From contig NZ_CALMZC010000038.1 of the NCBI RefSeq assembly GCF_937873765.1, positions 62,001 to 126,000 of the forward strand: DNA of 64,000 nt. Direction: 5' to 3'. Of this stretch, positions 1 to 64,000 are shown piece by piece. Source of the DNA: an uncultured Thiothrix sp. (GTDB lineage Bacteria > Pseudomonadota > Gammaproteobacteria > Thiotrichales > Thiotrichaceae). Below the pieces are notes generated by a model. That model saw nothing but the letters and a program-made list of their open reading frames with translations, was not told the DNA's origin and searched no databases. Position numbers and translations under genes: made by a program. Positions within the stretch are counted from its first letter, which is position 1. Every line of letters starts with the position of its first letter.

Positions 1-98
1 ATATTCATTATTGAGAATTCCAATTTTAGCCATTCCTTAATTTAAGTTATAACCGAATGTCGACATCTTTATCCAAGTTTTTAAGGAATTAGCTAATC

Positions 99-2273
99 AT
101 GACGGACAGAATCCAGCTCGGTAGTTTGCAGGTTTCCACACTGTTGCATCATTTCGTCAATCAGCAAGCGCTGCCCGGAACGGGAGTGGAACCGACAGTA
201 TTCTGGGCTGGGTTGGAACAGATCGTTAATAATTTAGCGCCACGTAATCGTGAGTTGCTAGCAAAACGTGATGCTCTGCAAGCGAAAATTGATGCTTGGC
301 ATGTGGCGAATAAAGAGCAATTTGACTTTGCTAAATACAAAGCTTTCTTACAAGAAATCGGTTATTTATTGCCAGAAGGTACGGATTTTTCTATTAGCAC
401 TGAAAACGTCGACAGCGAAATTGCTACGATGGCTGGCCCGCAATTGGTGGTGCCGGTGATGAACGCGCGTTTCGCATTGAATGCGGCGAATGCACGTTGG
501 GGCAGTTTATATGATGCGCTGTATGGCACGGATGCGATCCCTTCTACGGAGGGTGCTGAAGCAGGCAAGGCTTATAACCCGGTGCGTGGTGCAAAAGTTA
601 TTGAATTTGCCCGTAACTTTTTAGATGAAGCTGCAGCACTAGTAAGCGGTTCACATACAGATGCAATGAGCTATGTGGTCGCGAATGGCGTGTTACAAGT
701 AAACCTAAAGAATGGCTCAACGACAGGCTTAAAACAACCGGAAAAGTTCGTGGGTTACAATGGCGATGCCACTAGCCCTAATGCGGTGTTATTGAAGAAC
801 AATGGCTTACATTTCGAGTTGCAAATTAATCGTGCGGGTACGATAGGTAGCAGCGATGCAGCCGGTGTGAATGATATTCTGATGGAAGCGGCACTCACCA
901 CCATTATGGACTGTGAAGACTCGGTGGCTGCAGTGGATGCTGTAGATAAAGTGCTGATTTATAGCAATTGGCTCGGTTTGATGAAGGGTGATTTGAAAGA
1001 AGAGGTCAGCAAAGGTGGCAAAACTTTCACCCGTGCGATGCATCCAGACCGTGAATATACTGCTGCTAAGGGTGGAAAACTCAGTCTACATGGGCGTAGC
1101 TTATTATTCGTGCGTAACGTCGGTCATTTGATGACGAACCCAGCCATTCTCGATCAAGAGGGTCAAGAAATCCCTGAAGGTATTCTGGATGGCTATTTGA
1201 CCTCGATGATTGCAATGCACAATCTTAAGGGTAATACCAGCGCGAAAAACACTCGTACTGGCTCAGTGTATATTGTAAAGCCGAAAATGCATGGCCCTGA
1301 AGAGGTGGCGTTCACTAATGAATTATTTGGTCGGATTGAGGATGCCTTGGGCTTGACGCGCAATACGTTAAAGGTGGGCATCATGGACGAGGAGCGTCGC
1401 ACGACGATTAATTTGAAAGAGTGTATTCGTGCGGCAAAAGAGCGAGTGGTGTTCATTAACACTGGCTTCTTAGATAGAACCGGCGATGAAATCCACACCT
1501 CGATGGAAGCAGGCGCGATGATTCGTAAGGGCGATATGAAAGCCGCAGCATGGATCAAGGCTTATGAAGACTCCAACGTCGATATTGGTTTAGCTTGTGG
1601 GTTACAAGGTCGTGCACAAATTGGTAAAGGGATGTGGGCCATTCCTGATCAAATGGCGAATATGCTGAGCACTAAAATCGGTCATCCGATGGCGGGTGCG
1701 AATACCGCGTGGGTTCCTTCGCCCACAGCAGCCACGTTACACGCTTTGCATTATCACCAAGTCGATGTGTTCAAGCGGCAAGATGAACTAAAGAGCCGCC
1801 AGCGTGCGAATGTAGATGATATTTTAACCGTGCCTGTCGCTACTCAGCCAAGCTGGAGTGCCGCTGAAATTCAGCAAGAGTTGGAAAATAATGCTCAAGG
1901 TATTTTGGGTTATGTGGTGCGTTGGGTAAATCAAGGTGTTGGCTGCTCAAAAGTGCCTGATATTAACGATGTCGGCTTGATGGAGGATCGTGCGACTTTG
2001 CGTATCTCCAGCCAACATATGTGCAACTGGCTATATCACGGCATTTGTACTGAAGCACAAATCATGGATGCTTTCAAACAGATGGCTGTTAAAGTTGATG
2101 CACAGAATGCCAATGATCCAACTTATACCCAAATGTCTGGCAACTTTGAGCAAAGTGTCGCGTTTAAAGCAGCTTGTGATTTAGTGTTCAAAGGCCGTGA
2201 GCAACCGAATGGTTATACCGAGCCTTTGCTGCACAAGTATCGTCAGGAAGCAAAAGTCGCTTTGTTCTTTTAA
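99..2273 (+). CDS. glcB: Malate synthase G
   Basis: Condenses glyoxylate with acetyl-CoA to malate in the cytoplasm, the second step of the glyoxylate shunt or glycolate use. The 724-residue length matches the monomeric G isoform (about 720), not the shorter A isoform. The TIM-barrel core shows the DCEDS acidic motif near residue 270, the [11 protein letters not shown] segment and the IMDEERRTT block that carries the magnesium ligands. The C-terminal part has the [12 protein letters not shown]...MEDRATLR region, where the family's catalytic Asp lies. The start at 99 follows an AAGGAATTAG ribosome-binding stretch. No isocitrate lyase gene lies in the window, so whether it serves the shunt or glycolate oxidation cannot be decided here. 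A strong terminator follows. Confidence 0.97.
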
Positions 2274-2296
2274 TTAACTGACTCAGGATTTATATG

Positions 2297-2322
2297 AAAG
2301 CCGCCTTCAGAGTGGCTTTTTT
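2297..2322 (+). terminator. Rho-independent terminator after glcB
   Basis: Inverted repeat AAAGCC / GGCTTT (2297-2302 and 2314-2319) with an 11-nt loop runs directly into six T residues. It lies 24 bases after the glcB stop and just before the convergent gene's stop, so it separates the two converging transcripts. Confidence 0.8.
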
Positions 2323-2324
2323 AT

Positions 2325-3560
2325 TCAGTTTGAACTAACACAGTGCTGATAGCGTGTATTCACAGTAGTTGCAAACTTAGCGGTAGTCAGAATCCGTGAC
2401 GATTTTTCGCTATGTAATTCAATCCCCGGAAGCTGGGCATAGAGTGGTTTTTTGCCGGTTACTTGCTGGTAAGTTTTTAAGATTGCTTGATAAATTGGTG
2501 TGTTGTTAAACGCAAGCTGTTTTTCTTTCAATAGGTCACGCCGCACTTGATAATCTTTAAAGCCTAAGTTGTATTTCTGTACCACATTGCGCGTAACTTG
2601 CTCAGTGCCACTGACGGTCATTTCTACATCGCCATCCGCTTGATAAATTAATAAATCACCATCAGTGGCAATTTGCTTACCTGCGAGTTTGCTAATCATT
2701 GTTTGGAAGGCTGCGTTACGACTACTATAACGCCCAGCATTAAAATCTGCAAAGCGATAGATTTTTTTGTCATAACCACTATCGTAGCCTAATAATAGTA
2801 AAGTTCCGTAATAGAGTCCGCCTTTGCGGGTATAAAGTTTATCGCGGATTTGGTAGATTTCTTCCAAACTTAAAGCTTTACCATTGCGCTTTTCACGCTC
2901 AAATTGCACCGCAAAACTTACTGCCACTTGCATAGACCCAATCGTATTTATTTCATTATTGCTTTCAATAAAACTATTGGCGAAGCGATTATCCACGAGC
3001 CAATTGAGTTTATATTGCTGTGCATATTGCTTAAGACCGCCAATCAGGTCTCTATATGCTAAATCTAAATCGCGTTCTGTTTTCGCCTTCCGAATTCTCT
3101 GCATAAAACTATCATTCGTAGTCGGGAATTTATTTAGGAATAGCACAGCCCCATCACCGAGTAGAGAAAACTTTTTTAGCTTCATAATCACAGCCTGCTC
3201 AGAAATCTTGCCTAAATTTGGTATAGTTGGGTTAGCTACGAACCCCGATTCCTGATCAGCAATGGCTATCACTGCACAGATATTTTCACGGCTTTGCTCC
3301 AATCCATGCTCTTTGAGCACCGCTAACAAATCAATAGCCCAAGCTCGAGGTTCTCGGGCATTGGGTTCTGCCGTTTTGATCAGTTGGGTGGTTTGCTCTA
3401 GGCTCATGGCAGGGACAGCAAGCTTGGTTTCCGCAGCTGTTTTAGTTTCACTCAGTTGTGCTTTGATCACTGGATAAAACCAAAGTCCTAAACCAATAAT
3501 CCCTAAGCCACCTAGCCAGAGCAGGAGGGTTTGGAGTTTTTCTAAGAACCAGTCGATCAT
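2325..3560 (-). CDS. DUF1615-family membrane-anchored protein
   Basis: 411-residue protein resembling the DUF1615 family (PF07759), whose function is not established. The N-terminus has one hydrophobic segment (about residues 11-32), so it is probably anchored in the inner membrane with a periplasmic body. Residues 90-200 include an ICAVIAIADQESGF stretch, where the Glu-Ser pair and its context resemble the catalytic start of lysozyme-like lytic transglycosylases; the later SMQVAVSFA and YGTLLLLGY segments fit a goose-lysozyme-like fold. I infer a cell-wall-related role from this resemblance only. It stands alone, convergent with glcB and divergent from the TIR gene. Confidence 0.65.
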   Translation of the reverse strand: MIDWFLEKLQTLLLWLGGLGIIGLGLWFYPVIKAQLSETKTAAETKLAVPAMSLEQTTQLIKTAEPNAREPRAWAIDLLAVLKEHGLEQSRENICAVIAIADQESGFVANPTIPNLGKISEQAVIMKLKKFSLLGDGAVLFLNKFPTTNDSFMQRIRKAKTERDLDLAYRDLIGGLKQYAQQYKLNWLVDNRFANSFIESNNEINTIGSMQVAVSFAVQFEREKRNGKALSLEEIYQIRDKLYTRKGGLYYGTLLLLGYDSGYDKKIYRFADFNAGRYSSRNAAFQTMISKLAGKQIATDGDLLIYQADGDVEMTVSGTEQVTRNVVQKYNLGFKDYQVRRDLLKEKQLAFNNTPIYQAILKTYQQVTGKKPLYAQLPGIELHSEKSSRILTTAKFATTVNTRYQHCVSSN

Positions 3561-3677
3561 GGGTCAGCTTTTTATGTTTAAGTTATCGATGCACTCTAGC
3601 AAGCTGTGAATAACAGGACAAATTCTTGAGATTTGTTTTAATATCCACTGGTCGGTGATTAATGAGCGTTCAGCGGC

Positions 3678-4685
3678 ATGTATGACATTTTTCTCAGTTA
3701 TTCTAGTAAAGATCTTGAGCGGGTACGTCCTTTATTTGATGCTTTGACTAAACAGGGCTGGTCAGTGTTTTGGGATCATTTGTCCATTGGTACAGGTGAA
3801 AATTGGAGCTTGAAGCTTGAGCATGCGATTAATGACAGCCGTTGCGTGGTGGTTACATGGTCACAAAATTCTATACAGTCCGAATATGTGCGTGAAGAAG
3901 CTAGTTTTGCTAAACGTCGGGGTGTGTTACTACCAATTTGCCTAGATAAAGTTGAACCACCTTTTGGATTTACTTTGCGCCAAGCCATGGACTTTAGTCG
4001 GTGGAACCAAAAATCCGATCATCCTACTTTTATTAGGTTTGCTTCGGAAATCCATGTGCTTGTACAGACTAAGCAATTATTGCCAGTTGATGCGCCTATA
4101 TCTTCGTCTAAAGTTAAATTAAAATGGTTACTTTACGGAGGTATAGGAGTATTAAGCATAGTGGTGGTAGTGATATATATGATTTTTATTCATCAGGAGA
4201 AAAAAATAAACATTTCTCCTGATAAATCTATTGTTATTGGACAAGATTATTTAGGGCAACAAGACGATGAGTTATCTATATCTTTAATAGGTTCAGAAAC
4301 AACCGTTAAGCAAATTGAACAAGGACGTAATCACGTAATAAAGTTAATTAACCAGTATAACAAAAAGCTATTATCATTAAATGATAACAATACATGGATT
4401 TTTTCAAAGGATAGAATTTATGCTAGGGATGCATATAAGATCTGTGAACGTATGAGACCCAACTATTGTTTACATGCAGAGTTTAAAAAATTAGCTTCAA
4501 CTCAAATACAATCAGGTTGGCTTAGCGCGCTATGGGTTATTGAGCCTACTGAAGATGGTCATTTTTTTATTAAAAATGTTTGGAAAGTTGATCAGTATAT
4601 TTATGTAGATGGAAGTGGTTTTTCTATCGGAAAAAATGATAAAAAATCTATCTCATTTCAATGGAGTTTAACATTAAGTGACTAG
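3678..4685 (+). CDS. TIR-domain protein with a transmembrane segment
   Basis: 335 residues. The first ~140 form a TIR domain (TIR_2 type): it opens with the DIFLSYSSKD box, then WSVFWD, and contains SEYVREEASFAKRR, where bacterial NADase TIR proteins carry the catalytic Glu. A single membrane span (about 148-171) follows, then a C-terminal region of ~160 residues I do not recognise. TIR domains serve in NAD+ degradation or signalling in anti-phage defence, or as scaffolds. The 3' half is visibly richer in A+T than neighbouring genes, suggesting recent acquisition or weak constraint. The ribosome-binding site is poor. It sits beside a VapBC pair in an accessory stretch. Thoeris or other partner genes are not adjacent. 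Confidence 0.8.
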   Translation: MYDIFLSYSSKDLERVRPLFDALTKQGWSVFWDHLSIGTGENWSLKLEHAINDSRCVVVTWSQNSIQSEYVREEASFAKRRGVLLPICLDKVEPPFGFTLRQAMDFSRWNQKSDHPTFIRFASEIHVLVQTKQLLPVDAPISSSKVKLKWLLYGGIGVLSIVVVVIYMIFIHQEKKINISPDKSIVIGQDYLGQQDDELSISLIGSETTVKQIEQGRNHVIKLINQYNKKLLSLNDNNTWIFSKDRIYARDAYKICERMRPNYCLHAEFKKLASTQIQSGWLSALWVIEPTEDGHFFIKNVWKVDQYIYVDGSGFSIGKNDKKSISFQWSLTLSD

Positions 4686-4818
4686 TAGTCTGCAAACTAG
4701 ATTGGCTGTTTTTTCTAACAAAGCATAATGGAGTTAGTCATAACAATATTCATCCTAATATTCATGGTTTTCTGATGGCTTTAAGCTAGTAATTCTTTGC
4801 CATACAGGTTTTGAGTAT

Positions 4819-5199
4819 CTAAAGTCTTTTAACACTCAAATGCTGAAAATGCCCATCAATGGTTAGCACAGGCAACTGATGCCGATTCGCTACTGCTGCA
4901 ATCAAAGCATCTGTTAAAGGTAAAGTAATACCCTGACTACGTAAGTTTTGCAACGTATTACCTGCGGCGAACCAATCTTCAGATAGCACAGCCAAGCATT
5001 CCACTTGCTCAAACAAAAAGCTTAACTGCTGCTTTTCTTTTTGGCCTTTTGCACCTTGTAGCAATTCAGCAATACTGACGCTACATAAAACAGCACGATC
5101 AGACATTAAAGCTTGCTCGACTTGATTACCTAATTGGCCTTCACGCGAGCGCAAAAAATCAATCCAACCACAAGTATCAATCAAGATTTTGCTACTCAT
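4819..5199 (-). CDS. vapC: PIN-domain RNase toxin, VapC family
   Basis: 126-residue PIN-domain protein, the usual VapC length. VapC toxins are magnesium-dependent endoribonucleases that cut tRNA or rRNA. The acidic quartet is visible: Asp8 in ILIDTCGW, Glu45 in SIAELLQG, Asp97 in LPLTDALIA and Asp115 in LTIDGHF. The start codon overlaps the end of the upstream antitoxin by four bases, as expected for a translationally coupled toxin-antitoxin operon. The target RNA cannot be inferred. Confidence 0.9.
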   Translation of the reverse strand: MSSKILIDTCGWIDFLRSREGQLGNQVEQALMSDRAVLCSVSIAELLQGAKGQKEKQQLSFLFEQVECLAVLSEDWFAAGNTLQNLRSQGITLPLTDALIAAVANRHQLPVLTIDGHFQHLSVKRL

Positions 5200-5402
5200 A
5201 CTTGAGTATCCAATTGCCGCAGTTCACGCCAAGTATCTTCTAGCTCCACCGTTCCACGTAGTGCTAGCAGTCGTTGTTTACGAATATATTGTAGATAATC
5301 GTGTAAAGCTCGTTTAATTGCAGCGGTATGACTATTTTCACCCGTAATTTTCATCAAAGATTCAATCAATTGATCATCAAGTGTAAGTGTTGTTCGCATC
5401 AT
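5196..5402 (-). CDS. vapB: VapB-type antitoxin
   Basis: 68-residue protein starting with the ribbon-helix-helix pattern TTLTLDDQLIESLMK. This is typical of VapB antitoxins that bind DNA with the N-terminus and the PIN toxin with the C-terminus. It precedes vapC and overlaps it by four bases. Two adjacent ATG codons could start it. The family normally represses its own promoter, which should lie in the AT-rich 95 bases between this gene and the divergent hydrolase gene; no clear operator repeat is visible there. Confidence 0.85.
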   Translation of the reverse strand: MMRTTLTLDDQLIESLMKITGENSHTAAIKRALHDYLQYIRKQRLLALRGTVELEDTWRELRQLDTQV

Positions 5403-5499
5403 TTTATCCTGATTTTTACATCAAATTTAGTTTAGCATAGATGTACTGGTTCTACAGTGATAAAATGCTAGCTTATTCAAATTAGCGCTTAGGCTCTCC

Positions 5500-6129
5500 A
5501 TGAAATACCTAAAAATTCCCGTCACCCCCTTCCAACAGAACTGTAGCCTCATCTGGTGTGAGGAAACTAACGAGTGTGTGTTAGTTGATCCTGGTGGTGA
5601 TGTGCCTAAGCTGATGGCAGCCATTGAAAAAGAAGGCTTAAAACCTATCGCTGTCTGGCTCACGCATGGGCATTTAGATCATGTGGGGGGAACGATGCCG
5701 ATTGCTGAGCATTATCAAGTACCGGTGATTGGCCCACATGAAGCCGATGCTTATTGGCTAGATGGCTTGCCGATTCAATCCCGTCAATTTGGCTTTCCAC
5801 CACACGAAGCCTTTCGCCCCACTCAATGGTTAAAACATGGCGATACTTTGACAGTGGGGAAGGAAAATTTCGAGGTTTACCACACCCCCGGTCATACCCC
5901 TGGGCATGTGGTGTTATTCAATCGTCAAGCCGATATTGTCTTTGTCGGTGATGTGCTATTCGATGGGGGTATTGGTCGTACCGATTTTCCCGGTGGCAAT
6001 CATCAGCAGTTGATGAATTCGATCAAGCAGCAGTTGTGGCCTTTGGGCGATCAAGTGACGGTCGTGCCAGGACATGGGCCGAATACTACTATCGGGGATG
6101 AGCGGCGTACTAATCCCTTTGTGCATTGA
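5500..6129 (+). CDS. Metallo-beta-lactamase-fold hydrolase (YcbL/glyoxalase II-like)
   Basis: 209-residue single-domain metallo-hydrolase. The zinc motif is LTHGHLDH (His56, His58, Asp60, His61), followed by the HTPGHTPGH, VGDVLFDGGIGRTD and VVPGHGPNT motifs that supply the remaining ligands. Length and the GIGRTD motif fit the YcbL branch, which lacks the C-terminal substrate domain of true GloB; a full-length GloB occurs at 44991. The likely substrate is a thioester such as S-lactoylglutathione, but this is family-level inference. The CAP-domain gene begins three bases after its stop, so the two are probably co-transcribed. Confidence 0.85.
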   Translation: MKYLKIPVTPFQQNCSLIWCEETNECVLVDPGGDVPKLMAAIEKEGLKPIAVWLTHGHLDHVGGTMPIAEHYQVPVIGPHEADAYWLDGLPIQSRQFGFPPHEAFRPTQWLKHGDTLTVGKENFEVYHTPGHTPGHVVLFNRQADIVFVGDVLFDGGIGRTDFPGGNHQQLMNSIKQQLWPLGDQVTVVPGHGPNTTIGDERRTNPFVH

Positions 6130-6132
6130 GTC

Positions 6133-6687
6133 ATGCAGCGTTCTCTGGTGTTTTTCACTTTAAGCTTAAGTTGTTCAGCCTGTGCAGTAGCACCAAGTGC
6201 ACCAATTCGCTCCTTAACGATTAATCAGCGCATGATCTTGGCTGCTCATAATGAAGTACGTGCACCGTTAGGTTTGCCGAGTTTCACATGGTCAGCTCGT
6301 TTGGCGGATTATGCGCAAGTATGGGCAAGTACTTTAGCAACACATTATGACTGCAGTATGCAACATCGTAGCGAGGTTGGCAGGGAGGAGTGGCAAGTCG
6401 GTGAAAATTTGTTTTGGGCAGGTGCACGACGTTGGACAGATGGGCGCAGAGAACTAGAGCCGATTAGTCCAAGACGGGTGGTCGCTTTATGGGCGGGGGA
6501 AGTCAGTGATTATGACTATGCCGCTAATCAATGTCGCCTTGGTGCACAATGTGGGCATTACACACAAATCGTCTGGCGTGATACTCAAGAATTGGGTTGT
6601 GCAGCAGCCCTATGTGGAGATTTAGGGCAGATTTGGGTGTGTAATTATAGCCCTGCAGGCAATTGGCTAGGGCAAAGGCCTTATTGA
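6133..6687 (+). CDS. Secreted CAP-domain (SCP/PR-1) protein
   Basis: 184 residues with an N-terminal hydrophobic export signal containing Cys14 and Cys17; a lipoprotein is possible but the lipobox is imperfect. The mature part is one CAP domain: HNEVRAPLGLPSFTWS at its start, the GENLFWA motif, GHYTQIVWRDT and the closing VCNYSPAGNW. The His and Glu residues of the CAP cavity are present. Six other cysteines suggest disulfides in the periplasm or outside. Bacterial CAP proteins have no single established activity. It begins three bases after the hydrolase gene, and its 3' end overlaps the convergent ChaN-like gene by seven bases. Confidence 0.85.
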   Translation: MQRSLVFFTLSLSCSACAVAPSAPIRSLTINQRMILAAHNEVRAPLGLPSFTWSARLADYAQVWASTLATHYDCSMQHRSEVGREEWQVGENLFWAGARRWTDGRRELEPISPRRVVALWAGEVSDYDYAANQCRLGAQCGHYTQIVWRDTQELGCAAALCGDLGQIWVCNYSPAGNWLGQRPY

Positions 6688-7856
6688 AGCTTAATGGTAT
6701 AAAATACCTTGCGGGGCGGTTGCCCCTTAAGGTTAGGTTGTTTAACACCTAATTTAATTTTCTCGCCCGGCTTATATTTAGCGAGGCAAGTATATAAATC
6801 GCCTACACTCTCAATGTCTTTGCCATTAACACTAATAATTTTGTCGCCTTCATGTAAGCCAGCTTTATCAGCGGCACTATTTGGGACGAGCTTACCAATC
6901 GTTACACCATTGTTAGCGGGTACTAACCAAGCACCTAGTTTTCCAGTCGGTGGCAAACTCAGAAATTGCGTCAGTAGCTGATAATCCACTTCATCATTTA
7001 AGCGCTCGCGTACATCCACACTATGCAGAGTGGCTTTGGAAATTTTCGGTAAACGCCGCCCCACATCATTGGGAATGGCTGCTTTAGCACTGACATGCCC
7101 AGAGCCTGCAAACACCACCATGCGCGATTTTTCATTAGCTTGTAGGAAGTTCACAATATTAGCAGCCATGGTTTCATCCCAAATTCGCTGCACCATGGCA
7201 AAGTTTTCAAACTGCCCATGTCCATGTGCATGATCGGCAAAAACTTGGCGCAGTTTATTCAGATAAGAACCCACCGCTGGGGTAATTTCTGCAGGTAACT
7301 GTGCGCGTTCCGCCTTGGTTAAACTATCTAAGCCTTGCATTCCGACTTTACTGGTCAGTTCAGCGGGTGCGTTTAAAGCAATCACTGGCAGCTTATTGGC
7401 TTTCGCATATTCCAAAATCGGGCGTAGCATCCGAAAATCATAGCGCCAACGATTGTAGTAATTAGTTTGCTCTAGGAGCTGATCTTCGCTAATTTTATCT
7501 GCTAAGTAATTATTAATGACTGGTTGAAAGCTCTGCTGAAACCATTCTACCCCAATACCGATATTGGGATTTTGGCGGTGCATCGCGCGGAGGATCAACA
7601 GTTGATTCATGTGGTGATCGTAGCGGTCATGGGTTTCGCCCACGAAGACCACACGTTTGCTTTGTAGCCTTTGCATCAGCTCTAAAAAGCTGATTTGCTT
7701 ATTGCCATCAATAGCGACGGGTTTCCAACCATCTAAAAAGGTATTCACCTCAGCTAAGTTGCGATGCTCAAGCGTTGTGGCTTGCACGGGCGGGGAAGTA
7801 ACACTAATGAGGAAACAGAGTGCTAAAAGTGAAGTTATTCGATATCGCAGTGTCAT
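6681..7856 (-). CDS. ChaN-type haem-binding-like protein with C-terminal PDZ domain
   Basis: 391 residues. A Sec signal (about 1-26) precedes a ChaN/Cofac_haem_bdg domain (PF04187), recognised by VVFVGETHDRYDHH, IGIGVEWFQQ, NYYNRWRYDF and VVFAGSGHVSAKA. A PDZ domain follows from about residue 300 (VPNSAADKAGLHEGDKII, then SVNGKDIESVGDL). E. coli ChaN is an iron-regulated haem-binding lipoprotein; the PDZ addition suggests peptide or protein binding in the periplasm. No haem uptake genes are adjacent. The function is inferred only at domain level. Confidence 0.8.
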   Translation of the reverse strand: MTLRYRITSLLALCFLISVTSPPVQATTLEHRNLAEVNTFLDGWKPVAIDGNKQISFLELMQRLQSKRVVFVGETHDRYDHHMNQLLILRAMHRQNPNIGIGVEWFQQSFQPVINNYLADKISEDQLLEQTNYYNRWRYDFRMLRPILEYAKANKLPVIALNAPAELTSKVGMQGLDSLTKAERAQLPAEITPAVGSYLNKLRQVFADHAHGHGQFENFAMVQRIWDETMAANIVNFLQANEKSRMVVFAGSGHVSAKAAIPNDVGRRLPKISKATLHSVDVRERLNDEVDYQLLTQFLSLPPTGKLGAWLVPANNGVTIGKLVPNSAADKAGLHEGDKIISVNGKDIESVGDLYTCLAKYKPGEKIKLGVKQPNLKGQPPRKVFYTIKLQ

Positions 7857-7998
7857 AGCTGTATTTTGTATCCTTGAGCGATTCTTAGTGTCAGGTAGAG
7901 TTTAACTCGGCGTGCTAACAGATGCCTCCGTGCCATCGCTATTATGTTAGCACCCTGCCGGAAAAGTGCGCATTTCCCTTGGATAATCGGATAATCCC

Positions 7999-10017
7999 AT
8001 GGTCTTAATCAGAGTTTTCGCGATTTTTGCTGTACTGATAGTAGGTTGGGTTTGGTCTAGTCAAGCTAGCGCTGCGACCAGTCAGGCAAACCCAACGATC
8101 CTGTTACAACATCAGCTTAAATTAAAGATTGATCTCGCAGCTACTCGTTTGTCGGTGGTTGATCATCTAAAGTTCAGTACGAGCACAGCAGAAACTTGGC
8201 AATTTAGCTTAAGTGACCAGTTTAATTTAGAGCTTAATCCCGCTCTAGAGTTGCTGAAGCATGAAAAGGGTCTCAATTATTATCGAGCTAAACAGGCAGA
8301 TCTCAGCTTAAGTTATAGTGGTCAGCTTAAGTCCACGCCAGACTGTGCTTGGTTGACGCAAGCTTGTATCCAGTTTGATGCGAAAGGTGTGTATTTAGAT
8401 GCCAATAGCCAGTGGTATCCCAATGCACCACGAGCCTTGCATACCTTTGAATTAACCGCAGCATTGCCAGAAAATTGGGTAAGTTTAAGCCAAGGCGAGC
8501 AGGTTCAAACCACTTGGCAAGAAACTCAGCCGCAGCAAGCCATCTACTTCGTAGCAGGGGCATTTAAGGTATATAGTGAGCCGGGCAAATATGCAACTGC
8601 TCAAGTCTACTTACAATCTGCAGATGATGAGCTGGCTAAAAAATACCTAGCGGCTACGCATCAATATCTCGAAGTTTATTCCAAGCAGTTAGGCGCTTAT
8701 CCCTATCGTAAATTTGCGACCGTAGAAAGTTTCTGGGAAACCGGCTGGGGGATGCCTTCCTTTACCCTCTTAGGCTCTAAAGTAATGCGTCTGCCGTTTA
8801 TTTTAAGCAGTTCTTTCCCCCATGAAATTGTGCATAACTGGTGGGGTAATAGTGTGTATGTGGATAACTCCCAAGGTAATTGGAGTGAGGGTTTAACCGC
8901 GTATTTAGCAGATTATCAAATGAGTGCAGGCACAGGCGAAGCAATGAATTATCGCCGCGATACCGTGCAGAAATATGCTAACTTCACCAGCAATTTTCAG
9001 GACTTCCCACTCAAAGATTTTCAAAGCCGTCATGATCAAACCACTCAAGCGATTGGCTATGGCAAGTCTTTAATGCTGTTTCATATGTTAAAGCAGCAGC
9101 TTGGTACAGCAGCTTTTGAAAAAGGTTTACAGACTTTATATCAAGATTATGCCTTCAAGACTGCAAGCTTTGTTGATTTGCAAGCGGTCTTTGAAAGAGT
9201 CAGTGGGCAGAATTTGCAGGCTTTTTTTAAGCAATGGCTGGAGCGTCTTGGTGCACCGCAATTGGTTTTAGGTGAGCACCAGCTCACAGAGCAAGAGGGT
9301 ATAACTCAACTCAGTCTGACCTTAAAGCAAACGCAAACCAGCGAACCTTATCAACTAAAACTGCCGGTTACCGCAAGCTTTAAAGGTGGGAAGACGGAAA
9401 CACAATGGTTAGATTTTAATACAGCACAGCAAAGTTTTAATTTGAGCTATGCACAAAAGCCGGTCGCAATAGGGATTGATTCTGAATTTGAAGTTTTGCG
9501 TATTCCCGAACTCGGTGAACTGCCTGCGGCTTTAAATGTTTTATATAACGCTGAGCCGAAAACCTTTGTCATCGCGCGCCAAGTTCCTGCCGGTATGGAG
9601 TTAGCTTGGGAGGAGGCGATTACCGCGTTCAGTCGTGGTGATAAGCCGAAGCAGCAATATGATGATGCACCTTTGCCGGATGAAGGTATCGTGATTTTAT
9701 TGGGCGGTGATAATACCGCACTGACGGGTTTATTAGAGCGCGCTCAGCAGCCGTTTAAACTTAGCGAAACTGCTTATACTTTAAATAGTGTGAATTACAC
9801 CTGTGGCTTGCATTCCTTAGCACTGAGTTTAACTGCAGGTAAACAGCAAGTAGTGCTCTTAGATGCAAGCACACCAGAGGCTTTGCAGCAGCTAATTAAT
9901 AAGCTGCCACATTATGGGAAATATAGTTATGTACTGTTTAATAGCGCAAGCGGCGAAAATGTAGCGAAAGGTCAATGGACAGTGAATGATTCGCCTTTAA
10001 CCCTGCATTTTGATTAG
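7999..10017 (+). CDS. M1-like zinc aminopeptidase, exported
   Basis: 672 residues with an N-terminal signal (about 1-25, cleavage near ASAA). The zinc-binding HEIVHNWWG motif lies at His275-His279, and the third ligand Glu is in NWSEGLTAY at residue 297. The spacing between the second His and that Glu is 17 residues, one fewer than the 18 usual in M1 peptidases. The N-terminal beta domain and helical C-terminal half fit the M1 plan. The last ~170 residues carry a Rossmann-like segment beginning NVLYNAEPKTFVIA, not typical of the family. Probably a periplasmic or envelope peptidase. Its stop codon directly abuts that of the convergent dehydrogenase gene. Confidence 0.8.
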   Translation: MVLIRVFAIFAVLIVGWVWSSQASAATSQANPTILLQHQLKLKIDLAATRLSVVDHLKFSTSTAETWQFSLSDQFNLELNPALELLKHEKGLNYYRAKQADLSLSYSGQLKSTPDCAWLTQACIQFDAKGVYLDANSQWYPNAPRALHTFELTAALPENWVSLSQGEQVQTTWQETQPQQAIYFVAGAFKVYSEPGKYATAQVYLQSADDELAKKYLAATHQYLEVYSKQLGAYPYRKFATVESFWETGWGMPSFTLLGSKVMRLPFILSSSFPHEIVHNWWGNSVYVDNSQGNWSEGLTAYLADYQMSAGTGEAMNYRRDTVQKYANFTSNFQDFPLKDFQSRHDQTTQAIGYGKSLMLFHMLKQQLGTAAFEKGLQTLYQDYAFKTASFVDLQAVFERVSGQNLQAFFKQWLERLGAPQLVLGEHQLTEQEGITQLSLTLKQTQTSEPYQLKLPVTASFKGGKTETQWLDFNTAQQSFNLSYAQKPVAIGIDSEFEVLRIPELGELPAALNVLYNAEPKTFVIARQVPAGMELAWEEAITAFSRGDKPKQQYDDAPLPDEGIVILLGGDNTALTGLLERAQQPFKLSETAYTLNSVNYTCGLHSLALSLTAGKQQVVLLDASTPEALQQLINKLPHYGKYSYVLFNSASGENVAKGQWTVNDSPLTLHFD

Positions 10018-11004
10018 CTAAGCGATTTTAACCACCGTGCGCCCGACTACTTTATTCTTTAAATAGTCGGGGAAAGCGCTTAATAGTGCGTCGAATTGAA
10101 TTTCGCGCTGGATGATTTTATCTAAATGCTGCGGTTTGAGATCAGAGCCAAGCCGTTGCCAAGCTTCATCACGCATTGCCCGTGGTGCTTCAATATTAAT
10201 TCCAATCAGGGAAACTCCCCGTAGAATAAAGGGCATGACAGTCGTAGATAATTCAAAACCACCTGTTAAGCCAATACTAGCGATACTACCGAAGGGTTTA
10301 AGTGTACGAGTCAGCCAAGCTAGGGTCTCGCCACCCACATTATCCACTGCGCCACCCCAAAGAGCTGTTTCAAGCGGACGTTTACCCATGTCTAAACTAT
10401 TGCGATCCACAAAGCGACTCGCACCTAACGCGCTTAAATAGTCGTGATGCTCGGTTTTACCGGTATAAGCGACTACCTCATAGCCACGTGAGGATAATAA
10501 ATCTATCGCGAAACTGCCTACGCCACCGGTTGCTCCGGTGACTATCATCGGGCCATGGGCAGGTGTTTGCCCCATACGTTCTAAGCGCATCACCGCTAAA
10601 GCGGCGGTAAACCCTGCCGTACCAATCGCCATGGCTTCGCGTTCAGTGAGGCCGTGTGGTACAGGAACCACACAAGCGGCTGGCACGCGTGCGTATTCAG
10701 CATAACCTCCATCAAGCGTTTCAGAAATACCACCACCCACAACTAACACTGAGTCGCCTGCTGTAAAGCGCGCATCTGTAGAGCTATGCACTTTACCCGC
10801 TAAATCAATCCCGCCATTTAAAGGAAACTTACGCACAATCTTTGCGCTGCCGGTTGCAGCTAGCGCATCCTTGTAATTAATTCCAGACCAGCTAACTTTA
10901 ATAACTACTTCGCCCGCAGTTAACTCGTCTAGCTGCATCGTTTCAAAATCAGCACTGACTTTATGCTCATGCTGGCGAATGCGTAAGGCTTTAAATGAAT
11001 TCAT
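10018..11004 (-). CDS. acuI: Acrylyl-CoA reductase-type MDR oxidoreductase (YhdH/AcuI family)
   Basis: 328 residues, the length of E. coli YhdH and Rhodobacter AcuI, which reduce acryloyl-CoA to propionyl-CoA with NADPH. It is a zinc-free medium-chain dehydrogenase: the N-terminal GroES-like part has SGINYKDALAATG and PLNGGIDLAG, and the nucleotide fold shows VTGATGGVGSFAIDLL. Family members detoxify acryloyl-CoA from propionate or DMSP-type metabolism. No such pathway genes are adjacent, so the physiological role here is inferred from the family alone. It may share a direction with, but is 63 bases from, the dodecin gene. Confidence 0.85.
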   Translation of the reverse strand: MNSFKALRIRQHEHKVSADFETMQLDELTAGEVVIKVSWSGINYKDALAATGSAKIVRKFPLNGGIDLAGKVHSSTDARFTAGDSVLVVGGGISETLDGGYAEYARVPAACVVPVPHGLTEREAMAIGTAGFTAALAVMRLERMGQTPAHGPMIVTGATGGVGSFAIDLLSSRGYEVVAYTGKTEHHDYLSALGASRFVDRNSLDMGKRPLETALWGGAVDNVGGETLAWLTRTLKPFGSIASIGLTGGFELSTTVMPFILRGVSLIGINIEAPRAMRDEAWQRLGSDLKPQHLDKIIQREIQFDALLSAFPDYLKNKVVGRTVVKIA

Positions 11005-11067
11005 CGCACACCCTCTCCTTGCAATTAAAAAGGTTAGTGCGCTTGAGTCTAGCGGTGGCTAGTTCAT

Positions 11068-11268
11068 TTAGTCTAGTACGAAGGTGACTTTTAGGCGCAC
11101 GTGATAATCCGTGACGCGGCCATTTTCTACATTAAGGTTTTGGTCAGCGACCCAAGCACTTTTAACATTTTTTAAGGTTTCGTTAGCTTTAGCGATACCT
11201 TTTTGAATCGCGTCCTCGAAACTAGTGGAGGAGGAACAAGTGATTTCAATTATTTTTGCTACAGTCAT
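11068..11268 (-). CDS. Dodecin, flavin-storage protein
   Basis: 66 residues, the family's size. Dodecins form hollow 12-mers that bind flavins (FMN or riboflavin) in stacked pairs between Trp side chains. Trp39 in SAWVADQ and Gln43 are at the family positions, and the TSFEDAIQKGIAKA helix and closing HVRLKVTFVLD strand match. It buffers free flavin in the cytoplasm. A plausible sigma-70 promoter is visible upstream. Confidence 0.92.
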   Translation of the reverse strand: MTVAKIIEITCSSSTSFEDAIQKGIAKANETLKNVKSAWVADQNLNVENGRVTDYHVRLKVTFVLD

Positions 11269-11313
11269 AGCTGCCTCACTAGGCTTTGCGCCTATACAAT
11301 CAATCAGACTACT

Positions 11314-11341
11314 AGTATAGACAATCTTTAAGTGCGGTCAG
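11314..11341 (-). promoter_or_regulatory. Putative sigma-70 promoter of the dodecin gene
   Basis: Read on the minus strand, CTGACC (11336-11341) and TATACT (11314-11319) are separated by 16 bases and lie 46 bases upstream of the dodecin start. This is a visual match to the -35/-10 consensus and is not experimentally supported. Confidence 0.45.
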
Positions 11342-11450
11342 GTTTGAGCGGATAAACGTAGGTTTCACAAGGGATAGACGCTATTCAGTACTAGTGATCC
11401 TGAGTTATCATCGACGCTCCTTGCCATGCAGTCGGATTGGCTGAACATTA

Positions 11451-12914
11451 ATGATCGATTTCCTGATTTTCTTGTTACTAATGCCAGTAACAGGTGCGCT
11501 ATTTATTCTATTTTTGCCTAATCACCGGCAAACATGGATTCGCCCAGCCGCTTTGAGCACTGCTGTCCTGACTTTAATCTATACCCTCTATTTAGCTACG
11601 CAGATGGATTTCAGCAATCCAGCCGTGCAATTAGTCGCTGAATATCAATGGAATGAGCGCTTAGGCACTTATTTTTCCTTTGGCGTGGACGGTTTATCTT
11701 ATCCTTTAGTGGCTTTAACCAATCTATTAATGCTGGTAGCGATTGCTGTTTCTACGCAAATTAATGAGCGGATTAAAGGCTATTATATTTTACTCTTGTT
11801 GTTAGAAGCAGCGACTATGGGGGTATTTCTAACTCAAGGCTGGGCGCTATTTTATGTGTTTTGGGAGTTAGTCTTAATCCCACTCTTTTTCCTGATTGAC
11901 CGTTGGGGTGGAGCAAATCGCCAACGAGCAGCGTTAAATTTCGTGCTATACACCATGGGTGGCTCAGTGTTTATGCTGTTAGGCTTATTAATGCTCTTTG
12001 ATGCCAACCCTGAGCACCGCTTTTTATTCGCCTCGATTAAGCGTGCTTCTGAAGTTATTCCGCCTGAAACCCAAACGGTGATTTTTCTAGGTTTAATGAT
12101 TGGCTTAGGCGTAAAAATGCCACTATTTCCTTTGCACGGTTGGTTGCCTTTGGCGCATGTAGAAGCCCCTAGCCCCGTTAGTATTTTGCTCTCAGGTATT
12201 CTATTAAAAATGGGTGCTTACGGGCTGATTCGTAGTGCTGAGATGTTGCCTGCTGCGGCGCTTAATCTGCAAGACTTGATGATGGCACTCGGTATGATCG
12301 GCATGTTGTATGGGGGCTTATTAGCGTGGCGGCAGAGTGATTTGAAGAAAATGATCGCGTATTCCTCAGTCAGCCATATGGGAGTAGTGATGATTGGGAT
12401 TGCTGCCTTGAATGAAAATGGTTTAATGGGCGCTGCTTATCAAATGGTGGCACATGGTTTAGTAGCGGGCGCTTTGTTTATGCTGATTGGACTATTGTAT
12501 GAGCGCACCCATACCCGCGATATTAATGATTATGGCTCGCTGTTAAGAGCTACGCCCCGCTTTGCAGTCTTAATTATTTTAGCCTTAGTCGGTGGAGTCG
12601 GTTTGCCGGGAACGGCGGGTTTCATTGGTGAATTACATGCTTTAATTGGTGGTTTTGAGCGTTGGGGGTGGTTAGTGGCTGCTTTATCTTTGGGGATGTT
12701 AATCACTGCAACCTATAGCCTGCGCACGGTTAAACAGCTTTACACCGGACCGATAAATCTAAGTATGCAACAAGTGGAGGATCTAAAGCCTTTAGAGCTA
12801 GTTGCAGGGGGTGTATTAGTGACGGGCACGCTCTTGCTAGGTTTCTATCCTTTACCCTTATTAGATGTACTCCTCAGCAGTTTACAAGCGATTGCTGCAC
12901 CTTTTGGAGCTTAA
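11451..12914 (+). CDS. Complex I subunit M-like proton antiporter (first of the array)
   Basis: 487-residue polytopic membrane protein of the NuoM/NdhD family. It keeps all four charged residues that line the proton path: Glu139 (FWELVLIP, TM5), Lys222 (GVKMPLFPLHGW, TM7), Lys253 (LLKMGAYG, TM8) and Glu394 (FIGELHAL, TM12). It also has the AHGLVAGALF and LYERTHTRDI signatures of ordinary NuoM. I expect it to translocate protons, or another cation. It starts an array of four such genes spanning 6 kb, with the next gene three bases away. No NuoA-K or peripheral-arm gene accompanies it, so what drives or uses it is unknown. Confidence 0.85.
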   Translation: MIDFLIFLLLMPVTGALFILFLPNHRQTWIRPAALSTAVLTLIYTLYLATQMDFSNPAVQLVAEYQWNERLGTYFSFGVDGLSYPLVALTNLLMLVAIAVSTQINERIKGYYILLLLLEAATMGVFLTQGWALFYVFWELVLIPLFFLIDRWGGANRQRAALNFVLYTMGGSVFMLLGLLMLFDANPEHRFLFASIKRASEVIPPETQTVIFLGLMIGLGVKMPLFPLHGWLPLAHVEAPSPVSILLSGILLKMGAYGLIRSAEMLPAAALNLQDLMMALGMIGMLYGGLLAWRQSDLKKMIAYSSVSHMGVVMIGIAALNENGLMGAAYQMVAHGLVAGALFMLIGLLYERTHTRDINDYGSLLRATPRFAVLIILALVGGVGLPGTAGFIGELHALIGGFERWGWLVAALSLGMLITATYSLRTVKQLYTGPINLSMQQVEDLKPLELVAGGVLVTGTLLLGFYPLPLLDVLLSSLQAIAAPFGA

Positions 12915-12917
12915 GCG

Positions 12918-14480
12918 ATGAGTGAATGGCTGCATCAATTGCTATTATTGACTCCTCTCCTTCCATTACTGGCTAGCTTCTGGATTGGCTTAGGCGTAGT
13001 TTTTAAGTGGAATCGCGGCGAGCAAGGGGAGCGTGAAACGGCCTTGATTGCGGTTGGCTCGGCCTTAATAGCCTTTCTAGTTTTGCTGGGTTTAACCGTT
13101 TATAGCACTTTGTATGGTTCATTAGGCACTATTGTCATCTCGCGTTGGCTGGAGAGTGGCAATATTCAAGCGAGTGTCAGTTTATTATTCGATGGTTTGA
13201 GTCTAAGTTTAGCAACCGTTTTCAGTTTCATTATTTTGCTGACTTTACGTTTTTCAGTGAATTATTTGCATCGTGAAGCTAGTTTCCAACGCTTTTTCCT
13301 GATTATGTGTTTGTTTCATACGGCCATGCTGTTGATTGTGCTGGGTGGCAATTTAATGTTGGCTTTTGTTGGCTGGGAGTTGGCAGGGATTAGCTCCTAT
13401 CTTTTAATCAGTTATTCATGGCAACGTGAATACGCTAGTACCAATGCTACACGTGCCTTTGTCACTAATCGGGTGGGTGATGCAGGCTTTTTGCTCGCTA
13501 TTTTCATGGCACTGATTTACTGGGGCAACTGTGATTGGGAAGCGCTCTTAGTTCAAAGCCAAGCCGAACCGGGCTTAGTCGCCAATATGATTGTACTAGG
13601 TCTGATTCTGGCGGCTTGTATTAAATCGGCGCAGTTTCCATTTTCAGCTTGGATTAGTCATGCCTTAGAGGGACCAACCCCTTCTAGTGGAGTGTTTTAT
13701 GGCTCGGTGATGGTGCATGCGGGTATCTATCTCTTATTACGCTTGTCACCCATGCTTGAGCAAATGCCAATTATTGCTTGGCTCTTAGCTGCAATGGGGT
13801 TAGCAACGATTGTGTATGCTTGGTTTTTGGCGCAAATGCAGACGGATATTAAAAGCTCGCTGATTTTCTCAACGCTAATGCAAGTGGGTATGATGGTCGT
13901 GGCGATAGCTGCAGGCTGGACGACTTTAGCTTTAATTCACCTAATCCTGCATGCTGTCTGGCGGATTTATCAGTTTCTCTGGTCACCTTCTTTTCTACAA
14001 CAAACTTCTAGTCCCGCACCTGCAGCACCCGCTTGGTTCCAGAAGAATTTATGGCTACATAATGCATGTCTCCAACGTTTTTGGTTGGATCGTTTAGCAG
14101 ATACTTTTTTAGTAAAACCGACGCGCTTATTAGCGCACGAAGCTCAATTGTTTGATCAGCAAGTGATAGATCGCTTAACCGGTACACCTTCTCATACCAA
14201 TGTTTTGTCGACTTTAGTACAAATGCAGGCTCTCCAAACAGGTAGTTTACAATTGAATAATCAAGTCGGTGTTGGCTCAGGTGTTTTTGGCAAGCTCTTA
14301 CAACGCATTGCTGAAATTATGGAGTGGTTTGAAGAGCGCTTAGTCCTAAAAAGCAGTAGTGATGGCTTAGCTGGTTTAGCGACCGTATTAGGCGAGCGTG
14401 CTGAGTTGGTAGAAACCTATTTACGGCAACCTCGTTATATGCTGGTTTTGATCGCTGCTACCTTGGTAGTGGTCTTATGA
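12918..14480 (+). CDS. NuoL-like antiporter subunit lacking the second transport half
   Basis: 520 residues against about 610 for NuoL. The first ~350 align to NuoL: Glu154 in FVGWELAGIS, Lys236 in CIKSAQFPF, EGPTPSSG at the TM7-8 loop and TDIKSSLIFST. The TM11 motif normally written HAFFKALLFL reads HAVWRIYQFL, so the conserved Lys is Arg346. After that no membrane span is visible until about residue 505. TM12-15, with the distal Lys site, are absent, and a ~150-residue region containing RLADTFLVKPTRLLAHEAQ follows, resembling the lateral-helix region at the NuoL C-terminus, then one last span. The reading frame is intact. It lies three bases after the first M gene and ten before the next. 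Confidence 0.8.
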   Translation: MSEWLHQLLLLTPLLPLLASFWIGLGVVFKWNRGEQGERETALIAVGSALIAFLVLLGLTVYSTLYGSLGTIVISRWLESGNIQASVSLLFDGLSLSLATVFSFIILLTLRFSVNYLHREASFQRFFLIMCLFHTAMLLIVLGGNLMLAFVGWELAGISSYLLISYSWQREYASTNATRAFVTNRVGDAGFLLAIFMALIYWGNCDWEALLVQSQAEPGLVANMIVLGLILAACIKSAQFPFSAWISHALEGPTPSSGVFYGSVMVHAGIYLLLRLSPMLEQMPIIAWLLAAMGLATIVYAWFLAQMQTDIKSSLIFSTLMQVGMMVVAIAAGWTTLALIHLILHAVWRIYQFLWSPSFLQQTSSPAPAAPAWFQKNLWLHNACLQRFWLDRLADTFLVKPTRLLAHEAQLFDQQVIDRLTGTPSHTNVLSTLVQMQALQTGSLQLNNQVGVGSGVFGKLLQRIAEIMEWFEERLVLKSSSDGLAGLATVLGERAELVETYLRQPRYMLVLIAATLVVVL

Positions 14481-14490
14481 GGACGCGCTA

Positions 14491-16020
14491 GTGCAATATC
14501 AAATAATTAGTGCTGCTTGGCCTCTGTTAAGTCTATTGCAGCTAGTGCCTTTAGTGGCTAGCTTACTGTTGCTTCGGATTCGTCAACGCAATGCGATGAT
14601 CTTAGCGCTATCGGCCTCTTTGCTAGAAATCGCCTTAGCACTCGTTCTGTATCTAAGTTTTGACAATACCCAGCCTGCAGGGGTTATGCAGTTTGCTGAA
14701 CAGTTACCGATCTGGGCGGCTTTTCAGTATCATGCTGCTGTCGATGGTATGAGCGTGCTATTTATCCTGCTTACCACTTTACTCGGCTTTTTATGTGTAG
14801 TGTTTATTCTGTTCCGGCGCTTACATGGTAGCTCAGTTCTCGCCGTGATGATGTTGGTGCAAGCCACTCTAGTCAGCCAACTCGTCACCGTGGATTTGCT
14901 GTGGTTTAACCTTGTTTCCATGCTGGAAATGCTGTTGATTGCTTATTTGACTAAGCGTTGGCCTGCATCTGATGATGTGATGCCCGCTCTAGTGCGCTTT
15001 CTGCAATTTATGGCAGTGGGCTTGATCTTATTATTGGCAGGTAGTTTATTGCTTGCTTGGAATTACGCCACGCTCAAGGGAATATGGTCGTTTGATTTAG
15101 CTGAGCTTGTGACGGTGACTGTACCGGAAGAAATGGAAGGCATTTTGTTCTTCCTACTCTTTTATGGGCTAGCAGTGCGCATTCCCCTCTTTCCTTTTCA
15201 TGGTTGGCTGCCAGATTTTCTGCGCTTTGGAAATGTGGCAATTGCACCAATTTATCTTTTAGGCTTAAAGCTGGGTGTTTATGGCTTGTTGCGTTTTGTG
15301 TTTCCACTCATGCCCAATGCTGTCTGGCAATGGCATTATGTGGCAGTGGCCTTTGCGATGGTGGGGGTATTTTATGCCGCTTTACTCGCTCTAAAACAGC
15401 AGAATTTGCGCAGTCTCTTAGGTTTTGCCGTTGTCAGCCATACCAGTATTCTCACCATTGGCCTGTTTAGCCTTGATCCCCTAGCTTTACAAGGCAGTGT
15501 CCTATTAGCGGTGAATTTTGGTTTAGCCATCTCTGGATTGTTACTAATGACGGGCTTGGTTTGGCAACGTACCCGCACCACTAATTTGCATCGTTTAGGC
15601 GGTATGTTTGATTATATTCCTTTAGTCGGTATTGCTTTCTTGATTGCAGGTTTAGCGATTGTCGGGATGCCCGGCACACCCGGTTTCAATGCGGTGCATT
15701 TTGTTTTAGAAGGGGCGATTAAAACGTTTGGTGCACCTGTCACCATTGGTGCTGCAATTGGCAACTTAATCGCAGCCGGTTTTTTATTACGCGCTTTCCA
15801 ACGGGCCTTTTTAACCAAACCGAGTGGTAACACTAGTCATTGGAATACGGAGCCTTCACAGCTCACTGAAAAAATATTAGCAGGAACAGTAATTTGTGTG
15901 ATTGTGGTGGTCGGTTTTTATGATGTGCCGTGGCTGGCTCTTATTGCTGAGCCTGTCGGTGGAGTAGGGGAGCTGTTCAATGAATTACGCGCACTGTCTG
16001 GGATTGTGAATCATGACTGA
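14491..16020 (+). CDS. Degenerate NuoM-like subunit of the array
   Basis: 509-residue polytopic protein of the NuoM/NuoN family, started by GTG behind a GAGGA site. The fold markers RIPLFPFHGWLP and GLKLGVYGLLR are clear, but key charges differ. The TM5 Glu is Asn140 (an unaligned Glu sits at 146), the TM7 Lys is Arg230, and the TM12 Glu is Val402 (GTPGFNAVHF); only the TM8 Lys, Lys260, remains. The AHG motif of NuoM is replaced by VNFG. It may be a structural spacer, or its transport path may be altered. Its stop overlaps the start of the next gene by eight bases, so the two are translationally coupled. Confidence 0.8.
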   Translation: MQYQIISAAWPLLSLLQLVPLVASLLLLRIRQRNAMILALSASLLEIALALVLYLSFDNTQPAGVMQFAEQLPIWAAFQYHAAVDGMSVLFILLTTLLGFLCVVFILFRRLHGSSVLAVMMLVQATLVSQLVTVDLLWFNLVSMLEMLLIAYLTKRWPASDDVMPALVRFLQFMAVGLILLLAGSLLLAWNYATLKGIWSFDLAELVTVTVPEEMEGILFFLLFYGLAVRIPLFPFHGWLPDFLRFGNVAIAPIYLLGLKLGVYGLLRFVFPLMPNAVWQWHYVAVAFAMVGVFYAALLALKQQNLRSLLGFAVVSHTSILTIGLFSLDPLALQGSVLLAVNFGLAISGLLLMTGLVWQRTRTTNLHRLGGMFDYIPLVGIAFLIAGLAIVGMPGTPGFNAVHFVLEGAIKTFGAPVTIGAAIGNLIAAGFLLRAFQRAFLTKPSGNTSHWNTEPSQLTEKILAGTVICVIVVVGFYDVPWLALIAEPVGGVGELFNELRALSGIVNHD

Positions 16021-17509
16021 AGCCATTCCAATGACTAGTGCTGCATTTCCTTGGTTAAGCCTACTAATTTTACTCCTGCCGTTAGGTGGGTTGATTGCGG
16101 CAAGTTTAGCACCGCGAGAAGCCCGTTGGGCTGCTTTGGCAACTTCGGTAGGAGCTTTACTGATTTCCTTAGTTATTGTAAGTGGATTTAATCCAGCACA
16201 ATCAGGCTTTCAATTTGTCGAACGTAGCCTGTGGATTCCGTCCTTAGATATTAATTATTTGCTAGGTGTGGATGGTTTATCAGTACTGTTCTTACCCTTT
16301 ACTGCTCTGCTATTTATTGGAGTCATTCTAGCCTCGTGGAATGCGATTCAAAACCTACCGCGTTTATTTTTTGCGCTACTTCTTCTCTTAGAAATGGCGA
16401 TGATGGGCATTTTCTCCGCTTTAGATACAATTCTGTTCTTCCTCTTTTGGGAGTTGAGTGTTTTACCGCTTTATTTTCTGATTAGTCTTTGGGGGATTGG
16501 GCCAAATCGGCGTTATGCAGGCGTAAAATATACTTTGTTTATGTTGAGTAGCGGCGTACCGTTATTGTTGGGATTTGTGGTCTTAGCTTTGCAGCATCCT
16601 AATGGCATTAGTTTTGATTACACTCGTCTCCTGCATATTGCGCATACACATGATTATCAAACGGCTATTTTCATTCTGTTAGCCTTGGCGTTTGCAGTGA
16701 AGTTACCGCTATTTCCTTTGCATTCATGGCTGCCAGTCGTCGCTCAAGAAGCACCTACACAAGTAGTGGCTTTATTGGTGGGCTTAAAAGTAGGGGTGTA
16801 TGGAATGATTCGCTTCGCTTTTCCGTTAGCACCGAGTGCTGCTCAGGATTTTCAATATATTTTGATCGGCTTGGGCATGCTAGGTGTGCTGTATGGGGCC
16901 TTGGCCGCTTTAGGGCAAACTAATTTACGCCGTATGTTAGCTTTCTCCAGCTTAAGTCATGTCGCGATGGTCTTTCTCGGTGTAGTGAGTATGACGCAGC
17001 AAGGTTTGCAAGGGGCAATTTTTCAATTATTGAATTTCACGGTGATTGCAGGTGGCTTATTTATCCTGATTGGATTCATCTATCAGCGGGTAGGCTCTAG
17101 CGAAATTCCAAGTCTGGGTGGGATTGCGAAGAGTATGCCTTTATTAACAAGTTTCTTTTTTATCTTAGGTGCGGCCAATTTGGGTATTCCGGGCACGAGT
17201 GGATTTCCGGCTGAATTTTTGCTGACTGTGGGTGTCTTAGAGACTTATCTAGGTGCAGGTTTGCTAGCATTGTTTAGCATTATTTTAGCGGCAGCTTATT
17301 TTTTGTCCGCTTATCGCCAAGCTTTCTTAGGCAAAACGCGGCATGCATCGATTAGTGAATCACCCGATCTCAAGCCGCGTGAGTTAGCTATTATGCTGTT
17401 GTTCACGACACTTGTGCTGCTGTTTGGCTTTTATCCACAAGGGTTACTAGACTTCATTTCTATCGGTAGCGTCGATTGGCTCGAACGCATGACCTTATTA
17501 GTCGAATAA
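16013..17509 (+). CDS. Complex I subunit M-like antiporter (last of the array)
   Basis: 498-residue NuoM-like membrane protein. All four key charges are kept: Glu147 (FWELSVLP), Lys230 (AVKLPLFPLHSW), Lys259 (GLKVGVYG) and Glu401 (FPAEFLL). Where ordinary NuoM has AHG and YERxHTRD, it reads LNFTVIAGG and YQRVGSSE, changes it shares with the preceding subunit but not with the first, so these two are probably sister duplicates. The start codon lies inside the previous gene. The array ends here; the TerC gene begins 108 bases later behind a possible promoter. Confidence 0.85.
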   Translation: MTEAIPMTSAAFPWLSLLILLLPLGGLIAASLAPREARWAALATSVGALLISLVIVSGFNPAQSGFQFVERSLWIPSLDINYLLGVDGLSVLFLPFTALLFIGVILASWNAIQNLPRLFFALLLLLEMAMMGIFSALDTILFFLFWELSVLPLYFLISLWGIGPNRRYAGVKYTLFMLSSGVPLLLGFVVLALQHPNGISFDYTRLLHIAHTHDYQTAIFILLALAFAVKLPLFPLHSWLPVVAQEAPTQVVALLVGLKVGVYGMIRFAFPLAPSAAQDFQYILIGLGMLGVLYGALAALGQTNLRRMLAFSSLSHVAMVFLGVVSMTQQGLQGAIFQLLNFTVIAGGLFILIGFIYQRVGSSEIPSLGGIAKSMPLLTSFFFILGAANLGIPGTSGFPAEFLLTVGVLETYLGAGLLALFSIILAAAYFLSAYRQAFLGKTRHASISESPDLKPRELAIMLLFTTLVLLFGFYPQGLLDFISIGSVDWLERMTLLVE

Positions 17510-17545
17510 AGTTCCTTCTTTGCGCTAGATACCCCTAACGACTAG

Positions 17546-17555
17546 TGCGTATAAT
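17546..17555 (+). promoter_or_regulatory. Possible extended -10 element upstream of terC
   Basis: TGCGTATAAT, a perfect TATAAT at 17550-17555 with a nearby TG, lies 62 bases before the TerC start in the only gap between the pump array and the TerC-phytase-protease genes. No convincing -35 is visible. Confidence 0.35.
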
Positions 17556-17617
17556 CGCCTTGCTTACTGGTTTCTGCCTAGAATAATGCCCCCGAAAATG
17601 ACCAAAGAATTGAACTT

Positions 17618-18388
17618 ATGGAACTGCTGCTAGACATCAATGTATGGAGCGCCTTCTTAACATTAACCATATTGGAAATAGTGTTAGGTATCGACAATAT
17701 AATTTTTTTAACCCTGATGGTGAATCGCTTGCCGCCAGAACAGCGTGCTTTAGCGCGTAAGCTAGGCTTGTTCGGGGCGATGTTCTCACGGATTTTGTTA
17801 CTGCTCTCAATTGCTTGGGTTGCCAAGTTGGTTGAGCCTTTATTTGTGATTATGGGACATGCGGTTTCAGGTCGAGATTTAGTTTTATTATTTGGTGGTT
17901 TATTCCTGATTTATAAAGCAGTTACGGAGATTCATGGTAGCCTAGAAGGTGGGGTCGAAGAGGGCCAAGGGGCTATTAAAAAAGGTGCTTCAACCTTCAT
18001 CGGTGTAATTGCGCAAATCGCGGTGATTGATATTGTGTTCTCACTTGATTCAGTGATTACTGCTATCGGTTTAGCTGATCAAGTAGTTGTGATGGTGGCA
18101 GCGATTGTTGTCGCGATTTTAGTCATGATGTTTGCAGCAGGCCCGATTGGGGATTTCGTTGAAGCTCATCCGACAGTCAAAATGTTGGCGCTTACTTTCC
18201 TTGTCTTAGTAGGGGTAGTACTCGTGGCTGAAGGTACTGGTCATGAAGTACCAAAAGGTTACCTCTACTTCGCGATGGCCTTCTCGTTTGGGGTGGAAAT
18301 GTTGAACATGAAAATGCGCAAAAACTCTAAAAAAGTCGTGGATTTGCATGACACTATGCCGCAAAAAGAACAAGGCTTAGAAAAATAA
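17618..18388 (+). CDS. TerC-family integral membrane protein (YgdQ-like)
   Basis: 256 residues with about seven membrane spans. The TerC-family acidic motifs are LGIDNIIFLTL in TM1 and VFSLDSVITAIG in the middle. TerC relatives are linked to manganese and other metal efflux or to loading of exported metalloproteins, but this short branch is poorly characterised. A second, longer TerC paralog (Alx type) lies at 57770. The next gene begins one base after its stop, so this is the first gene of a probable three-gene operon ending in a DegS-like protease. Confidence 0.85.
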   Translation: MELLLDINVWSAFLTLTILEIVLGIDNIIFLTLMVNRLPPEQRALARKLGLFGAMFSRILLLLSIAWVAKLVEPLFVIMGHAVSGRDLVLLFGGLFLIYKAVTEIHGSLEGGVEEGQGAIKKGASTFIGVIAQIAVIDIVFSLDSVITAIGLADQVVVMVAAIVVAILVMMFAAGPIGDFVEAHPTVKMLALTFLVLVGVVLVAEGTGHEVPKGYLYFAMAFSFGVEMLNMKMRKNSKKVVDLHDTMPQKEQGLEK

Positions 18389-18389
18389 G

Positions 18390-19337
18390 ATGCAACTGCT
18401 TAGCCGTTACTGGAGTTTATGCATATGCTGCTTGATTTTGGTTGCCTGCAGCGCACCGCCTGTAACGGCTGCTCCTAAAAGGACTTATGCTGCAGTTAAA
18501 CTCTTAAGCCAATTTACAATACCGCGTACTAACTTTAAGGATCTAACTATTAGCGAACTCTCTGGTCTTGCTTGGGATCAAGATGAGCAATTACTCTATG
18601 CTGTTTCTGATCAAGGTCGTATTTTTCATTTCAAACTGAAGCTTGATCATGAGCAAATCACGGCGGTCGAGCCAGTATTTGCCGCCACTTTAGTGGATAA
18701 TAAAGGCAAACCTATCAAACTGCGTGATTCAGAAGGTTTGTTTGCGCTCAATGCCAATAATCGGAAGAAGGGCGATACTCAGTTAATTGTTTCTTTCGAG
18801 CATGGGCCGCGAATTTATCGAATGAGTCCGCAAGGCCGTCAAGTGGGTGTCGTGCCCCTACACCAAGATTTGCAAAATCCTAAAGCTTATCGCTCGCAAA
18901 ACTCCATGTTGGAGTCAGTAGCTTATCATCCTAAATATGGGTTCCTGACTGCTCCCGAACGTAGCCTCAAGGGCGAACCGGATAATTTACAGACTATTTA
19001 TTCGACTAAGCAAAAATGGTCATTTTTGGCGTATCCTGCTGAAAATAGCTCAGTGACAGGTTTGGAAATTTTGCCGGATAAAAGCCTATTGGTTTTAGAA
19101 CGTGCTTGGGCAGGTATTTTACACCCTATGGTAATTAGTTTGCGGCGCGTCGATTTGGAGGCTTGTGGTAAAGCTAAAGTCTGTGAGGTGCAAGATTTAG
19201 GGGTGTATTCAAGCCTAATACAAGTAGACAATTTTGAAGGTCTGACCCAAATTCGCGATAATCTGTATTTAATGGTGAGCGATGATGGGGAACGTGAGTT
19301 ATTGCGGACTCAGCTAAGCTTATTTAAGGTTGAATAA
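18390..19337 (+). CDS. Phytase-like esterase-domain lipoprotein
   Basis: 315 residues. The N-terminus ends in LILVACSAPP, a good lipobox, so the mature protein should be a periplasmic or outer-membrane lipoprotein. The body matches the 'esterase-like activity of phytase' beta-propeller family (PF13449): ELSGLAWDQDEQLLYAVSDQGRI, then RDSEGLF, SMLESVAYHP, TGLEILPDKSLLVLERA and NFEGLTQI, each an expected blade motif. True activity in this family is unproven. It sits one base after TerC and 23 bases before the protease gene. Confidence 0.8.
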   Translation: MQLLSRYWSLCICCLILVACSAPPVTAAPKRTYAAVKLLSQFTIPRTNFKDLTISELSGLAWDQDEQLLYAVSDQGRIFHFKLKLDHEQITAVEPVFAATLVDNKGKPIKLRDSEGLFALNANNRKKGDTQLIVSFEHGPRIYRMSPQGRQVGVVPLHQDLQNPKAYRSQNSMLESVAYHPKYGFLTAPERSLKGEPDNLQTIYSTKQKWSFLAYPAENSSVTGLEILPDKSLLVLERAWAGILHPMVISLRRVDLEACGKAKVCEVQDLGVYSSLIQVDNFEGLTQIRDNLYLMVSDDGERELLRTQLSLFKVE

Positions 19338-19360
19338 CTTCAGGTTCAGGGTGTCGAACC

Positions 19361-20485
19361 ATGCCAATTAAACAAACTTGGAAAAATATTTTTTGGTTAT
19401 TGCTGGGTGTATTGCTAGCGTGGTTAATCTTACCATTTTTTCAACGCTTACCGGGCATTAATCCAGTGGCTGAGCCACTTAAAGTTACACCAGCGGCTGC
19501 CTTCACCAATCAAGAAGACCGTACCATTAGTGTATTTGAAACGACTAGTGCTTCGGTTGTTTATATTACTACCACTGATAAAGTGGTTGATTACTGGACA
19601 CGCAATGTCAGTGAACGCCCGAGTGGCACTGGTACTGGGTTTATCTGGGATCAGCAAGGACATATTGTTACCAATTATCACGTTGTTGAAGGTTATAAAA
19701 CTGCCAAAGTACGCTTATCCGACCAACGTAATTTTGAAGCAGATGTAGTTGGTGTGAGTCCGCGTCATGATTTAGCGGTTTTGAAATTGCGCAATACTAA
19801 AGATCTTCCACCTGCGGTAAAAATTGGTAGTAGCCATGATTTAAAAGTGGGTCAAACGGTTTTAGCAATTGGTAATCCGTTTGGCCTAGATCATACCCTA
19901 ACTACGGGTGTAGTCTCTGCCTTAGGTCGCAGTATTGATGGAGAAGGCCAAGGCAATACTATGGAAGATTTAATTCAGACTGATGCAGCGATTAATCCCG
20001 GCAACTCTGGTGGCCCTTTGTTGGATTCATCCGGTCGCGTGATTGGGGTTAATGTAGCGATTTATAGTCCCTCAGGTGCTTCAGCAGGGATTGGCTTTGC
20101 GATTCCGGTAGACACAGTGAATCGTGTGGTGCCTCAACTGGTAAAGAATGGTCGCTATATTCGTCCCGTCTTAGGGATTACCATGAATGATCAAGTAAAT
20201 GAGAGTGTGGGCGAGCGTTTAGGTGTCAAAGGGGTGTTGGTTTTAGAAGTGGCTCCGAATTCACCTGCAGCTAAAGCTGGCTTACGTGGTACGGTTGCAC
20301 GGGCGAATGATGAGCTGGTGCTAGGTGATATTATTCAAGCCATCGATGGCAAACCAGTGACTGGTGCTAGCGAGCTTTCAGCAACTATGGATAAATACAA
20401 TCTCAATGATGTTATTAAAGTGCAGATCTTGCGCGATGGTAGCTCTGAACAAGAGCTAGACATTCAGCTCACCCTACAACGTTAG
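19361..20485 (+). CDS. DegS/HtrA-type membrane-anchored serine protease
   Basis: 374 residues: N-terminal anchor (about 9-27), trypsin-like domain, one PDZ domain (about 270-365). The catalytic triad is visible as His107 (TNYHVVEG), Asp137 (RHDLAVLKL) and Ser216 (NPGNSGGPL). One PDZ and a membrane anchor fit DegS or AlgW, which sense misfolded outer-membrane proteins and cut an anti-sigma factor; the two-PDZ DegP is excluded. No rseA-rseB-rpoE genes are nearby. Last gene of the TerC group, convergent with the phosphoethanolamine-transferase-like gene. Confidence 0.88.
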   Translation: MPIKQTWKNIFWLLLGVLLAWLILPFFQRLPGINPVAEPLKVTPAAAFTNQEDRTISVFETTSASVVYITTTDKVVDYWTRNVSERPSGTGTGFIWDQQGHIVTNYHVVEGYKTAKVRLSDQRNFEADVVGVSPRHDLAVLKLRNTKDLPPAVKIGSSHDLKVGQTVLAIGNPFGLDHTLTTGVVSALGRSIDGEGQGNTMEDLIQTDAAINPGNSGGPLLDSSGRVIGVNVAIYSPSGASAGIGFAIPVDTVNRVVPQLVKNGRYIRPVLGITMNDQVNESVGERLGVKGVLVLEVAPNSPAAKAGLRGTVARANDELVLGDIIQAIDGKPVTGASELSATMDKYNLNDVIKVQILRDGSSEQELDIQLTLQR

Positions 20486-20509
20486 TTTGTGCTGTGAATA
20501 AGTATCGGC

Positions 20510-22183
20510 CTAGAGTGCATGTTTAGGGATCTGGACTTTCAGGCCAGAGTCCAATATGTAAGATTCAACTAAATTAGATTTCTGGCCTTGCCATAGCGTA
20601 GAGCCGTAGCTACTGTAGATACTTGATGCATAGCCAAATAGTTTCAAGGTTGTTGGAAAAATTTCCTCTTGTGAATACATACGATTTTCTAATTGTGGGA
20701 AAATTTCTTTAGCATTTTTAGCAAAAACTATTAAAGGCACTTTAAACTCATCTAAAGGCAAAGCTGCTACATTGGAGTTAAAGTGGCAATGCGTGAGTGC
20801 AGTATCGCTATTTACAAATAAGCTCTGCCCATGATCGGAAGTATAAAAAATCACAGAGTTAGCTGGATGCAGTTGGGTAACTAGTTGTTTTAAAAAGGTA
20901 TCAACACTGTATTCCACTGCATTCAGATAAGCATTGGTAATAATTTCTTTATTGTTCGCAGTCATTTCTGTAAGTGAATCAGTAGCTGCTGGTTGAAACT
21001 TTGCTTGCTCTTGAGGGTAGGCTAAAGGATAAGGCCAATGTGCCCCCCATTTAACTACCACAATAAAACGTTTTTGATTAGTTGCTTGCATTAAAGGCTC
21101 TAGGGTTTTTAAAATTTCATGATCTCGATTTTTTGGGTAGATACTGCGTGGATAACCGATATAGCGATCAATGGATTTTAAATCATAACCAGTTAAATGA
21201 TTTTGCACTTCTCCCGGCGCCATCTGCCCATCCATTAAGTAAGTTTCAAAACCCGCACGTTTAGCATATTGAAAAATAGTGGGTAGATTATGTTGAGCAG
21301 TTTTAAAATCTTGTTTAAGAGTAGAGGTCAGACCAATGCGCAAAAATAGATTGGAGGTATTTGAACAATTTGAAATTGAGTTCACCACTCCGTAATTTTG
21401 CATATCATTACTCAGTTGAATTGAGCTTAAAAAAGGTGTCGTGTTTTTGGTATAACCATTGATCCCCAAATAATTCCCCGAGATTGATTCATCAATCACC
21501 CAGACAATGGTCTGATATTCAGCTGCTTTACTAGCTTGAATATCAGGTTTTAGGATGCGTTCTTCGTGCTTAGGCAGCTCTGAATAGTATTGCTTGAACA
21601 CTAGGGCTAGTTTGATGGGTGCTGGATAAGACTGAGTAGTAATTGAAAAAATTTTGTAGCTGAGTGCACCAATACTAATAATTGATAGGCTTAGGGCTAG
21701 TACACTCCAACCAAACCAAATGCGCTTATTTTTTTCAATGAGCGCGCGCAAGAGTAAAGCAAAGATGAAAAAGCAGGCGCTGGCTGTTAGGGCATAAGTT
21801 AAGGGCTTTTTATAAACCAGCAAATCAGCAGCCCTGCCCGTTTCAGTCAAAGCTGTAGCTAAGATAGCAACAGTAATTCCAGTAGGGCTGCTACCTAAAA
21901 GCTGTGTATAAAGATCAATGCCCCAAATAATGGAGCAAAGTGCTGTTAGACCCACAGCAATCCAGTTATTTGCTATATATAAAATAGAGATCAAAGCGAT
22001 CAAGCTAAATAAATAGCTAAATAAAAATAAACTACCCTTAATAAAGCCTTTTTGGTCATATGGTTGAGCCAAATAGTCAGTTTCAGTAATAAAACTAATA
22101 GGGTTAGCTATCGATTGTTCGAAGGCAATTAAACTAGCAAAGCATAGTAAGCCAAGCAGCAGCAAGAGCAACCTTAGGTTCAT
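20510..22183 (-). CDS. Sulfatase-fold phosphoethanolamine transferase-like enzyme
   Basis: 557 residues: about five N-terminal membrane spans (to ~180), then a periplasmic alkaline-phosphatase-superfamily domain. The metal ligand Glu232 is in WVIDESISG, the expected nucleophile Thr is probably Thr276 in NCSNTSNLF, and the distal ligands are in FYTSDHGQSL and THCHF. This layout is that of EptA/CptA, which add phosphoethanolamine from phosphatidylethanolamine to lipid A or core sugar; the acceptor here is unknown. It has no regulator or partner adjacent. The region around it is rather AT-rich. Confidence 0.8.
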   Translation of the reverse strand: MNLRLLLLLLGLLCFASLIAFEQSIANPISFITETDYLAQPYDQKGFIKGSLFLFSYLFSLIALISILYIANNWIAVGLTALCSIIWGIDLYTQLLGSSPTGITVAILATALTETGRAADLLVYKKPLTYALTASACFFIFALLLRALIEKNKRIWFGWSVLALSLSIISIGALSYKIFSITTQSYPAPIKLALVFKQYYSELPKHEERILKPDIQASKAAEYQTIVWVIDESISGNYLGINGYTKNTTPFLSSIQLSNDMQNYGVVNSISNCSNTSNLFLRIGLTSTLKQDFKTAQHNLPTIFQYAKRAGFETYLMDGQMAPGEVQNHLTGYDLKSIDRYIGYPRSIYPKNRDHEILKTLEPLMQATNQKRFIVVVKWGAHWPYPLAYPQEQAKFQPAATDSLTEMTANNKEIITNAYLNAVEYSVDTFLKQLVTQLHPANSVIFYTSDHGQSLFVNSDTALTHCHFNSNVAALPLDEFKVPLIVFAKNAKEIFPQLENRMYSQEEIFPTTLKLFGYASSIYSSYGSTLWQGQKSNLVESYILDSGLKVQIPKHAL

Positions 22184-22296
22184 TACATAAATCTCTGGTA
22201 TCAGAATTTATGACCTATATTAAATAAAGAGGGTTTTACTGGGACTCATATTAAGATTAGCTGGTAGGTTTAGTAGACAGAAGTAGCAGTAAGCTT

Positions 22297-22324
22297 AGGC
22301 GAACCAGTTAAATTCGGTTCGCCT
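22297..22324 (-). terminator. Terminator-like hairpin after the EndoU-like gene
   Basis: Perfect 9-bp inverted repeat AGGCGAACC / GGTTCGCCT (22297-22305 and 22316-22324) just past the stop of the minus-strand gene. There is no T run on either side, so it may be a stabilising 3' hairpin rather than a classical intrinsic terminator. Confidence 0.55.
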
Positions 22325-22335
22325 AATGAGAACGA

Positions 22336-23403
22336 TTAATTAAGACTTAAGCCTTGTTTACAGTTTGGATCAGTGGGCGATGGTGTAGCATCTGGATACA
22401 AGGTACGAATACCTGCACTGCGACGTGCAAAGACAGTAGTGAATTTTTGACCCTCATCTTGAACTGGCAATAAACAAGCTATGGTTTTGTCGCGGCTTTC
22501 AGTCGGATTGTCGGCAAAAGCAAGTGTGCCTAATTTCAATAAGTCTTCAGCACTGAGGGTTAAGCCATAGCCTTTGATAGATGAGCGCGCAGTATAATTG
22601 CCAAAGTGCATAATTACCCCCATGGAGTACAACACATTCGGGACGACTTCATTCTGGCGTAAGTTATCCATGCGGCAAGCCTCCCCCGTTTGCTGCAGTT
22701 GTAAATAACGCCCTACATAATGCATACCACCAATCGGGCCATTCGCCTCAGGCTCACCACAAAAAATATGCTCAAAAGCATGCACCGCAAACCACGCCTC
22801 AGTTAAATCGTTTAAATAATCTTCGGGGTTAGTTTTAGCGGGGCGATTCGCAAAGACCTTGTCTTGTGTAAAAGTTTTAATCTGTGCCAAGACCTCAGGA
22901 TGATTACGTAGCATTTGCTTAAATGCTTCGGCACTGACTTTAGTGCCTACAGAGCCACAGACTGCATTCACCGCTTGACCAAAAGCATCAATGTTCGGTG
23001 CAGGCGGCGTGATATCTGCTAGGCCATTTTTGAGCCTGACGGGATTATGGCTATTATCAAAGAAAGGTAGGCAGTTAGTAGTGGCTGTGGTGGCAGGATG
23101 CCACTCAGTCGCCGTAGGCGCGAGTGCATTGCTGTAATGACCACAGCTTAATTCGACCCACTTCTTCTCCGCACCAATTTGTAGATAAACATGTGTGGGA
23201 TTAGGTTCACGATTCGTGCCTAAAGCAGGAAAAGCTTGGCCTGCGGCTAACGGACTCACATTACTATGCTTTTTAATAGAGGTCACAGCATCGCAAGCGT
23301 GATCAAGCATAAATTCATTAGCTTGGGAAAAATAGACTTGAGCCATAGCGCTCGTGGCTAATAATAAAGCCCCTAGCCCTAAACTGATTTGAAGTAATTT
23401 CAA
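22336..23403 (-). CDS. Exported EndoU-like nuclease-domain protein
   Basis: 355 residues with a clear signal peptide (cleavage after SAMA, residue 21). The C-terminal ~160 residues resemble bacterial EndoU endoribonucleases: His212 in AFEHIFCGE, His228 in GPIGGMHYVGRY and the strand-rich end KFTTVFARRSAGIRTLYPD, the usual BECR-fold closing. EndoU enzymes use two His and a Lys or Tyr to cleave RNA at U. The N-terminal ~190 residues with Cys pairs are unrecognised. EndoU domains are frequent as toxin tips, but here the protein is free-standing, Sec-exported and has no obvious immunity gene beside it. Family call from motifs only. Confidence 0.6.
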   Translation of the reverse strand: MKLLQISLGLGALLLATSAMAQVYFSQANEFMLDHACDAVTSIKKHSNVSPLAAGQAFPALGTNREPNPTHVYLQIGAEKKWVELSCGHYSNALAPTATEWHPATTATTNCLPFFDNSHNPVRLKNGLADITPPAPNIDAFGQAVNAVCGSVGTKVSAEAFKQMLRNHPEVLAQIKTFTQDKVFANRPAKTNPEDYLNDLTEAWFAVHAFEHIFCGEPEANGPIGGMHYVGRYLQLQQTGEACRMDNLRQNEVVPNVLYSMGVIMHFGNYTARSSIKGYGLTLSAEDLLKLGTLAFADNPTESRDKTIACLLPVQDEGQKFTTVFARRSAGIRTLYPDATPSPTDPNCKQGLSLN

Positions 23404-23507
23404 GATGCAAAGTCCTTATAAAAAGAGGCAGGCTAACACAGCCGATGAGCTGTGTTGAGCCGGAAGTTTGGACTCGCTATTGTGTTAAGTTCAGCCTAAG
23501 GCAGCTA

Positions 23508-25544
23508 CTAAACATCCTTCATCAAGCGCAAAGCCTCATAAATGGCTGCATGTGTATTGCGGGCTGCGACTGCATCACCGATCCGATAAAGTAAGAATTG
23601 TCCTTCAGGATGCTTGAGCAAGGTTTGGGCTTGGCCTGCTATCAGTTGTTCATAATCCACTGCACCTAAATTTTTCGAGCGCGGTTTTAGCTCAAAGTAG
23701 AGTTCATCTAAGGGTTGCGTACCATGATTCACAATAATTTGGTCGTAATTTTTACGCTGTTGCCAATTTCCATAATCACTGCCTATAAGCGCAGTTAAAC
23801 CATTTACCGTTTTCTCCACCGCTAATAAACGATAGGTAACCGTAAAAGTGACTTGGTGCTGCTGTAAATTACGCAAATAAGGCACTAAATTCATCCCCAT
23901 CACTTCAGGTGCAAAGCTTCGGTCAGGTGTCATAATTTCAAGCTCTGCCCCCGTTGCAGCAATGAATTCCGCAGCTTGTAAAGCAGCATGATCGCCCGCA
24001 TCATCGTAAAGTAGAACTTTTTTAGCAGGTTTGGTACTACCCGCTAAAATATCCCAAGTCGAGACTACGTACTCATTACCACTAGCTAAAATCTCGGCAT
24101 TTGCTAAACCGCCAGTGGCAATCACCACCACATCTGGTTCAAGTGCAAGCACATCCTCTGCTTCTACCCAACAGTTAAAGCGAAATTGCACACCGTATTG
24201 CTCACATTGCGCTAAGCGCCACTCCACAATGCTGATCATTTCGCGGCGGTGTGGACTGCGGGCGGTTAAGCGGATTTGTCCGCCCGCTTCGCTATCGGCT
24301 TCTAACACAATCACTTCATGTCCGCGCTCACCCGCCACCCGCGCTGCCTCTAAGCCAGCAGGCCCAGCACCGACAATGACTACTCGTTTTTTAACAGAAG
24401 CAGCTTGAAGTTGATGTGGCATAGTCAACTCACGCCCCGAAGCGGCATTGTGAATGCAATAGGCTTCACCGCCTTGATAAATGCGATCTAAGCAATAAGT
24501 CGCACCAACACAAGGACGAATCGTCTGTTCTTGACCTGCTATTAGCCTGCGTACAATATGCGGATCAGCTAAATGCGCCCGTGTCATGCCGACCATGTCT
24601 AATTTGCCACTCGCAATCGCATGGCGGGCGGTGGCTAAATCTGGAATTTTCCCTGCATGGAAAATTGGGAAGCGGGTCAGTTCGCGTAACTCACCGGCAA
24701 AATCCAAATGTGGTGAATTGCGCATGCCTTGTACTGGAATCACGTCGGTCAAGGCAGCATCAGTATCAATATGCCCGCGAATAATATTCAGGAAGTCAAT
24801 CAAACCGGAATCACGTAAACGGCAAGCGATTTCAATACCTTCGGCTTTGGTTAAGCCACCTTCTAGGACTTCATCCGCGACATTGCGTACGCCAATAATA
24901 AAATCTTTTCCCACCCGCTCACGCATTGCCTGTAGCACTTCCATGCTAAAACGCAGGCGGTTTTCTAAAGAGCCGCCATAAGCATTATCTAAAGTATTGG
25001 TATAAGGTGACCAGAATTGATCCAGCAAATGCCCATAAGCCTCCAATTCAATCCCATCCATGCCCGCAGCTTGCATGCGTTCGGCAGCGTCTGCATAGTT
25101 TTGGATAATCCGTTCAATGTCCCAATCTTCGATCACTTTTGGGAAGGCGCGATGTGCAGGCTCGCGCCGAGCGGATGAACTTACTACCGGTAGCCAATCG
25201 CCGCGTGACCAATGCGTGCGCCGCCCTAAATGTGTGAGTTGAATCATCACTGCTGCGCCCTGTTCATGGCAAGCATCAACTAAGTCGCGCAAGTGGCTAA
25301 CCACTTCATCTTTGTAAGCCAAGATATTATTAAACGCAGGTGCGCTATCTTTCGAGACAATTGCCGAGCCTGCAGTCATAGTGAGGGCAATACCCGCTTT
25401 AGCGCGTTCCACATGATAGGCGCGATAGCGGGCGGTGGGCATGCCATTTTCTGGATAAGCTGGCTCATGCGCGGTAATCATAATCCGATTGCGCAAGGTT
25501 AAATGCTTGAGTTGAAAGGGTTGTAAGAGTGGATCATGAGTCAT
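23508..25544 (-). CDS. FMN/Fe-S/FAD demethylase of the DgcA / N-methylproline demethylase type
   Basis: 678 residues, two parts: an old-yellow-enzyme TIM barrel (about 1-340) binding FMN, and a C-terminal pyridine-nucleotide-disulfide-like Rossmann unit with VIVGAGPAG at 389-397. Between them lie Cys345, Cys351 and Cys363 in CVGATYCLDR and YCIHNAASG; trimethylamine dehydrogenase itself has four Cys spaced differently, so this fits the DgcA branch that demethylates dimethylglycine or N-methylproline. It starts 18 bases after the methyltransferase gene and is surely co-transcribed. DgcB, the ferredoxin-like partner of DgcA in pseudomonads, is not adjacent. The substrate is probably an N-methylated amine. 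Confidence 0.8.
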   Translation of the reverse strand: MTHDPLLQPFQLKHLTLRNRIMITAHEPAYPENGMPTARYRAYHVERAKAGIALTMTAGSAIVSKDSAPAFNNILAYKDEVVSHLRDLVDACHEQGAAVMIQLTHLGRRTHWSRGDWLPVVSSSARREPAHRAFPKVIEDWDIERIIQNYADAAERMQAAGMDGIELEAYGHLLDQFWSPYTNTLDNAYGGSLENRLRFSMEVLQAMRERVGKDFIIGVRNVADEVLEGGLTKAEGIEIACRLRDSGLIDFLNIIRGHIDTDAALTDVIPVQGMRNSPHLDFAGELRELTRFPIFHAGKIPDLATARHAIASGKLDMVGMTRAHLADPHIVRRLIAGQEQTIRPCVGATYCLDRIYQGGEAYCIHNAASGRELTMPHQLQAASVKKRVVIVGAGPAGLEAARVAGERGHEVIVLEADSEAGGQIRLTARSPHRREMISIVEWRLAQCEQYGVQFRFNCWVEAEDVLALEPDVVVIATGGLANAEILASGNEYVVSTWDILAGSTKPAKKVLLYDDAGDHAALQAAEFIAATGAELEIMTPDRSFAPEVMGMNLVPYLRNLQQHQVTFTVTYRLLAVEKTVNGLTALIGSDYGNWQQRKNYDQIIVNHGTQPLDELYFELKPRSKNLGAVDYEQLIAGQAQTLLKHPEGQFLLYRIGDAVAARNTHAAIYEALRLMKDV

Positions 25545-25562
25545 TACAGGCGTCTTCCTTGC

Positions 25563-27104
25563 TTAATACCACATATCAGGTTTGGCGGATTTTTTTTCGC
25601 GGATAAAAGCTTGTAGGGCTTCATCAATGCTGGGGTCTAGAGGTGGAGCCTCATACTCGGCTAATTGCTGCTTCCAAATGGCATTGGCGCGTTGCTCAGC
25701 CGTTTTGCGGCCATCAAGCTCCCATTGCTCAAACGAGCCACTATCCGCCGTAGTCGATTCATAAAATACATTGCTATAGTTCGCGAGCGTATGTGCGGTT
25801 CCTAAGAAATGTTCATTGTGGCTATGGCGTTGGCGATACGAGTCTAAGGCAAAGGCATTCTCATCTAAGGCCAAGCCCTCTAACATACGCGCCATCATGC
25901 CCAGTCGATTGGTGTCGAGAATAAATTTCTCATAACCCATCGTCAAACCACCTTCTAACCAACCGGCTGCATGCAAAATCCAATTCGCACCGGACATTAA
26001 AGCAGGTGTCAATGCATCGGCGCTTTCTTGACCTGCTTGGAAATCACTGACTTTGGAAGAAGTAAATGCGCCCCCACAGCGCAAAGGCACACCTGCGCGT
26101 CGTGCCAACTGGCCAATTGCAAAATAGGCCAACCTCGCTTCTGGTTGCCCAAAAGTGGGTGAGCCATTCCGCAAAGACATCGTGGTGAGGAAATTGCCAT
26201 AAATCATCGGCGCACCAGGGCGTACTAATTGGGCTAAAGCAATCCCTACCAATGATTCAGCATGGGCTTGCGCAATCGCACCTGCTGGTGTAACCGGCCC
26301 CATCGCACCCCCTAACACAAAGGGACAAACAATAATACCTTGGCCTGCGGCAGCATAAGTGCGAATGACTCGTGTGACATCACCATCAAACAGTAGCGGT
26401 GAGGTCGCATTGATATTGCCCATTACCACACAGTGTTGATCGACAAAGTCTGTGCCAAACAAAATGCGTGATAATTCAATCGAATCTTCCGCACGTTCTG
26501 GGCTAGTAATCGAACCCAAATAAGCTTTATCCGAATAGCGTATATGCGCATAGACCATATCCAAATGCCGCTTATTCACTGGGATGTCTACCGGCTCGCA
26601 GATCGTACCGCCTGAATGATGGATATGTGGGCAGGTGTAAGCAAGCTTAATAAAATTCTGGAAGTCTTCTAAACTGCCATAGCGCCGCCCGCGCTCTAAA
26701 TCAGAGACAAACGGTGAGCCATACGCCGGTACAAACACTACATTATCGCCACCTACAGCGATTGAGCGAGCGGGATTGCGGGCATGATGAATAAATTCGC
26801 GCGGTGTGGTTTTGATGAGTTGCTTAATTAATCCCGCTGGAAAACGCACAATCTCGCCTTGTGCTTCTGCACCCGCCTCCACAAACAGACGAATACTTTC
26901 CTCATCGCCACGAAACTGCATGCCGAATTCTTGCAAGATTAATTCAGCGTGATGCTCTATCGCCTCTACCCCATCTACGCTCAACAGTTCATAGAGCGGA
27001 ATATTACGCTTTAAATAAGGTGGAAAAGCTGTAGTCTCAGTACGGTGTGTACTGCGAGCGCGGCGGCGTGAGGAACGATCCGTAGAGGCTTGAATTGTAT
27101 TCAT
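25563..27104 (-). CDS. Trimethylamine methyltransferase (MttB) family protein, without pyrrolysine
   Basis: 513 residues, full length for the MttB family (PF06253). The frame contains no in-frame amber codon, so no pyrrolysine is encoded; such members include the glycine betaine methyltransferase MtgB. Recognised segments include TPREFIHHARNPARS, MGNINATSPLLFDGD, APMIYGNFLTTMSLRNGSP and LRCGGAFTSSKVSDFQAGQESA. The family transfers a methyl group from a methylamine to a corrinoid protein. No corrinoid protein or activase gene is in the window. It lies upstream of, and with, the DgcA-type demethylase gene, divergent from a LysR regulator. Confidence 0.88.
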   Translation of the reverse strand: MNTIQASTDRSSRRRARSTHRTETTAFPPYLKRNIPLYELLSVDGVEAIEHHAELILQEFGMQFRGDEESIRLFVEAGAEAQGEIVRFPAGLIKQLIKTTPREFIHHARNPARSIAVGGDNVVFVPAYGSPFVSDLERGRRYGSLEDFQNFIKLAYTCPHIHHSGGTICEPVDIPVNKRHLDMVYAHIRYSDKAYLGSITSPERAEDSIELSRILFGTDFVDQHCVVMGNINATSPLLFDGDVTRVIRTYAAAGQGIIVCPFVLGGAMGPVTPAGAIAQAHAESLVGIALAQLVRPGAPMIYGNFLTTMSLRNGSPTFGQPEARLAYFAIGQLARRAGVPLRCGGAFTSSKVSDFQAGQESADALTPALMSGANWILHAAGWLEGGLTMGYEKFILDTNRLGMMARMLEGLALDENAFALDSYRQRHSHNEHFLGTAHTLANYSNVFYESTTADSGSFEQWELDGRKTAEQRANAIWKQQLAEYEAPPLDPSIDEALQAFIREKKSAKPDMWY

Positions 27105-27187
27105 AAGGCCACCTGTGTTGAAGCTATTCCTGCTAAATGTAGCAGTGTTTTGCTTGACCCACGACTGGGCTTGTGTTCATGTAAGGC

Positions 27188-28126
27188 ATGAAAAAAATTA
27201 ATGTACACCTACTTTCGATGCGCTCTTTATTGGCTTTTCATATTGCCGCTCAAGAGCAAAGTTTCACGCGCGCTGCTGTGGTATTACGCTTAGGTCAATC
27301 CGCAGTGAGTCATAGCGTGCGCCAATTGGAAACAGTTTTAAGTGTGAAGCTCTTTGAGCGTGAGGTTCAAGGCGTGCGCTTAACAGCGATAGGACAAAGA
27401 TTAGCAAAGCGAATGCAGCTTGGATTTGCGGAAATTCAAGCGGGTTTAGAGGACGCTATTAGTAGCCAACAAATCTCGGTTTTGACGTTATTGGTTTCAA
27501 CTTCGTTGGCTAGCCATTGGCTGATGCCAAGGATTGCGCGTTTCAAGCAAGCTTATCCGGAGGTGCAATTGCGCGTTATTACTCAAGATGCTTATCAAGA
27601 TATTGCCAAGCTGGAGTTTGATTTATGTATTCCCGTGGGTGGTGTGCCTGAAGGCGCTTATCAAAGCTGGAAGTTTGTGGATGAAGTCTTATTTCCTGTG
27701 TGTAGTCCTGCATGGTTAGCCGAGCAAGAGCCTTTAAATCAACCCAGTGATTTATTAACTCGCCCCTTAATTCATTTAGAAGAGCATTACCGCCACCGCT
27801 TTAATTGGCCACAATATTTCCAATATTATGGCTTGCAATTAAATGCCACCCGCAAAGATGTCAGTTTTAATGATTATTCAATAGTGGTGCAAGCAGCGAT
27901 TGAAGGACAGGGGATCGTGCTAGGTTGGCATCATATTGTGCAGCCCTTAATTGAGCAGGGTAAATTAGTCGCTCCCTTGAAAGAGCGCATTCAAACCCCC
28001 GCACCGTTTTATGTGATTGCGCGTGAAGATAAACCGTTGAGTACCGAAGCTAAGGCTTTATTAGAGTGGTTATTATTGGAAATGCAGCAGACTATCAGTA
28101 ATGTGAAAGCCTCGGATGCTCGTTAG
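27188..28126 (+). CDS. LysR-type regulator (GcvA-like), divergent from mttB
   Basis: 312 residues: winged helix-turn-helix in the first ~65 (SFTRAAVVLRLGQSAVSHSVRQLE), then a periplasmic-binding-like effector domain. The N-terminal style MRSLLAFHIAAQEQSFTRAA fits the GcvA branch. It is divergent from the methyltransferase-demethylase operon with 83 bases between starts, the classic LysR arrangement, so it probably controls that operon in response to its substrate. A damaged copy of its 3' end lies at 29580-29757. Confidence 0.9.
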   Translation: MKKINVHLLSMRSLLAFHIAAQEQSFTRAAVVLRLGQSAVSHSVRQLETVLSVKLFEREVQGVRLTAIGQRLAKRMQLGFAEIQAGLEDAISSQQISVLTLLVSTSLASHWLMPRIARFKQAYPEVQLRVITQDAYQDIAKLEFDLCIPVGGVPEGAYQSWKFVDEVLFPVCSPAWLAEQEPLNQPSDLLTRPLIHLEEHYRHRFNWPQYFQYYGLQLNATRKDVSFNDYSIVVQAAIEGQGIVLGWHHIVQPLIEQGKLVAPLKERIQTPAPFYVIAREDKPLSTEAKALLEWLLLEMQQTISNVKASDAR

Positions 28127-28234
28127 CTTCATCGGTCATTAATAGCTGTTAGTCAGAACTGATTTCGATAACTGAGCAATAGATGGGGCAGCAGACTAGT
28201 ATTTGGGATCTTACTCACAGCAAAGATATAAGCT

Positions 28235-28933
28235 ATGGATGTTACTAATAAGTTAGGAGTTCGAGGGGGAGTTGAGCCTAAGGCATCAAATAGACCAACT
28301 GATTTTGATGCTAGCACTGACAAAAGCTCGAAGCAATTTGCCGCTATTATGACTATGCCAACAGGATTAAGCTCATTAGCGCAGAGCCAGATTCACCAAA
28401 TGAATACAAATGATGAATTCCGACCTGCTGCTTATCGAGAGGAGGGTACAGCAGGGCATGGTAATTTAATCATTGAAGGTGATGCTAAAATTCAAGGATA
28501 TGTCGCTGATATGCCAGAAAATTTTAATCCAAATAACGATTCCTCGCAGGAGCGACGTTGTAAAAAAATTAACGAGGGTCAGGCAAAAGAGGCTATTGTA
28601 TGTGTGGGTTCAAATAATAATATTCCGCCAGAGGGCGATGTCGATTTTGTAGCGGTTAATGATAAATGGTACAAAATTCGCTCAGGCACAGCTATTGTTA
28701 GTAAAGATCCAGATACCAACGAAACCACTATTAATCCAAATGGAGTTGCCATAGGTGCTTTTGGTCTGGATCCGATACCAGGTGCAATACATGAGGTTAA
28801 TAAAGCCCCTTGGCCTTGGTCTAACCCACCGAAATCGGTTGAGCCAGCACAATACCTAAATCGCCTTGATAATGAACAGGGTCTAGCTCCTTTACCGATC
28901 AAACCTCCTCCTGTGCTAGATTCGAGTATTTAA
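28235..28933 (+). CDS. Unrecognised protein, possible effector
   Basis: 232 residues that I do not recognise. There is no signal peptide or membrane span. The composition is polar with many Asn, Asp and Pro; the last 40 residues are proline-rich (KAPWPWSNPP, then LPIKPPPVLDSSI) and two Cys lie near 110-120. A polytopic membrane gene starts 10 bases after its stop, so the two are coupled. A soluble protein followed immediately by a duplicated small membrane protein recalls toxin-immunity pairs, but no toxin motif is visible. In the second copy of the duplication this gene is gone except for its last four codons and stop. Confidence 0.6.
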   Translation: MDVTNKLGVRGGVEPKASNRPTDFDASTDKSSKQFAAIMTMPTGLSSLAQSQIHQMNTNDEFRPAAYREEGTAGHGNLIIEGDAKIQGYVADMPENFNPNNDSSQERRCKKINEGQAKEAIVCVGSNNNIPPEGDVDFVAVNDKWYKIRSGTAIVSKDPDTNETTINPNGVAIGAFGLDPIPGAIHEVNKAPWPWSNPPKSVEPAQYLNRLDNEQGLAPLPIKPPPVLDSSI

Positions 28934-29523
28934 GAGATAACTAATGATTTATGTCCTTACACTATTCTTAGTTCTCAGTAGCTTGATTGCAGTTTTTCGC
29001 TTTATACCCATCAGTGAAAAACAACAGATGCAAATCAGTTATGTCTTGTTGATGAGTGAGATTTTTTTAGCGATTGCGTTTTATTTTAGCCCGCGTCAAG
29101 CTGGGGATTATTGTGCAGGTTTGGCGCATTATCATTGGCCTGTTGTAGGTTTACTGGCTTATTTGGGGTTGTTTTTGCTAGCTGTTCTATTGTTACAGCA
29201 GTATTCGCGTTGGTGGACTATTGGTTATTTAGGTTTGGTCGCTTTCCCCTTAAGTTTGGGAGGCTGGATGATTCAGGATTTGTGTGCTGGGAATACTCAA
29301 GAAATTATAGAAACTAGTATTTTAGCATTAATTGAGTTAATGTTTTTTTCCATCTATGGTGCAGCCTGTTTGCTCATCTTTTTGGGCTATTTTGCTTATA
29401 TCAGTTGGCATAGGCTTCAGCTTTTATTACCTAGCATCGCTTTATTTGGTTTGTACTTATTGTTCTTGGAGCATGCCATGTTTGATTGGATTAGCTTTGT
29501 GGTTGATTTTTAAATCATCAAAA
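28918..29523 (+). repeat. Direct repeat unit, copy 1 (606 bp, identical to 29841-30446)
   Basis: The two 606-base segments match base for base at a constant offset of 923. The unit covers the last codons of the upstream ORF, the short leader, the whole 189-residue membrane gene and ten bases after its stop. The sequence diverges immediately at both ends of the unit. Confidence 0.97.
28944..29513 (+). CDS. Small polytopic membrane protein, copy 1
   Basis: 189 residues with about six hydrophobic spans: roughly 1-20, 29-48, 67-88, 90-108, 122-150 and 155-178. Two cysteines (GDYCAGL and QDLCAGN) lie in predicted loops. I do not recognise a family. It follows the 232-residue ORF after 10 bases with an AAGAGA ribosome-binding sequence. 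A second copy, identical in DNA, is at 29867. Duplicated small membrane proteins next to a soluble ORF often act as immunity proteins, but this is conjecture. Confidence 0.75.
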   Translation: MIYVLTLFLVLSSLIAVFRFIPISEKQQMQISYVLLMSEIFLAIAFYFSPRQAGDYCAGLAHYHWPVVGLLAYLGLFLLAVLLLQQYSRWWTIGYLGLVAFPLSLGGWMIQDLCAGNTQEIIETSILALIELMFFSIYGAACLLIFLGYFAYISWHRLQLLLPSIALFGLYLLFLEHAMFDWISFVVDF

Positions 29524-29525
29524 CA

Positions 29526-29553
29526 GATTCACCTAACAGCTTGTGAGGTGATC
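29526..29553 (+). terminator. Hairpin after membrane gene copy 1
   Basis: GATTCACCT / AGGTGATC (29526-29534 and 29546-29553) pairs with one bulged T and is followed by CCGTTTATTTT. A weak intrinsic terminator in the position equivalent to the stronger one at 30448. Confidence 0.4.
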
Positions 29554-29579
29554 CGTTTATTTTGATGGAAGAATGACTA

Positions 29580-29757
29580 AATTGAGCAGGGTAAATTAGT
29601 CGCTCCCTTGAAAGAGCGCATTCAAACCCTCACACCGTTTTATGTGATTGCCCGTGAAGATAAACTGTTGAGTACCTAAGCTAAGGCTTTATTAGAGTGG
29701 TTATTATTGGAAATGCAGCAGACAGTCAGTAACGTGAAAATCTCGGATACTCGTTAG
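29580..29757 (+). pseudogene. Duplicated 3' fragment of the LysR gene, inactivated
   Basis: This copies the last ~59 codons of the LysR gene (27949-28126, offset 1631) with 11 substitutions in 178 bases. One turns GAA into TAA at about 29678, stopping the frame. It has no start and no DNA-binding part. The similarity continues through the LysR 3' flank to about 29838, giving roughly 17 substitutions and one insertion over ~255 bases. The gap 29514-29866 holds only this relic and the hairpin. Confidence 0.93.
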
Positions 29758-29840
29758 CTTCATCGGTCATTAATAGCTGCTAGTCAGAGTTGATTTCGAT
29801 AACTGAACAAATAGATGGGGTAGCAGACTAGTGTTTGGTC

Positions 29841-30446
29841 AGATTCGAGTATTTAAGAGATAACTAATGATTTATGTCCTTACACTATTCTTAGTTCTCA
29901 GTAGCTTGATTGCAGTTTTTCGCTTTATACCCATCAGTGAAAAACAACAGATGCAAATCAGTTATGTCTTGTTGATGAGTGAGATTTTTTTAGCGATTGC
30001 GTTTTATTTTAGCCCGCGTCAAGCTGGGGATTATTGTGCAGGTTTGGCGCATTATCATTGGCCTGTTGTAGGTTTACTGGCTTATTTGGGGTTGTTTTTG
30101 CTAGCTGTTCTATTGTTACAGCAGTATTCGCGTTGGTGGACTATTGGTTATTTAGGTTTGGTCGCTTTCCCCTTAAGTTTGGGAGGCTGGATGATTCAGG
30201 ATTTGTGTGCTGGGAATACTCAAGAAATTATAGAAACTAGTATTTTAGCATTAATTGAGTTAATGTTTTTTTCCATCTATGGTGCAGCCTGTTTGCTCAT
30301 CTTTTTGGGCTATTTTGCTTATATCAGTTGGCATAGGCTTCAGCTTTTATTACCTAGCATCGCTTTATTTGGTTTGTACTTATTGTTCTTGGAGCATGCC
30401 ATGTTTGATTGGATTAGCTTTGTGGTTGATTTTTAAATCATCAAAA
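29841..30446 (+). repeat. Direct repeat unit, copy 2 (606 bp, identical to 28918-29523)
   Basis: Exact second copy. Immediately left of it is the diverged copy of the sequence that lies downstream of LysR, so the two segments that flank the 232-residue ORF in copy 1 are fused here: the ORF was deleted from this copy, leaving only its last codons. Confidence 0.97.
29867..30436 (+). CDS. Small polytopic membrane protein, copy 2
   Basis: Identical in DNA and protein to the gene at 28944: 189 residues, about six membrane spans, unknown family. Its own leader includes the same ribosome-binding sequence. Without the 232-residue ORF in front, it must depend on another promoter, perhaps in the duplicated LysR-downstream sequence (29760-29840). 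The identity across the reading frame is higher than that of the flanking duplicate, which suggests gene conversion. Confidence 0.75.
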   Translation: MIYVLTLFLVLSSLIAVFRFIPISEKQQMQISYVLLMSEIFLAIAFYFSPRQAGDYCAGLAHYHWPVVGLLAYLGLFLLAVLLLQQYSRWWTIGYLGLVAFPLSLGGWMIQDLCAGNTQEIIETSILALIELMFFSIYGAACLLIFLGYFAYISWHRLQLLLPSIALFGLYLLFLEHAMFDWISFVVDF

Positions 30447-30447
30447 T

Positions 30448-30485
30448 GGATTCACCTAACACTAAGTGAAGTGAATCCGTTTATT
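30448..30485 (+). terminator. Terminator hairpin after membrane gene copy 2
   Basis: Perfect 8-bp inverted repeat GGATTCAC / GTGAATCC (30448-30455 and 30471-30478) followed by GTTTATT. It lies between the membrane gene and the convergent gatC gene. Confidence 0.5.
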
Positions 30486-30511
30486 CTGGTGAGGTAATAG
30501 CTTGGTAAGCC

Positions 30512-30802
30512 TTACTCAAGCACCTTCGGTACTAAATACAGGCCATCTTCCACTTCGGGCGCGACTGCTTGATAAGCTTCCCGATGATTGGTTTCAGTCG
30601 CCACATCTTCACGTAAGCGCTGTACCGAGTCCAAAGGATGCGCCATAGGCTCAACACCTTCAGTGTTCACCGCGCTCATCTGTGCGACTAAATCAATAAT
30701 GCTACTGATTTTGCTTACATAAGCGGTCGTTTGATCCTCTGGAATCGCTAAGCGCGCTAAGTGAGCGACTTTTTGCACTTCGGCTTCACTAATCGTTGAC
30801 AT
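30512..30802 (-). CDS. gatC: Glu/Asp-tRNA amidotransferase subunit C
   Basis: 96 residues, the family's usual length, with the expected start EAEVQKVAHLARLAIPEDQ and the EPMAHPLD..RLREDV motif. GatC is the belt-like linker that stabilises GatA on GatB in the amidotransferase making Gln-tRNA(Gln) and Asn-tRNA(Asn). It starts two bases after the gatB stop and is the last gene of the operon; in most bacteria it is the first. Confidence 0.96.
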   Translation of the reverse strand: MSTISEAEVQKVAHLARLAIPEDQTTAYVSKISSIIDLVAQMSAVNTEGVEPMAHPLDSVQRLREDVATETNHREAYQAVAPEVEDGLYLVPKVLE

Positions 30803-30804
30803 AT

Positions 30805-32235
30805 TTAGCCCTCCAGCTTCTGTTTCAGAATGTCATTCACGGTATTCGGATTGGCTTTGCCTTTAGAAGCACGCATCGCTTGCCCAACGAAGAAGGCAAA
30901 TAACTTGTCTTTACCGCTACGATAATCTGCGACTTGCGACGGATTTTTAGCAATAATTTCATCAATCATCGCTTCAATCGCGCCGGTATCGCTGATTTGC
31001 TTTAAGCCTTTTTGGTCGATAATCGCATCAACTGTTCCTTCGCCATGCCACATCGCTTCCAGCACATCTTTGGCTGCAGTTGAGGAAATGGTGTTGTCCT
31101 TAATCCGGTTTAGAAGCTGAGTTAAGGCATCCGTACCCACAGGTGAGGCACTAATTTCCAATTCATGTTTATTCAGCAAGGCCGCTAAGCCACCCATGAG
31201 CCAGTTTGCAGCTAGCTTTGCATCCTGTGTGCCTTTAGCAACGGCCTCGAAATAATCACCTAATTCGCTGCTAGCTGTTAAAGCCTCCGCTTCATAGCTA
31301 CCTAATTGATAGGTTTGAATAAAGCGCTGCTTTTTAGCATCCGGTAGTTCGGGCAAACTAGCGCGTACTGCTTCAATGTCTGCTGGGGTAATTTCCACAG
31401 GTAATAAATCAGGGTCAGGGAAATAACGGTAGTCGTTCGCATCTTCCTTGCCGCGCATCGAACGCGTTTCGCCTTTATCTGGATCATAGAGTCGGGTTTC
31501 CTGCACGACCTTTCCACCTGATTCGATCAGTTCAATTTGGCGTTCGACTTCATAATTAATCGCACGCTCAATAAAGCGGAAGGAGTTCAGGTTTTTGATT
31601 TCGGCACGTGTGCCAAACGGTTGACCGGGTTTTCTTACCGACACGTTCGCATCACAGCGGAAGGAGCCTTCTTGCATATTGCCATCACATACGCCTAAAT
31701 AACGCACCAAGGCATGCAGCTTTTTCATATAAGCGACCGCCTCTTTCGCTGAGCGCATATCGGGTTCGGACACAATTTCTAACAATGGTGTACCCGCACG
31801 GTTTAGGTCGATACCCGTTTTGCCATGAAAATCTTCATGCAAGGATTTACCCGCATCCTCTTCTAAATGTGCACGGGTAATACCAATGCGCTTGCTGCTG
31901 CCATCGTCTAGCTCAATGTCTAAATGGCCTTTAGCGACCACTGGCAATTCAAACTGACTGATTTGATAGCCTTTCGGCAAGTCTGGATAGAAATAGTTTT
32001 TCCGTGCAAAAACGGAGCGCGGCGTAATGGTCGCATTAATCGCTAAGCCTAAGCGAATCGCCATTTCGACAGCTTTTTTGTTTAATACTGGCAGCACGCC
32101 CGGCATCCCTAAATCCACTAGACTCGCCTGTGTATTCGGTTCAGCGCCATACGCGGTAGAAGAGCCGGAGAAAATTTTACTATTGGTCGAAAGCTGAGCA
32201 TGGATTTCCAGCCCAATAACGGTTTCCCATTCCAT
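30805..32235 (-). CDS. gatB: Glu/Asp-tRNA amidotransferase subunit B
   Basis: 476 residues from the ATG at 32235, chosen because AAGGAG lies seven bases upstream and the family begins with [12 protein letters not shown]. An in-frame start 16 codons earlier would overlap gatA. GatB phosphorylates the mischarged Glu or Asp on the tRNA and amidates it with ammonia from GatA. The kinase core ([27 protein letters not shown]) and the C-terminal YqeY-like tail ([18 protein letters not shown]) are present. It lies ten bases after gatA and two before gatC. Confidence 0.97.
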
Positions 32236-32245
32236 GACGGTCTCC

Positions 32246-33721
32246 TTATGCAAATTGGGCAGGTACTTGTTGGTGCCAATCACTATTTAATTGGTACTGA
32301 TGTGCGATATTCAACATCCGAGCTTCTTGGAAGTAATTTCCAATTAACTGCATACCGACCGGCAAACCATCCGCCGCAAAACCAATTGGGAAAGTCATCC
32401 CCGGTAGTCCTGCTAAACTCGTAGGAATGGTGTAAATGTCTGCTAAATACATCGCTACTGGATCATCAGCCTTTTCACCGATTTTAAATGGTGTAGTCGG
32501 AGCAGACGGCCCCATAATCACATCAACTTCTTTAAAAGCATCCACAAAGTCTTGCTTAATCAAGCGCCGAACTTTTTGGGCTTTTAAGTAGTAAGCATCG
32601 TAATAGCCAGCAGACAACGCATAAGTACCCACCATAATCCGCCGTTTGACTTCCTCGCCAAAGCCTTCCCAACGGCTGCGCTTGTATAAATCCATCAAAT
32701 CTTTCGGATTTTCACAGCGATGCCCAAAACGCACTCCATCGAAACGTGATAAGTTAGAAGAAGCTTCCGCTGGTGCTACCACATAATAAACAGGAACTGC
32801 TAAATGCGAATTCGGTAGGGAGACTTCTTTGACGCTAGCACCGAGCTTTTCAAACTCTTTTACTGCGCGTTCAATCACGGCTGCCACTTGTGAATCTAAG
32901 CCAGTCGCAAAGAATTCCTTCGGCAAGCCAATGCGTAAGCCTTGAACGGAATCATTTAAAGTAGCGGTATAATCAGGTACTGGCTCATTCGCACAGGTGG
33001 AGTCGCGTTCGTCGAAGCCTGCAATCACATTTAAAGTTAAAGCGCAGTCTTCCGCAGAGACGGCCATGGGGCCACATTGATCAAGGCTAGAGGCGAAGGC
33101 AATCATGCCATAGCGGGAAATACGTCCGTAGGTGGGTTTAATCCCCGTGATACCACAGAATGAACCGGGTTGGCGAATCGAGCCGCCGGTATCAGTACCT
33201 AAAACCATCGGTGCTAAGCGTGCAGCAATCGCCGCCGCACCACCACCTGAACTGCCACCTGGAACACAATTGGTATTCCAAGGATTCCGTACCACTCCAT
33301 AGGCTGAGTTTTCATTGGATGAACCCATTGCGAATTCATCCATATTATTTTTGCCTAACAACACGCCACCGGCTTGCTTTAATTGAGTAGCGACATGTGC
33401 ATCATAAGGCGAAATAAAATTAGACAGCATCTTGGAGCCGCAAGTGGTCAAGATACCTTCGGTACAGAATAAATCTTTCAGTGCATAAGGCACACCCGCC
33501 AAAGGGCCGGTCAATTCACCTTTACGAATTTGCTGATCAATGGCTTGGGCTTGTTGCTGAGCTTGTTCGCGTAGTACCGTAATATAGGTGTTCAATTTCC
33601 CATCTAAACGCTCAATACGATCTAGATAAGTGTCAGTGGCTTCCATCACTGAGAACTGACCGCTATGAATACCATCATGCAGTTCTTTGAGTGATAAAGC
33701 GCTAATAGCATCTTGGGACAT
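32246..33721 (-). CDS. gatA: Glu/Asp-tRNA amidotransferase subunit A
   Basis: 491 residues from the ATG at 33721, preceded by GGAGACAGC; a longer in-frame extension to 33844 has no ribosome-binding site and no family match. GatA is the amidase that releases ammonia from glutamine. The Ser-cisSer-Lys triad regions are visible: Lys in [12 protein letters not shown], the glycine/serine-rich [12 protein letters not shown] and the nucleophile segment [17 protein letters not shown]. It is the first gene of the gatA-gatB-gatC operon. Confidence 0.97.
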
Positions 33722-33856
33722 GCTGTCTCCGAATTTTATAAGCGTGTGAGAGTGCTGGTAATAGAACTGCCCACTTGGTGAGTGGGCAGGTTTAGCCAGT
33801 GAATTAAGCAGGTAACTATAGTTCAAGCACTCAGTGAGCCGCAAGCAACCCTAAAC

Positions 33857-36800
33857 TTATTTAAAGGCAGGAACTGCTCCGCTAATAATAAAGTTAGCGT
33901 TAAATGTGGTATTTTCAGGATGTAATAACACATTACCTAACATCAAATTAGAATCATTTTTAGGGCCTGCATATAAGGTCACACCATCAAGGTTGATGTC
34001 AGTGGCGAAATAGCCAGGCATTAAATAGGCAGTATTCACACCTGAGTTGCCGGGGGCAATTAATAAAGCGCCCAGCATTACGTTCAAATCACTACCCGGG
34101 CCATTAGTAATAATCGTATTACTGTTATTCACATCACCTGCCCACAACATAGCGAGAGTGCTACTGGTTAATTGTGCATTTTTGCCATAAGTGGCGGTTT
34201 TAGGTGTGGTGAAATCAACCAAGGTCGGCACAGCAGACAAGGCAATCGGTGCTGCTGTCATCACACCCATGTGGTTACGATGGTCAATAGCAACGTAATA
34301 ATTACCCGGCTTCACATCATGAATCAAAATTTCTTTCGATCCAGTTTTACTGTTTACTAGGTTACCGTTGCGTTGCAACACGCTAGCATGTGTCATTATC
34401 CGCTTGGCTGGGTTTATAGGATCACGTAATTCAATTAAGATCCAATCCACGACTGCCTCATTGCCAGCTACTGTGTAGACAGCATCAGTCATGATCTCTT
34501 TCCCCATATGTCCAAAAGGCGAAACTGCATTCGGCGAGTTGGTATAACCGAATGAATCACTGAGCGAGCCGTAAGGTTGTTGTTTGGGCAAATAGCCGAG
34601 ATCGCGTAAATCATCCACCATCAGGCCAGTATTTGAATTATAAGCGCCTTGTAATAGAGCACGGATACTCAAACGAATATAAGGGTTAATCACCGGATCA
34701 AGGTAATCCAGAATTTCATCTAAATCAGCATCCGCTGCATCTATCGGGTTGCCATCCTTATTTGGATCTGGCTGCTCATCACGCGTAAGTAGGCCATCAT
34801 TATCATCATCAGCATCCAGATAGTTGTGCAACAGATCTTTATCCGAATCTAGCCCATCATCAGGATTACCATTACGGTTAGGGTCAGGCTGCTCGTACTG
34901 GGTCAAAATACTATCATTGTCGTCATCTTTATCGAGGTAGTCTGGAGCCCCATCTTTATCGGTATCATCATCAGTGGGTGTATTTCCATTGTAGTTTTCA
35001 TACCAAGTGTTGATCAAATCGCCATCGTCGTCCTTATCAAGATAATCAGCTAAGCTATCCTTATCGGTATCATCATCTAAGGGTGTACCCCCGTTATAGT
35101 TTTCGAGCTTGGTAGGTACACCATCATTATCATCGTCGGTATCGAGATAATCAAAGCTCCCATCTTTGTCCGAATCAACTGTAGGGGTATTTTTACCGGC
35201 ATTCTCCGTAAGTGTAGGAATACTATCATTGTCATCATCAGGATCAATCAGATTGGGTATTCCATCACCATCCTGATCTAAAGGTGTAGTTACAGAAGAA
35301 CCCAGTTCCAATTTATCAGGCAAACCATCTTGATCACTATCAATACTATCTGGATTAGAGCCTAGGATAGCTTCTTGACCATTGGTTAAGCCATCCCCAT
35401 CATCATCCTTGTCTGGGCTATGCTGGTCATACTTATCCAAATAATCAGGGACTTTATCCCCATCAGTGTCCTTAGCATCTTCAGGTTGATGGTTGCCATT
35501 GGGATCATTATTCTCCGTAGCAGAGGGTTTGCCGTCCCCATCATCATCGGCATCCAAATAATCCGCGATGCCATCTTTATCGGTGTCATCATCAATTGGC
35601 AGACCAGCATTATAGTTTTCGTATTTGGTGTAAAGACCATCATTATCATCATCAGCATCTAGATAGTTTGGATTCCCATCGGTGTCCGTATCTTTACTGC
35701 CTTCATCCTTGGTCAGGATATTGTCGCCATCATCATCCAGATCTAGGTAATTAGGAAGACCATCCGCATCGACATCTTTAGTACCTTCATCTTTGGTAGC
35801 GATACCATCATTATCATCATCAGTATCGCGATAGTCATACACTCCATCTTGATCGGTGTCTTTGATGCCTTCCGTTTGGGTCGGAATATTATCTCCATCA
35901 TCATCCGGATCTAGATAATCGGCGATCCTATCTTTATCGCTATCATCATCTTTAGGTGTACCGCCATTATAGTTTTCAGAATCAGTATTGAGTCCGTCCC
36001 CATCATCATCTTTGTCTAGATAATCAGGAGTTCCATCATTATCGGTATCTGTGGTACCTTCTTCTTTGCTAGGAATTTCATCGCCATCATCATCTGTATC
36101 GAGAATATCGAGAATCCCATCATTGTCAGTATCGCGAGGCTTAAGAGGATCACTGCCTACTTCAGTTTTGTCATCAATGCCATCACCATCGCTATCAGCA
36201 TTGTCTAGGTTACTACCCAAACTAGTTTCGACATTATCGTTTAAACCATCATTATCACGATCCTCCGCTACATCGGTCACTTTGATGGCTAAAGCTTGTT
36301 GGTCACAGGCTTGGTAACTATCACACAGTTTGATGATGACATTATAAATATTGTCCAAACCTTGATCTTGTGGCTTCTCGAAATCAGGTGAGAGTTTAAA
36401 ACGTAACAGCCCTGCCTTATCGATGCTGAAGAGGGCGTCATCTACACCACCTCCTAAACTCCATACTAGGCCTTTGCCCTCTGTTTCGCCTTCGGCATCA
36501 GTAGCTGCATAATCGACAATTGCAGCACTATTATTTTCAACAATGGTGATCGAGGCCGTCGCTGTACTCTCCGCATTACTAATAGTAGGCGCGGTGTTAC
36601 TGATCGTATTTAAAACTAAAGTTGCCGTATCATCTTCATTGGGCTTAGCCAATCGGTTATACGGAGTAGAGTCCGGATCTTCATTAAACGAGTAAGTAAT
36701 TTCAGATGGAATCTGGTAGCTGATATCTGTACCTACTTGGACGCGAATCGTGAAGGTGCGTTTACTGTTAGCTAAGACTTTACCAACTGACCACTGACCG

Positions 36801-37828
36801 GTCTGAGCGTTAAACAAACCAGCGGAGGTATCACTTAGGTAACTCATTCCGCTGGGTAATTCGATATTCGCAGTGACTAAGCGTGAGGCTGTCGCAGATT
36901 TATTGCTTAGAGTGTAAGTGAGATCGACGACACCATTCCGGTCTGGTTTCAAGGGACTGGCCGTAGCGGTTAACTCTAGATCAACTTCAGTCGAAGAGGT
37001 ACTAGTTAACCATTTAAAAAAAGCTGCCGAATCATAAGCCTGATCGCCCGTATCGGCTAAAGCTAACTTGATATGATAACGTTGCTTGGCTTGTAAGCCG
37101 CCTAAGGATGCAGTGATTGGAGTAGTAAAACCATCCAGTTGAGTGCCCGTTTTACCACTACCGTTGCCGTTATCGACGAAATAAGCTGAGTTGGTTAATT
37201 GGCAAGCAGTACCATCTTTAAAGCTACCGGCTACCCCAGCATTCACATTATTAACGGCAATCGCTTGTTTAGTCTGCGGTAAAAAAGCTGCATTTTGAGT
37301 ACCGATTAAGCCAGGGCCAGAAACAAATAAGCCAAACACGTCATTAAACTTACTACAGACATATTCAGGATATTCATCGGAGCCAAACACCAAAAGGAAG
37401 TTAATCCGATCTCCTTCGGGAAGAATATCGAATTCAATAATGGCTGGATCATTAATGGCCGTAGCTGCAAGCTTAGTCAGGTCAGGGTCAGCATATTTGA
37501 TCGTGGTGTTAAAAGTATATTTCTGATTGTTATTGGGACCAAGGATACTGCTTAGGTTGCCAGTACTCATAAACAAGCCTTCATTGATGCCTAAAACAGG
37601 GTCAGAGCCTGAAGGATCAATACCGCCTGTAAAAATACCATATTGGTTTTTAATACCTTTAGTAATTTGCAGATTCTCAATCGCCAAGCCGGGGCCATTA
37701 AGAATCAGACTCATATCACTCAAAGTCGGTGCTGCATTTAAGGTCAGTGCCGCCGAAACTGGTAAGCTACTAAGCAATAAACTGCTTAAAAGCAAAGGCC
37801 GTACACGCCCGAGAGTACGCTGAGACAT
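33857..37828 (-). CDS. Giant secreted protein with choice-of-anchor, TSP3-like calcium repeats and dockerin-like end
   Basis: 1323 residues from the ATG at 37828, preceded by AGGACTTGCTT; a TTG two codons earlier is less likely. Order: signal peptide (about 1-28, cleavage near SAA), choice-of-anchor L-like domain (about 35-275, with FLLVFGSDEYPEYVCSKFND), a beta-sandwich like DUF11 (about 280-400), a cadherin-like stretch (to ~520), about 25 Asp-rich thrombospondin-type-3-like repeats (525-1045) of the DTDGDG...DYLDxDDDGDG kind, then a C-terminal part ending with two Asp/Asn loops resembling dockerin F-hands (GDVNNSNTI, TDINLDGV). Probably a rigid calcium-dependent surface or released protein, perhaps an adhesin. 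The exporter is not shown; a type II secretion operon lies at 50957. Confidence 0.85.
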   Translation of the reverse strand: MSQRTLGRVRPLLLSSLLLSSLPVSAALTLNAAPTLSDMSLILNGPGLAIENLQITKGIKNQYGIFTGGIDPSGSDPVLGINEGLFMSTGNLSSILGPNNNQKYTFNTTIKYADPDLTKLAATAINDPAIIEFDILPEGDRINFLLVFGSDEYPEYVCSKFNDVFGLFVSGPGLIGTQNAAFLPQTKQAIAVNNVNAGVAGSFKDGTACQLTNSAYFVDNGNGSGKTGTQLDGFTTPITASLGGLQAKQRYHIKLALADTGDQAYDSAAFFKWLTSTSSTEVDLELTATASPLKPDRNGVVDLTYTLSNKSATASRLVTANIELPSGMSYLSDTSAGLFNAQTGQWSVGKVLANSKRTFTIRVQVGTDISYQIPSEITYSFNEDPDSTPYNRLAKPNEDDTATLVLNTISNTAPTISNAESTATASITIVENNSAAIVDYAATDAEGETEGKGLVWSLGGGVDDALFSIDKAGLLRFKLSPDFEKPQDQGLDNIYNVIIKLCDSYQACDQQALAIKVTDVAEDRDNDGLNDNVETSLGSNLDNADSDGDGIDDKTEVGSDPLKPRDTDNDGILDILDTDDDGDEIPSKEEGTTDTDNDGTPDYLDKDDDGDGLNTDSENYNGGTPKDDDSDKDRIADYLDPDDDGDNIPTQTEGIKDTDQDGVYDYRDTDDDNDGIATKDEGTKDVDADGLPNYLDLDDDGDNILTKDEGSKDTDTDGNPNYLDADDDNDGLYTKYENYNAGLPIDDDTDKDGIADYLDADDDGDGKPSATENNDPNGNHQPEDAKDTDGDKVPDYLDKYDQHSPDKDDDGDGLTNGQEAILGSNPDSIDSDQDGLPDKLELGSSVTTPLDQDGDGIPNLIDPDDDNDSIPTLTENAGKNTPTVDSDKDGSFDYLDTDDDNDGVPTKLENYNGGTPLDDDTDKDSLADYLDKDDDGDLINTWYENYNGNTPTDDDTDKDGAPDYLDKDDDNDSILTQYEQPDPNRNGNPDDGLDSDKDLLHNYLDADDDNDGLLTRDEQPDPNKDGNPIDAADADLDEILDYLDPVINPYIRLSIRALLQGAYNSNTGLMVDDLRDLGYLPKQQPYGSLSDSFGYTNSPNAVSPFGHMGKEIMTDAVYTVAGNEAVVDWILIELRDPINPAKRIMTHASVLQRNGNLVNSKTGSKEILIHDVKPGNYYVAIDHRNHMGVMTAAPIALSAVPTLVDFTTPKTATYGKNAQLTSSTLAMLWAGDVNNSNTIITNGPGSDLNVMLGALLIAPGNSGVNTAYLMPGYFATDINLDGVTLYAGPKNDSNLMLGNVLLHPENTTFNANFIISGAVPAFK
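34690..36260 (-). repeat. Asp-rich calcium-binding repeat tract
   Basis: About 1.6 kb of the giant gene is made of diverged tandem units whose coding strand is dominated by GAT and GAC codons; on the plus strand it appears as recurring ATCATCATC runs. Unit length is mainly 30-45 codons, with sub-units containing DYLDxDDDxD. The repeats are diverged and in frame, so this is old protein-repeat structure rather than recent slippage. Confidence 0.9.
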
Positions 37829-38069
37829 AAGCAAGTCCTATTATTTTTATTATCAAGCCCAAATAGATAGATAAATAGCAGCTATACCCTGCGTATACCC
37901 GATGCTAAGAATCCTTTATGACAAGCTTAGACTATAAGATAAATTTATTCATGTCAAATGACCGATTTACGCCGCTAATCTGATTCAACCATTCATCTCT
38001 TCCAGTGCTAAGGCGTGCAAGAGATAATACCGTAAAACCCATATCTATAAAAAAACTTAGGGTGTCTAA

Positions 38070-39344
38070 GTGAAAACCAAACTAGTGATACCAGTAGCTA
38101 CGGCTACGGCTATGCTTTGCTCGTGTTCGTGGTATAGCAGTGTGTTACAAGCCGGTGTTTTGCCTTGGCCTAATTATCATGCTCCTGCTTTACCCCAATA
38201 TCCGCAGAATCTTGGCGTCAATGATTATAATGAAGAATTAGTTGCACCTATTCATCAGCTAAACCCGCCCTTGATGCGGCAAACCAGTTTTTCACACCTA
38301 GTCGAACCTAAGACATCTGTGTTCCCACCCCATCGCTCCTGTGACCCAACTAGATTTTCCTTGGATGCGTGCATTGTTAAAACGGCAGGTAGTCAAGAGG
38401 GCTTGCATCAACAAGTCACTTACCTACGTTCTAAAAATCCACAAATGCGTGAGGGTGCTGGTTGGGCGAATTTACCTAACAGTGCTTTGCTCCAAACGGC
38501 CTTAGAACTAACGCGTTGGCTACATGGACAGACCCCTTATAGGCTACAAGAGCGTTTTAACTTATTGGAAGTTCCATCGGCTAAACACTCAGGGCAAGCG
38601 CAATATACAGGTTATTTTACACCGGTAGTCGATGTACAAAATTGGCCAGATGAGCACTATCGTTATCCGATTTACTCCTTACCATCGGGTGAGGATTGTA
38701 ATTTTACCCGTGCGGAGATTGATGCAGGTGCTTTACGGGGACGGGGGCTGGAGATCGGTTGGACGAATGATGTAGTGAATCTGTATTTCTCGCATATTCA
38801 AGGTTCTGCGATTGCACGTTTTCGTGATGGTCAAGAGATGTTTTTAGATTATGCGGGCACTAATCATAAACCACATGTCAGTATTGGTCAGTATTTACAG
38901 GATCAGGGGTATCAAGGTAGCTTAAGCAATGAAAGTATTCGCCAATGGTTACATCGACACCCGGAGCAGATTAACGAAGTTTTGCACCAGAATCCACGCT
39001 ATGTTTTTTTTAAAACAACTGAAAGTCGACCAAAAACTTCGATTGGATCAGAAGTTATTCCTTGGCATACTGTAGCGGTAGACGACAATTTCATTCCGCT
39101 AGGCTCGATACTTTTGGCTGAGATTCCACGCGTCGATCAGAAAGGCGAAATTGTTGGAGTCGATTGGCGTTTATTATTTGCGCAAGATCGTGGTAAAGCC
39201 ATTAAGGGTCTGGGGCGTTTAGATTTTTATACCGGTGTTGGTTCACAGGCAGAAAAAGCCACTTATCAAATGACAGGTTTCCGTAAGTCCTATTTAGTGG
39301 TACTAAAACCTGAGTTTTTTAAGAATAGCTTCGTGGGGCTTTGA
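38070..39344 (+). CDS. mltA: Membrane-bound lytic murein transglycosylase A
   Basis: 424 residues from a GTG start. The N-terminus ends MLCSCSWYSS, with LCSC as a usable lipobox, so it should be an outer-membrane lipoprotein. The MltA barrel includes QYTGYFTPVVD and YRYPIYSLPSG. The C-terminal 3D domain has VDDNFIPLGSILLAEI and FAQDRGKAIKG, whose Asp is the family's catalytic acid, then GRLDFYTGVG. It cleaves the MurNAc-GlcNAc bond with 1,6-anhydro product. Together with Slt at 48977 it forms the window's peptidoglycan-turnover set. Confidence 0.92.
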   Translation: MKTKLVIPVATATAMLCSCSWYSSVLQAGVLPWPNYHAPALPQYPQNLGVNDYNEELVAPIHQLNPPLMRQTSFSHLVEPKTSVFPPHRSCDPTRFSLDACIVKTAGSQEGLHQQVTYLRSKNPQMREGAGWANLPNSALLQTALELTRWLHGQTPYRLQERFNLLEVPSAKHSGQAQYTGYFTPVVDVQNWPDEHYRYPIYSLPSGEDCNFTRAEIDAGALRGRGLEIGWTNDVVNLYFSHIQGSAIARFRDGQEMFLDYAGTNHKPHVSIGQYLQDQGYQGSLSNESIRQWLHRHPEQINEVLHQNPRYVFFKTTESRPKTSIGSEVIPWHTVAVDDNFIPLGSILLAEIPRVDQKGEIVGVDWRLLFAQDRGKAIKGLGRLDFYTGVGSQAEKATYQMTGFRKSYLVVLKPEFFKNSFVGL

Positions 39345-39437
39345 ACTAAGCGTCTATTCATCTAACTAAGCTTATGGTAATAGTGTGGGCGAGTTTTATT
39401 CTCGCTAGGCTTGGTTGGTTAATAGGATAAAAAATGC

Positions 39438-40523
39438 ATGGTAAACCTGATTGATGTTGTCATTATCGCCATCTCATTGATGGCTTTGTTGGGCGCATTT
39501 ATTTTATTGCGACCACAAGCACACCAACAGGACGCACAGGAAGTGCGCAAAATTCGCTTGGGCGCCGAATTAGATCAGCAACGTATTGCTGAAATTCTAG
39601 ATACTATCCAGCATGGTGCACAGGATGCTGATTACCTGACTTCACAACTTAAAAGCCGGGTTGAGGAGGTTAATCGTGAAGGCCAAGCCAGCCGTACCTT
39701 AGCCGAGGAAGCCGAACGCACTATCAATCGCGTCAAAGAGGCGGAAGGTGAGTTGCGTAGTATTTCTACTCAGCTCGGTGAGCGCATCCAATATGTACAA
39801 ACTTATTGGGATGGGCAATTGACCGATACCGTAGAGGCAGTGCGTAATGTGCATACCAAACTGACTCAAGGGCTCAATCAAGTTGATGAAGGCTTAGGGC
39901 GTTTGCGTGAACAAGAAAAAATGGCACAAGGTTTCACTCAAAAGCTGATTGAAAATCAGAAAATGCAGTTTGCGGCTCAGCAAGAAAATGCACGTTTAGC
40001 CACGGACATCAACGCACAGCTTGAATCCATGCTGCGTGAGTCTGGGAAAACTTTGCAAGGTATGCAAGAGCAGCAAAAACAAGCGCATAGTTCGTTTGCG
40101 CATTTTATAAATGAGCTTCAAGGTTTAGAGCATCAAGCGCAAGAGTACTTTACTAATACGTTCCAAACGACTGATGTAGCGCGTCAAGAGCTGCTACAAG
40201 GTTTGAATGAAACCCGCGAAAAAATAGCTAGACTACGTGAACAAGATGAGCAAGGCAGCTTAATGGGGCAGCGTATTCGCCAGCAATTTGATAAGGTTGA
40301 TAAATTGCAAGTAGATCGCCTAGCAAAGGCTGTCGATTTGACGGACGAAATGTGTATCGATTTGCAAACAGGTCTAGAAAATGCACGTAATTTACTTAAA
40401 CTGCTTGAGGAGAAAACTAAGCAAGTTTTGAATGAAGTTGATGGGGAGCCAGCAAAGCCGCAGGCGTCTGTTGACGCCACGAAGCGTAATGATAATTTGT
40501 TTTCTTTGAGTGCTTATCGGTAG
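39438..40523 (+). CDS. Membrane-anchored coiled-coil protein of unknown function
   Basis: 361 residues. One N-terminal span (about 4-24, IDVVIIAISLMALLGAFILL) is followed by ~310 residues rich in Gln, Glu, Leu and Arg with continuous heptad-like helices, ending in a short disordered tail. No catalytic motif is visible. Such architecture recalls RmuC-like and envelope-division coiled-coil proteins, but the RmuC nuclease core is absent. Apparently monocistronic, convergent with the Atm1-type gene. Function not inferred. Confidence 0.7.
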   Translation: MVNLIDVVIIAISLMALLGAFILLRPQAHQQDAQEVRKIRLGAELDQQRIAEILDTIQHGAQDADYLTSQLKSRVEEVNREGQASRTLAEEAERTINRVKEAEGELRSISTQLGERIQYVQTYWDGQLTDTVEAVRNVHTKLTQGLNQVDEGLGRLREQEKMAQGFTQKLIENQKMQFAAQQENARLATDINAQLESMLRESGKTLQGMQEQQKQAHSSFAHFINELQGLEHQAQEYFTNTFQTTDVARQELLQGLNETREKIARLREQDEQGSLMGQRIRQQFDKVDKLQVDRLAKAVDLTDEMCIDLQTGLENARNLLKLLEEKTKQVLNEVDGEPAKPQASVDATKRNDNLFSLSAYR

Positions 40524-40691
40524 GGAGAAAAGCCATCCGTGGCGTCCCGAAGGTAGCTATCCATGCATGTGACCTTGACCTTGTATTGTAGAGACTGCAG
40601 CTCAAATATGTTTTGAATGTTTGGGCTGCGATATTGAGTGTAGACGCTTTTTCTGATTCCGCTGATAAAAATGTATGAATTATTACCAAGT

Positions 40692-42518
40692 TTATTTATC
40701 AGCTCTACTCAGGCTAAAGTTTTCAGCTTGCTCATGCAGTTGTAAGTCCCACATTTGTTTATAAAGCCCTGCCTGATTCAGCAATTCCGTATGTGTTCCT
40801 TGTTCGACGATTTGGCCTTTTTCCATCACTAAAATTTGATCAGCATCCACGATCGTCGAAAGACGATGCGCAATCATTAGCGTTGTGTGATGGCCTGCGA
40901 CTGCATTTAAGGTTTTCTGAATCGCTTGTTCGGTGGCGCTATCAAGGGAAGATGTGGCTTCATCAAAGATCAGAATCGGAGGGCGCTTTAAAATTGCCCG
41001 CGCGATGGCCACTCGTTGCTTTTCGCCCCCTGATAGTTTCAAACCACGTTCCCCTACTATGGTATTCCAGGCTTCAGGTAAACTTTCAATAAAGCTACGA
41101 ATTTGAGCCATTTCTGCGGCTTGTTCTAAATCAGTTTGCGTAGCTTGAGGATTGCCATATTGCAGGTTATAGCGAATGCTATCGTTAAATAGCACGGTAT
41201 CCTGCGGTACAATCCCAATAGCTTTGCGTAAGCTGTGTTGCGTCACTGTGCGAATATCTTGGCCATCAATCAAAATTTGCCCACTATTGACATCATAGAA
41301 ACGATAGAGTAGCCGCGATAAAGTCGATTTACCCGCTCCGCTATGACCTACCACAGCTACCTTTTTGCCAGCAGGCACTGTAAACGAAACTTTATTTAAA
41401 ATTTGTCGCTCAGGGGTATAGCCAAAATCAACTTGCTCAAAGCGAATTTCACCCCATTGAACTTTTAGTTCAGGCGCATTCGTTTGATCAGTAATTTCAG
41501 GTGGCATTTCTAATAATTGGAAGAGCATGTCCATATCGGCCAAAGTATATTTTAGTTGGCGATACATCACCCCAAGTGCACCCAATGGGATGAATAACTG
41601 CAACATAAAAGCATTCACCATCACCAAATCGCCTAAAGACATAGTGCCTCTTACCACACCATGGGTCGCCAAAAACATAATGAGAGTGACACCCACCGCA
41701 ATAATTGTGCCTTGTCCAAAATTGAGAATAGACATGGAAGTTTGGCTTTTGACGGCTACATCTTCCCATTCCGCTAAGGTTCGGTTATAGCGTTCTAGTT
41801 CGAGTTGCTCATTATTGAAGTACTTGACCGTTTCATAATTGATTAGACTATCAATTGATTGGTTACTACCTTGGGAGTCTAGGCGATTCATCGCATGCCG
41901 ATGATCCATGCGCCACTCAGTGATTTTCACTGTGAAAATCACATAGACTAAAACTGTAGAGAAGGTGACGACAGCAAAGATAGGTGCATAGTTATGCAGC
42001 AGAATCACTGCGACTAAGGTAAATTCAATCGCAATTGGCACAATGCTAAATACTAGATAATTCAGCAAAGTACTAATCGAACTAGTGCCTCGCTCAATAT
42101 CCCGTGCAATCCCACCCGTTTTACGTTCTAAATGATAACGTAGTGATAATTTATGTAGATGTTCGAGGACACGCACCGATACTTGTCGAATGGCATGATA
42201 CCGTACCCGTGCAAACACCGTATCGCGTAACTCATTGAATAAAGCGCTTGCTAAGCGTAAAGCACCATAAGCAAACAGCAAGCTGAGGGGTAGAATTAAA
42301 ATCTGTTGTGATTTATTTTCGAGACTATCCACAATCAGTTTTAATACAACGGGAATCCCGACATTCGCTAGTTTAGCGGCTACTAAGCAAGCTAAAGCAA
42401 AGAAAACTCGACCGCGAAAATCAATTAAAAATGGCAACATTGATTTTAAATTATGCCAATCGCGGCGATCAGTGTGGGCACGTTCGGTGCGTGCAGCCGG
42501 CATCATCATGGAGTGCAT
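40692..42518 (-). CDS. Atm1-type ABC exporter (ABCB7/HMT1 family)
   Basis: 608-residue half transporter, six-span membrane domain (to ~330) fused to an ATPase. The membrane part carries NYETVKYFNNE (227-237), a hallmark of Atm1/ABCB7. The ATPase has Walker A GHSGAGKST (391-399), the LSGGEKQR signature, Walker B ILIFDEATSSLD and the IAHRLSTI switch His. Bacterial members export glutathione conjugates, glutathione polysulfide or metal-glutathione complexes. In a sulfur-oxidising host a polysulfide link would make sense but is inference. It stands alone. Confidence 0.9.
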   Translation of the reverse strand: MHSMMMPAARTERAHTDRRDWHNLKSMLPFLIDFRGRVFFALACLVAAKLANVGIPVVLKLIVDSLENKSQQILILPLSLLFAYGALRLASALFNELRDTVFARVRYHAIRQVSVRVLEHLHKLSLRYHLERKTGGIARDIERGTSSISTLLNYLVFSIVPIAIEFTLVAVILLHNYAPIFAVVTFSTVLVYVIFTVKITEWRMDHRHAMNRLDSQGSNQSIDSLINYETVKYFNNEQLELERYNRTLAEWEDVAVKSQTSMSILNFGQGTIIAVGVTLIMFLATHGVVRGTMSLGDLVMVNAFMLQLFIPLGALGVMYRQLKYTLADMDMLFQLLEMPPEITDQTNAPELKVQWGEIRFEQVDFGYTPERQILNKVSFTVPAGKKVAVVGHSGAGKSTLSRLLYRFYDVNSGQILIDGQDIRTVTQHSLRKAIGIVPQDTVLFNDSIRYNLQYGNPQATQTDLEQAAEMAQIRSFIESLPEAWNTIVGERGLKLSGGEKQRVAIARAILKRPPILIFDEATSSLDSATEQAIQKTLNAVAGHHTTLMIAHRLSTIVDADQILVMEKGQIVEQGTHTELLNQAGLYKQMWDLQLHEQAENFSLSRADK

Positions 42519-42611
42519 ATCGAACTCTGTATTACAAGGTTGCTAATGGTACGCCGCTTCGTTAGGGCTGTCACAAACGATAAAGTTTTGCAGGGTATTT
42601 AATTGATAGTT

Positions 42612-42646
42612 AAAAACAGCCCCGTTCTAAGTAAGAGCAGGGCTGT
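42612..42646 (-). terminator. Orphan intrinsic terminator on the minus strand
   Basis: Inverted repeat ACAGCCC / GGGCTGT (42616-42622 and 42640-42646) with partial inner pairing is followed, reading the minus strand, by TTTTTAAC. It points into the Atm1 gene's leader from a 303-base divergent gap (42519-42821), so no gene ends in front of it. It may end a small RNA or attenuate the Atm1 transcript. The rest of that gap is AT-rich with no clear ORF. Confidence 0.6.
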
Positions 42647-42821
42647 ACCTCTAGCGGTTTATCTATTGAGTTAATTAGATTTATTAATTTGCGCGAAATT
42701 TACACAAGACAAAGTGAATATACTCTGAATATTGTTTAATCTTTAAGCAGATGTTTAAGCCGGTGCTTGTGTCATAATAGGGTTTTCTGACCAGCACGGC
42801 TGGCGTCTAAAGGTAGTAGAG

Positions 42822-43736
42822 ATGAAAGAACGTATTCAGAAGCTGCTGTCCCGTGCAGGTTATGGCTCGCGCCGTGAGATCGAGCGTTGGATTGAAGCGG
42901 GCGAGATTCTAGTCAATGGCAAAGTCGCAGCACTCGGTCAACCGATTAGTGAAAGTGATAAAGTGATCCTGCGCGGTAAAACCCTGCATCTAGAATCTAA
43001 GCTGCGTGCGACGCCTAAAGTCATCATGTATCACAAAAAAGCGGGAGAAATGTGTACCCGCCATGATCCAGAAGGTCGTCCTACCGTCTTCGACAACTTG
43101 CCGCACCTACGTCAAGGCCGCTGGATTATGATTGGTCGCCTAGACGTGAACACGGATGGCTTATTGCTGTTCACAACGGATGGTGAGCTTGCCAATAAAC
43201 TGATGCATCCTTCCTCCGAGGTGGAGCGCGAATATGCAACCCGTATTTTGGGCGAAGTGACCGATGAAATGTTGCAACGCTTACAATCGGGTGTGCAGCT
43301 CGAAGATGGACCAGCACACTTCCTGCGTATACTAGCAGGTGGTGGTGAAGGCGCTAATCATTGGTATCATGTCGTGTTAGCGGAGGGACGGAATCGCGAA
43401 GTACGGCGCTTATGGGAATCACAAGGTTTAAAAGTGAGTCGCTTGATTCGGGTACGTTATGGCTTTTTAAGTTTGCCACGCTCTTTACGCGGGGGGCAGT
43501 ATGAAGAATTGGATATTAAAACCCTGCGGCGCTTGTATGAGTCAGTCGGTATGAGCTTTGAAGAGCTTGTTCCTATCGAAACTGCCAAGCCTTCAGCCTA
43601 TCGACCCGCGTCAAAAGAACCAAGTAAGCCACGTTCGCCTAGTCTCTATAATGCAGCACGCACTTCGACTAAGAAGACTACTGAGGCCAATAAGCCCAAA
43701 CGTCCATCCCTTAGAGATTTTAATCGACCTAAATAA
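42822..43736 (+). CDS. rluB: 23S rRNA pseudouridine synthase B
   Basis: 304 residues. An S4 RNA-binding domain (3-50; ERIQKLLSRAGYGSRREIER) precedes the RsuA-type catalytic domain with GRLDVNTDGLLLF, catalytic Asp108. RluB makes pseudouridine 2605 of 23S rRNA. The last 60 residues are a basic Lys/Pro/Ser tail (PSAYRPASKEPSKPR) typical of RluB rather than RsuA or RluE. Monocistronic, divergent from the Atm1-type gene. Confidence 0.93.
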   Translation: MKERIQKLLSRAGYGSRREIERWIEAGEILVNGKVAALGQPISESDKVILRGKTLHLESKLRATPKVIMYHKKAGEMCTRHDPEGRPTVFDNLPHLRQGRWIMIGRLDVNTDGLLLFTTDGELANKLMHPSSEVEREYATRILGEVTDEMLQRLQSGVQLEDGPAHFLRILAGGGEGANHWYHVVLAEGRNREVRRLWESQGLKVSRLIRVRYGFLSLPRSLRGGQYEELDIKTLRRLYESVGMSFEELVPIETAKPSAYRPASKEPSKPRSPSLYNAARTSTKKTTEANKPKRPSLRDFNRPK

Positions 43737-43840
43737 GCGCCTAAGTTCAGCGGCTATTTCCAGCACTTAATCCACGCATCGCTATAAGTTCTATTCATTT
43801 CCGATCATGCTAGCCCTCAAGCTTTTAGGGAGGGCTGGCG

Positions 43841-44215
43841 ATGTTGAACCGCAAATATTGCTGTCTGGGATTGTTTTTACTCAGCTACCAAGTGGTAGCG
43901 CAACCACAAGTGGAGTTAACACTCACCCAATGGCTTGATCCAAATTGCCAAGGGATAGGCTTAGTTGAAGCAACTCGTGCTGAGCCCAGCCAATGTATTC
44001 GCTATCAAGTACAAATCAAGAATAGTGGAAGCAGTGTGGCTCAAGCTATAAAACTGGAGTTGCCAATACCTACACATACTATTTTGAAGCAAGGTTCAGT
44101 GAGCAATGGGCTAAACCAAGCAGTAGTAAATAATAAGTCACCACTACAAACTGAAATCGATCAGTTGGAGGTTAATGAATCGATAAGTTTGTATTACACG
44201 GTACAGGTGCTGTAG
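43841..44215 (+). CDS. Small exported DUF11-like protein
   Basis: 124 residues with a signal peptide (cleavage near VVAQ, residue 21). The mature part resembles one beta-sandwich of the DUF11 / conserved-repeat type: CIRYQVQIKNSGSSVAQAIKLELPIP, then NESISLYYTVQV at the end. Such domains occur as adhesive or structural modules in surface proteins; here one stands alone. The stop abuts the stop of the convergent gmk gene. No partner is evident. Confidence 0.65.
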   Translation: MLNRKYCCLGLFLLSYQVVAQPQVELTLTQWLDPNCQGIGLVEATRAEPSQCIRYQVQIKNSGSSVAQAIKLELPIPTHTILKQGSVSNGLNQAVVNNKSPLQTEIDQLEVNESISLYYTVQVL

Positions 44216-44830
44216 TTACTTCACTAATTCAGCTAGTAAATCCGCATGATGCAGTTGCTGACGTTTTAAGCGTAAGCGCTCGCTACGGAAGATAGCGATT
44301 AAGTCTGCCAGTGCATCATCAAAATTATCGTTAATGATCACATAATCGTATTCAGCATAATGGGATATTTCATTACGCGCATCACGCATGCGGCGCTGAA
44401 TAATGTCTTCGCTGTCTTGTTTACGATTGCGCAACCGTTCTTCTAAAGAGGCTTGGCTAGGTGGCAGGATGAAAATGCTAATCACACTCTTAGCGCTCTC
44501 ACGCACTTGACGAGCACCTTGCCAGTCAATCTCTAGAATTACGTCTTTATGTGCAGTTAACAGAGAGTCGACCGCCGTTCTAGAGGTGCCATAATAGTTA
44601 TCGAATACTTGTGCATATTCTAAAAATAAACCTTGCTCAATTTCCCGTTGGAAGGTTTCCACGCTCACAAAATGATAGTGCTCACCATCAACTTCGCCGG
44701 GGCGAGGCGCGCGCGTAGTATGCGAAACTGAAATCGTCAAATGCTTGAGTTGTTGGCAAAGTGCGTTCAACAGGCTAGTTTTGCCAGCCCCAGAGGGGGC
44801 AGAAACAATATACAGTTGACCAGGTTTCAT
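44216..44830 (-). CDS. gmk: Guanylate kinase
   Basis: 204 residues, full length. Transfers phosphate from ATP to GMP in guanine nucleotide synthesis. The P-loop APSGAGKTS lies at 11-19, followed by the GMP-binding stretch [19 protein letters not shown] and the lid region [15 protein letters not shown]. Monocistronic; in E. coli it is followed by rpoZ and spoT, which are not here. Confidence 0.97.
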
Positions 44831-44990
44831 CGTTTTGAATTCCTCTAATTAAGCACCAAGCATTCGCTTGAAAATGTACGCTTGAAATAGTTACTACTAG
44901 TAAAATGATAAAGATGCGAGTATAGAAACTGAGGGAGCGTCATTCTAATTAAAACCCATAGAATGCAAAAGCAAACGAGGTCATAGAACG

Positions 44991-45776
44991 ATGATTCAAG
45001 TCATAAATATTCCAGCCTTTTCGGATAATTATATTTGGTTGATTACACATGAGGAACGTAAGTTTGGGGTGATTGTAGATCCGGGCGACGCCCAGCCCGT
45101 GTTAGCTGAGTTAGAACAGCGCGGGATTGAACCGCTAGCTTTGTTGATCACTCATCATCATCGTGATCATGTGGGTGGTATTGCTAGGCTATTGGAGGTC
45201 TACCCCCAGCTCAATGTTTACGGTCCTGCGCGCGAAACTATTCCCCAGATAACTCATCCCCTACAAGAGGGGGATGTGGTGGATTTACCTGAATTAAAGG
45301 TGAGTTTTCAAGTACTAGACGTAGCAGGTCATACGGCCGGGCATATAGCTTATTACGGTGATGGTAGTCTGTTCTGTGGGGATACTTTGTTTGGTAATGG
45401 TTGTGGGCGCGTGTTTGACGGCAGTTTAGATGCTTTACATACGGCTTTGCAGCGAATTGCAAAATTGCCAGCAGCAACCCTAGTTTACTGCGCGCATGAG
45501 TACACGATTGACAATATTGGCTTTGCAAAGTGGGTTGAGCCTGACAATAAAGACTTAGATGCACGTTTAGAAGAGTGCTGGCAGTTGCAAGAGGGCAGCC
45601 CTAAACGAGCTACCGTGCCATTTATTTTAGGTAATGAATTTCTCACCAATCCTTTCTTACGCACGCATGTTCCTGAAGTGATTGCGCGTGCTGAAAAGGT
45701 CGCAGGGCGTGAATTACAAACGCAAGCCGAGATTTTCGCGACTTTGCGCATTTGGAAGGATACGGAGTACGACTAA
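44991..45776 (+). CDS. gloB: Hydroxyacylglutathione hydrolase (glyoxalase II)
   Basis: 261 residues. The metallo-beta-lactamase core has THHHRDH (His55, His57, Asp59, His60), VAGHTAGHIAYY, FCGDTLFGNGCGR and AHEYTIDN. The C-terminal HAGH_C domain with GNEFLTNPFLR binds the glutathione part. It hydrolyses S-lactoylglutathione to lactate and glutathione, completing methylglyoxal detoxification. The window also holds a shorter paralog at 5500. Convergent with orn. Confidence 0.96.
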   Translation: MIQVINIPAFSDNYIWLITHEERKFGVIVDPGDAQPVLAELEQRGIEPLALLITHHHRDHVGGIARLLEVYPQLNVYGPARETIPQITHPLQEGDVVDLPELKVSFQVLDVAGHTAGHIAYYGDGSLFCGDTLFGNGCGRVFDGSLDALHTALQRIAKLPAATLVYCAHEYTIDNIGFAKWVEPDNKDLDARLEECWQLQEGSPKRATVPFILGNEFLTNPFLRTHVPEVIARAEKVAGRELQTQAEIFATLRIWKDTEYD

Positions 45777-45796
45777 GCCATTTGCGGGTTAAATCT

Positions 45797-46342
45797 TTAT
45801 GAGTCCATAAAGTGCTGGCGATAAAATTTCAATTCATTAATCGAATCATAAATATCGTCCAGCGCTAGATGGCGTGATTCTTTGCTGTATAGCTCTAAAA
45901 TGCTAGGTTTCCAGCGTTTGGCTAATTCTTTAACGGTACTCACATCCAAATTGCGATAATGGAAGAACTTTTCTAGTTCCGGCATTAAGCGTGCTAAAAA
46001 GCGCCGATCTTGGCAAATACTATTCCCACACATCGGTGAAGACCCTGCTGGAACATGTTCTTTGAGAAACGCTAAGGTTGCTTGCTCAGCCTGTTCAGCC
46101 GTCCAAGTGCTTTCACGAACCCGTTGGATTAACCCCGAACCACCATGCTGCTTTTGATTCCATTCATCCATGTGTGCCATTCTTGCATCTGTTTGATGAA
46201 TCGCCATCACGGGCCCTTCAGCCAAAACGTTCAGGTCTTTATCGGTGACAACGGTGGCAATTTCAATAATCAGATCATTGAGCGTATCTAGACCAGTCAT
46301 TTCTAAGTCGATCCAAATCAAATTATCCTGATGGGCAGCCAT
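45797..46342 (-). CDS. orn: Oligoribonuclease
   Basis: 181 residues, the family's size. A DEDDh 3'-5' exonuclease that degrades 2-5 nt RNA fragments, including the linear c-di-GMP product pGpG. Its acidic motifs are [11 protein letters not shown] (Asp12, Glu14), the middle [12 protein letters not shown] Asp, and [12 protein letters not shown] with the general-base His and final Asp. Divergent from the Ste24-type protease, convergent with gloB. Confidence 0.97.
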
Positions 46343-46438
46343 GGCTTGTTATACTCGGTTACTTGAAAAATGAACTAAAACGCAGATATTTACCTGAATC
46401 TCGCTAGTGAGTTCAAGTGCTAATTAGGAAACTACTTG

Positions 46439-47680
46439 ATGCAAACTTTTACATTGATTTTTTTAACTTTTCTATTTGCCTCTACTATCGTGCAAATCTG
46501 GTTGTCTTTACGCCAAAAACAAGCGGTACAAACGCATCGTGCTGCCGTGCCAGACGCTTTTGTTGGTAAAGTCACTTTAGCAGAGCATCAAAAAGCAGCA
46601 GATTATACCTTGGCTAAAGGTCAGTTCGGGCGCATTCAAATCATGCTTGGTGTGATCGTACTCTTGGCTTGGACTTTAGGTGGTGGCTTAGAGTGGTTAG
46701 ACCAGGTTTGGCGCAGCGCTGGTTGGGGGGTACTGCTCACAGGTACTGCAGTGATTCTAAGTATGACCTTCATTTCCAGCCTGATTGATCTGCCCTCTTC
46801 GCTTTACAGTACCTTTGTTTTAGAAGAGCGCTTCGGTTTTAATAAAACTACTTTAAAAACTTTTGTAGTCGATATGCTCAAAGGGACTGCTTTAGGTTTA
46901 GTGATTGGTGTACCACTGATTCTCTTTGTGTTGTGGCTGATGGAGTCGGCGGGGAGTGCATGGTGGATTTATGCATGGGTAGGGCTAACAGGATTCTCAT
47001 TACTCATGACTTGGGCTTATCCGAAGTTTATTGCGCCCTTATTTAATAAATTCCAGCCACTAGAAGAGGGCGAAGTTGCCAGCCGTATTAATGCTTTATT
47101 AGAGCGTACGGGGTTCAATAGCAAAGGTGTGTTTGTGATGGATGGCTCACGGCGTTCAGCGCATGGCAATGCCTATTTTACGGGCTTTGGTAAAAATAAG
47201 CGCATCGTGTTTTTCGATACTTTGCTTAAGCATCTGACGCCTTCACAAATTGAAGCAGTGTTAGCGCATGAGCTAGGGCACTTTAAGCGTAAGCATATTG
47301 TGAAGGGCATGATTTTATCAGTATTGATGACCTTAATTGGTTTTGGTGTGTTAGCTTGGCTGATGCAACAGTCTTGGTTTTATACGAGTTTAGGGATTTC
47401 ACAACCCTCGACTTATATGGCTCTTATCCTCTTTATGGTCGTTAGTCCGGTATTTACTTTCTTTATCACCCCGCTGATGGCAATGTTCTCACGTAAACAT
47501 GAGTTTGAGGCTGATGAATTTGCAGCCCAACAATCCAGTGCTACGGAACTGATCGCTGCTTTGGTAGGTCTGTACAAGGAAAATGCCAGTACTTTAACAC
47601 CTGATCCGTTGCACTCGGCATTTTACGATTCGCATCCTCCGGCTGCGATCCGCATTGCTCATCTACAGAAACAGATCTAA
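46439..47680 (+). CDS. M48 membrane zinc protease (Ste24/CAAX protease type)
   Basis: 413 residues from the ATG at 46439, with AGGAA eight bases upstream; an in-frame TTG one codon earlier is less likely. It has an N-terminal Ste24-type membrane domain (LPSSLYSTFVLEERFGFNKTT), then the zinc motif LAHELGHFKRKH (near residues 276-287) and the third ligand in HEFEADEFAA. The closing HSAFYDSHPPAAIRI is typical. Unlike HtpX it has the long five-to-seven-span form. Bacterial substrates are unknown, as there is no prenylation; membrane quality control is likely. A cytochrome gene follows after 12 bases. Confidence 0.88.
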   Translation: MQTFTLIFLTFLFASTIVQIWLSLRQKQAVQTHRAAVPDAFVGKVTLAEHQKAADYTLAKGQFGRIQIMLGVIVLLAWTLGGGLEWLDQVWRSAGWGVLLTGTAVILSMTFISSLIDLPSSLYSTFVLEERFGFNKTTLKTFVVDMLKGTALGLVIGVPLILFVLWLMESAGSAWWIYAWVGLTGFSLLMTWAYPKFIAPLFNKFQPLEEGEVASRINALLERTGFNSKGVFVMDGSRRSAHGNAYFTGFGKNKRIVFFDTLLKHLTPSQIEAVLAHELGHFKRKHIVKGMILSVLMTLIGFGVLAWLMQQSWFYTSLGISQPSTYMALILFMVVSPVFTFFITPLMAMFSRKHEFEADEFAAQQSSATELIAALVGLYKENASTLTPDPLHSAFYDSHPPAAIRIAHLQKQI

Positions 47681-47692
47681 ACGAGGATAACC

Positions 47693-47998
47693 ATGAAATC
47701 CATCGCGTTTTGCACTGCTAGTCTAGTGCTTAGTATGTCCGCTCATGCTGCGCCTGATCCGATTAACGGTAAGCGTTTATTTGAACAATCGCGCTGTTTG
47801 AGTTGCCATACCACTGAAGTATTCACCAGTCCAACGCGAAAAGTGAAAAGCTACGCTGCACTCGAGAGCCAAGTGCGGCGTTGTGATGCTAATCTCAGTA
47901 CCAATTGGTTCGATGACCAAATCCTAGATGTGGTTTCGTATTTGAATCAAATGTATTACAAATTTCCAGCCCCTGCCGCTGCTACCCCAAAACCATAA
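47693..47998 (+). CDS. Small periplasmic monohaem cytochrome c
   Basis: 101 residues. A signal peptide (cleavage after SAHA) and one haem-binding CLSCH motif mark a class I-like c-type cytochrome. The sixth ligand could be the Met in LNQMYYKF near the C-terminus. The short mature chain (about 80) carries one CxxCH only, and a proline-alanine tail ends it. It follows the Ste24-type gene by 12 bases behind a GAGGA ribosome-binding site. Electron partner unknown; in a sulfur oxidiser, transfer from thiosulfate or sulfide oxidation is possible. Confidence 0.85.
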   Translation: MKSIAFCTASLVLSMSAHAAPDPINGKRLFEQSRCLSCHTTEVFTSPTRKVKSYAALESQVRRCDANLSTNWFDDQILDVVSYLNQMYYKFPAPAAATPKP

Positions 47999-48043
47999 TA
48001 GTTTCAGTTCGCTTTCTGGCAGTTTTGCTTCACAATAGGCTCT

Positions 48044-48940
48044 ATGATGAAAACTGCACAGGATATTGGCCGAGTGATCACCCGTTATGGGGCTGAACTC
48101 ATTTTAGAAACCGCGAGTGGTGAGCGCTTACGCTGTACCACTCGGCGTAAATTAGAGCATATTGCTTGTGGCGATTATGTTCGTTGGCAAGTCGAGCAAC
48201 AGGGCAATGCCAGTGTGCTGGCGATTTTACCCCGTCAAAATGTTTTAGAGCGCCCGGATTTTCGTGGCAAGTTACGTGCGGTTGCTGCCAATATTGATAT
48301 CCTGCTAGTCGTGAGTAGTTGGCGTCCTGAACCCAATTGGGAAATGCTGGATCGCTATTTAGTGGCGGCACATTTATTACCCGCTGAAGTGCTGATTGTG
48401 TTTAATAAAGCCGATTTGCGCGATAGTTACCGTCACTCTGAGCATGAGGCCTGCCTAAAAGAATATTTAGAAATTGGTTATCGTGTTGTGCATACGCAAG
48501 CTAATCAAGCACAAGGCTTAGCAGAGATTGAAGAGGCCATTCAGGGAAAAACAGCTATTTTTGCAGGACAGTCCGGAGTCGGGAAGTCGTCACTGATTAG
48601 CCAATTAGTGCCTGCCGAAGAAATTCGAGTAGGGGAAATTGCGGAGACGGGTGAAGGACGGCACACTACCACTGTATCTAGTCTTTATCATTTGCCCGGA
48701 CAGTCGAGTTTGATAGATTCGCCGGGTGTGCGAGATTTTCCACTGCCACAATTAACTGTAAGCCAAGTGCAAGCCGGTTATCCAGAATTTTCTCGTTTTG
48801 CTGGGGAGTGTCGATTTAATAATTGCACTCATCAACATGAGCCGGGCTGTGCTATAAAGACGGCGCTCACGGTTGGAGAAATTCCACCGCGACGTTATCA
48901 GCGTTATTTGACCCTATTAAGAAGCCAAAGTAATAACTAA
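48044..48940 (+). CDS. rsgA: Ribosome small-subunit-dependent GTPase A
   Basis: 298 residues, circularly permuted GTPase that aids late 30S maturation. An N-terminal OB fold (RVITRYGAELILE...RCTTRRK) precedes the permuted motifs: VFNKADLRD (G4), GQSGVGKSS (G1), the TGEGRHTTT switch and DSPGVRDF (G3). The zinc finger at the end has CRFNNCTHQHEPGC. Two adjacent ATG codons could start it. It is followed 33 bases on by slt. Confidence 0.96.
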   Translation: MMKTAQDIGRVITRYGAELILETASGERLRCTTRRKLEHIACGDYVRWQVEQQGNASVLAILPRQNVLERPDFRGKLRAVAANIDILLVVSSWRPEPNWEMLDRYLVAAHLLPAEVLIVFNKADLRDSYRHSEHEACLKEYLEIGYRVVHTQANQAQGLAEIEEAIQGKTAIFAGQSGVGKSSLISQLVPAEEIRVGEIAETGEGRHTTTVSSLYHLPGQSSLIDSPGVRDFPLPQLTVSQVQAGYPEFSRFAGECRFNNCTHQHEPGCAIKTALTVGEIPPRRYQRYLTLLRSQSNN

Positions 48941-48976
48941 TTTAAAACTGGCTAATCCCAAGAGTTTACTAGAGTG

Positions 48977-50923
48977 ATGAAGGATCGTTTCAAGCTCAAC
49001 TGGTCTGTGTGCTGCTTGATCAGCTGCTTGTGCTTAATACAAAATCTCAAGGCCAATACTATCGAAGAGCAGCGTCTTAGTTTCCAAACGGCAAGAATGG
49101 CACTCCAATCTGGTAAGGTCGAAGAGGCTCGCCTGTTAATGCCACAATTGAAAGGCTATCCTTTAGCGCCTTGGCTGGAAGCACAACTGCTAACGGCTGA
49201 TCTAGCACAAGTGGCGGATGCTACCTTAGCTAAATTTATCCAGAATAATCCATATTCTTTAATGGGCGATAGTCTCAGTGCACGCTTAGCAGAACGCTTA
49301 GCTGCTCAAGGAAAATGGACAGAGCTTTTAAATACTATTCCCGATAATCGCGATCAGCTCACCACACAATGTTATCGAGCTGAAGCTTTATTAAATACTG
49401 GACTTATCAATCAAGGTTTAGAGCAAGCCAAAACTATTTGGGATACCACGAAAAAAGATTTCCCCAATGATTGCGCAAGTCTACTCCTGCAGCTGCAAAC
49501 CCATAAAGTTTTAAGCTATAGCGATTATTGGCAGCGTATTAAAGTGTTAATCAGCAATAATCGTCTGAGTGCAGCGCGTGATTTAACGCCTTATTTAACC
49601 GAAGAAGATAAAAAATTCTTTGAGTTGTGGTTAGCTACCCGTGCTGAACCCGCAAAAAAATTACCTGAGTTATTTATCCAAGCTGATAGTTCACAGCTAC
49701 GTACTATCACTGTCGATGCCATTAAAGAAGTCTCTGATAATAAGTTAGAAACGGCTTTGTCGCTTTGGACGCAGGCTCAAGCGATCTTTAAGTTTACTAG
49801 TGCTGAAAAGGGCGAAGTGGAAAGTCGCTTAGGTATGTGGGAAGCGTGGCGACATAATGAAGAAGGTTTACAACGCTTAAAACGCATTCCGCTTGTAGAT
49901 CGAACTAAAGAAGGGAATGCTTGGCTGGCACGCTTGGCCATGCGTTCACAGGATTGGCCGGCTTTATTGGAAGCCTCTACTGCGCTAGAGGCGACTGAAG
50001 GTACTGATGATGAATGGGACACATGGTTTTATTGGCAAGCTCGTTCTTTAGAAAAATTAAAAAAGCCCGCAGAAGCACAAACAGTTTATGAACGCTTGGC
50101 AAAAAACTCAACCTACTACGGCTTCTTAGCTGCAGATCGAATTGGCCAAGACTATGTGTATTTAGAGCAAACTCCACCAGATCGTAGTCAGCGCATTCAA
50201 GGTTTGCAAAAATTAGCAGCGTATCAGCGCTGGCGGGAATGGAATGCATTGGGTGAGCGCAGCCAAGCACGTAAAGAGTGGTTTCGTTTGCTGCAAGCGA
50301 TGGATAAAGAAGGTGTGCTAGCGGCTGCTGAACTAGCTTTACGGCAAAATGACGCAAATTTAGCTATTTGGACGGTGTCTAAAGTCAAGGATTGGAATAG
50401 TATCGATGTACGTTTTCCTTTGATGTATGAACAAATTGTAATGGATCAAGCACGTTTGCAGGGTATACGCCCTGAATGGATTCTGGGTATTATGCGTCGA
50501 GAAAGTGCGTTTGATGCCAGTGCAGAGTCCAGTGCGAAAGCTTTAGGTTTAATGCAATTAATGCCCGGAACCGCGCGTGATATTGGTCGGCAGATGGGGA
50601 TGGAGTTGGTCGCAAAAGAAGATATTTTGCAGCCCGATCTGAATGTTAAGCTAGGAAGTGCCTATCTGCGTGATATGTTAAAGCGCTTCTCTGGAAATTA
50701 TGCACAAGCAACAGCGGCGTATAATGCAGGGCCAGGGCGGATTCCTAAATGGGCACCTCCACAAATGCTCGCAGCCGATCAATGGGTTGAAAGTATTCCC
50801 TTTGATGAAACGCGTAAATATGTACGAGCAGTGATGGCCTATACCACGATCTATGATCATAAGCTTAATAAGGATCAACACTTGCGTTTATCAATGCGCT
50901 TACAACCGATTCCAGCCAAATAA
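48977..50923 (+). CDS. slt: Soluble lytic murein transglycosylase
   Basis: 648 residues from the ATG at 48977; an overlapping GTG one codon earlier is possible. Signal peptide near 1-26, a long alpha-superhelical ring (about 30-470) and the C-terminal lysozyme-like catalytic domain starting at WILGIMRRESAFDASAESS. The catalytic Glu is at about residue 509, followed by KALGLMQLMPGTA and AYNAGPGRIPKW. It cleaves peptidoglycan to anhydro-muropeptides in the periplasm. Lies between rsgA and the gsp operon with 33-base gaps on each side. Confidence 0.94.
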   Translation: MKDRFKLNWSVCCLISCLCLIQNLKANTIEEQRLSFQTARMALQSGKVEEARLLMPQLKGYPLAPWLEAQLLTADLAQVADATLAKFIQNNPYSLMGDSLSARLAERLAAQGKWTELLNTIPDNRDQLTTQCYRAEALLNTGLINQGLEQAKTIWDTTKKDFPNDCASLLLQLQTHKVLSYSDYWQRIKVLISNNRLSAARDLTPYLTEEDKKFFELWLATRAEPAKKLPELFIQADSSQLRTITVDAIKEVSDNKLETALSLWTQAQAIFKFTSAEKGEVESRLGMWEAWRHNEEGLQRLKRIPLVDRTKEGNAWLARLAMRSQDWPALLEASTALEATEGTDDEWDTWFYWQARSLEKLKKPAEAQTVYERLAKNSTYYGFLAADRIGQDYVYLEQTPPDRSQRIQGLQKLAAYQRWREWNALGERSQARKEWFRLLQAMDKEGVLAAAELALRQNDANLAIWTVSKVKDWNSIDVRFPLMYEQIVMDQARLQGIRPEWILGIMRRESAFDASAESSAKALGLMQLMPGTARDIGRQMGMELVAKEDILQPDLNVKLGSAYLRDMLKRFSGNYAQATAAYNAGPGRIPKWAPPQMLAADQWVESIPFDETRKYVRAVMAYTTIYDHKLNKDQHLRLSMRLQPIPAK

Positions 50924-50956
50924 ACGAGTTGGAGTTGAATAGGAGAAAGTTTCGGC

Positions 50957-51961
50957 ATGAAGTCGCAGCAGCGACAACAAGGTGTCGCTATGCTCACTGC
51001 GCTGCTGATTGTGGCCTTAGCAGTAATTGTCGTCACCTCTATTTTTGTGCAGCAGCGCTATAGTATCCGCTTGAGTTCTAATTTGCAGGACATGGAACAG
51101 GCTTATCAATATGCCTATGCAGCAGAAAAAATGGCAGGTTTCTGGTTAGAGCAAGATATAAAAGATACCAAAGACGGTACTTATGATGCTCTTCAAGATA
51201 AGTGGGCGGGAAAAATCGAGCCGAAGCCGATTGATGATGATAATGGACAGCCGATTGGCGAGCTCCAAGTAAAAATTGACGATCTGCAAGCCTATTTTAA
51301 TGTGAATAATCTTTATGATGTGCAGGCTAAAAAGCCACGTGGCTCAATGATAAAGGTTTTCCAACAGATGCTGCAAACAGCAGGTGCTTTACCTTTAGGG
51401 TTTGCGAATAATATTGTGGACTGGATTGATCCTGATGATGAATTAGTTGACCGGGATAGTGCAGAATCTGATTATTATTTAATGCAAGAGCAGCCCTATC
51501 AGGCAAGTAATGCATTGCTATTAGATCCTAGCGAGTTAAGACTAATTAAACTAGGTAGTGTTAGTGATGAAGAATCAAAGCAGGCATTACTTGCAGAGTT
51601 AATGCCCTTAGTGACAGCTTTGCCAACGCCGACCTCGGTAAATGTAAATACAGCGCCTAATAAAGTATTGACTGCCATCGGTTTAACGGATCCGCAATTA
51701 CAAGGGATTGTGCAAGAGCGAAATAATAACCCAATTAAATCCGTGGAAGCTTTACAGAAATTAGTACAGAACTTAACTAAAGAGCAAAAAATTTTATTAG
51801 GGGTAAGTTCGAATTATTTTCGCTTAAGTGGGCAAGTACGTTTAGGGAAAAGCCGTTTGTTTTTAAACAGTGTGTTATTTCGTTCAGCAGAGGGGAAGGT
51901 TCATGTCATAATGCGCCAGTTTAAGCGGGTGAACCCACCACCTGAACCAGAAGCAGCCTAA
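50957..51961 (+). CDS. gspK: Type II secretion minor pseudopilin GspK
   Basis: 334 residues. The type IV prepilin-like leader ends QQG, cleaved before VAMLTALLIVALAVIVV; the fifth mature residue is Thr rather than Glu, typical of GspK, which caps the pseudopilus tip. The large periplasmic head has NVNTAPNKVL, the T2SSK SAM-like domain. It begins 33 bases after slt and leads the gspK-L-M-N series. The remaining gsp genes (C-J, D) are not in the window. Confidence 0.93.
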   Translation: MKSQQRQQGVAMLTALLIVALAVIVVTSIFVQQRYSIRLSSNLQDMEQAYQYAYAAEKMAGFWLEQDIKDTKDGTYDALQDKWAGKIEPKPIDDDNGQPIGELQVKIDDLQAYFNVNNLYDVQAKKPRGSMIKVFQQMLQTAGALPLGFANNIVDWIDPDDELVDRDSAESDYYLMQEQPYQASNALLLDPSELRLIKLGSVSDEESKQALLAELMPLVTALPTPTSVNVNTAPNKVLTAIGLTDPQLQGIVQERNNNPIKSVEALQKLVQNLTKEQKILLGVSSNYFRLSGQVRLGKSRLFLNSVLFRSAEGKVHVIMRQFKRVNPPPEPEAA

Positions 51962-52003
51962 AGCCTGCTACTTTTAGTATAAATAACTAGTTGATGATGA
52001 CTT

Positions 52004-53206
52004 ATGTTGATCCTGCGTTTACAAACACCTCAAGATGCTGAGTTTGCTTATGCAAGACTGGAGGGCAATGCTACTTCAGGAGAATGGCATTCTGGTACTT
52101 GGGCGCAAGTTAATAAACTAAATGGTAATCAGCCTGTTATTTTGTTGATTCCAAGTGCTGATGTTTTATTGACACGCACGATCTTGGTTACCACAAATAA
52201 TCGCCAATTAAAACAAGCGTTACCTTATACCTTAGAGGAAAACTTAGTCGGCGAAGTCGAAGATCAGCATTTTGTTTGGCAAGCTGAAAACGATAACACA
52301 CTAGCTGTTGCAGTGATTGAACGTGCGCGTCTAAAAGTTTGGATTCAGCTTTTAAAGCAACAGAAACTGCGTGCCAAGGCTATCTTGCCTGACGTGTTTG
52401 CTTTGCCAGTGAATGAAGCCATGCCCACCTTGTGGCAACGCGAAGGACAAGCTTGGGTACGCACCGATGCAGTGAGTGGGTTTAGTTGCCCAGCGATCTC
52501 TCTGCCTTTATTAGTCAATAGTTTGTTTGCTCCAGAAGCACAGGAACGCAAACTGCAACTATATACCGATCAGCCTGCGGATTGGCAGCAAGCTTTTACT
52601 ATTTTCCCAGAACCGCAGCCTAATCATTTATTACAGAAAAGCTTGCAAGCAGGGATGGGATTGAATCTGCTCGCGGGTTATCAAGATGACAGCATGTCTA
52701 GCTTCAATCGTAATTGGCGGCGTTGGAAGCTAGTAGCTGGGCTCGCAATATTTTGTGGCGCTGTTTGGACAGGTATTCAGGGTATGGATATTTGGCGCAG
52801 TGCCGAGCAGTTGAAACTGGCAGAACAGCACAATCTCAGCTTATTTCGCGAAATCTTTCCTGAAGTCAAAGAGATTGAAGTTAGTGCTCTGCGCTCACGG
52901 GCTACCTCAGAAATGGCCAAGATTGAAGCTCTGAATCCAGCAGCGACTGATAAGATTAGCCTCTTGCCTTATTTAACGATGGTTGGCAAAGTTTTCCAAC
53001 AAGAGCAAGGCTTGAAAATTACTGAAATTCGTGCCCGGGATGGGCGTTTAAGTGTAGTGTTCGAAACACCCGACTTAAAAGCGACCGAACGCATTGGGCA
53101 GGGGCTAACCACTTTATTGGGACGTGAAGTCAATGTGAAATCGACGCAAGCTAATAATATTGTCCGTGGCGAAGTGACTTTAGGTGCTGGAGGAGAAAAT
53201 ACGTGA
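52004..53206 (+). CDS. gspL: Type II secretion inner-membrane protein GspL
   Basis: 400 residues. The N-terminal cytoplasmic actin-like domain (LPYTLEENLVGEVEDQHFVW) binds the GspE ATPase. A single span (about 243-262, VAGLAIFCGAVWTG) is followed by a ferredoxin-like periplasmic domain (about 310-395). It links the ATPase to the pseudopilus with GspM. It overlaps gspM by four bases. Confidence 0.9.
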   Translation: MLILRLQTPQDAEFAYARLEGNATSGEWHSGTWAQVNKLNGNQPVILLIPSADVLLTRTILVTTNNRQLKQALPYTLEENLVGEVEDQHFVWQAENDNTLAVAVIERARLKVWIQLLKQQKLRAKAILPDVFALPVNEAMPTLWQREGQAWVRTDAVSGFSCPAISLPLLVNSLFAPEAQERKLQLYTDQPADWQQAFTIFPEPQPNHLLQKSLQAGMGLNLLAGYQDDSMSSFNRNWRRWKLVAGLAIFCGAVWTGIQGMDIWRSAEQLKLAEQHNLSLFREIFPEVKEIEVSALRSRATSEMAKIEALNPAATDKISLLPYLTMVGKVFQQEQGLKITEIRARDGRLSVVFETPDLKATERIGQGLTTLLGREVNVKSTQANNIVRGEVTLGAGGENT

Positions 53207-53691
53207 AAGCTTGGTTTGCAGCGCTCTCCGAACGCGAACGTTATTTGTTACTTATTGGCGTAACAGCTATTCTGGCTACTGTGCTATGGTTTTATGCTTG
53301 GAAGCCTCTAGTAAAATATAAAAACCAAGTGGCTGCTGATTTAGTAACCGCTGCAGAAGATGCCACTTTGCTAAAAAGTGCGAAAGCACAATTAGTCGCT
53401 GAACAAGCTGCTGCTAGTGTCAGACAGCCTATTGATACCACAACTAGTGTGCAAATCGCGATTACGCCTGCCTTACAGAAATATCAACTAGATAAGCCTG
53501 AGATTTTGGTGCGTTCTGAAGCCAAAGGTAAAGATGGTGTCAATATTCGCTTAGATAATGCACCTTTTGATCAGGTGATTGCGTTTCTGGCTGAGCTTGA
53601 AACCCAATATGCAATTTATGCGACAACCATTGGGCTTATTCCGGGGGCTGCTCCGGGTTTAGCAGGCTTGCAACTGACTTTAGAACGATGA
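53203..53691 (+). CDS. gspM: Type II secretion protein GspM
   Basis: 162 residues: short cytoplasmic start (KAWFAALSERERYLL, a typical GspM opening), one span (about 15-32), then a small periplasmic ferredoxin-like domain. It stabilises GspL in the inner-membrane platform. Overlaps gspL and gspN by four bases each, so the three are translationally coupled. Confidence 0.92.
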   Translation: MKAWFAALSERERYLLLIGVTAILATVLWFYAWKPLVKYKNQVAADLVTAAEDATLLKSAKAQLVAEQAAASVRQPIDTTTSVQIAITPALQKYQLDKPEILVRSEAKGKDGVNIRLDNAPFDQVIAFLAELETQYAIYATTIGLIPGAAPGLAGLQLTLER

Positions 53692-54599
53692 AAAAACAAG
53701 TATTTTGGATCTTAGCTGGCTTTACTAGCTTCACAGTGTCTTTGGCAGTGCTAGCACCTTTGAGTTTCTTCACGCAACAAGCGACTAAAGCGAGGCCAGA
53801 GCTAAGCTTTGGTGGTGTGAGTGGAACTTTATGGGATGGTAAGATTGCTAAGGCTATTATATCCCAAGCACAAATTGCCGATTTAACTTGGAGGTTTGCG
53901 CCGACTAAATTACTCAATGGTATGCTCGCCGCAGATATGGAGGGTACTGTCCAAGCAGTACATCTAAAAGGTCAATGTGGCTTGGTTTGGAATACTAATT
54001 TAGCTTGCTCACCCCTGAATTTAGAATTACCTGCGGCTTCTTTAGGGCAAGTGAATCCAGCTTTGCAAAACTTACCGGTTGCTTTAGGTGGTACTTTTCG
54101 CGCTATTATCGATGATATTCACTGGGATCGGGAAACGATGCCGATTATGAATGGCTCGTTGATTTGGGTAGATGGCAGTGTACAAACGCCTATTGCAGTC
54201 AATCTAGGTGGTCAATATCGGGCGCGTGTTCGAGAGGGTAGCGGCAAGCAGGCCTTAAACATTGCTTTGCAATCCGATCAAGCCAGTATTGTGCTAGACG
54301 GTAAAGTGGATCTTGAAAAAGATGGTTTGTATACAGCAGAGGTTTTTCTTAAGCCTTCAGCAGAGGCAGATCCCAGTATTGCCCAAGGTTTGAGTTTATT
54401 AGGTTCCGTGCAGACTGATGGTAGTGTGCAGCTTAAAAGCAGTGGGCAGATTAGTTTGAACTTGGGTGCTGCGCCCGCAGCAGTAACAGCGGCTGATCCA
54501 ACGGCGCAAACTATGCCAGCTCCAGCTCCAGCTCCAGCAGCTACACCTCAACCAGCAGCACCGGCTGCACAATCTGCTCCTGCTGTAGAAGAGGACTAA
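53688..54599 (+). CDS. gspN: Type II secretion protein GspN
   Basis: 303 residues: one N-terminal span (about 7-27), then a T2SSN periplasmic domain with LSFGGVSGTLWDGK and DLTWRF. The last ~45 residues are a Pro/Ala-rich linker (PAPAPAPAATPQP) with no domain. GspN is found in a subset of type II systems and its role is unclear. Last gene of the operon; a strong bidirectional terminator follows. Confidence 0.88.
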   Translation: MKKQVFWILAGFTSFTVSLAVLAPLSFFTQQATKARPELSFGGVSGTLWDGKIAKAIISQAQIADLTWRFAPTKLLNGMLAADMEGTVQAVHLKGQCGLVWNTNLACSPLNLELPAASLGQVNPALQNLPVALGGTFRAIIDDIHWDRETMPIMNGSLIWVDGSVQTPIAVNLGGQYRARVREGSGKQALNIALQSDQASIVLDGKVDLEKDGLYTAEVFLKPSAEADPSIAQGLSLLGSVQTDGSVQLKSSGQISLNLGAAPAAVTAADPTAQTMPAPAPAPAATPQPAAPAAQSAPAVEED

Positions 54600-54607
54600 C
54601 GAACCGC

Positions 54608-54640
54608 AAACTAGGCAGATCTCATGAATCTGCCTAGTTT
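54608..54640. terminator. Bidirectional terminator between gspN and glyS
   Basis: Perfect 13-bp inverted repeat AAACTAGGCAGAT / ATCTGCCTAGTTT (54608-54620 and 54628-54640) with a 7-nt loop, placed between the convergent ends of the gsp and glyQS operons. The T-rich ends of each arm let it act in both directions, although the T runs are short. Confidence 0.8.
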
Positions 54641-54646
54641 AGTTGA

Positions 54647-56713
54647 TTAAAGCACTGATAAATCTGCGACGCGTAAGAACAGACCACGCAGTTGGTTTAA
54701 TAAAGCTAAGCGATTATTGCGTAAAGCTTCATCCTCCGCCATCACCATCACCTCATTAAAGAAGTTATCCACTGATTCGCGCAGATGAGCTAAAGACAAT
54801 AAAGCCTGTTCATAATCACCTGTCGCAAATAAAGGTAATACCTGAGCTTGTTGGGCTTCTAAGCTTGCTGCTAAAGCATGCTCAGCGGGTTCTCTTAAAA
54901 GGCTCGGATTCACTTCAGCAGGAATAGCCGTTTCGACTTTCTTCAGAATATTGCTGATGCGTTTATTTGCAGCTGCTAAGCTTTCTGACGCTGTTAATTG
55001 CCGGAAGGACACCACCGCTTTCAAGCGCTGCTCAAAGTCTAAGGGTTGCGTGGGTTTCAAAACGGCGACAGCTTCAACCAGTTCAGCATTAATGCCTTGC
55101 TCTTGGTAGTAAGCCCGCAAGCGCTCCAAAATATAATCTAGTGCCTCTTGCATATCCGGCTTTTTGCCTAATTGCGTTGTTAGATTATGCGCGGCTTGAT
55201 CGAGTAGATCAGCCAAATCTAAAGGCAACTTCTGCTCAATCAGAATGCGCAAAACACCTACTGCTAAGCGGCGTAAACCAAAGGGGTCTTTCGTGCCTGT
55301 AGGCTTTTGGCCGATTGCGAAAATACCCGCTAGGGTATCAATTCTTTCAGCTAAAGCCAGAATCCGTCCAGTGGCGGTGCTAGGTAGTTGATCGCCTGCA
55401 AAGCGTGGCAAATACTGTTCTTCCAAAGCTTGAGCGACTTCTGTCGGTTCGCCATCATGTTGGGCATAGTAGCGCCCCATCGTGCCCTGGAGATCAGTGA
55501 ATTCAAACACCATATTGGTGACTAAATCGCATTTGCCTAGTTCAGCAGCCCGTACCGCCAAGTTTTCATCCACTTTAAGTTGCTGAGCCATGTATTTTGC
55601 AAGCTTAGCGACGCGTGCCGATTTGTCATGTAAGGTACCGAGTTGCTGTTGGAAAACCACAGTTTTCAATTTGTCACGCCGGCCGGCTAGAGGCTGTTTC
55701 TTATCTTGTTCCCAGAAGAAGGCTGCATCACTAAAGCGGGGGCGAATCACACGTTCATTGCCTTCGCTGACTTTACTCGGGTCTTTGCTTTCAATATTGC
55801 TGATGGTGATGAAATTCGGCATCAACTTGCCATGGGCATCCGTTAAGCCAAAGTATTTTTGGTCGCCTTGCATGGTGTGAATCAATGCTTCTTGCGGCAC
55901 ATCGAGGAACTTTTCTTCAAAGCGCCCAGCAATGGGGACGGGCCATTCGACTAAAGCCGCTACTTCATCTAATAAGGAGTCTGGCATAATGGCCTTGCCA
56001 CCGAGTTCGGTTGCTAGTTCTTGGACGCGCTGGCTGATCATTTCGCTACGCGCTTCAAAGCGTGCGATCACATAAGCTTCGCCTAATTGCACGGCATAAT
56101 CAGCAGGATTGCGAATGCTAATGGGTGCAGGTGCATGAAAGCGATGACCACGGCTTTCACGGCCGGTTTTAATGCTAAGGATTTCAGCATCAATCACTTG
56201 CTCATCCGCTAGCATCACAATCCAATGCACTGGGCGCACAAATTCAGCTTCACCCTCGCCCCAGCGCATACGTTTAGGAATCGGTAAGTTCGCTAAAGAT
56301 TGATCCACTATTTTCGGAAACAGTTCAGCCGTTTTCTGCCCCGCTTGTTGTTGGCGGAAGACTAACCATGCACCTTTATCAGTTTCCAAGCGTTGTAAAG
56401 CGGCAAACTCAACCCCACAGGAAGCTGCAAAACCCAGTGCTGCTTTAGAAGGATTACCTTCTTTGTCAAAAGCTGCTTGGATAGCGGGGCCACGTTTCTC
56501 AACCAGTTGATCGGCTTGTTGGGCTGGAATGCCTTTCAGCCAAACCGCTAAACGGCGCGGTGCTGCATAAGCGATGACTTTATCGGCGGTTAAACCGGCT
56601 GTTTGATAGCCGGATACAATGCCGTCGGTGAAGGCATCGGACAGTTTCTTTAAAGCCTTGGGTGGTAGTTCTTCAGTGCCGATTTCTACCAGTAAATCTA
56701 TTGTGTCAGTCAT
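54647..56713 (-). CDS. glyS: Glycyl-tRNA synthetase beta subunit
   Basis: 688 residues, full length for the bacterial alpha2beta2 enzyme. The start TIDLLVEIGTEELPPKALKKL is diagnostic, and the HD-like core (ELGKCDLVTNMVFEFTDLQGTMGRYYA) and C-terminal anticodon-binding domain (DNFFNEVMVMAEDEALRNNRLALLNQ) are seen. The beta subunit recognises tRNA(Gly). Begins one base after the glyQ stop. Confidence 0.97.
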   Translation of the reverse strand: MTDTIDLLVEIGTEELPPKALKKLSDAFTDGIVSGYQTAGLTADKVIAYAAPRRLAVWLKGIPAQQADQLVEKRGPAIQAAFDKEGNPSKAALGFAASCGVEFAALQRLETDKGAWLVFRQQQAGQKTAELFPKIVDQSLANLPIPKRMRWGEGEAEFVRPVHWIVMLADEQVIDAEILSIKTGRESRGHRFHAPAPISIRNPADYAVQLGEAYVIARFEARSEMISQRVQELATELGGKAIMPDSLLDEVAALVEWPVPIAGRFEEKFLDVPQEALIHTMQGDQKYFGLTDAHGKLMPNFITISNIESKDPSKVSEGNERVIRPRFSDAAFFWEQDKKQPLAGRRDKLKTVVFQQQLGTLHDKSARVAKLAKYMAQQLKVDENLAVRAAELGKCDLVTNMVFEFTDLQGTMGRYYAQHDGEPTEVAQALEEQYLPRFAGDQLPSTATGRILALAERIDTLAGIFAIGQKPTGTKDPFGLRRLAVGVLRILIEQKLPLDLADLLDQAAHNLTTQLGKKPDMQEALDYILERLRAYYQEQGINAELVEAVAVLKPTQPLDFEQRLKAVVSFRQLTASESLAAANKRISNILKKVETAIPAEVNPSLLREPAEHALAASLEAQQAQVLPLFATGDYEQALLSLAHLRESVDNFFNEVMVMAEDEALRNNRLALLNQLRGLFLRVADLSVL

Positions 56714-56714
56714 C

Positions 56715-57629
56715 TTAGGCTACCTTGGGTTCTGATTGCAGCATCGGGAAACCGAGTTTTTCACGGGTGGCGTAATAACCCTCGGCAACGGCTCGGGCTA
56801 AAGTACGCACGCGCAAAATATAGCGTTGACGTTCAGTAACCGAGATAGCCTTGCGTGCATCTAGCAGATTAAAGGTATGCGAAGCTTTGAGCATTTGTTC
56901 ATAAGCAGGTAGTGGTAAACCTAACTCACTCATGCGCTGACTTTCACGTTCAGCCACATTGAATTGATGGAACAGTGCCTCAGTATCGGCATACTCGAAG
57001 TTATAAGTCGATTGTTCAACTTCGTTTTGATGGTAAACATCGCCATAAGTGACAATGCCTTGTGGCCCGCGTGCCCAGACTAAATCATAAACGCTGGTGA
57101 CATTTTGCATATACATGGCTAACCGTTCCAGACCGTAAGTGATTTCACCACTGACGGGTCGACAATCCAAACCGCCGACTTGTTGGAAATAGGTAAACTG
57201 AGTCACTTCCATCCCATTCAGCCAAATCTCCCAACCTAAACCCCAAGCGCCTAAGGTGGGTGACTCCCAGTTATCCTCCACGAAGCGAATATCATTCACT
57301 AAAGGATCAAAACCTAAAGCTTTGAGTGAACCTAAATACAGCTCTTGGAAATTGGGGGGGGAGGGCTTGAGTAATACTTGGAATTGATAGTAGTGCTGTA
57401 AGCGATTCGGATTTTCACCATAGCGACCATCAGTGGGGCGGCGTGAAGGTTGCACATAGGCCGCCCGCCAAGGTTCTGGGCCAATGGCACGTAAAAAGGT
57501 TGCTGGATGGAAAGTACCTGCACCCATTTCCATATCATAAGGCTGCATTAACACACAACCTTGCTCAGCCCAATACGCTTGCAGTGCTTGAATCATGCCC
57601 TGAAAGGTGGATAAGTCGTAGTTAGCCAT
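56715..57629 (-). CDS. glyQ: Glycyl-tRNA synthetase alpha subunit
   Basis: 304 residues from the ATG at 57629; family members start with a short lead then [18 protein letters not shown], so the 16-codon in-frame extension to 57677 is rejected. It is a class II core that activates glycine: [29 protein letters not shown] and the ERLAMYMQ motif. Operon glyQ-glyS. Confidence 0.97.
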
Positions 57630-57769
57630 TGTTGATTCTGTAATTTTTGCCAAGAAAGCGTCGAGTATACTGCACATTGCTTAAGCTAGCAGCAGCCAAC
57701 CGATGAAAACGGGATGAGTGGTGGGAATAGAAAGAAGGATAGAATTTCTACCCTTGCTTTCAAGTTTGA

Positions 57770-58717
57770 TTAGGCTTGACGTGTGCGCAAGAGGCTAAGA
57801 ATCACGGAGCCTGCAATTAAGCTAGCTACGATACCCAAAGACCAAGTAATCGGAATTTTATACACGTCTAATAACAGCATTTTCGCGCCGATAAATAGCA
57901 GCACTAAGGCTAAGCCATATTTCAAATAGACAAAGCGATCAGCCACATCAGCCAATAAGAAGTACATAGCGCGTAAACCTAGAATCGCGAATACATTCGA
58001 GGTTAAAACAATGAAGGGATCAGAGGTAATCGCGAAAATCGCTGGAATCGAATCCACAGCAAAAATTAAGTCGGTAATTTCTACCAAAACCAGGACTAAA
58101 AATAAGGGGGTGGCATAGCGCAAGCCATCTTGCATCACAAAGAAGCGTTCTTCGTGTAGGCTGGTGGTCATACGCATATGTCCGCGAATCCAGCGTACTA
58201 GTTTATTGTTTTCAAGATCAGGTTGATGTTCAGATGCCCAGAGCATTTTAATCCCTGTGAACATAAGAAAAGCCCCAAATATATAAAGTATCCAATGGAA
58301 ATGTGTGAGTAACCAAGCACCCATTAGAATCATAATCGTGCGCATAACCAAAGCACCTAGCACCCCATAGAGTAAAATCCGGCGTTGGTATTCGATGGGT
58401 ACAGCAAAATAGCTAAAGATCATTAGCCACACGAAAATATTATCGACTGCTAAAGATTTCTCTACTAGATAGCCGGTAATGAATTCAAGTGCTTTGGTAT
58501 CAGCCAGCGCTCGACTTTGGGTTTCAGATAGATACCACCACAAACCCAGTGCAAATAGCAGAGCAATTGCGATCCAAACTAGCGACCAAATGGCCGCTTC
58601 TTTGAAAGACACCTTATGTGCTTTCCGGCCTCCAAGTAAAAATAAGTCTGCCAAAATCATGGCAATCACAAAGATAAAAAATCCCGCCCACATCCACGGG
58701 GTGCCAATGGTCTCCAC
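57770..58717 (-). CDS. TerC/Alx-family membrane protein
   Basis: 315 residues, about nine membrane spans, the length and layout of E. coli Alx. The TerC signature is [16 protein letters not shown] and the second acidic site is [17 protein letters not shown]. Alx exports manganese under alkaline or high-Mn conditions in E. coli and is controlled there by a pH/Mn riboswitch; the leader here (58718-58890) shows no obvious match to that motif but has a palindrome at 58754-58776. A distinct short TerC paralog lies at 17618. Confidence 0.9.
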
Positions 58718-58753
58718 GGCGAGTTTCTCCTAACAGTTATTAAAATTTATTAA

Positions 58754-58776
58754 ATTCCTAGTAAATTAGTAGGAAT
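58754..58776. promoter_or_regulatory. Palindrome between alx and recQ
   Basis: ATTCCTA / TAGGAAT (58754-58760 and 58770-58776) with a 9-base AT-rich centre, 37 bases upstream of the minus-strand gene's start. A second dyad, CACAAT-TGGG-ATTGTG, sits at 58822-58837. Either could be an operator or a leader hairpin; no known regulator is matched. Confidence 0.35.
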
Positions 58777-58891
58777 TCAGCTATTGACTGTAAAACAAGC
58801 ACAATAGTGATAGCGAATAAACACAATTGGGATTGTGCGTTTTATGAATCTAAGCTGAGTCAAAACTAGAAGCATGGCATAATCCCTTCTC

Positions 58892-60703
58892 ATGCAACGC
58901 GCCCAACAAATCCTCAAAACTATTTATGGCTACACCGATTTTCGCCTCAACCAGCAGGCGATTATCGCTGCTTTGCTGGAGGGTCAAGATGTTTTGGCTC
59001 TAATGCCTACGGGGGGTGGCAAATCACTTTGCTATCAAATTCCGGCTTTAGTGCGGGAAGGAGTTGGGATTGTAGTCTCTCCCCTAATTGCACTGATGCA
59101 AGATCAAGTCGTGGCTTTGCAGCAGCTCGGGATTCGAGCAGAGTTTTTAAATTCCACCCTTGGATTCAATGAGGTTCAACGTATTGAAACAGCCCTGTTA
59201 GCAGGGGAATTAGACTTGCTCTATGTTGCACCGGAGCGTTTAGTCACCGATCGTATGTTGAATCTGTTGGGAATGGTTCAAGAACGGGTAGGGCTTGCTT
59301 TATTTGCCATTGATGAAGCCCATTGTGTCTCACAATGGGGGCATGATTTCCGTCCTGAATATCAACAACTCTATATCCTTGCAGAGCGTTTCCCACAAGT
59401 GCCGCGCATGGCTTTAACCGCGACGGCTGATCTGCGTACTCGCCAAGAAATTATTAGCCAGCTTAAGCTCGATCAAGCAGCGGTTTTCATTAATAGCTTT
59501 GACCGCCCGAATATTCGTTACCTGATTCAAGATGGGCAAAATGCACGCCAGCAGCTTTGGGATTTTCTGGAGGCCAATCATCCTGAGGATGCCGGAATTG
59601 TGTATTGTCTATCGCGCAAAAAAGTGGAGGATACCGCTACTTGGTTAGCCCAACAGGGACGGATTGCCCTGCCTTATCATGCAGGGTTAAGCGCGGAAAT
59701 GCGCCGGGTAAATCAAGGGCGTTTCTTGCGTGAAGAGGGTGTGATTATTGTTGCAACCATTGCCTTTGGGATGGGGATCGATAAGCCGGATGTACGTTTT
59801 GTGGCGCATTTGAGTCTACCGAAAAGTATTGAGGCTTATTACCAAGAAACCGGACGAGCCGGGCGCGATGGCGAACCAGCGAATGCATGGATGGCCTATG
59901 GCTTACAGGATGTAATCAGTTTACGGCAAATGATGGAAACCTCTAATTTGCCTGAGCAGCAAAAGCGCATTGAGTATCACAAACTCGAAGCGATGTTAGG
60001 CTTATGTGAACTGATTACCTGTCGCCGCCAAGCGCTCTTAGATTATTTCGGTGAAATGGGTTCTAAACCTTGTGGTAATTGTGACAATTGTTTACAAGCT
60101 CCAGAAAGCTGGGACGCTTCCTTAGCGGCACAAAAAGCGTTGTCTTGTGTGTATCGCACCGGCCAGCGTTTTGGTGTCACTTATGTGATTGATGTGCTGC
60201 TTGGCAAAGATGAAGAGCGCATCAAATCCAATGGGCACACTCGATTATCCACTTTTGGGATTGGGCAAGAGTTGTCTAGCAATGAATGGCGCACCTTATT
60301 TCGCCAATTGATTGCACTCGGCTATTTGAATGTTGATTTAGAAGGCCATGGCGGACTGTATCTTAACGAGAAAGCCCGTCCGCTATTGCGTGGAGAAAGC
60401 AAGTTGTCCTTACGCCGCGAGCGCAAAACTGAAAAGAAAAAAGCTCGCATTAAAGCTAGTGCCGAACAGCCCATTCGCTGGACTGATCAGCCGCTTTGGG
60501 ATGGCTTACGTCGTGTGCGTGCACAATTAGCCAAACAGCATGCCGTACCACCTTATGTGATTTTCCACGATGCGACTTTGCGCGAAATGCTTAAACTACG
60601 CCCACGAACTTTAGCAGAGCTGGCCCTACTCAGTGGCATCGGCCAGCGTAAATTAGCCAGTTACGGACAAACATTCTTGGATGAGCTTTTGCAGCATGAA
60701 TGA
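58892..60703 (+). CDS. recQ: ATP-dependent DNA helicase RecQ
   Basis: 603 residues, typical RecQ. 3'-5' helicase in recombination and fork repair. Motifs: [16 protein letters not shown] (I), [18 protein letters not shown] (II plus aromatic loop), LTATAD (III), [19 protein letters not shown] and [11 protein letters not shown] (V-VI). Then a zinc module ([12 protein letters not shown]...CGNCDNC), a winged helix, and a C-terminal HRDC domain (after ~515). A basic [12 protein letters not shown] linker joins the last two. Three bases separate its stop from the convergent gene. Confidence 0.97.
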
Positions 60704-60706
60704 GTC

Positions 60707-61333
60707 TTAGCCATGCTCATATAAATGTCGCCGCCGGCAGAACGATACCACAATATAACGTGTCCCTTTAGTCGTAGGGCGTCCGCCGTGAGGGTGTGTA
60801 ATACAAGGGAACAGGGTGCAATAACCACTTTTGGGGTTACCTAAAATCTTTTGGCGGACAAACCAAGTACCCCCTCCTTCAAACCCACGGTTCAAACCTA
60901 CGGTGAAAGTATAATCGGCATAATCTTGATGGATTGAAAGCAACACTTGTTCATTCGCCCGATAGCGCGCCATAAAGCTTTCTTCGACCATATCCTCCCA
61001 ATGCCGGCCTTCTAAACGCCAAATCTTGCGCGCGATGGGATGGCAAAAAGTGTGCATCACTTGGTGATACATTTCCGCTAAACCTAAGTCTTGCAATAAA
61101 ACATCGGTGGTTGGATAGTATTCATGACGGGCAGTTGTCCATTTTCCCAAACGTTCAGCTTGCTCGACCACTTCATAACAGAAGGTGTCAGTGAATAACG
61201 GGAAACAATAAATATCAGGCCCAAGCTCATCAATCATCAAATCAACATCACCGGTACGAATGCCCGGAGCAATATATTTTTTGATCCAAGCGTCTTTATG
61301 ATCGCGCCAATCAAATAGAGAGATTTCTTGCAT
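60707..61333 (-). CDS. Fe(II)/2-oxoglutarate-dependent oxygenase, PLOD-like
   Basis: 208 residues. The iron facial triad is visible as His135-x-Asp137 (SIHQDYADYTF) and His182 in CITHPHGG, with Arg192 (KGTRYIVVSF) placed to bind 2-oxoglutarate. The double-stranded helix and GGGTWFV segment resemble the C-terminal domain of procollagen-lysine dioxygenases and related protein hydroxylases. The substrate is unknown. It overlaps no partner gene; the 3' end is 3 bases from recQ's stop. Confidence 0.75.
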   Translation of the reverse strand: MQEISLFDWRDHKDAWIKKYIAPGIRTGDVDLMIDELGPDIYCFPLFTDTFCYEVVEQAERLGKWTTARHEYYPTTDVLLQDLGLAEMYHQVMHTFCHPIARKIWRLEGRHWEDMVEESFMARYRANEQVLLSIHQDYADYTFTVGLNRGFEGGGTWFVRQKILGNPKSGYCTLFPCITHPHGGRPTTKGTRYIVVSFCRRRHLYEHG

Positions 61334-61520
61334 GATGCCTCATTCCATTTTTTTATTAATTCTCAAAATCATGCCAGAAATTAAGTTCATTAGCCTGAGC
61401 TGGCAGATGTTCGGCGAAGGGCAGATGCTTAAGCGGTGTACTAGTAAAACTATGAAACTTGCAGTATAAGCAAACAGTCTAATCGGTGTAGATTCTAATT
61501 AAATTGAAAAGGAGTGAGCA

Positions 61521-61985
61521 ATGCGTTTAGGTTCCGTTTTAACTTCTACAGCTTTATTAGCCGTTTTATCAACGAGTGCTCAAGCAGCATGGCAATCCAT
61601 TCCCGGAGCGGCGTGTAGTCCGCTCTTGGGTAATCAAACTACTCAGTTTAATAAAGTTGGTGATACTGGTTATGCGCGTATTGGTGCAGGTAGTGCTTGG
61701 GTTTCCTGCCCTTTGCATCGCACCATGTTTGTGCGTAAGTTGGTTTATGTAAATTTAAATCATCCAAGTGCACGCGGGACTCTGTGTAAGATCATGCGTA
61801 GTAATTATTTAACAGGTGCTGCGAACTCCTCGTCTGCTACCGCACAAGGCACAGGTAATGTTGTCGCTGGCTTTAATATTAATATTACAGCCTTAGGAAC
61901 TATGGCTGCTTATGATACCTACAGTGTGAGCTGTAATGTAGCTCAAGGTACAACGATACGTGGTGTGAGCTGGGAAGATAATTAA
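61521..61985 (+). CDS. Small exported protein, unknown
   Basis: 154 residues with a strong signal peptide (cleavage after SAQA, residue 23). The mature part has four Cys that could form two disulfides (AACSPLL, VSCPLHR, GTLCKIM, VSCNVAQ) and a beta-rich composition. I recognise no family. A GAGTGAGCAATG start region gives a plausible ribosome-binding site. The coiled-coil gene follows after 21 bases, so they may be one operon. Confidence 0.65.
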   Translation: MRLGSVLTSTALLAVLSTSAQAAWQSIPGAACSPLLGNQTTQFNKVGDTGYARIGAGSAWVSCPLHRTMFVRKLVYVNLNHPSARGTLCKIMRSNYLTGAANSSSATAQGTGNVVAGFNINITALGTMAAYDTYSVSCNVAQGTTIRGVSWEDN

Positions 61986-62006
61986 GCAGTTTTAGGGTTT
62001 CAGTCG

Positions 62007-62798
62007 ATGCGTATTGTAGTGGCTTTAGTCGTAGTGTTATATGGGCTAGCAGCTTTGTATGGCTATTACTGGTGGAACGGCAGCCAACAAAAATTCACTG
62101 AAACTCGAGTGGCACAGCCAACGGCAACTGCTCCTGTGCAAACCACGCCGGAGCCGTTGCGGTTTTCAGATGTTAAGCTTGCTGACAATACCCAATTAAT
62201 TAGTCAGCAACTCCAGAACTTGCAAACTAGTTTTGAAGCCCGCTTGCAAGAGCTGCAAATTCAACAAACTAAAACTTTAGTGAGTTTACAAAAGCAAATT
62301 GATGAGTTGAAGCAACAGCAAGCACAAGTTTTGGCACAAACTCAATCCAGCTCGCCCGCATCAACTCAAACACCTAGCGCTGACCAAAGCTCTATGGCGG
62401 CACTCGTTGCAGAGCCACCTCCAGCCGAACAAGCTTTTGAGAGTCAAGCTCTGCAGGCGAAGCCTAGCTTAAAGGCTCAACTGACCCAGCTCGACCTTAA
62501 GCTCCAAACGGATACCCCGGATGTGGCACGCCAAAGTGTTTTCCAGCAAAAAGCAGAAAATGCATTGAATCAAGCACAGCTTGGTACTCTTTTACAAACT
62601 CGGGCCGAGTGTGGACAAAGTTTTTGTAAGCTTGATATTCAAGGGCAAGTACCTACAGGTGTTGATCCTTTGCAAGCTTTATGGGAGCAGAATGTGTTTC
62701 CAGAGTCCACTGAAGTGATGACGATTCCTAAACCAGATGGTTCAGGCTGGTTAGTCTATATTGCAGCAGAGGGGCAGTCTTTAGCTAACACACCTTAG
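62007..62798 (+). CDS. Membrane-anchored coiled-coil protein, unknown
   Basis: 263 residues. One N-terminal span (about 3-23), then a Gln-rich coiled coil (about 60-115: QQLQNLQTSFEARLQELQIQ), a linker of Ser/Pro/Ala, and a C-terminal globular part of ~95 residues with two Cys in RAECGQSFCKLDIQG and FPESTEVMTIP. No catalytic motif. The position after an exported gene suggests an envelope role. Function not inferred. Confidence 0.6.
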   Translation: MRIVVALVVVLYGLAALYGYYWWNGSQQKFTETRVAQPTATAPVQTTPEPLRFSDVKLADNTQLISQQLQNLQTSFEARLQELQIQQTKTLVSLQKQIDELKQQQAQVLAQTQSSSPASTQTPSADQSSMAALVAEPPPAEQAFESQALQAKPSLKAQLTQLDLKLQTDTPDVARQSVFQQKAENALNQAQLGTLLQTRAECGQSFCKLDIQGQVPTGVDPLQALWEQNVFPESTEVMTIPKPDGSGWLVYIAAEGQSLANTP

Positions 62799-62811
62799 TC
62801 GAAAATTACTA

Positions 62812-64000
62812 TTAAATTCCCAGCTCCTTCCACATCTCATCCACTCTTTCTTTCACCTTTTGCTCCATTATAATTGGAGTACCCCATTCGCGCGTGGTTT
62901 CACCTTTCCATTTATTAGTTGCATCTAAGCCCATTTTTGAACCAAGCCCAGACACAGGCGAGGCAAAATCAAGGTAATCAATCGGGGTATTTTCAATCAA
63001 AACGGTATCGCGTGCTGGATCCATACGAGTGGTCATTGCCCAGATGACATCCTGCCAACTGCGGGTGTTTATATCCTCATCCACCACAATAATAAATTTG
63101 GTGTACATAAACTGGCGTAAGAATGACCAAACCCCCATCATTACGCGTTTGGCATGTCCGGCATATTGCTTTTTAATACTCACTACGGCCATGCGATATG
63201 AACAGCCTTCAGACGGTAAGTAGAAATCGACAATTTCTGGAAATTGCTTTTGCAGAATGGGTACAAAAACCTCATTTAAAGCCACTCCTAAAATAGCTGG
63301 TTCATCCGGTGGGCGTCCTGTATAGGTGCTATGATAAATGGGGTCTTTGCGATGCGTAATACGTTCAATTGTAAACACGGGGAAGGTATCGACTTCATTA
63401 TAATAACCCGTGTGATCCCCATAAGGACCTTCCGGCGCATAATCATTCGGATAAATAAAGCCTTCGAGCACAAATTCAGCAGAAGCTGGCACTTGCAAAT
63501 CAGACAGCAAGGCTTTAGCTAATTCAGTACGTGACCCCCGCAATAAGCCAGCAAAGGCATATTCTGACAAAGTATCAGGCACTGGTGTCACCGCACCCAA
63601 AATCGTCGCTGGGTCGGCACCCAAAGCTACCGCCACAGGAAAAGGCTCACCCGGATGTTTACGTTGCCAGTCTAGGAAATCTAGAGCGCCCCCACGATGC
63701 GACAGCCAACGCATAATAACTTTGTTTTTGCCTAAGACTTGCTGGCGATAAATCCCTAAATTCTGGCGCTTTTTCTCAGGGCCTTTGGTAATGACTAAGC
63801 CCCAAGTGATTAAAGGCGCCACATCGCCCGGCCAACAATGTTGAATTGGCAGTTTACTAAGATCAACCTGTTCGCCCTCTAAGACTACCTCTTGGCAAGC
63901 TGGACGGCTGACCTGTTTCGGTGCCATATCCAGCACTTTTTTGAAAACGGGCAAAGCATGCCAAGCATCTTTCAAACTTTTCGGTGGTTCTGGTTGTTTA
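62812..64000 (-). CDS. ubiD: 4-hydroxy-3-polyprenylbenzoate decarboxylase UbiD (N-terminus beyond the window)
   Basis: The visible C-terminal ~395 residues of a protein normally about 490 long; the open frame continues past the right edge. UbiD uses prenylated FMN to decarboxylate the polyprenyl-hydroxybenzoate intermediate of ubiquinone synthesis. Markers: [45 protein letters not shown] with the catalytic acidic residues, and the [19 protein letters not shown] region. Its presence shows an aerobic-type quinone pathway. Confidence 0.95.

Follow-up and report, generated by a model that had tools for sequence, protein, structure and literature searches.

The closest described relatives of the locus analysed here are the DAB (or DAC) inorganic-carbon uptake systems, of which DAB2 of Halothiobacillus neapolitanus (DabA2/DabB2) has been solved (PDB 9rd0, PMC13144422). 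In DAB2, Glu444 of the DabA finger and Lys347 of DabB2 are essential, and Leu658 of DabA is strictly conserved in the 150 homologues compared by the authors, at a position that is Gln or His in ordinary beta-carbonic anhydrases; the same authors tie the loss of NuoL Glu144 to an altered ion pair that optimal coupling requires (PMC13144422). Neighbourhoods combining YbcC (COG3002), a NuoL homologue and NuoM (COG1008) were described as "clade C" in the 2017 COGNAT paper, according to which ybcC always adjoins the nuoL homologue, and which contains no residue analysis or function (PMC5700660). The cyanobacterial NDH-1MS/MS' complexes (CupA/B with NdhF3/NdhD3) work in a comparable way, carrying a CO2-hydrating subunit on a NuoL/NuoM-like arm (PMC13144422 and general knowledge); they have redox and connecting subunits, whereas the catalytic subunit of the array described here is DabA.

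The window, that is, the whole stretch of 64,000 nucleotides analysed, corresponds to positions 62001-126000 of contig C38 in a Thiothrix genome (G000) of 4.0 Mb that is rated 100% complete. It encodes four consecutive proteins of the NuoM/NuoL family, referred to here as M1, L, M3 and M4 (Table 1). Coordinates and profile matches agree with the earlier note, which had described antiporter-subunit genes in the order M, L, M, M with gaps of 3, 10 and -8 bp (M1/L, L/M3 and M3/M4, respectively). The match of L to NuoL (Pfam/NCBIfam) is confined to its first ~360 aa. Upstream lie genes for a YhdH/AcuI-type reductase, an M1-peptidase and ChaN/PDZ proteins, and downstream those for TerC, a phytase-like esterase and an HtrA protease. 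These are unrelated families, and no complex-I or known-partner gene was found among the flanking genes tested on either side, in keeping with what the note had said of the flanks. Among named records the closest is Thiothrix eikelboomii, with an M3 that is 88% identical. Comparison of the two genomes gives pN/pS values of 0.08-0.16 for the four array genes and dabA (see below), and at the sequence level all five are under purifying selection. The TerC gene is not found at the same place in T. eikelboomii, and so TerC is probably outside the system. Elsewhere in the window, the reverse strand carries an MTTB-family methyltransferase gene, an open frame without internal stop beside an FMN/pyridine-nucleotide oxidoreductase, possibly for methylamine or betaine use, as well as genes for a protein that has a bacterial EndoU nuclease domain at its C-terminus and may be a contact-dependent or polymorphic toxin, and for a DUF11-domain protein that is possibly a surface protein.

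Table 1. Coordinates of the array genes and of other features mentioned in the text. Positions without a contig or locus name are those of the window.
Feature	Location	Strand	Size	Remarks
M1	11451-12914	+	487 aa	NuoM (Pfam/NCBIfam, E 7e-145); array gene 1
M1/L junction	12915-12917	+	3 bp	Site of dabA (~3.3 kb) in relatives
L	12918-14480	+	520 aa	DabB-like, NuoL-related (E 6e-75)
M3	14491-16020	+	509 aa	GTG start; divergent NuoM (E 8e-81)
M4	16013-17509	+	498 aa	NuoM (E 4e-137); final array gene
TerC-family membrane protein	17618-18388			Immediately 3' of array
EndoU-domain protein	22336-23403	-	355 aa	
MTTB-family methyltransferase	23508-27104	-		
DUF11-domain protein	33857-37834	-	1325 aa	
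Lone dabA	G000:C55:54507-57740		1077 aa	Only DabA in the genome; unrelated neighbours
L-M3 fusion	L181:10799-13936			Family f61
L-M3 fusion	L183:6353-9490			Family f61
L-M3 fusion	L182:5970-9083			Family f61
NACHT-HEAT protein	L051:5719-9738		1339 aa	In the G053 array, flanked by DabA-alpha and L
Split array	L175:6162-10990; L176:4748-7752 (also L177, L178)			Family f99
Divergent DabA cluster	L193:5701-12964			G404

In relatives, searched with M3, the spacing between M1 and M3 is at least 3 kb larger than in G000, and the intervening gene encodes DabA (PF10070, E down to 1e-242), the DAB subunit that resembles carbonic anhydrases, located between M1 and L. The order M1-DabA-L-M3-M4 recurs in the family and in other gammaproteobacterial families, and the M1-DabA-L arrangement is seen in nearly all relatives examined, across two proteobacterial classes. 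It is also present at all 19 loci examined from a scan of the phylum, the majority lying outside the class. Array and DabA co-occur: at the level of the order, in raw counts that ignore kinship, DabA is encoded in 35/35 genomes with the array and is missing from 27 of the 28 without it, the sole DabA among the latter being of the canonical two-gene type. In a sample of 370 genomes of the class, again ignoring kinship, M3 was called in 25 (one of these calls, G109, may be an M4), and array-type DabA occurs in the same 25 plus one more (G340), where M1, DabA and L run up to the end of the contig. About 70 other genomes of this sample have weaker, mostly partial DabA matches, and those sampled are canonical DAB. 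The earlier note's statement that no partner gene is visible is correct for the window and incorrect for the genome, which has a dabA on contig C55; its picture of an orphan array does not extend to the relatives, since DabA adjoins the array nearly everywhere, a finding that the note had itself named as refuting it. The exceptions, in which M1 and L are directly adjacent and DabA is absent between them, are G000, T. eikelboomii (G040) and a genome of another genus (G019), and no remnant of dabA was found in the 3-bp M1/L junction of G000. The missing adjacent dabA is the unusual trait of the G000/T. eikelboomii pair and one other genome.

Like DAB2, the system combines a PF10070 DabA with a NuoL-derived, DabB-like protein of remodelled C-terminus. 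The DabA of G000 keeps the zinc ligands (C351, H524 and C539 in DabA2 numbering) and the D353-R355 dyad, and both sets are present in every array-type DabA that covers those positions. Its model has a predicted long helical hairpin resembling the membrane finger. A fold search with this model gave no significant match, and beta-carbonic anhydrases as weak matches only, from a library that returned no DAB2 entries. Unlike DabA2 and all canonical DabAs compared (~27), which have Leu at position 658, every array-type DabA has His. The surrounding motif R-x-E-[W/L]-G-[L/H] aligns gap-free, with Leu656 in the array type against Trp in DAB2. At the finger tip, in a column that is less securely aligned, the Glu444 of canonical DabAs is replaced in the array type by a hydrophobic residue, Pro, a small residue or sometimes Asp. 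One locus (L168, genome G085) has a mixed DabA signature, with Leu658 and Trp656 and Asp at 444. In another genome, a divergent His658-type DabA is found in one cluster with an L of the Glu/Arg signature (see below), a possible antiporter subunit and a SulP-family transporter (Table 1).

The L protein aligns to NuoL and DabB2 over approximately residues 40-365 only, and then diverges. By sequence it resembles DabB in its NuoL-like TM1-11 and altered C-terminal helices, the modelled C-terminus being too uncertain for helix placement; a fold search with the L model, which is poor after approximately residue 400, returned complex-I type subunits only, again from a library returning no DAB2 entries. 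L is more NuoL-like in sequence than DabB2 is. Glu occupies the equivalent of NuoL Glu144 (E154 in L) in 38/38 array proteins but in 0/24 canonical DabBs, where the residue varies (Ile151 in DabB2). The equivalent of NuoL Lys342 (R349 in L, Lys347 in DabB2) is Arg in 38/38 array proteins versus Lys in 24/24 canonical DabBs. The retained Glu would fit packing of L against NuoM-like neighbours. The array type departs from the DAB2 subtype at all four marks (Glu444, Leu658, DabB Lys347 and the lost NuoL Glu), and because Glu444 is absent and Lys347 is replaced by Arg, the DAB2 proton path is not transferable unchanged, and coupling has to differ in detail. In three genomes of the gammaproteobacterial family f61, L and M3 are fused in one ORF of ~1045 aa (Table 1), which suggests contact between the two.

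A further difference from DAB2 is the presence of three additional NuoM-like subunits. Of the NuoM key residues tested, M1 retains all five in 32/32 orthologues, and M4 keeps the key Glu/Lys set in nearly all of its own; in G000 both have NuoM E144, K234, K265 and E407. In M3, K234 is replaced by Arg, E144 and E407 are lost and K265 is kept, a pattern found in 35/35 orthologues. In a quick tree M1 forms one clade and M3 another, the latter grouping with M4. These fixed patterns support the asymmetric roles that the earlier note had proposed for the four subunits, and M3 is probably a non-pumping connector. The note's description of two intact subunits (M1 and M4), one truncated (L) and one degenerate (M3) is apt for the sequences as they stand, but the shortened L and the divergent M3 are constant in all orthologues. 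Genuine truncation of L was rejected on the stable length of its orthologues, ~505-545 aa with fusions and start-site differences set aside.

Given that DabA separates M1 from L in nearly all relatives and that array and DabA co-occur, we consider it likely that the four gene products are the membrane components of an enlarged inorganic-carbon uptake complex of the DAB type, with DabA supplied in trans. The stand-alone ion-driven uptake device suggested in the earlier note came near to this, and its other suggestion, an accessory arm of a complex encoded elsewhere, applies only in so far as it is DabA that is encoded elsewhere. M1, the DabB-like L, M3 and M4 would form the membrane part, and the zinc-binding catalytic DabA would come, in this relative of a sulfur oxidiser, from the lone dabA on C55. 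By analogy with DAB2, M1, M4 and perhaps L would conduct ions, most likely protons, along their gradient, and this downhill flow would drive DabA to hydrate CO2 to bicarbonate, a one-way reaction that would in turn feed RuBisCO. M1 and M4 may add ion routes, giving a higher driving force per CO2, with M3 as a structural or connecting module.

An alternative is that DabA and the array form a cation-coupled bicarbonate transporter, by Na+/HCO3- symport as has been proposed for the MpsAB homologue (PMC13144422) or with another ion, and not a proton-driven CO2 hydrase. The alteration of the DAB2 proton-path residues Glu444 and Lys347 in the array type is consistent with this, but the CO2-hydration active-site residues of DabA are all kept, with the beta-carbonic anhydrase-like His658 in addition, as are the NuoM proton-pathway residues of M1 and M4, and we regard such a transporter as unlikely. 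The reverse direction, in which an exergonic DabA reaction would let the membrane subunits pump ions out, was put forward for YbcC/NuoL operons before DAB was characterised (PMC5700660). Having several antiporter-like modules would make sense for an ion pump, and His658 makes the active site closer to that of an ordinary, reversible carbonic anhydrase; however, the characterised DAB2 accumulates DIC in an uncoupler-sensitive manner (PMC13144422), and in one genome (G047) the array directly adjoins cbbL and a LysR gene, so that reversal appears very improbable.

The trans location of dabA is another point on which G000 differs from DAB2, and this dabA is also an exception to the rule that the gene is always beside nuoL (PMC5700660). 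No PF00361 gene was found on C55, and no dabB adjoins the lone dabA there. Within G000 the DabB-like type is represented by the array L alone; no second DabB that could serve the lone DabA was found in the genome, which means that this DabA either pairs with the array or is partnerless. In T. eikelboomii dabA is at an apparently matching site, the genes downstream being of similar size. The DabA tree at the family level has two classes, alpha and beta (beta support 100/100). Alpha-class DabA is always within the array, and the beta class is found within it in genus g8 and outside it in G000, T. eikelboomii, G019, G022 and G016, the last having a beta dabA that is adjacent to the array and divergent. 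The beta class is found only in genomes having the array. The L tree follows species and not DabA class, suggesting that the array has lost alpha and relies on beta in trans. This DabA would pair with the array L; co-adapted columns between beta DabA and L were rejected as support for such pairing, as there is only one, N382, and this is within chance (61/500 null draws). The array is also split in family f99, where M1-DabA (G350) or DabA alone (G416) is carried by a different contig from M3-M4, with no L found beside either part. In G053, a NACHT-HEAT protein is encoded inside the array (Table 1); its close relative G047 is without it.

The loss of dabA from the array in G000, T. eikelboomii and G019 only could be taken to mean that the operon is a decaying remnant. 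This is highly doubtful, as the four genes are open in both Thiothrix species, with pN/pS of 0.08-0.13 at near-saturated synonymous distance, values on which we rejected decay, and as each of the three genomes keeps a beta dabA in trans, the G000 and T. eikelboomii copies occupying similar sites.

Ten PF00361 proteins are encoded in G000, six in two complete nuo operons on C14 and C15, which both include an L, an M and an N, and four in the array. Nitrospira-type complex I has a duplicated NuoM, and so shares with the array the presence of more than one NuoM-like pump, but there it lies inside a complete nuo operon, whereas no nuo genes (NuoA-K redox or connecting subunits) were found among the array neighbours tested. 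An accessory or replacement arm of this kind for either complex-I enzyme of G000, suggested by the homology of all four array proteins to NuoL/NuoM, was rejected as very unlikely: the nuo operons already supply L, M and N, L has neither the TM11-13 region of NuoL nor its long C-terminal part bearing the lateral helix, L and M1 are only ~31-35% and ~33-36% identical to the genome's own NuoL/NuoM versus ~50-90% among array orthologues, array and nuo proteins form separate clades, and the strict co-occurrence of the array is with DabA. As for Mrp, the array proteins score far under the curated MrpA/MrpD cut-offs and no small Mrp subunits were found between or among the four genes.

G000 encodes RuBisCO. 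Among near-complete genomes of the order it is encoded in 28/31 with the array and 11/16 without (Fisher p=0.10), a difference that is suggestive only and statistically too weak to be used as proof of function; no RuBisCO match was found in the remaining three near-complete array genomes.

More tentatively than for the uptake complex itself, we propose that the array type may be a distinct class of energy-coupled carbonic anhydrase, having the His of beta-carbonic anhydrases, no finger Glu, a four-subunit stack with a NuoL-type ion pair and more than one ion per CO2, and in which, in this lineage, DabA would be supplied in trans and alpha and beta would be exchangeable. Like the COGNAT clade C, it has dabA upstream of a nuoL homologue with NuoM genes near, and the members of clade C may or may not be exactly of the M1-DabA-L-M3-M4 type. 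The COGNAT paper of 2017 is the only mention of NuoM-containing DABs found in a search of mostly open-access literature, and neither the residue signature nor a trans-encoded dabA turned up in any paper within the same scope. NuoM-containing DabA neighbourhoods have thus been known since 2017, and the signature and the trans-encoded DabA appear to be new.

One implication is that a complex-I annotation of an orphan NuoL/NuoM array can conceal part of a CO2-uptake system with a distant dabA. The array-type DAB is also a candidate for a stronger CO2 pump in carbon-fixation engineering. For the one-way hydration of CO2 by DAB, a branch with His658, without the finger Glu and with extra ion-translocating subunits would be a natural comparison, and as this branch is widespread, the comparison bears on what determines directionality and on the stoichiometry of ions to CO2.
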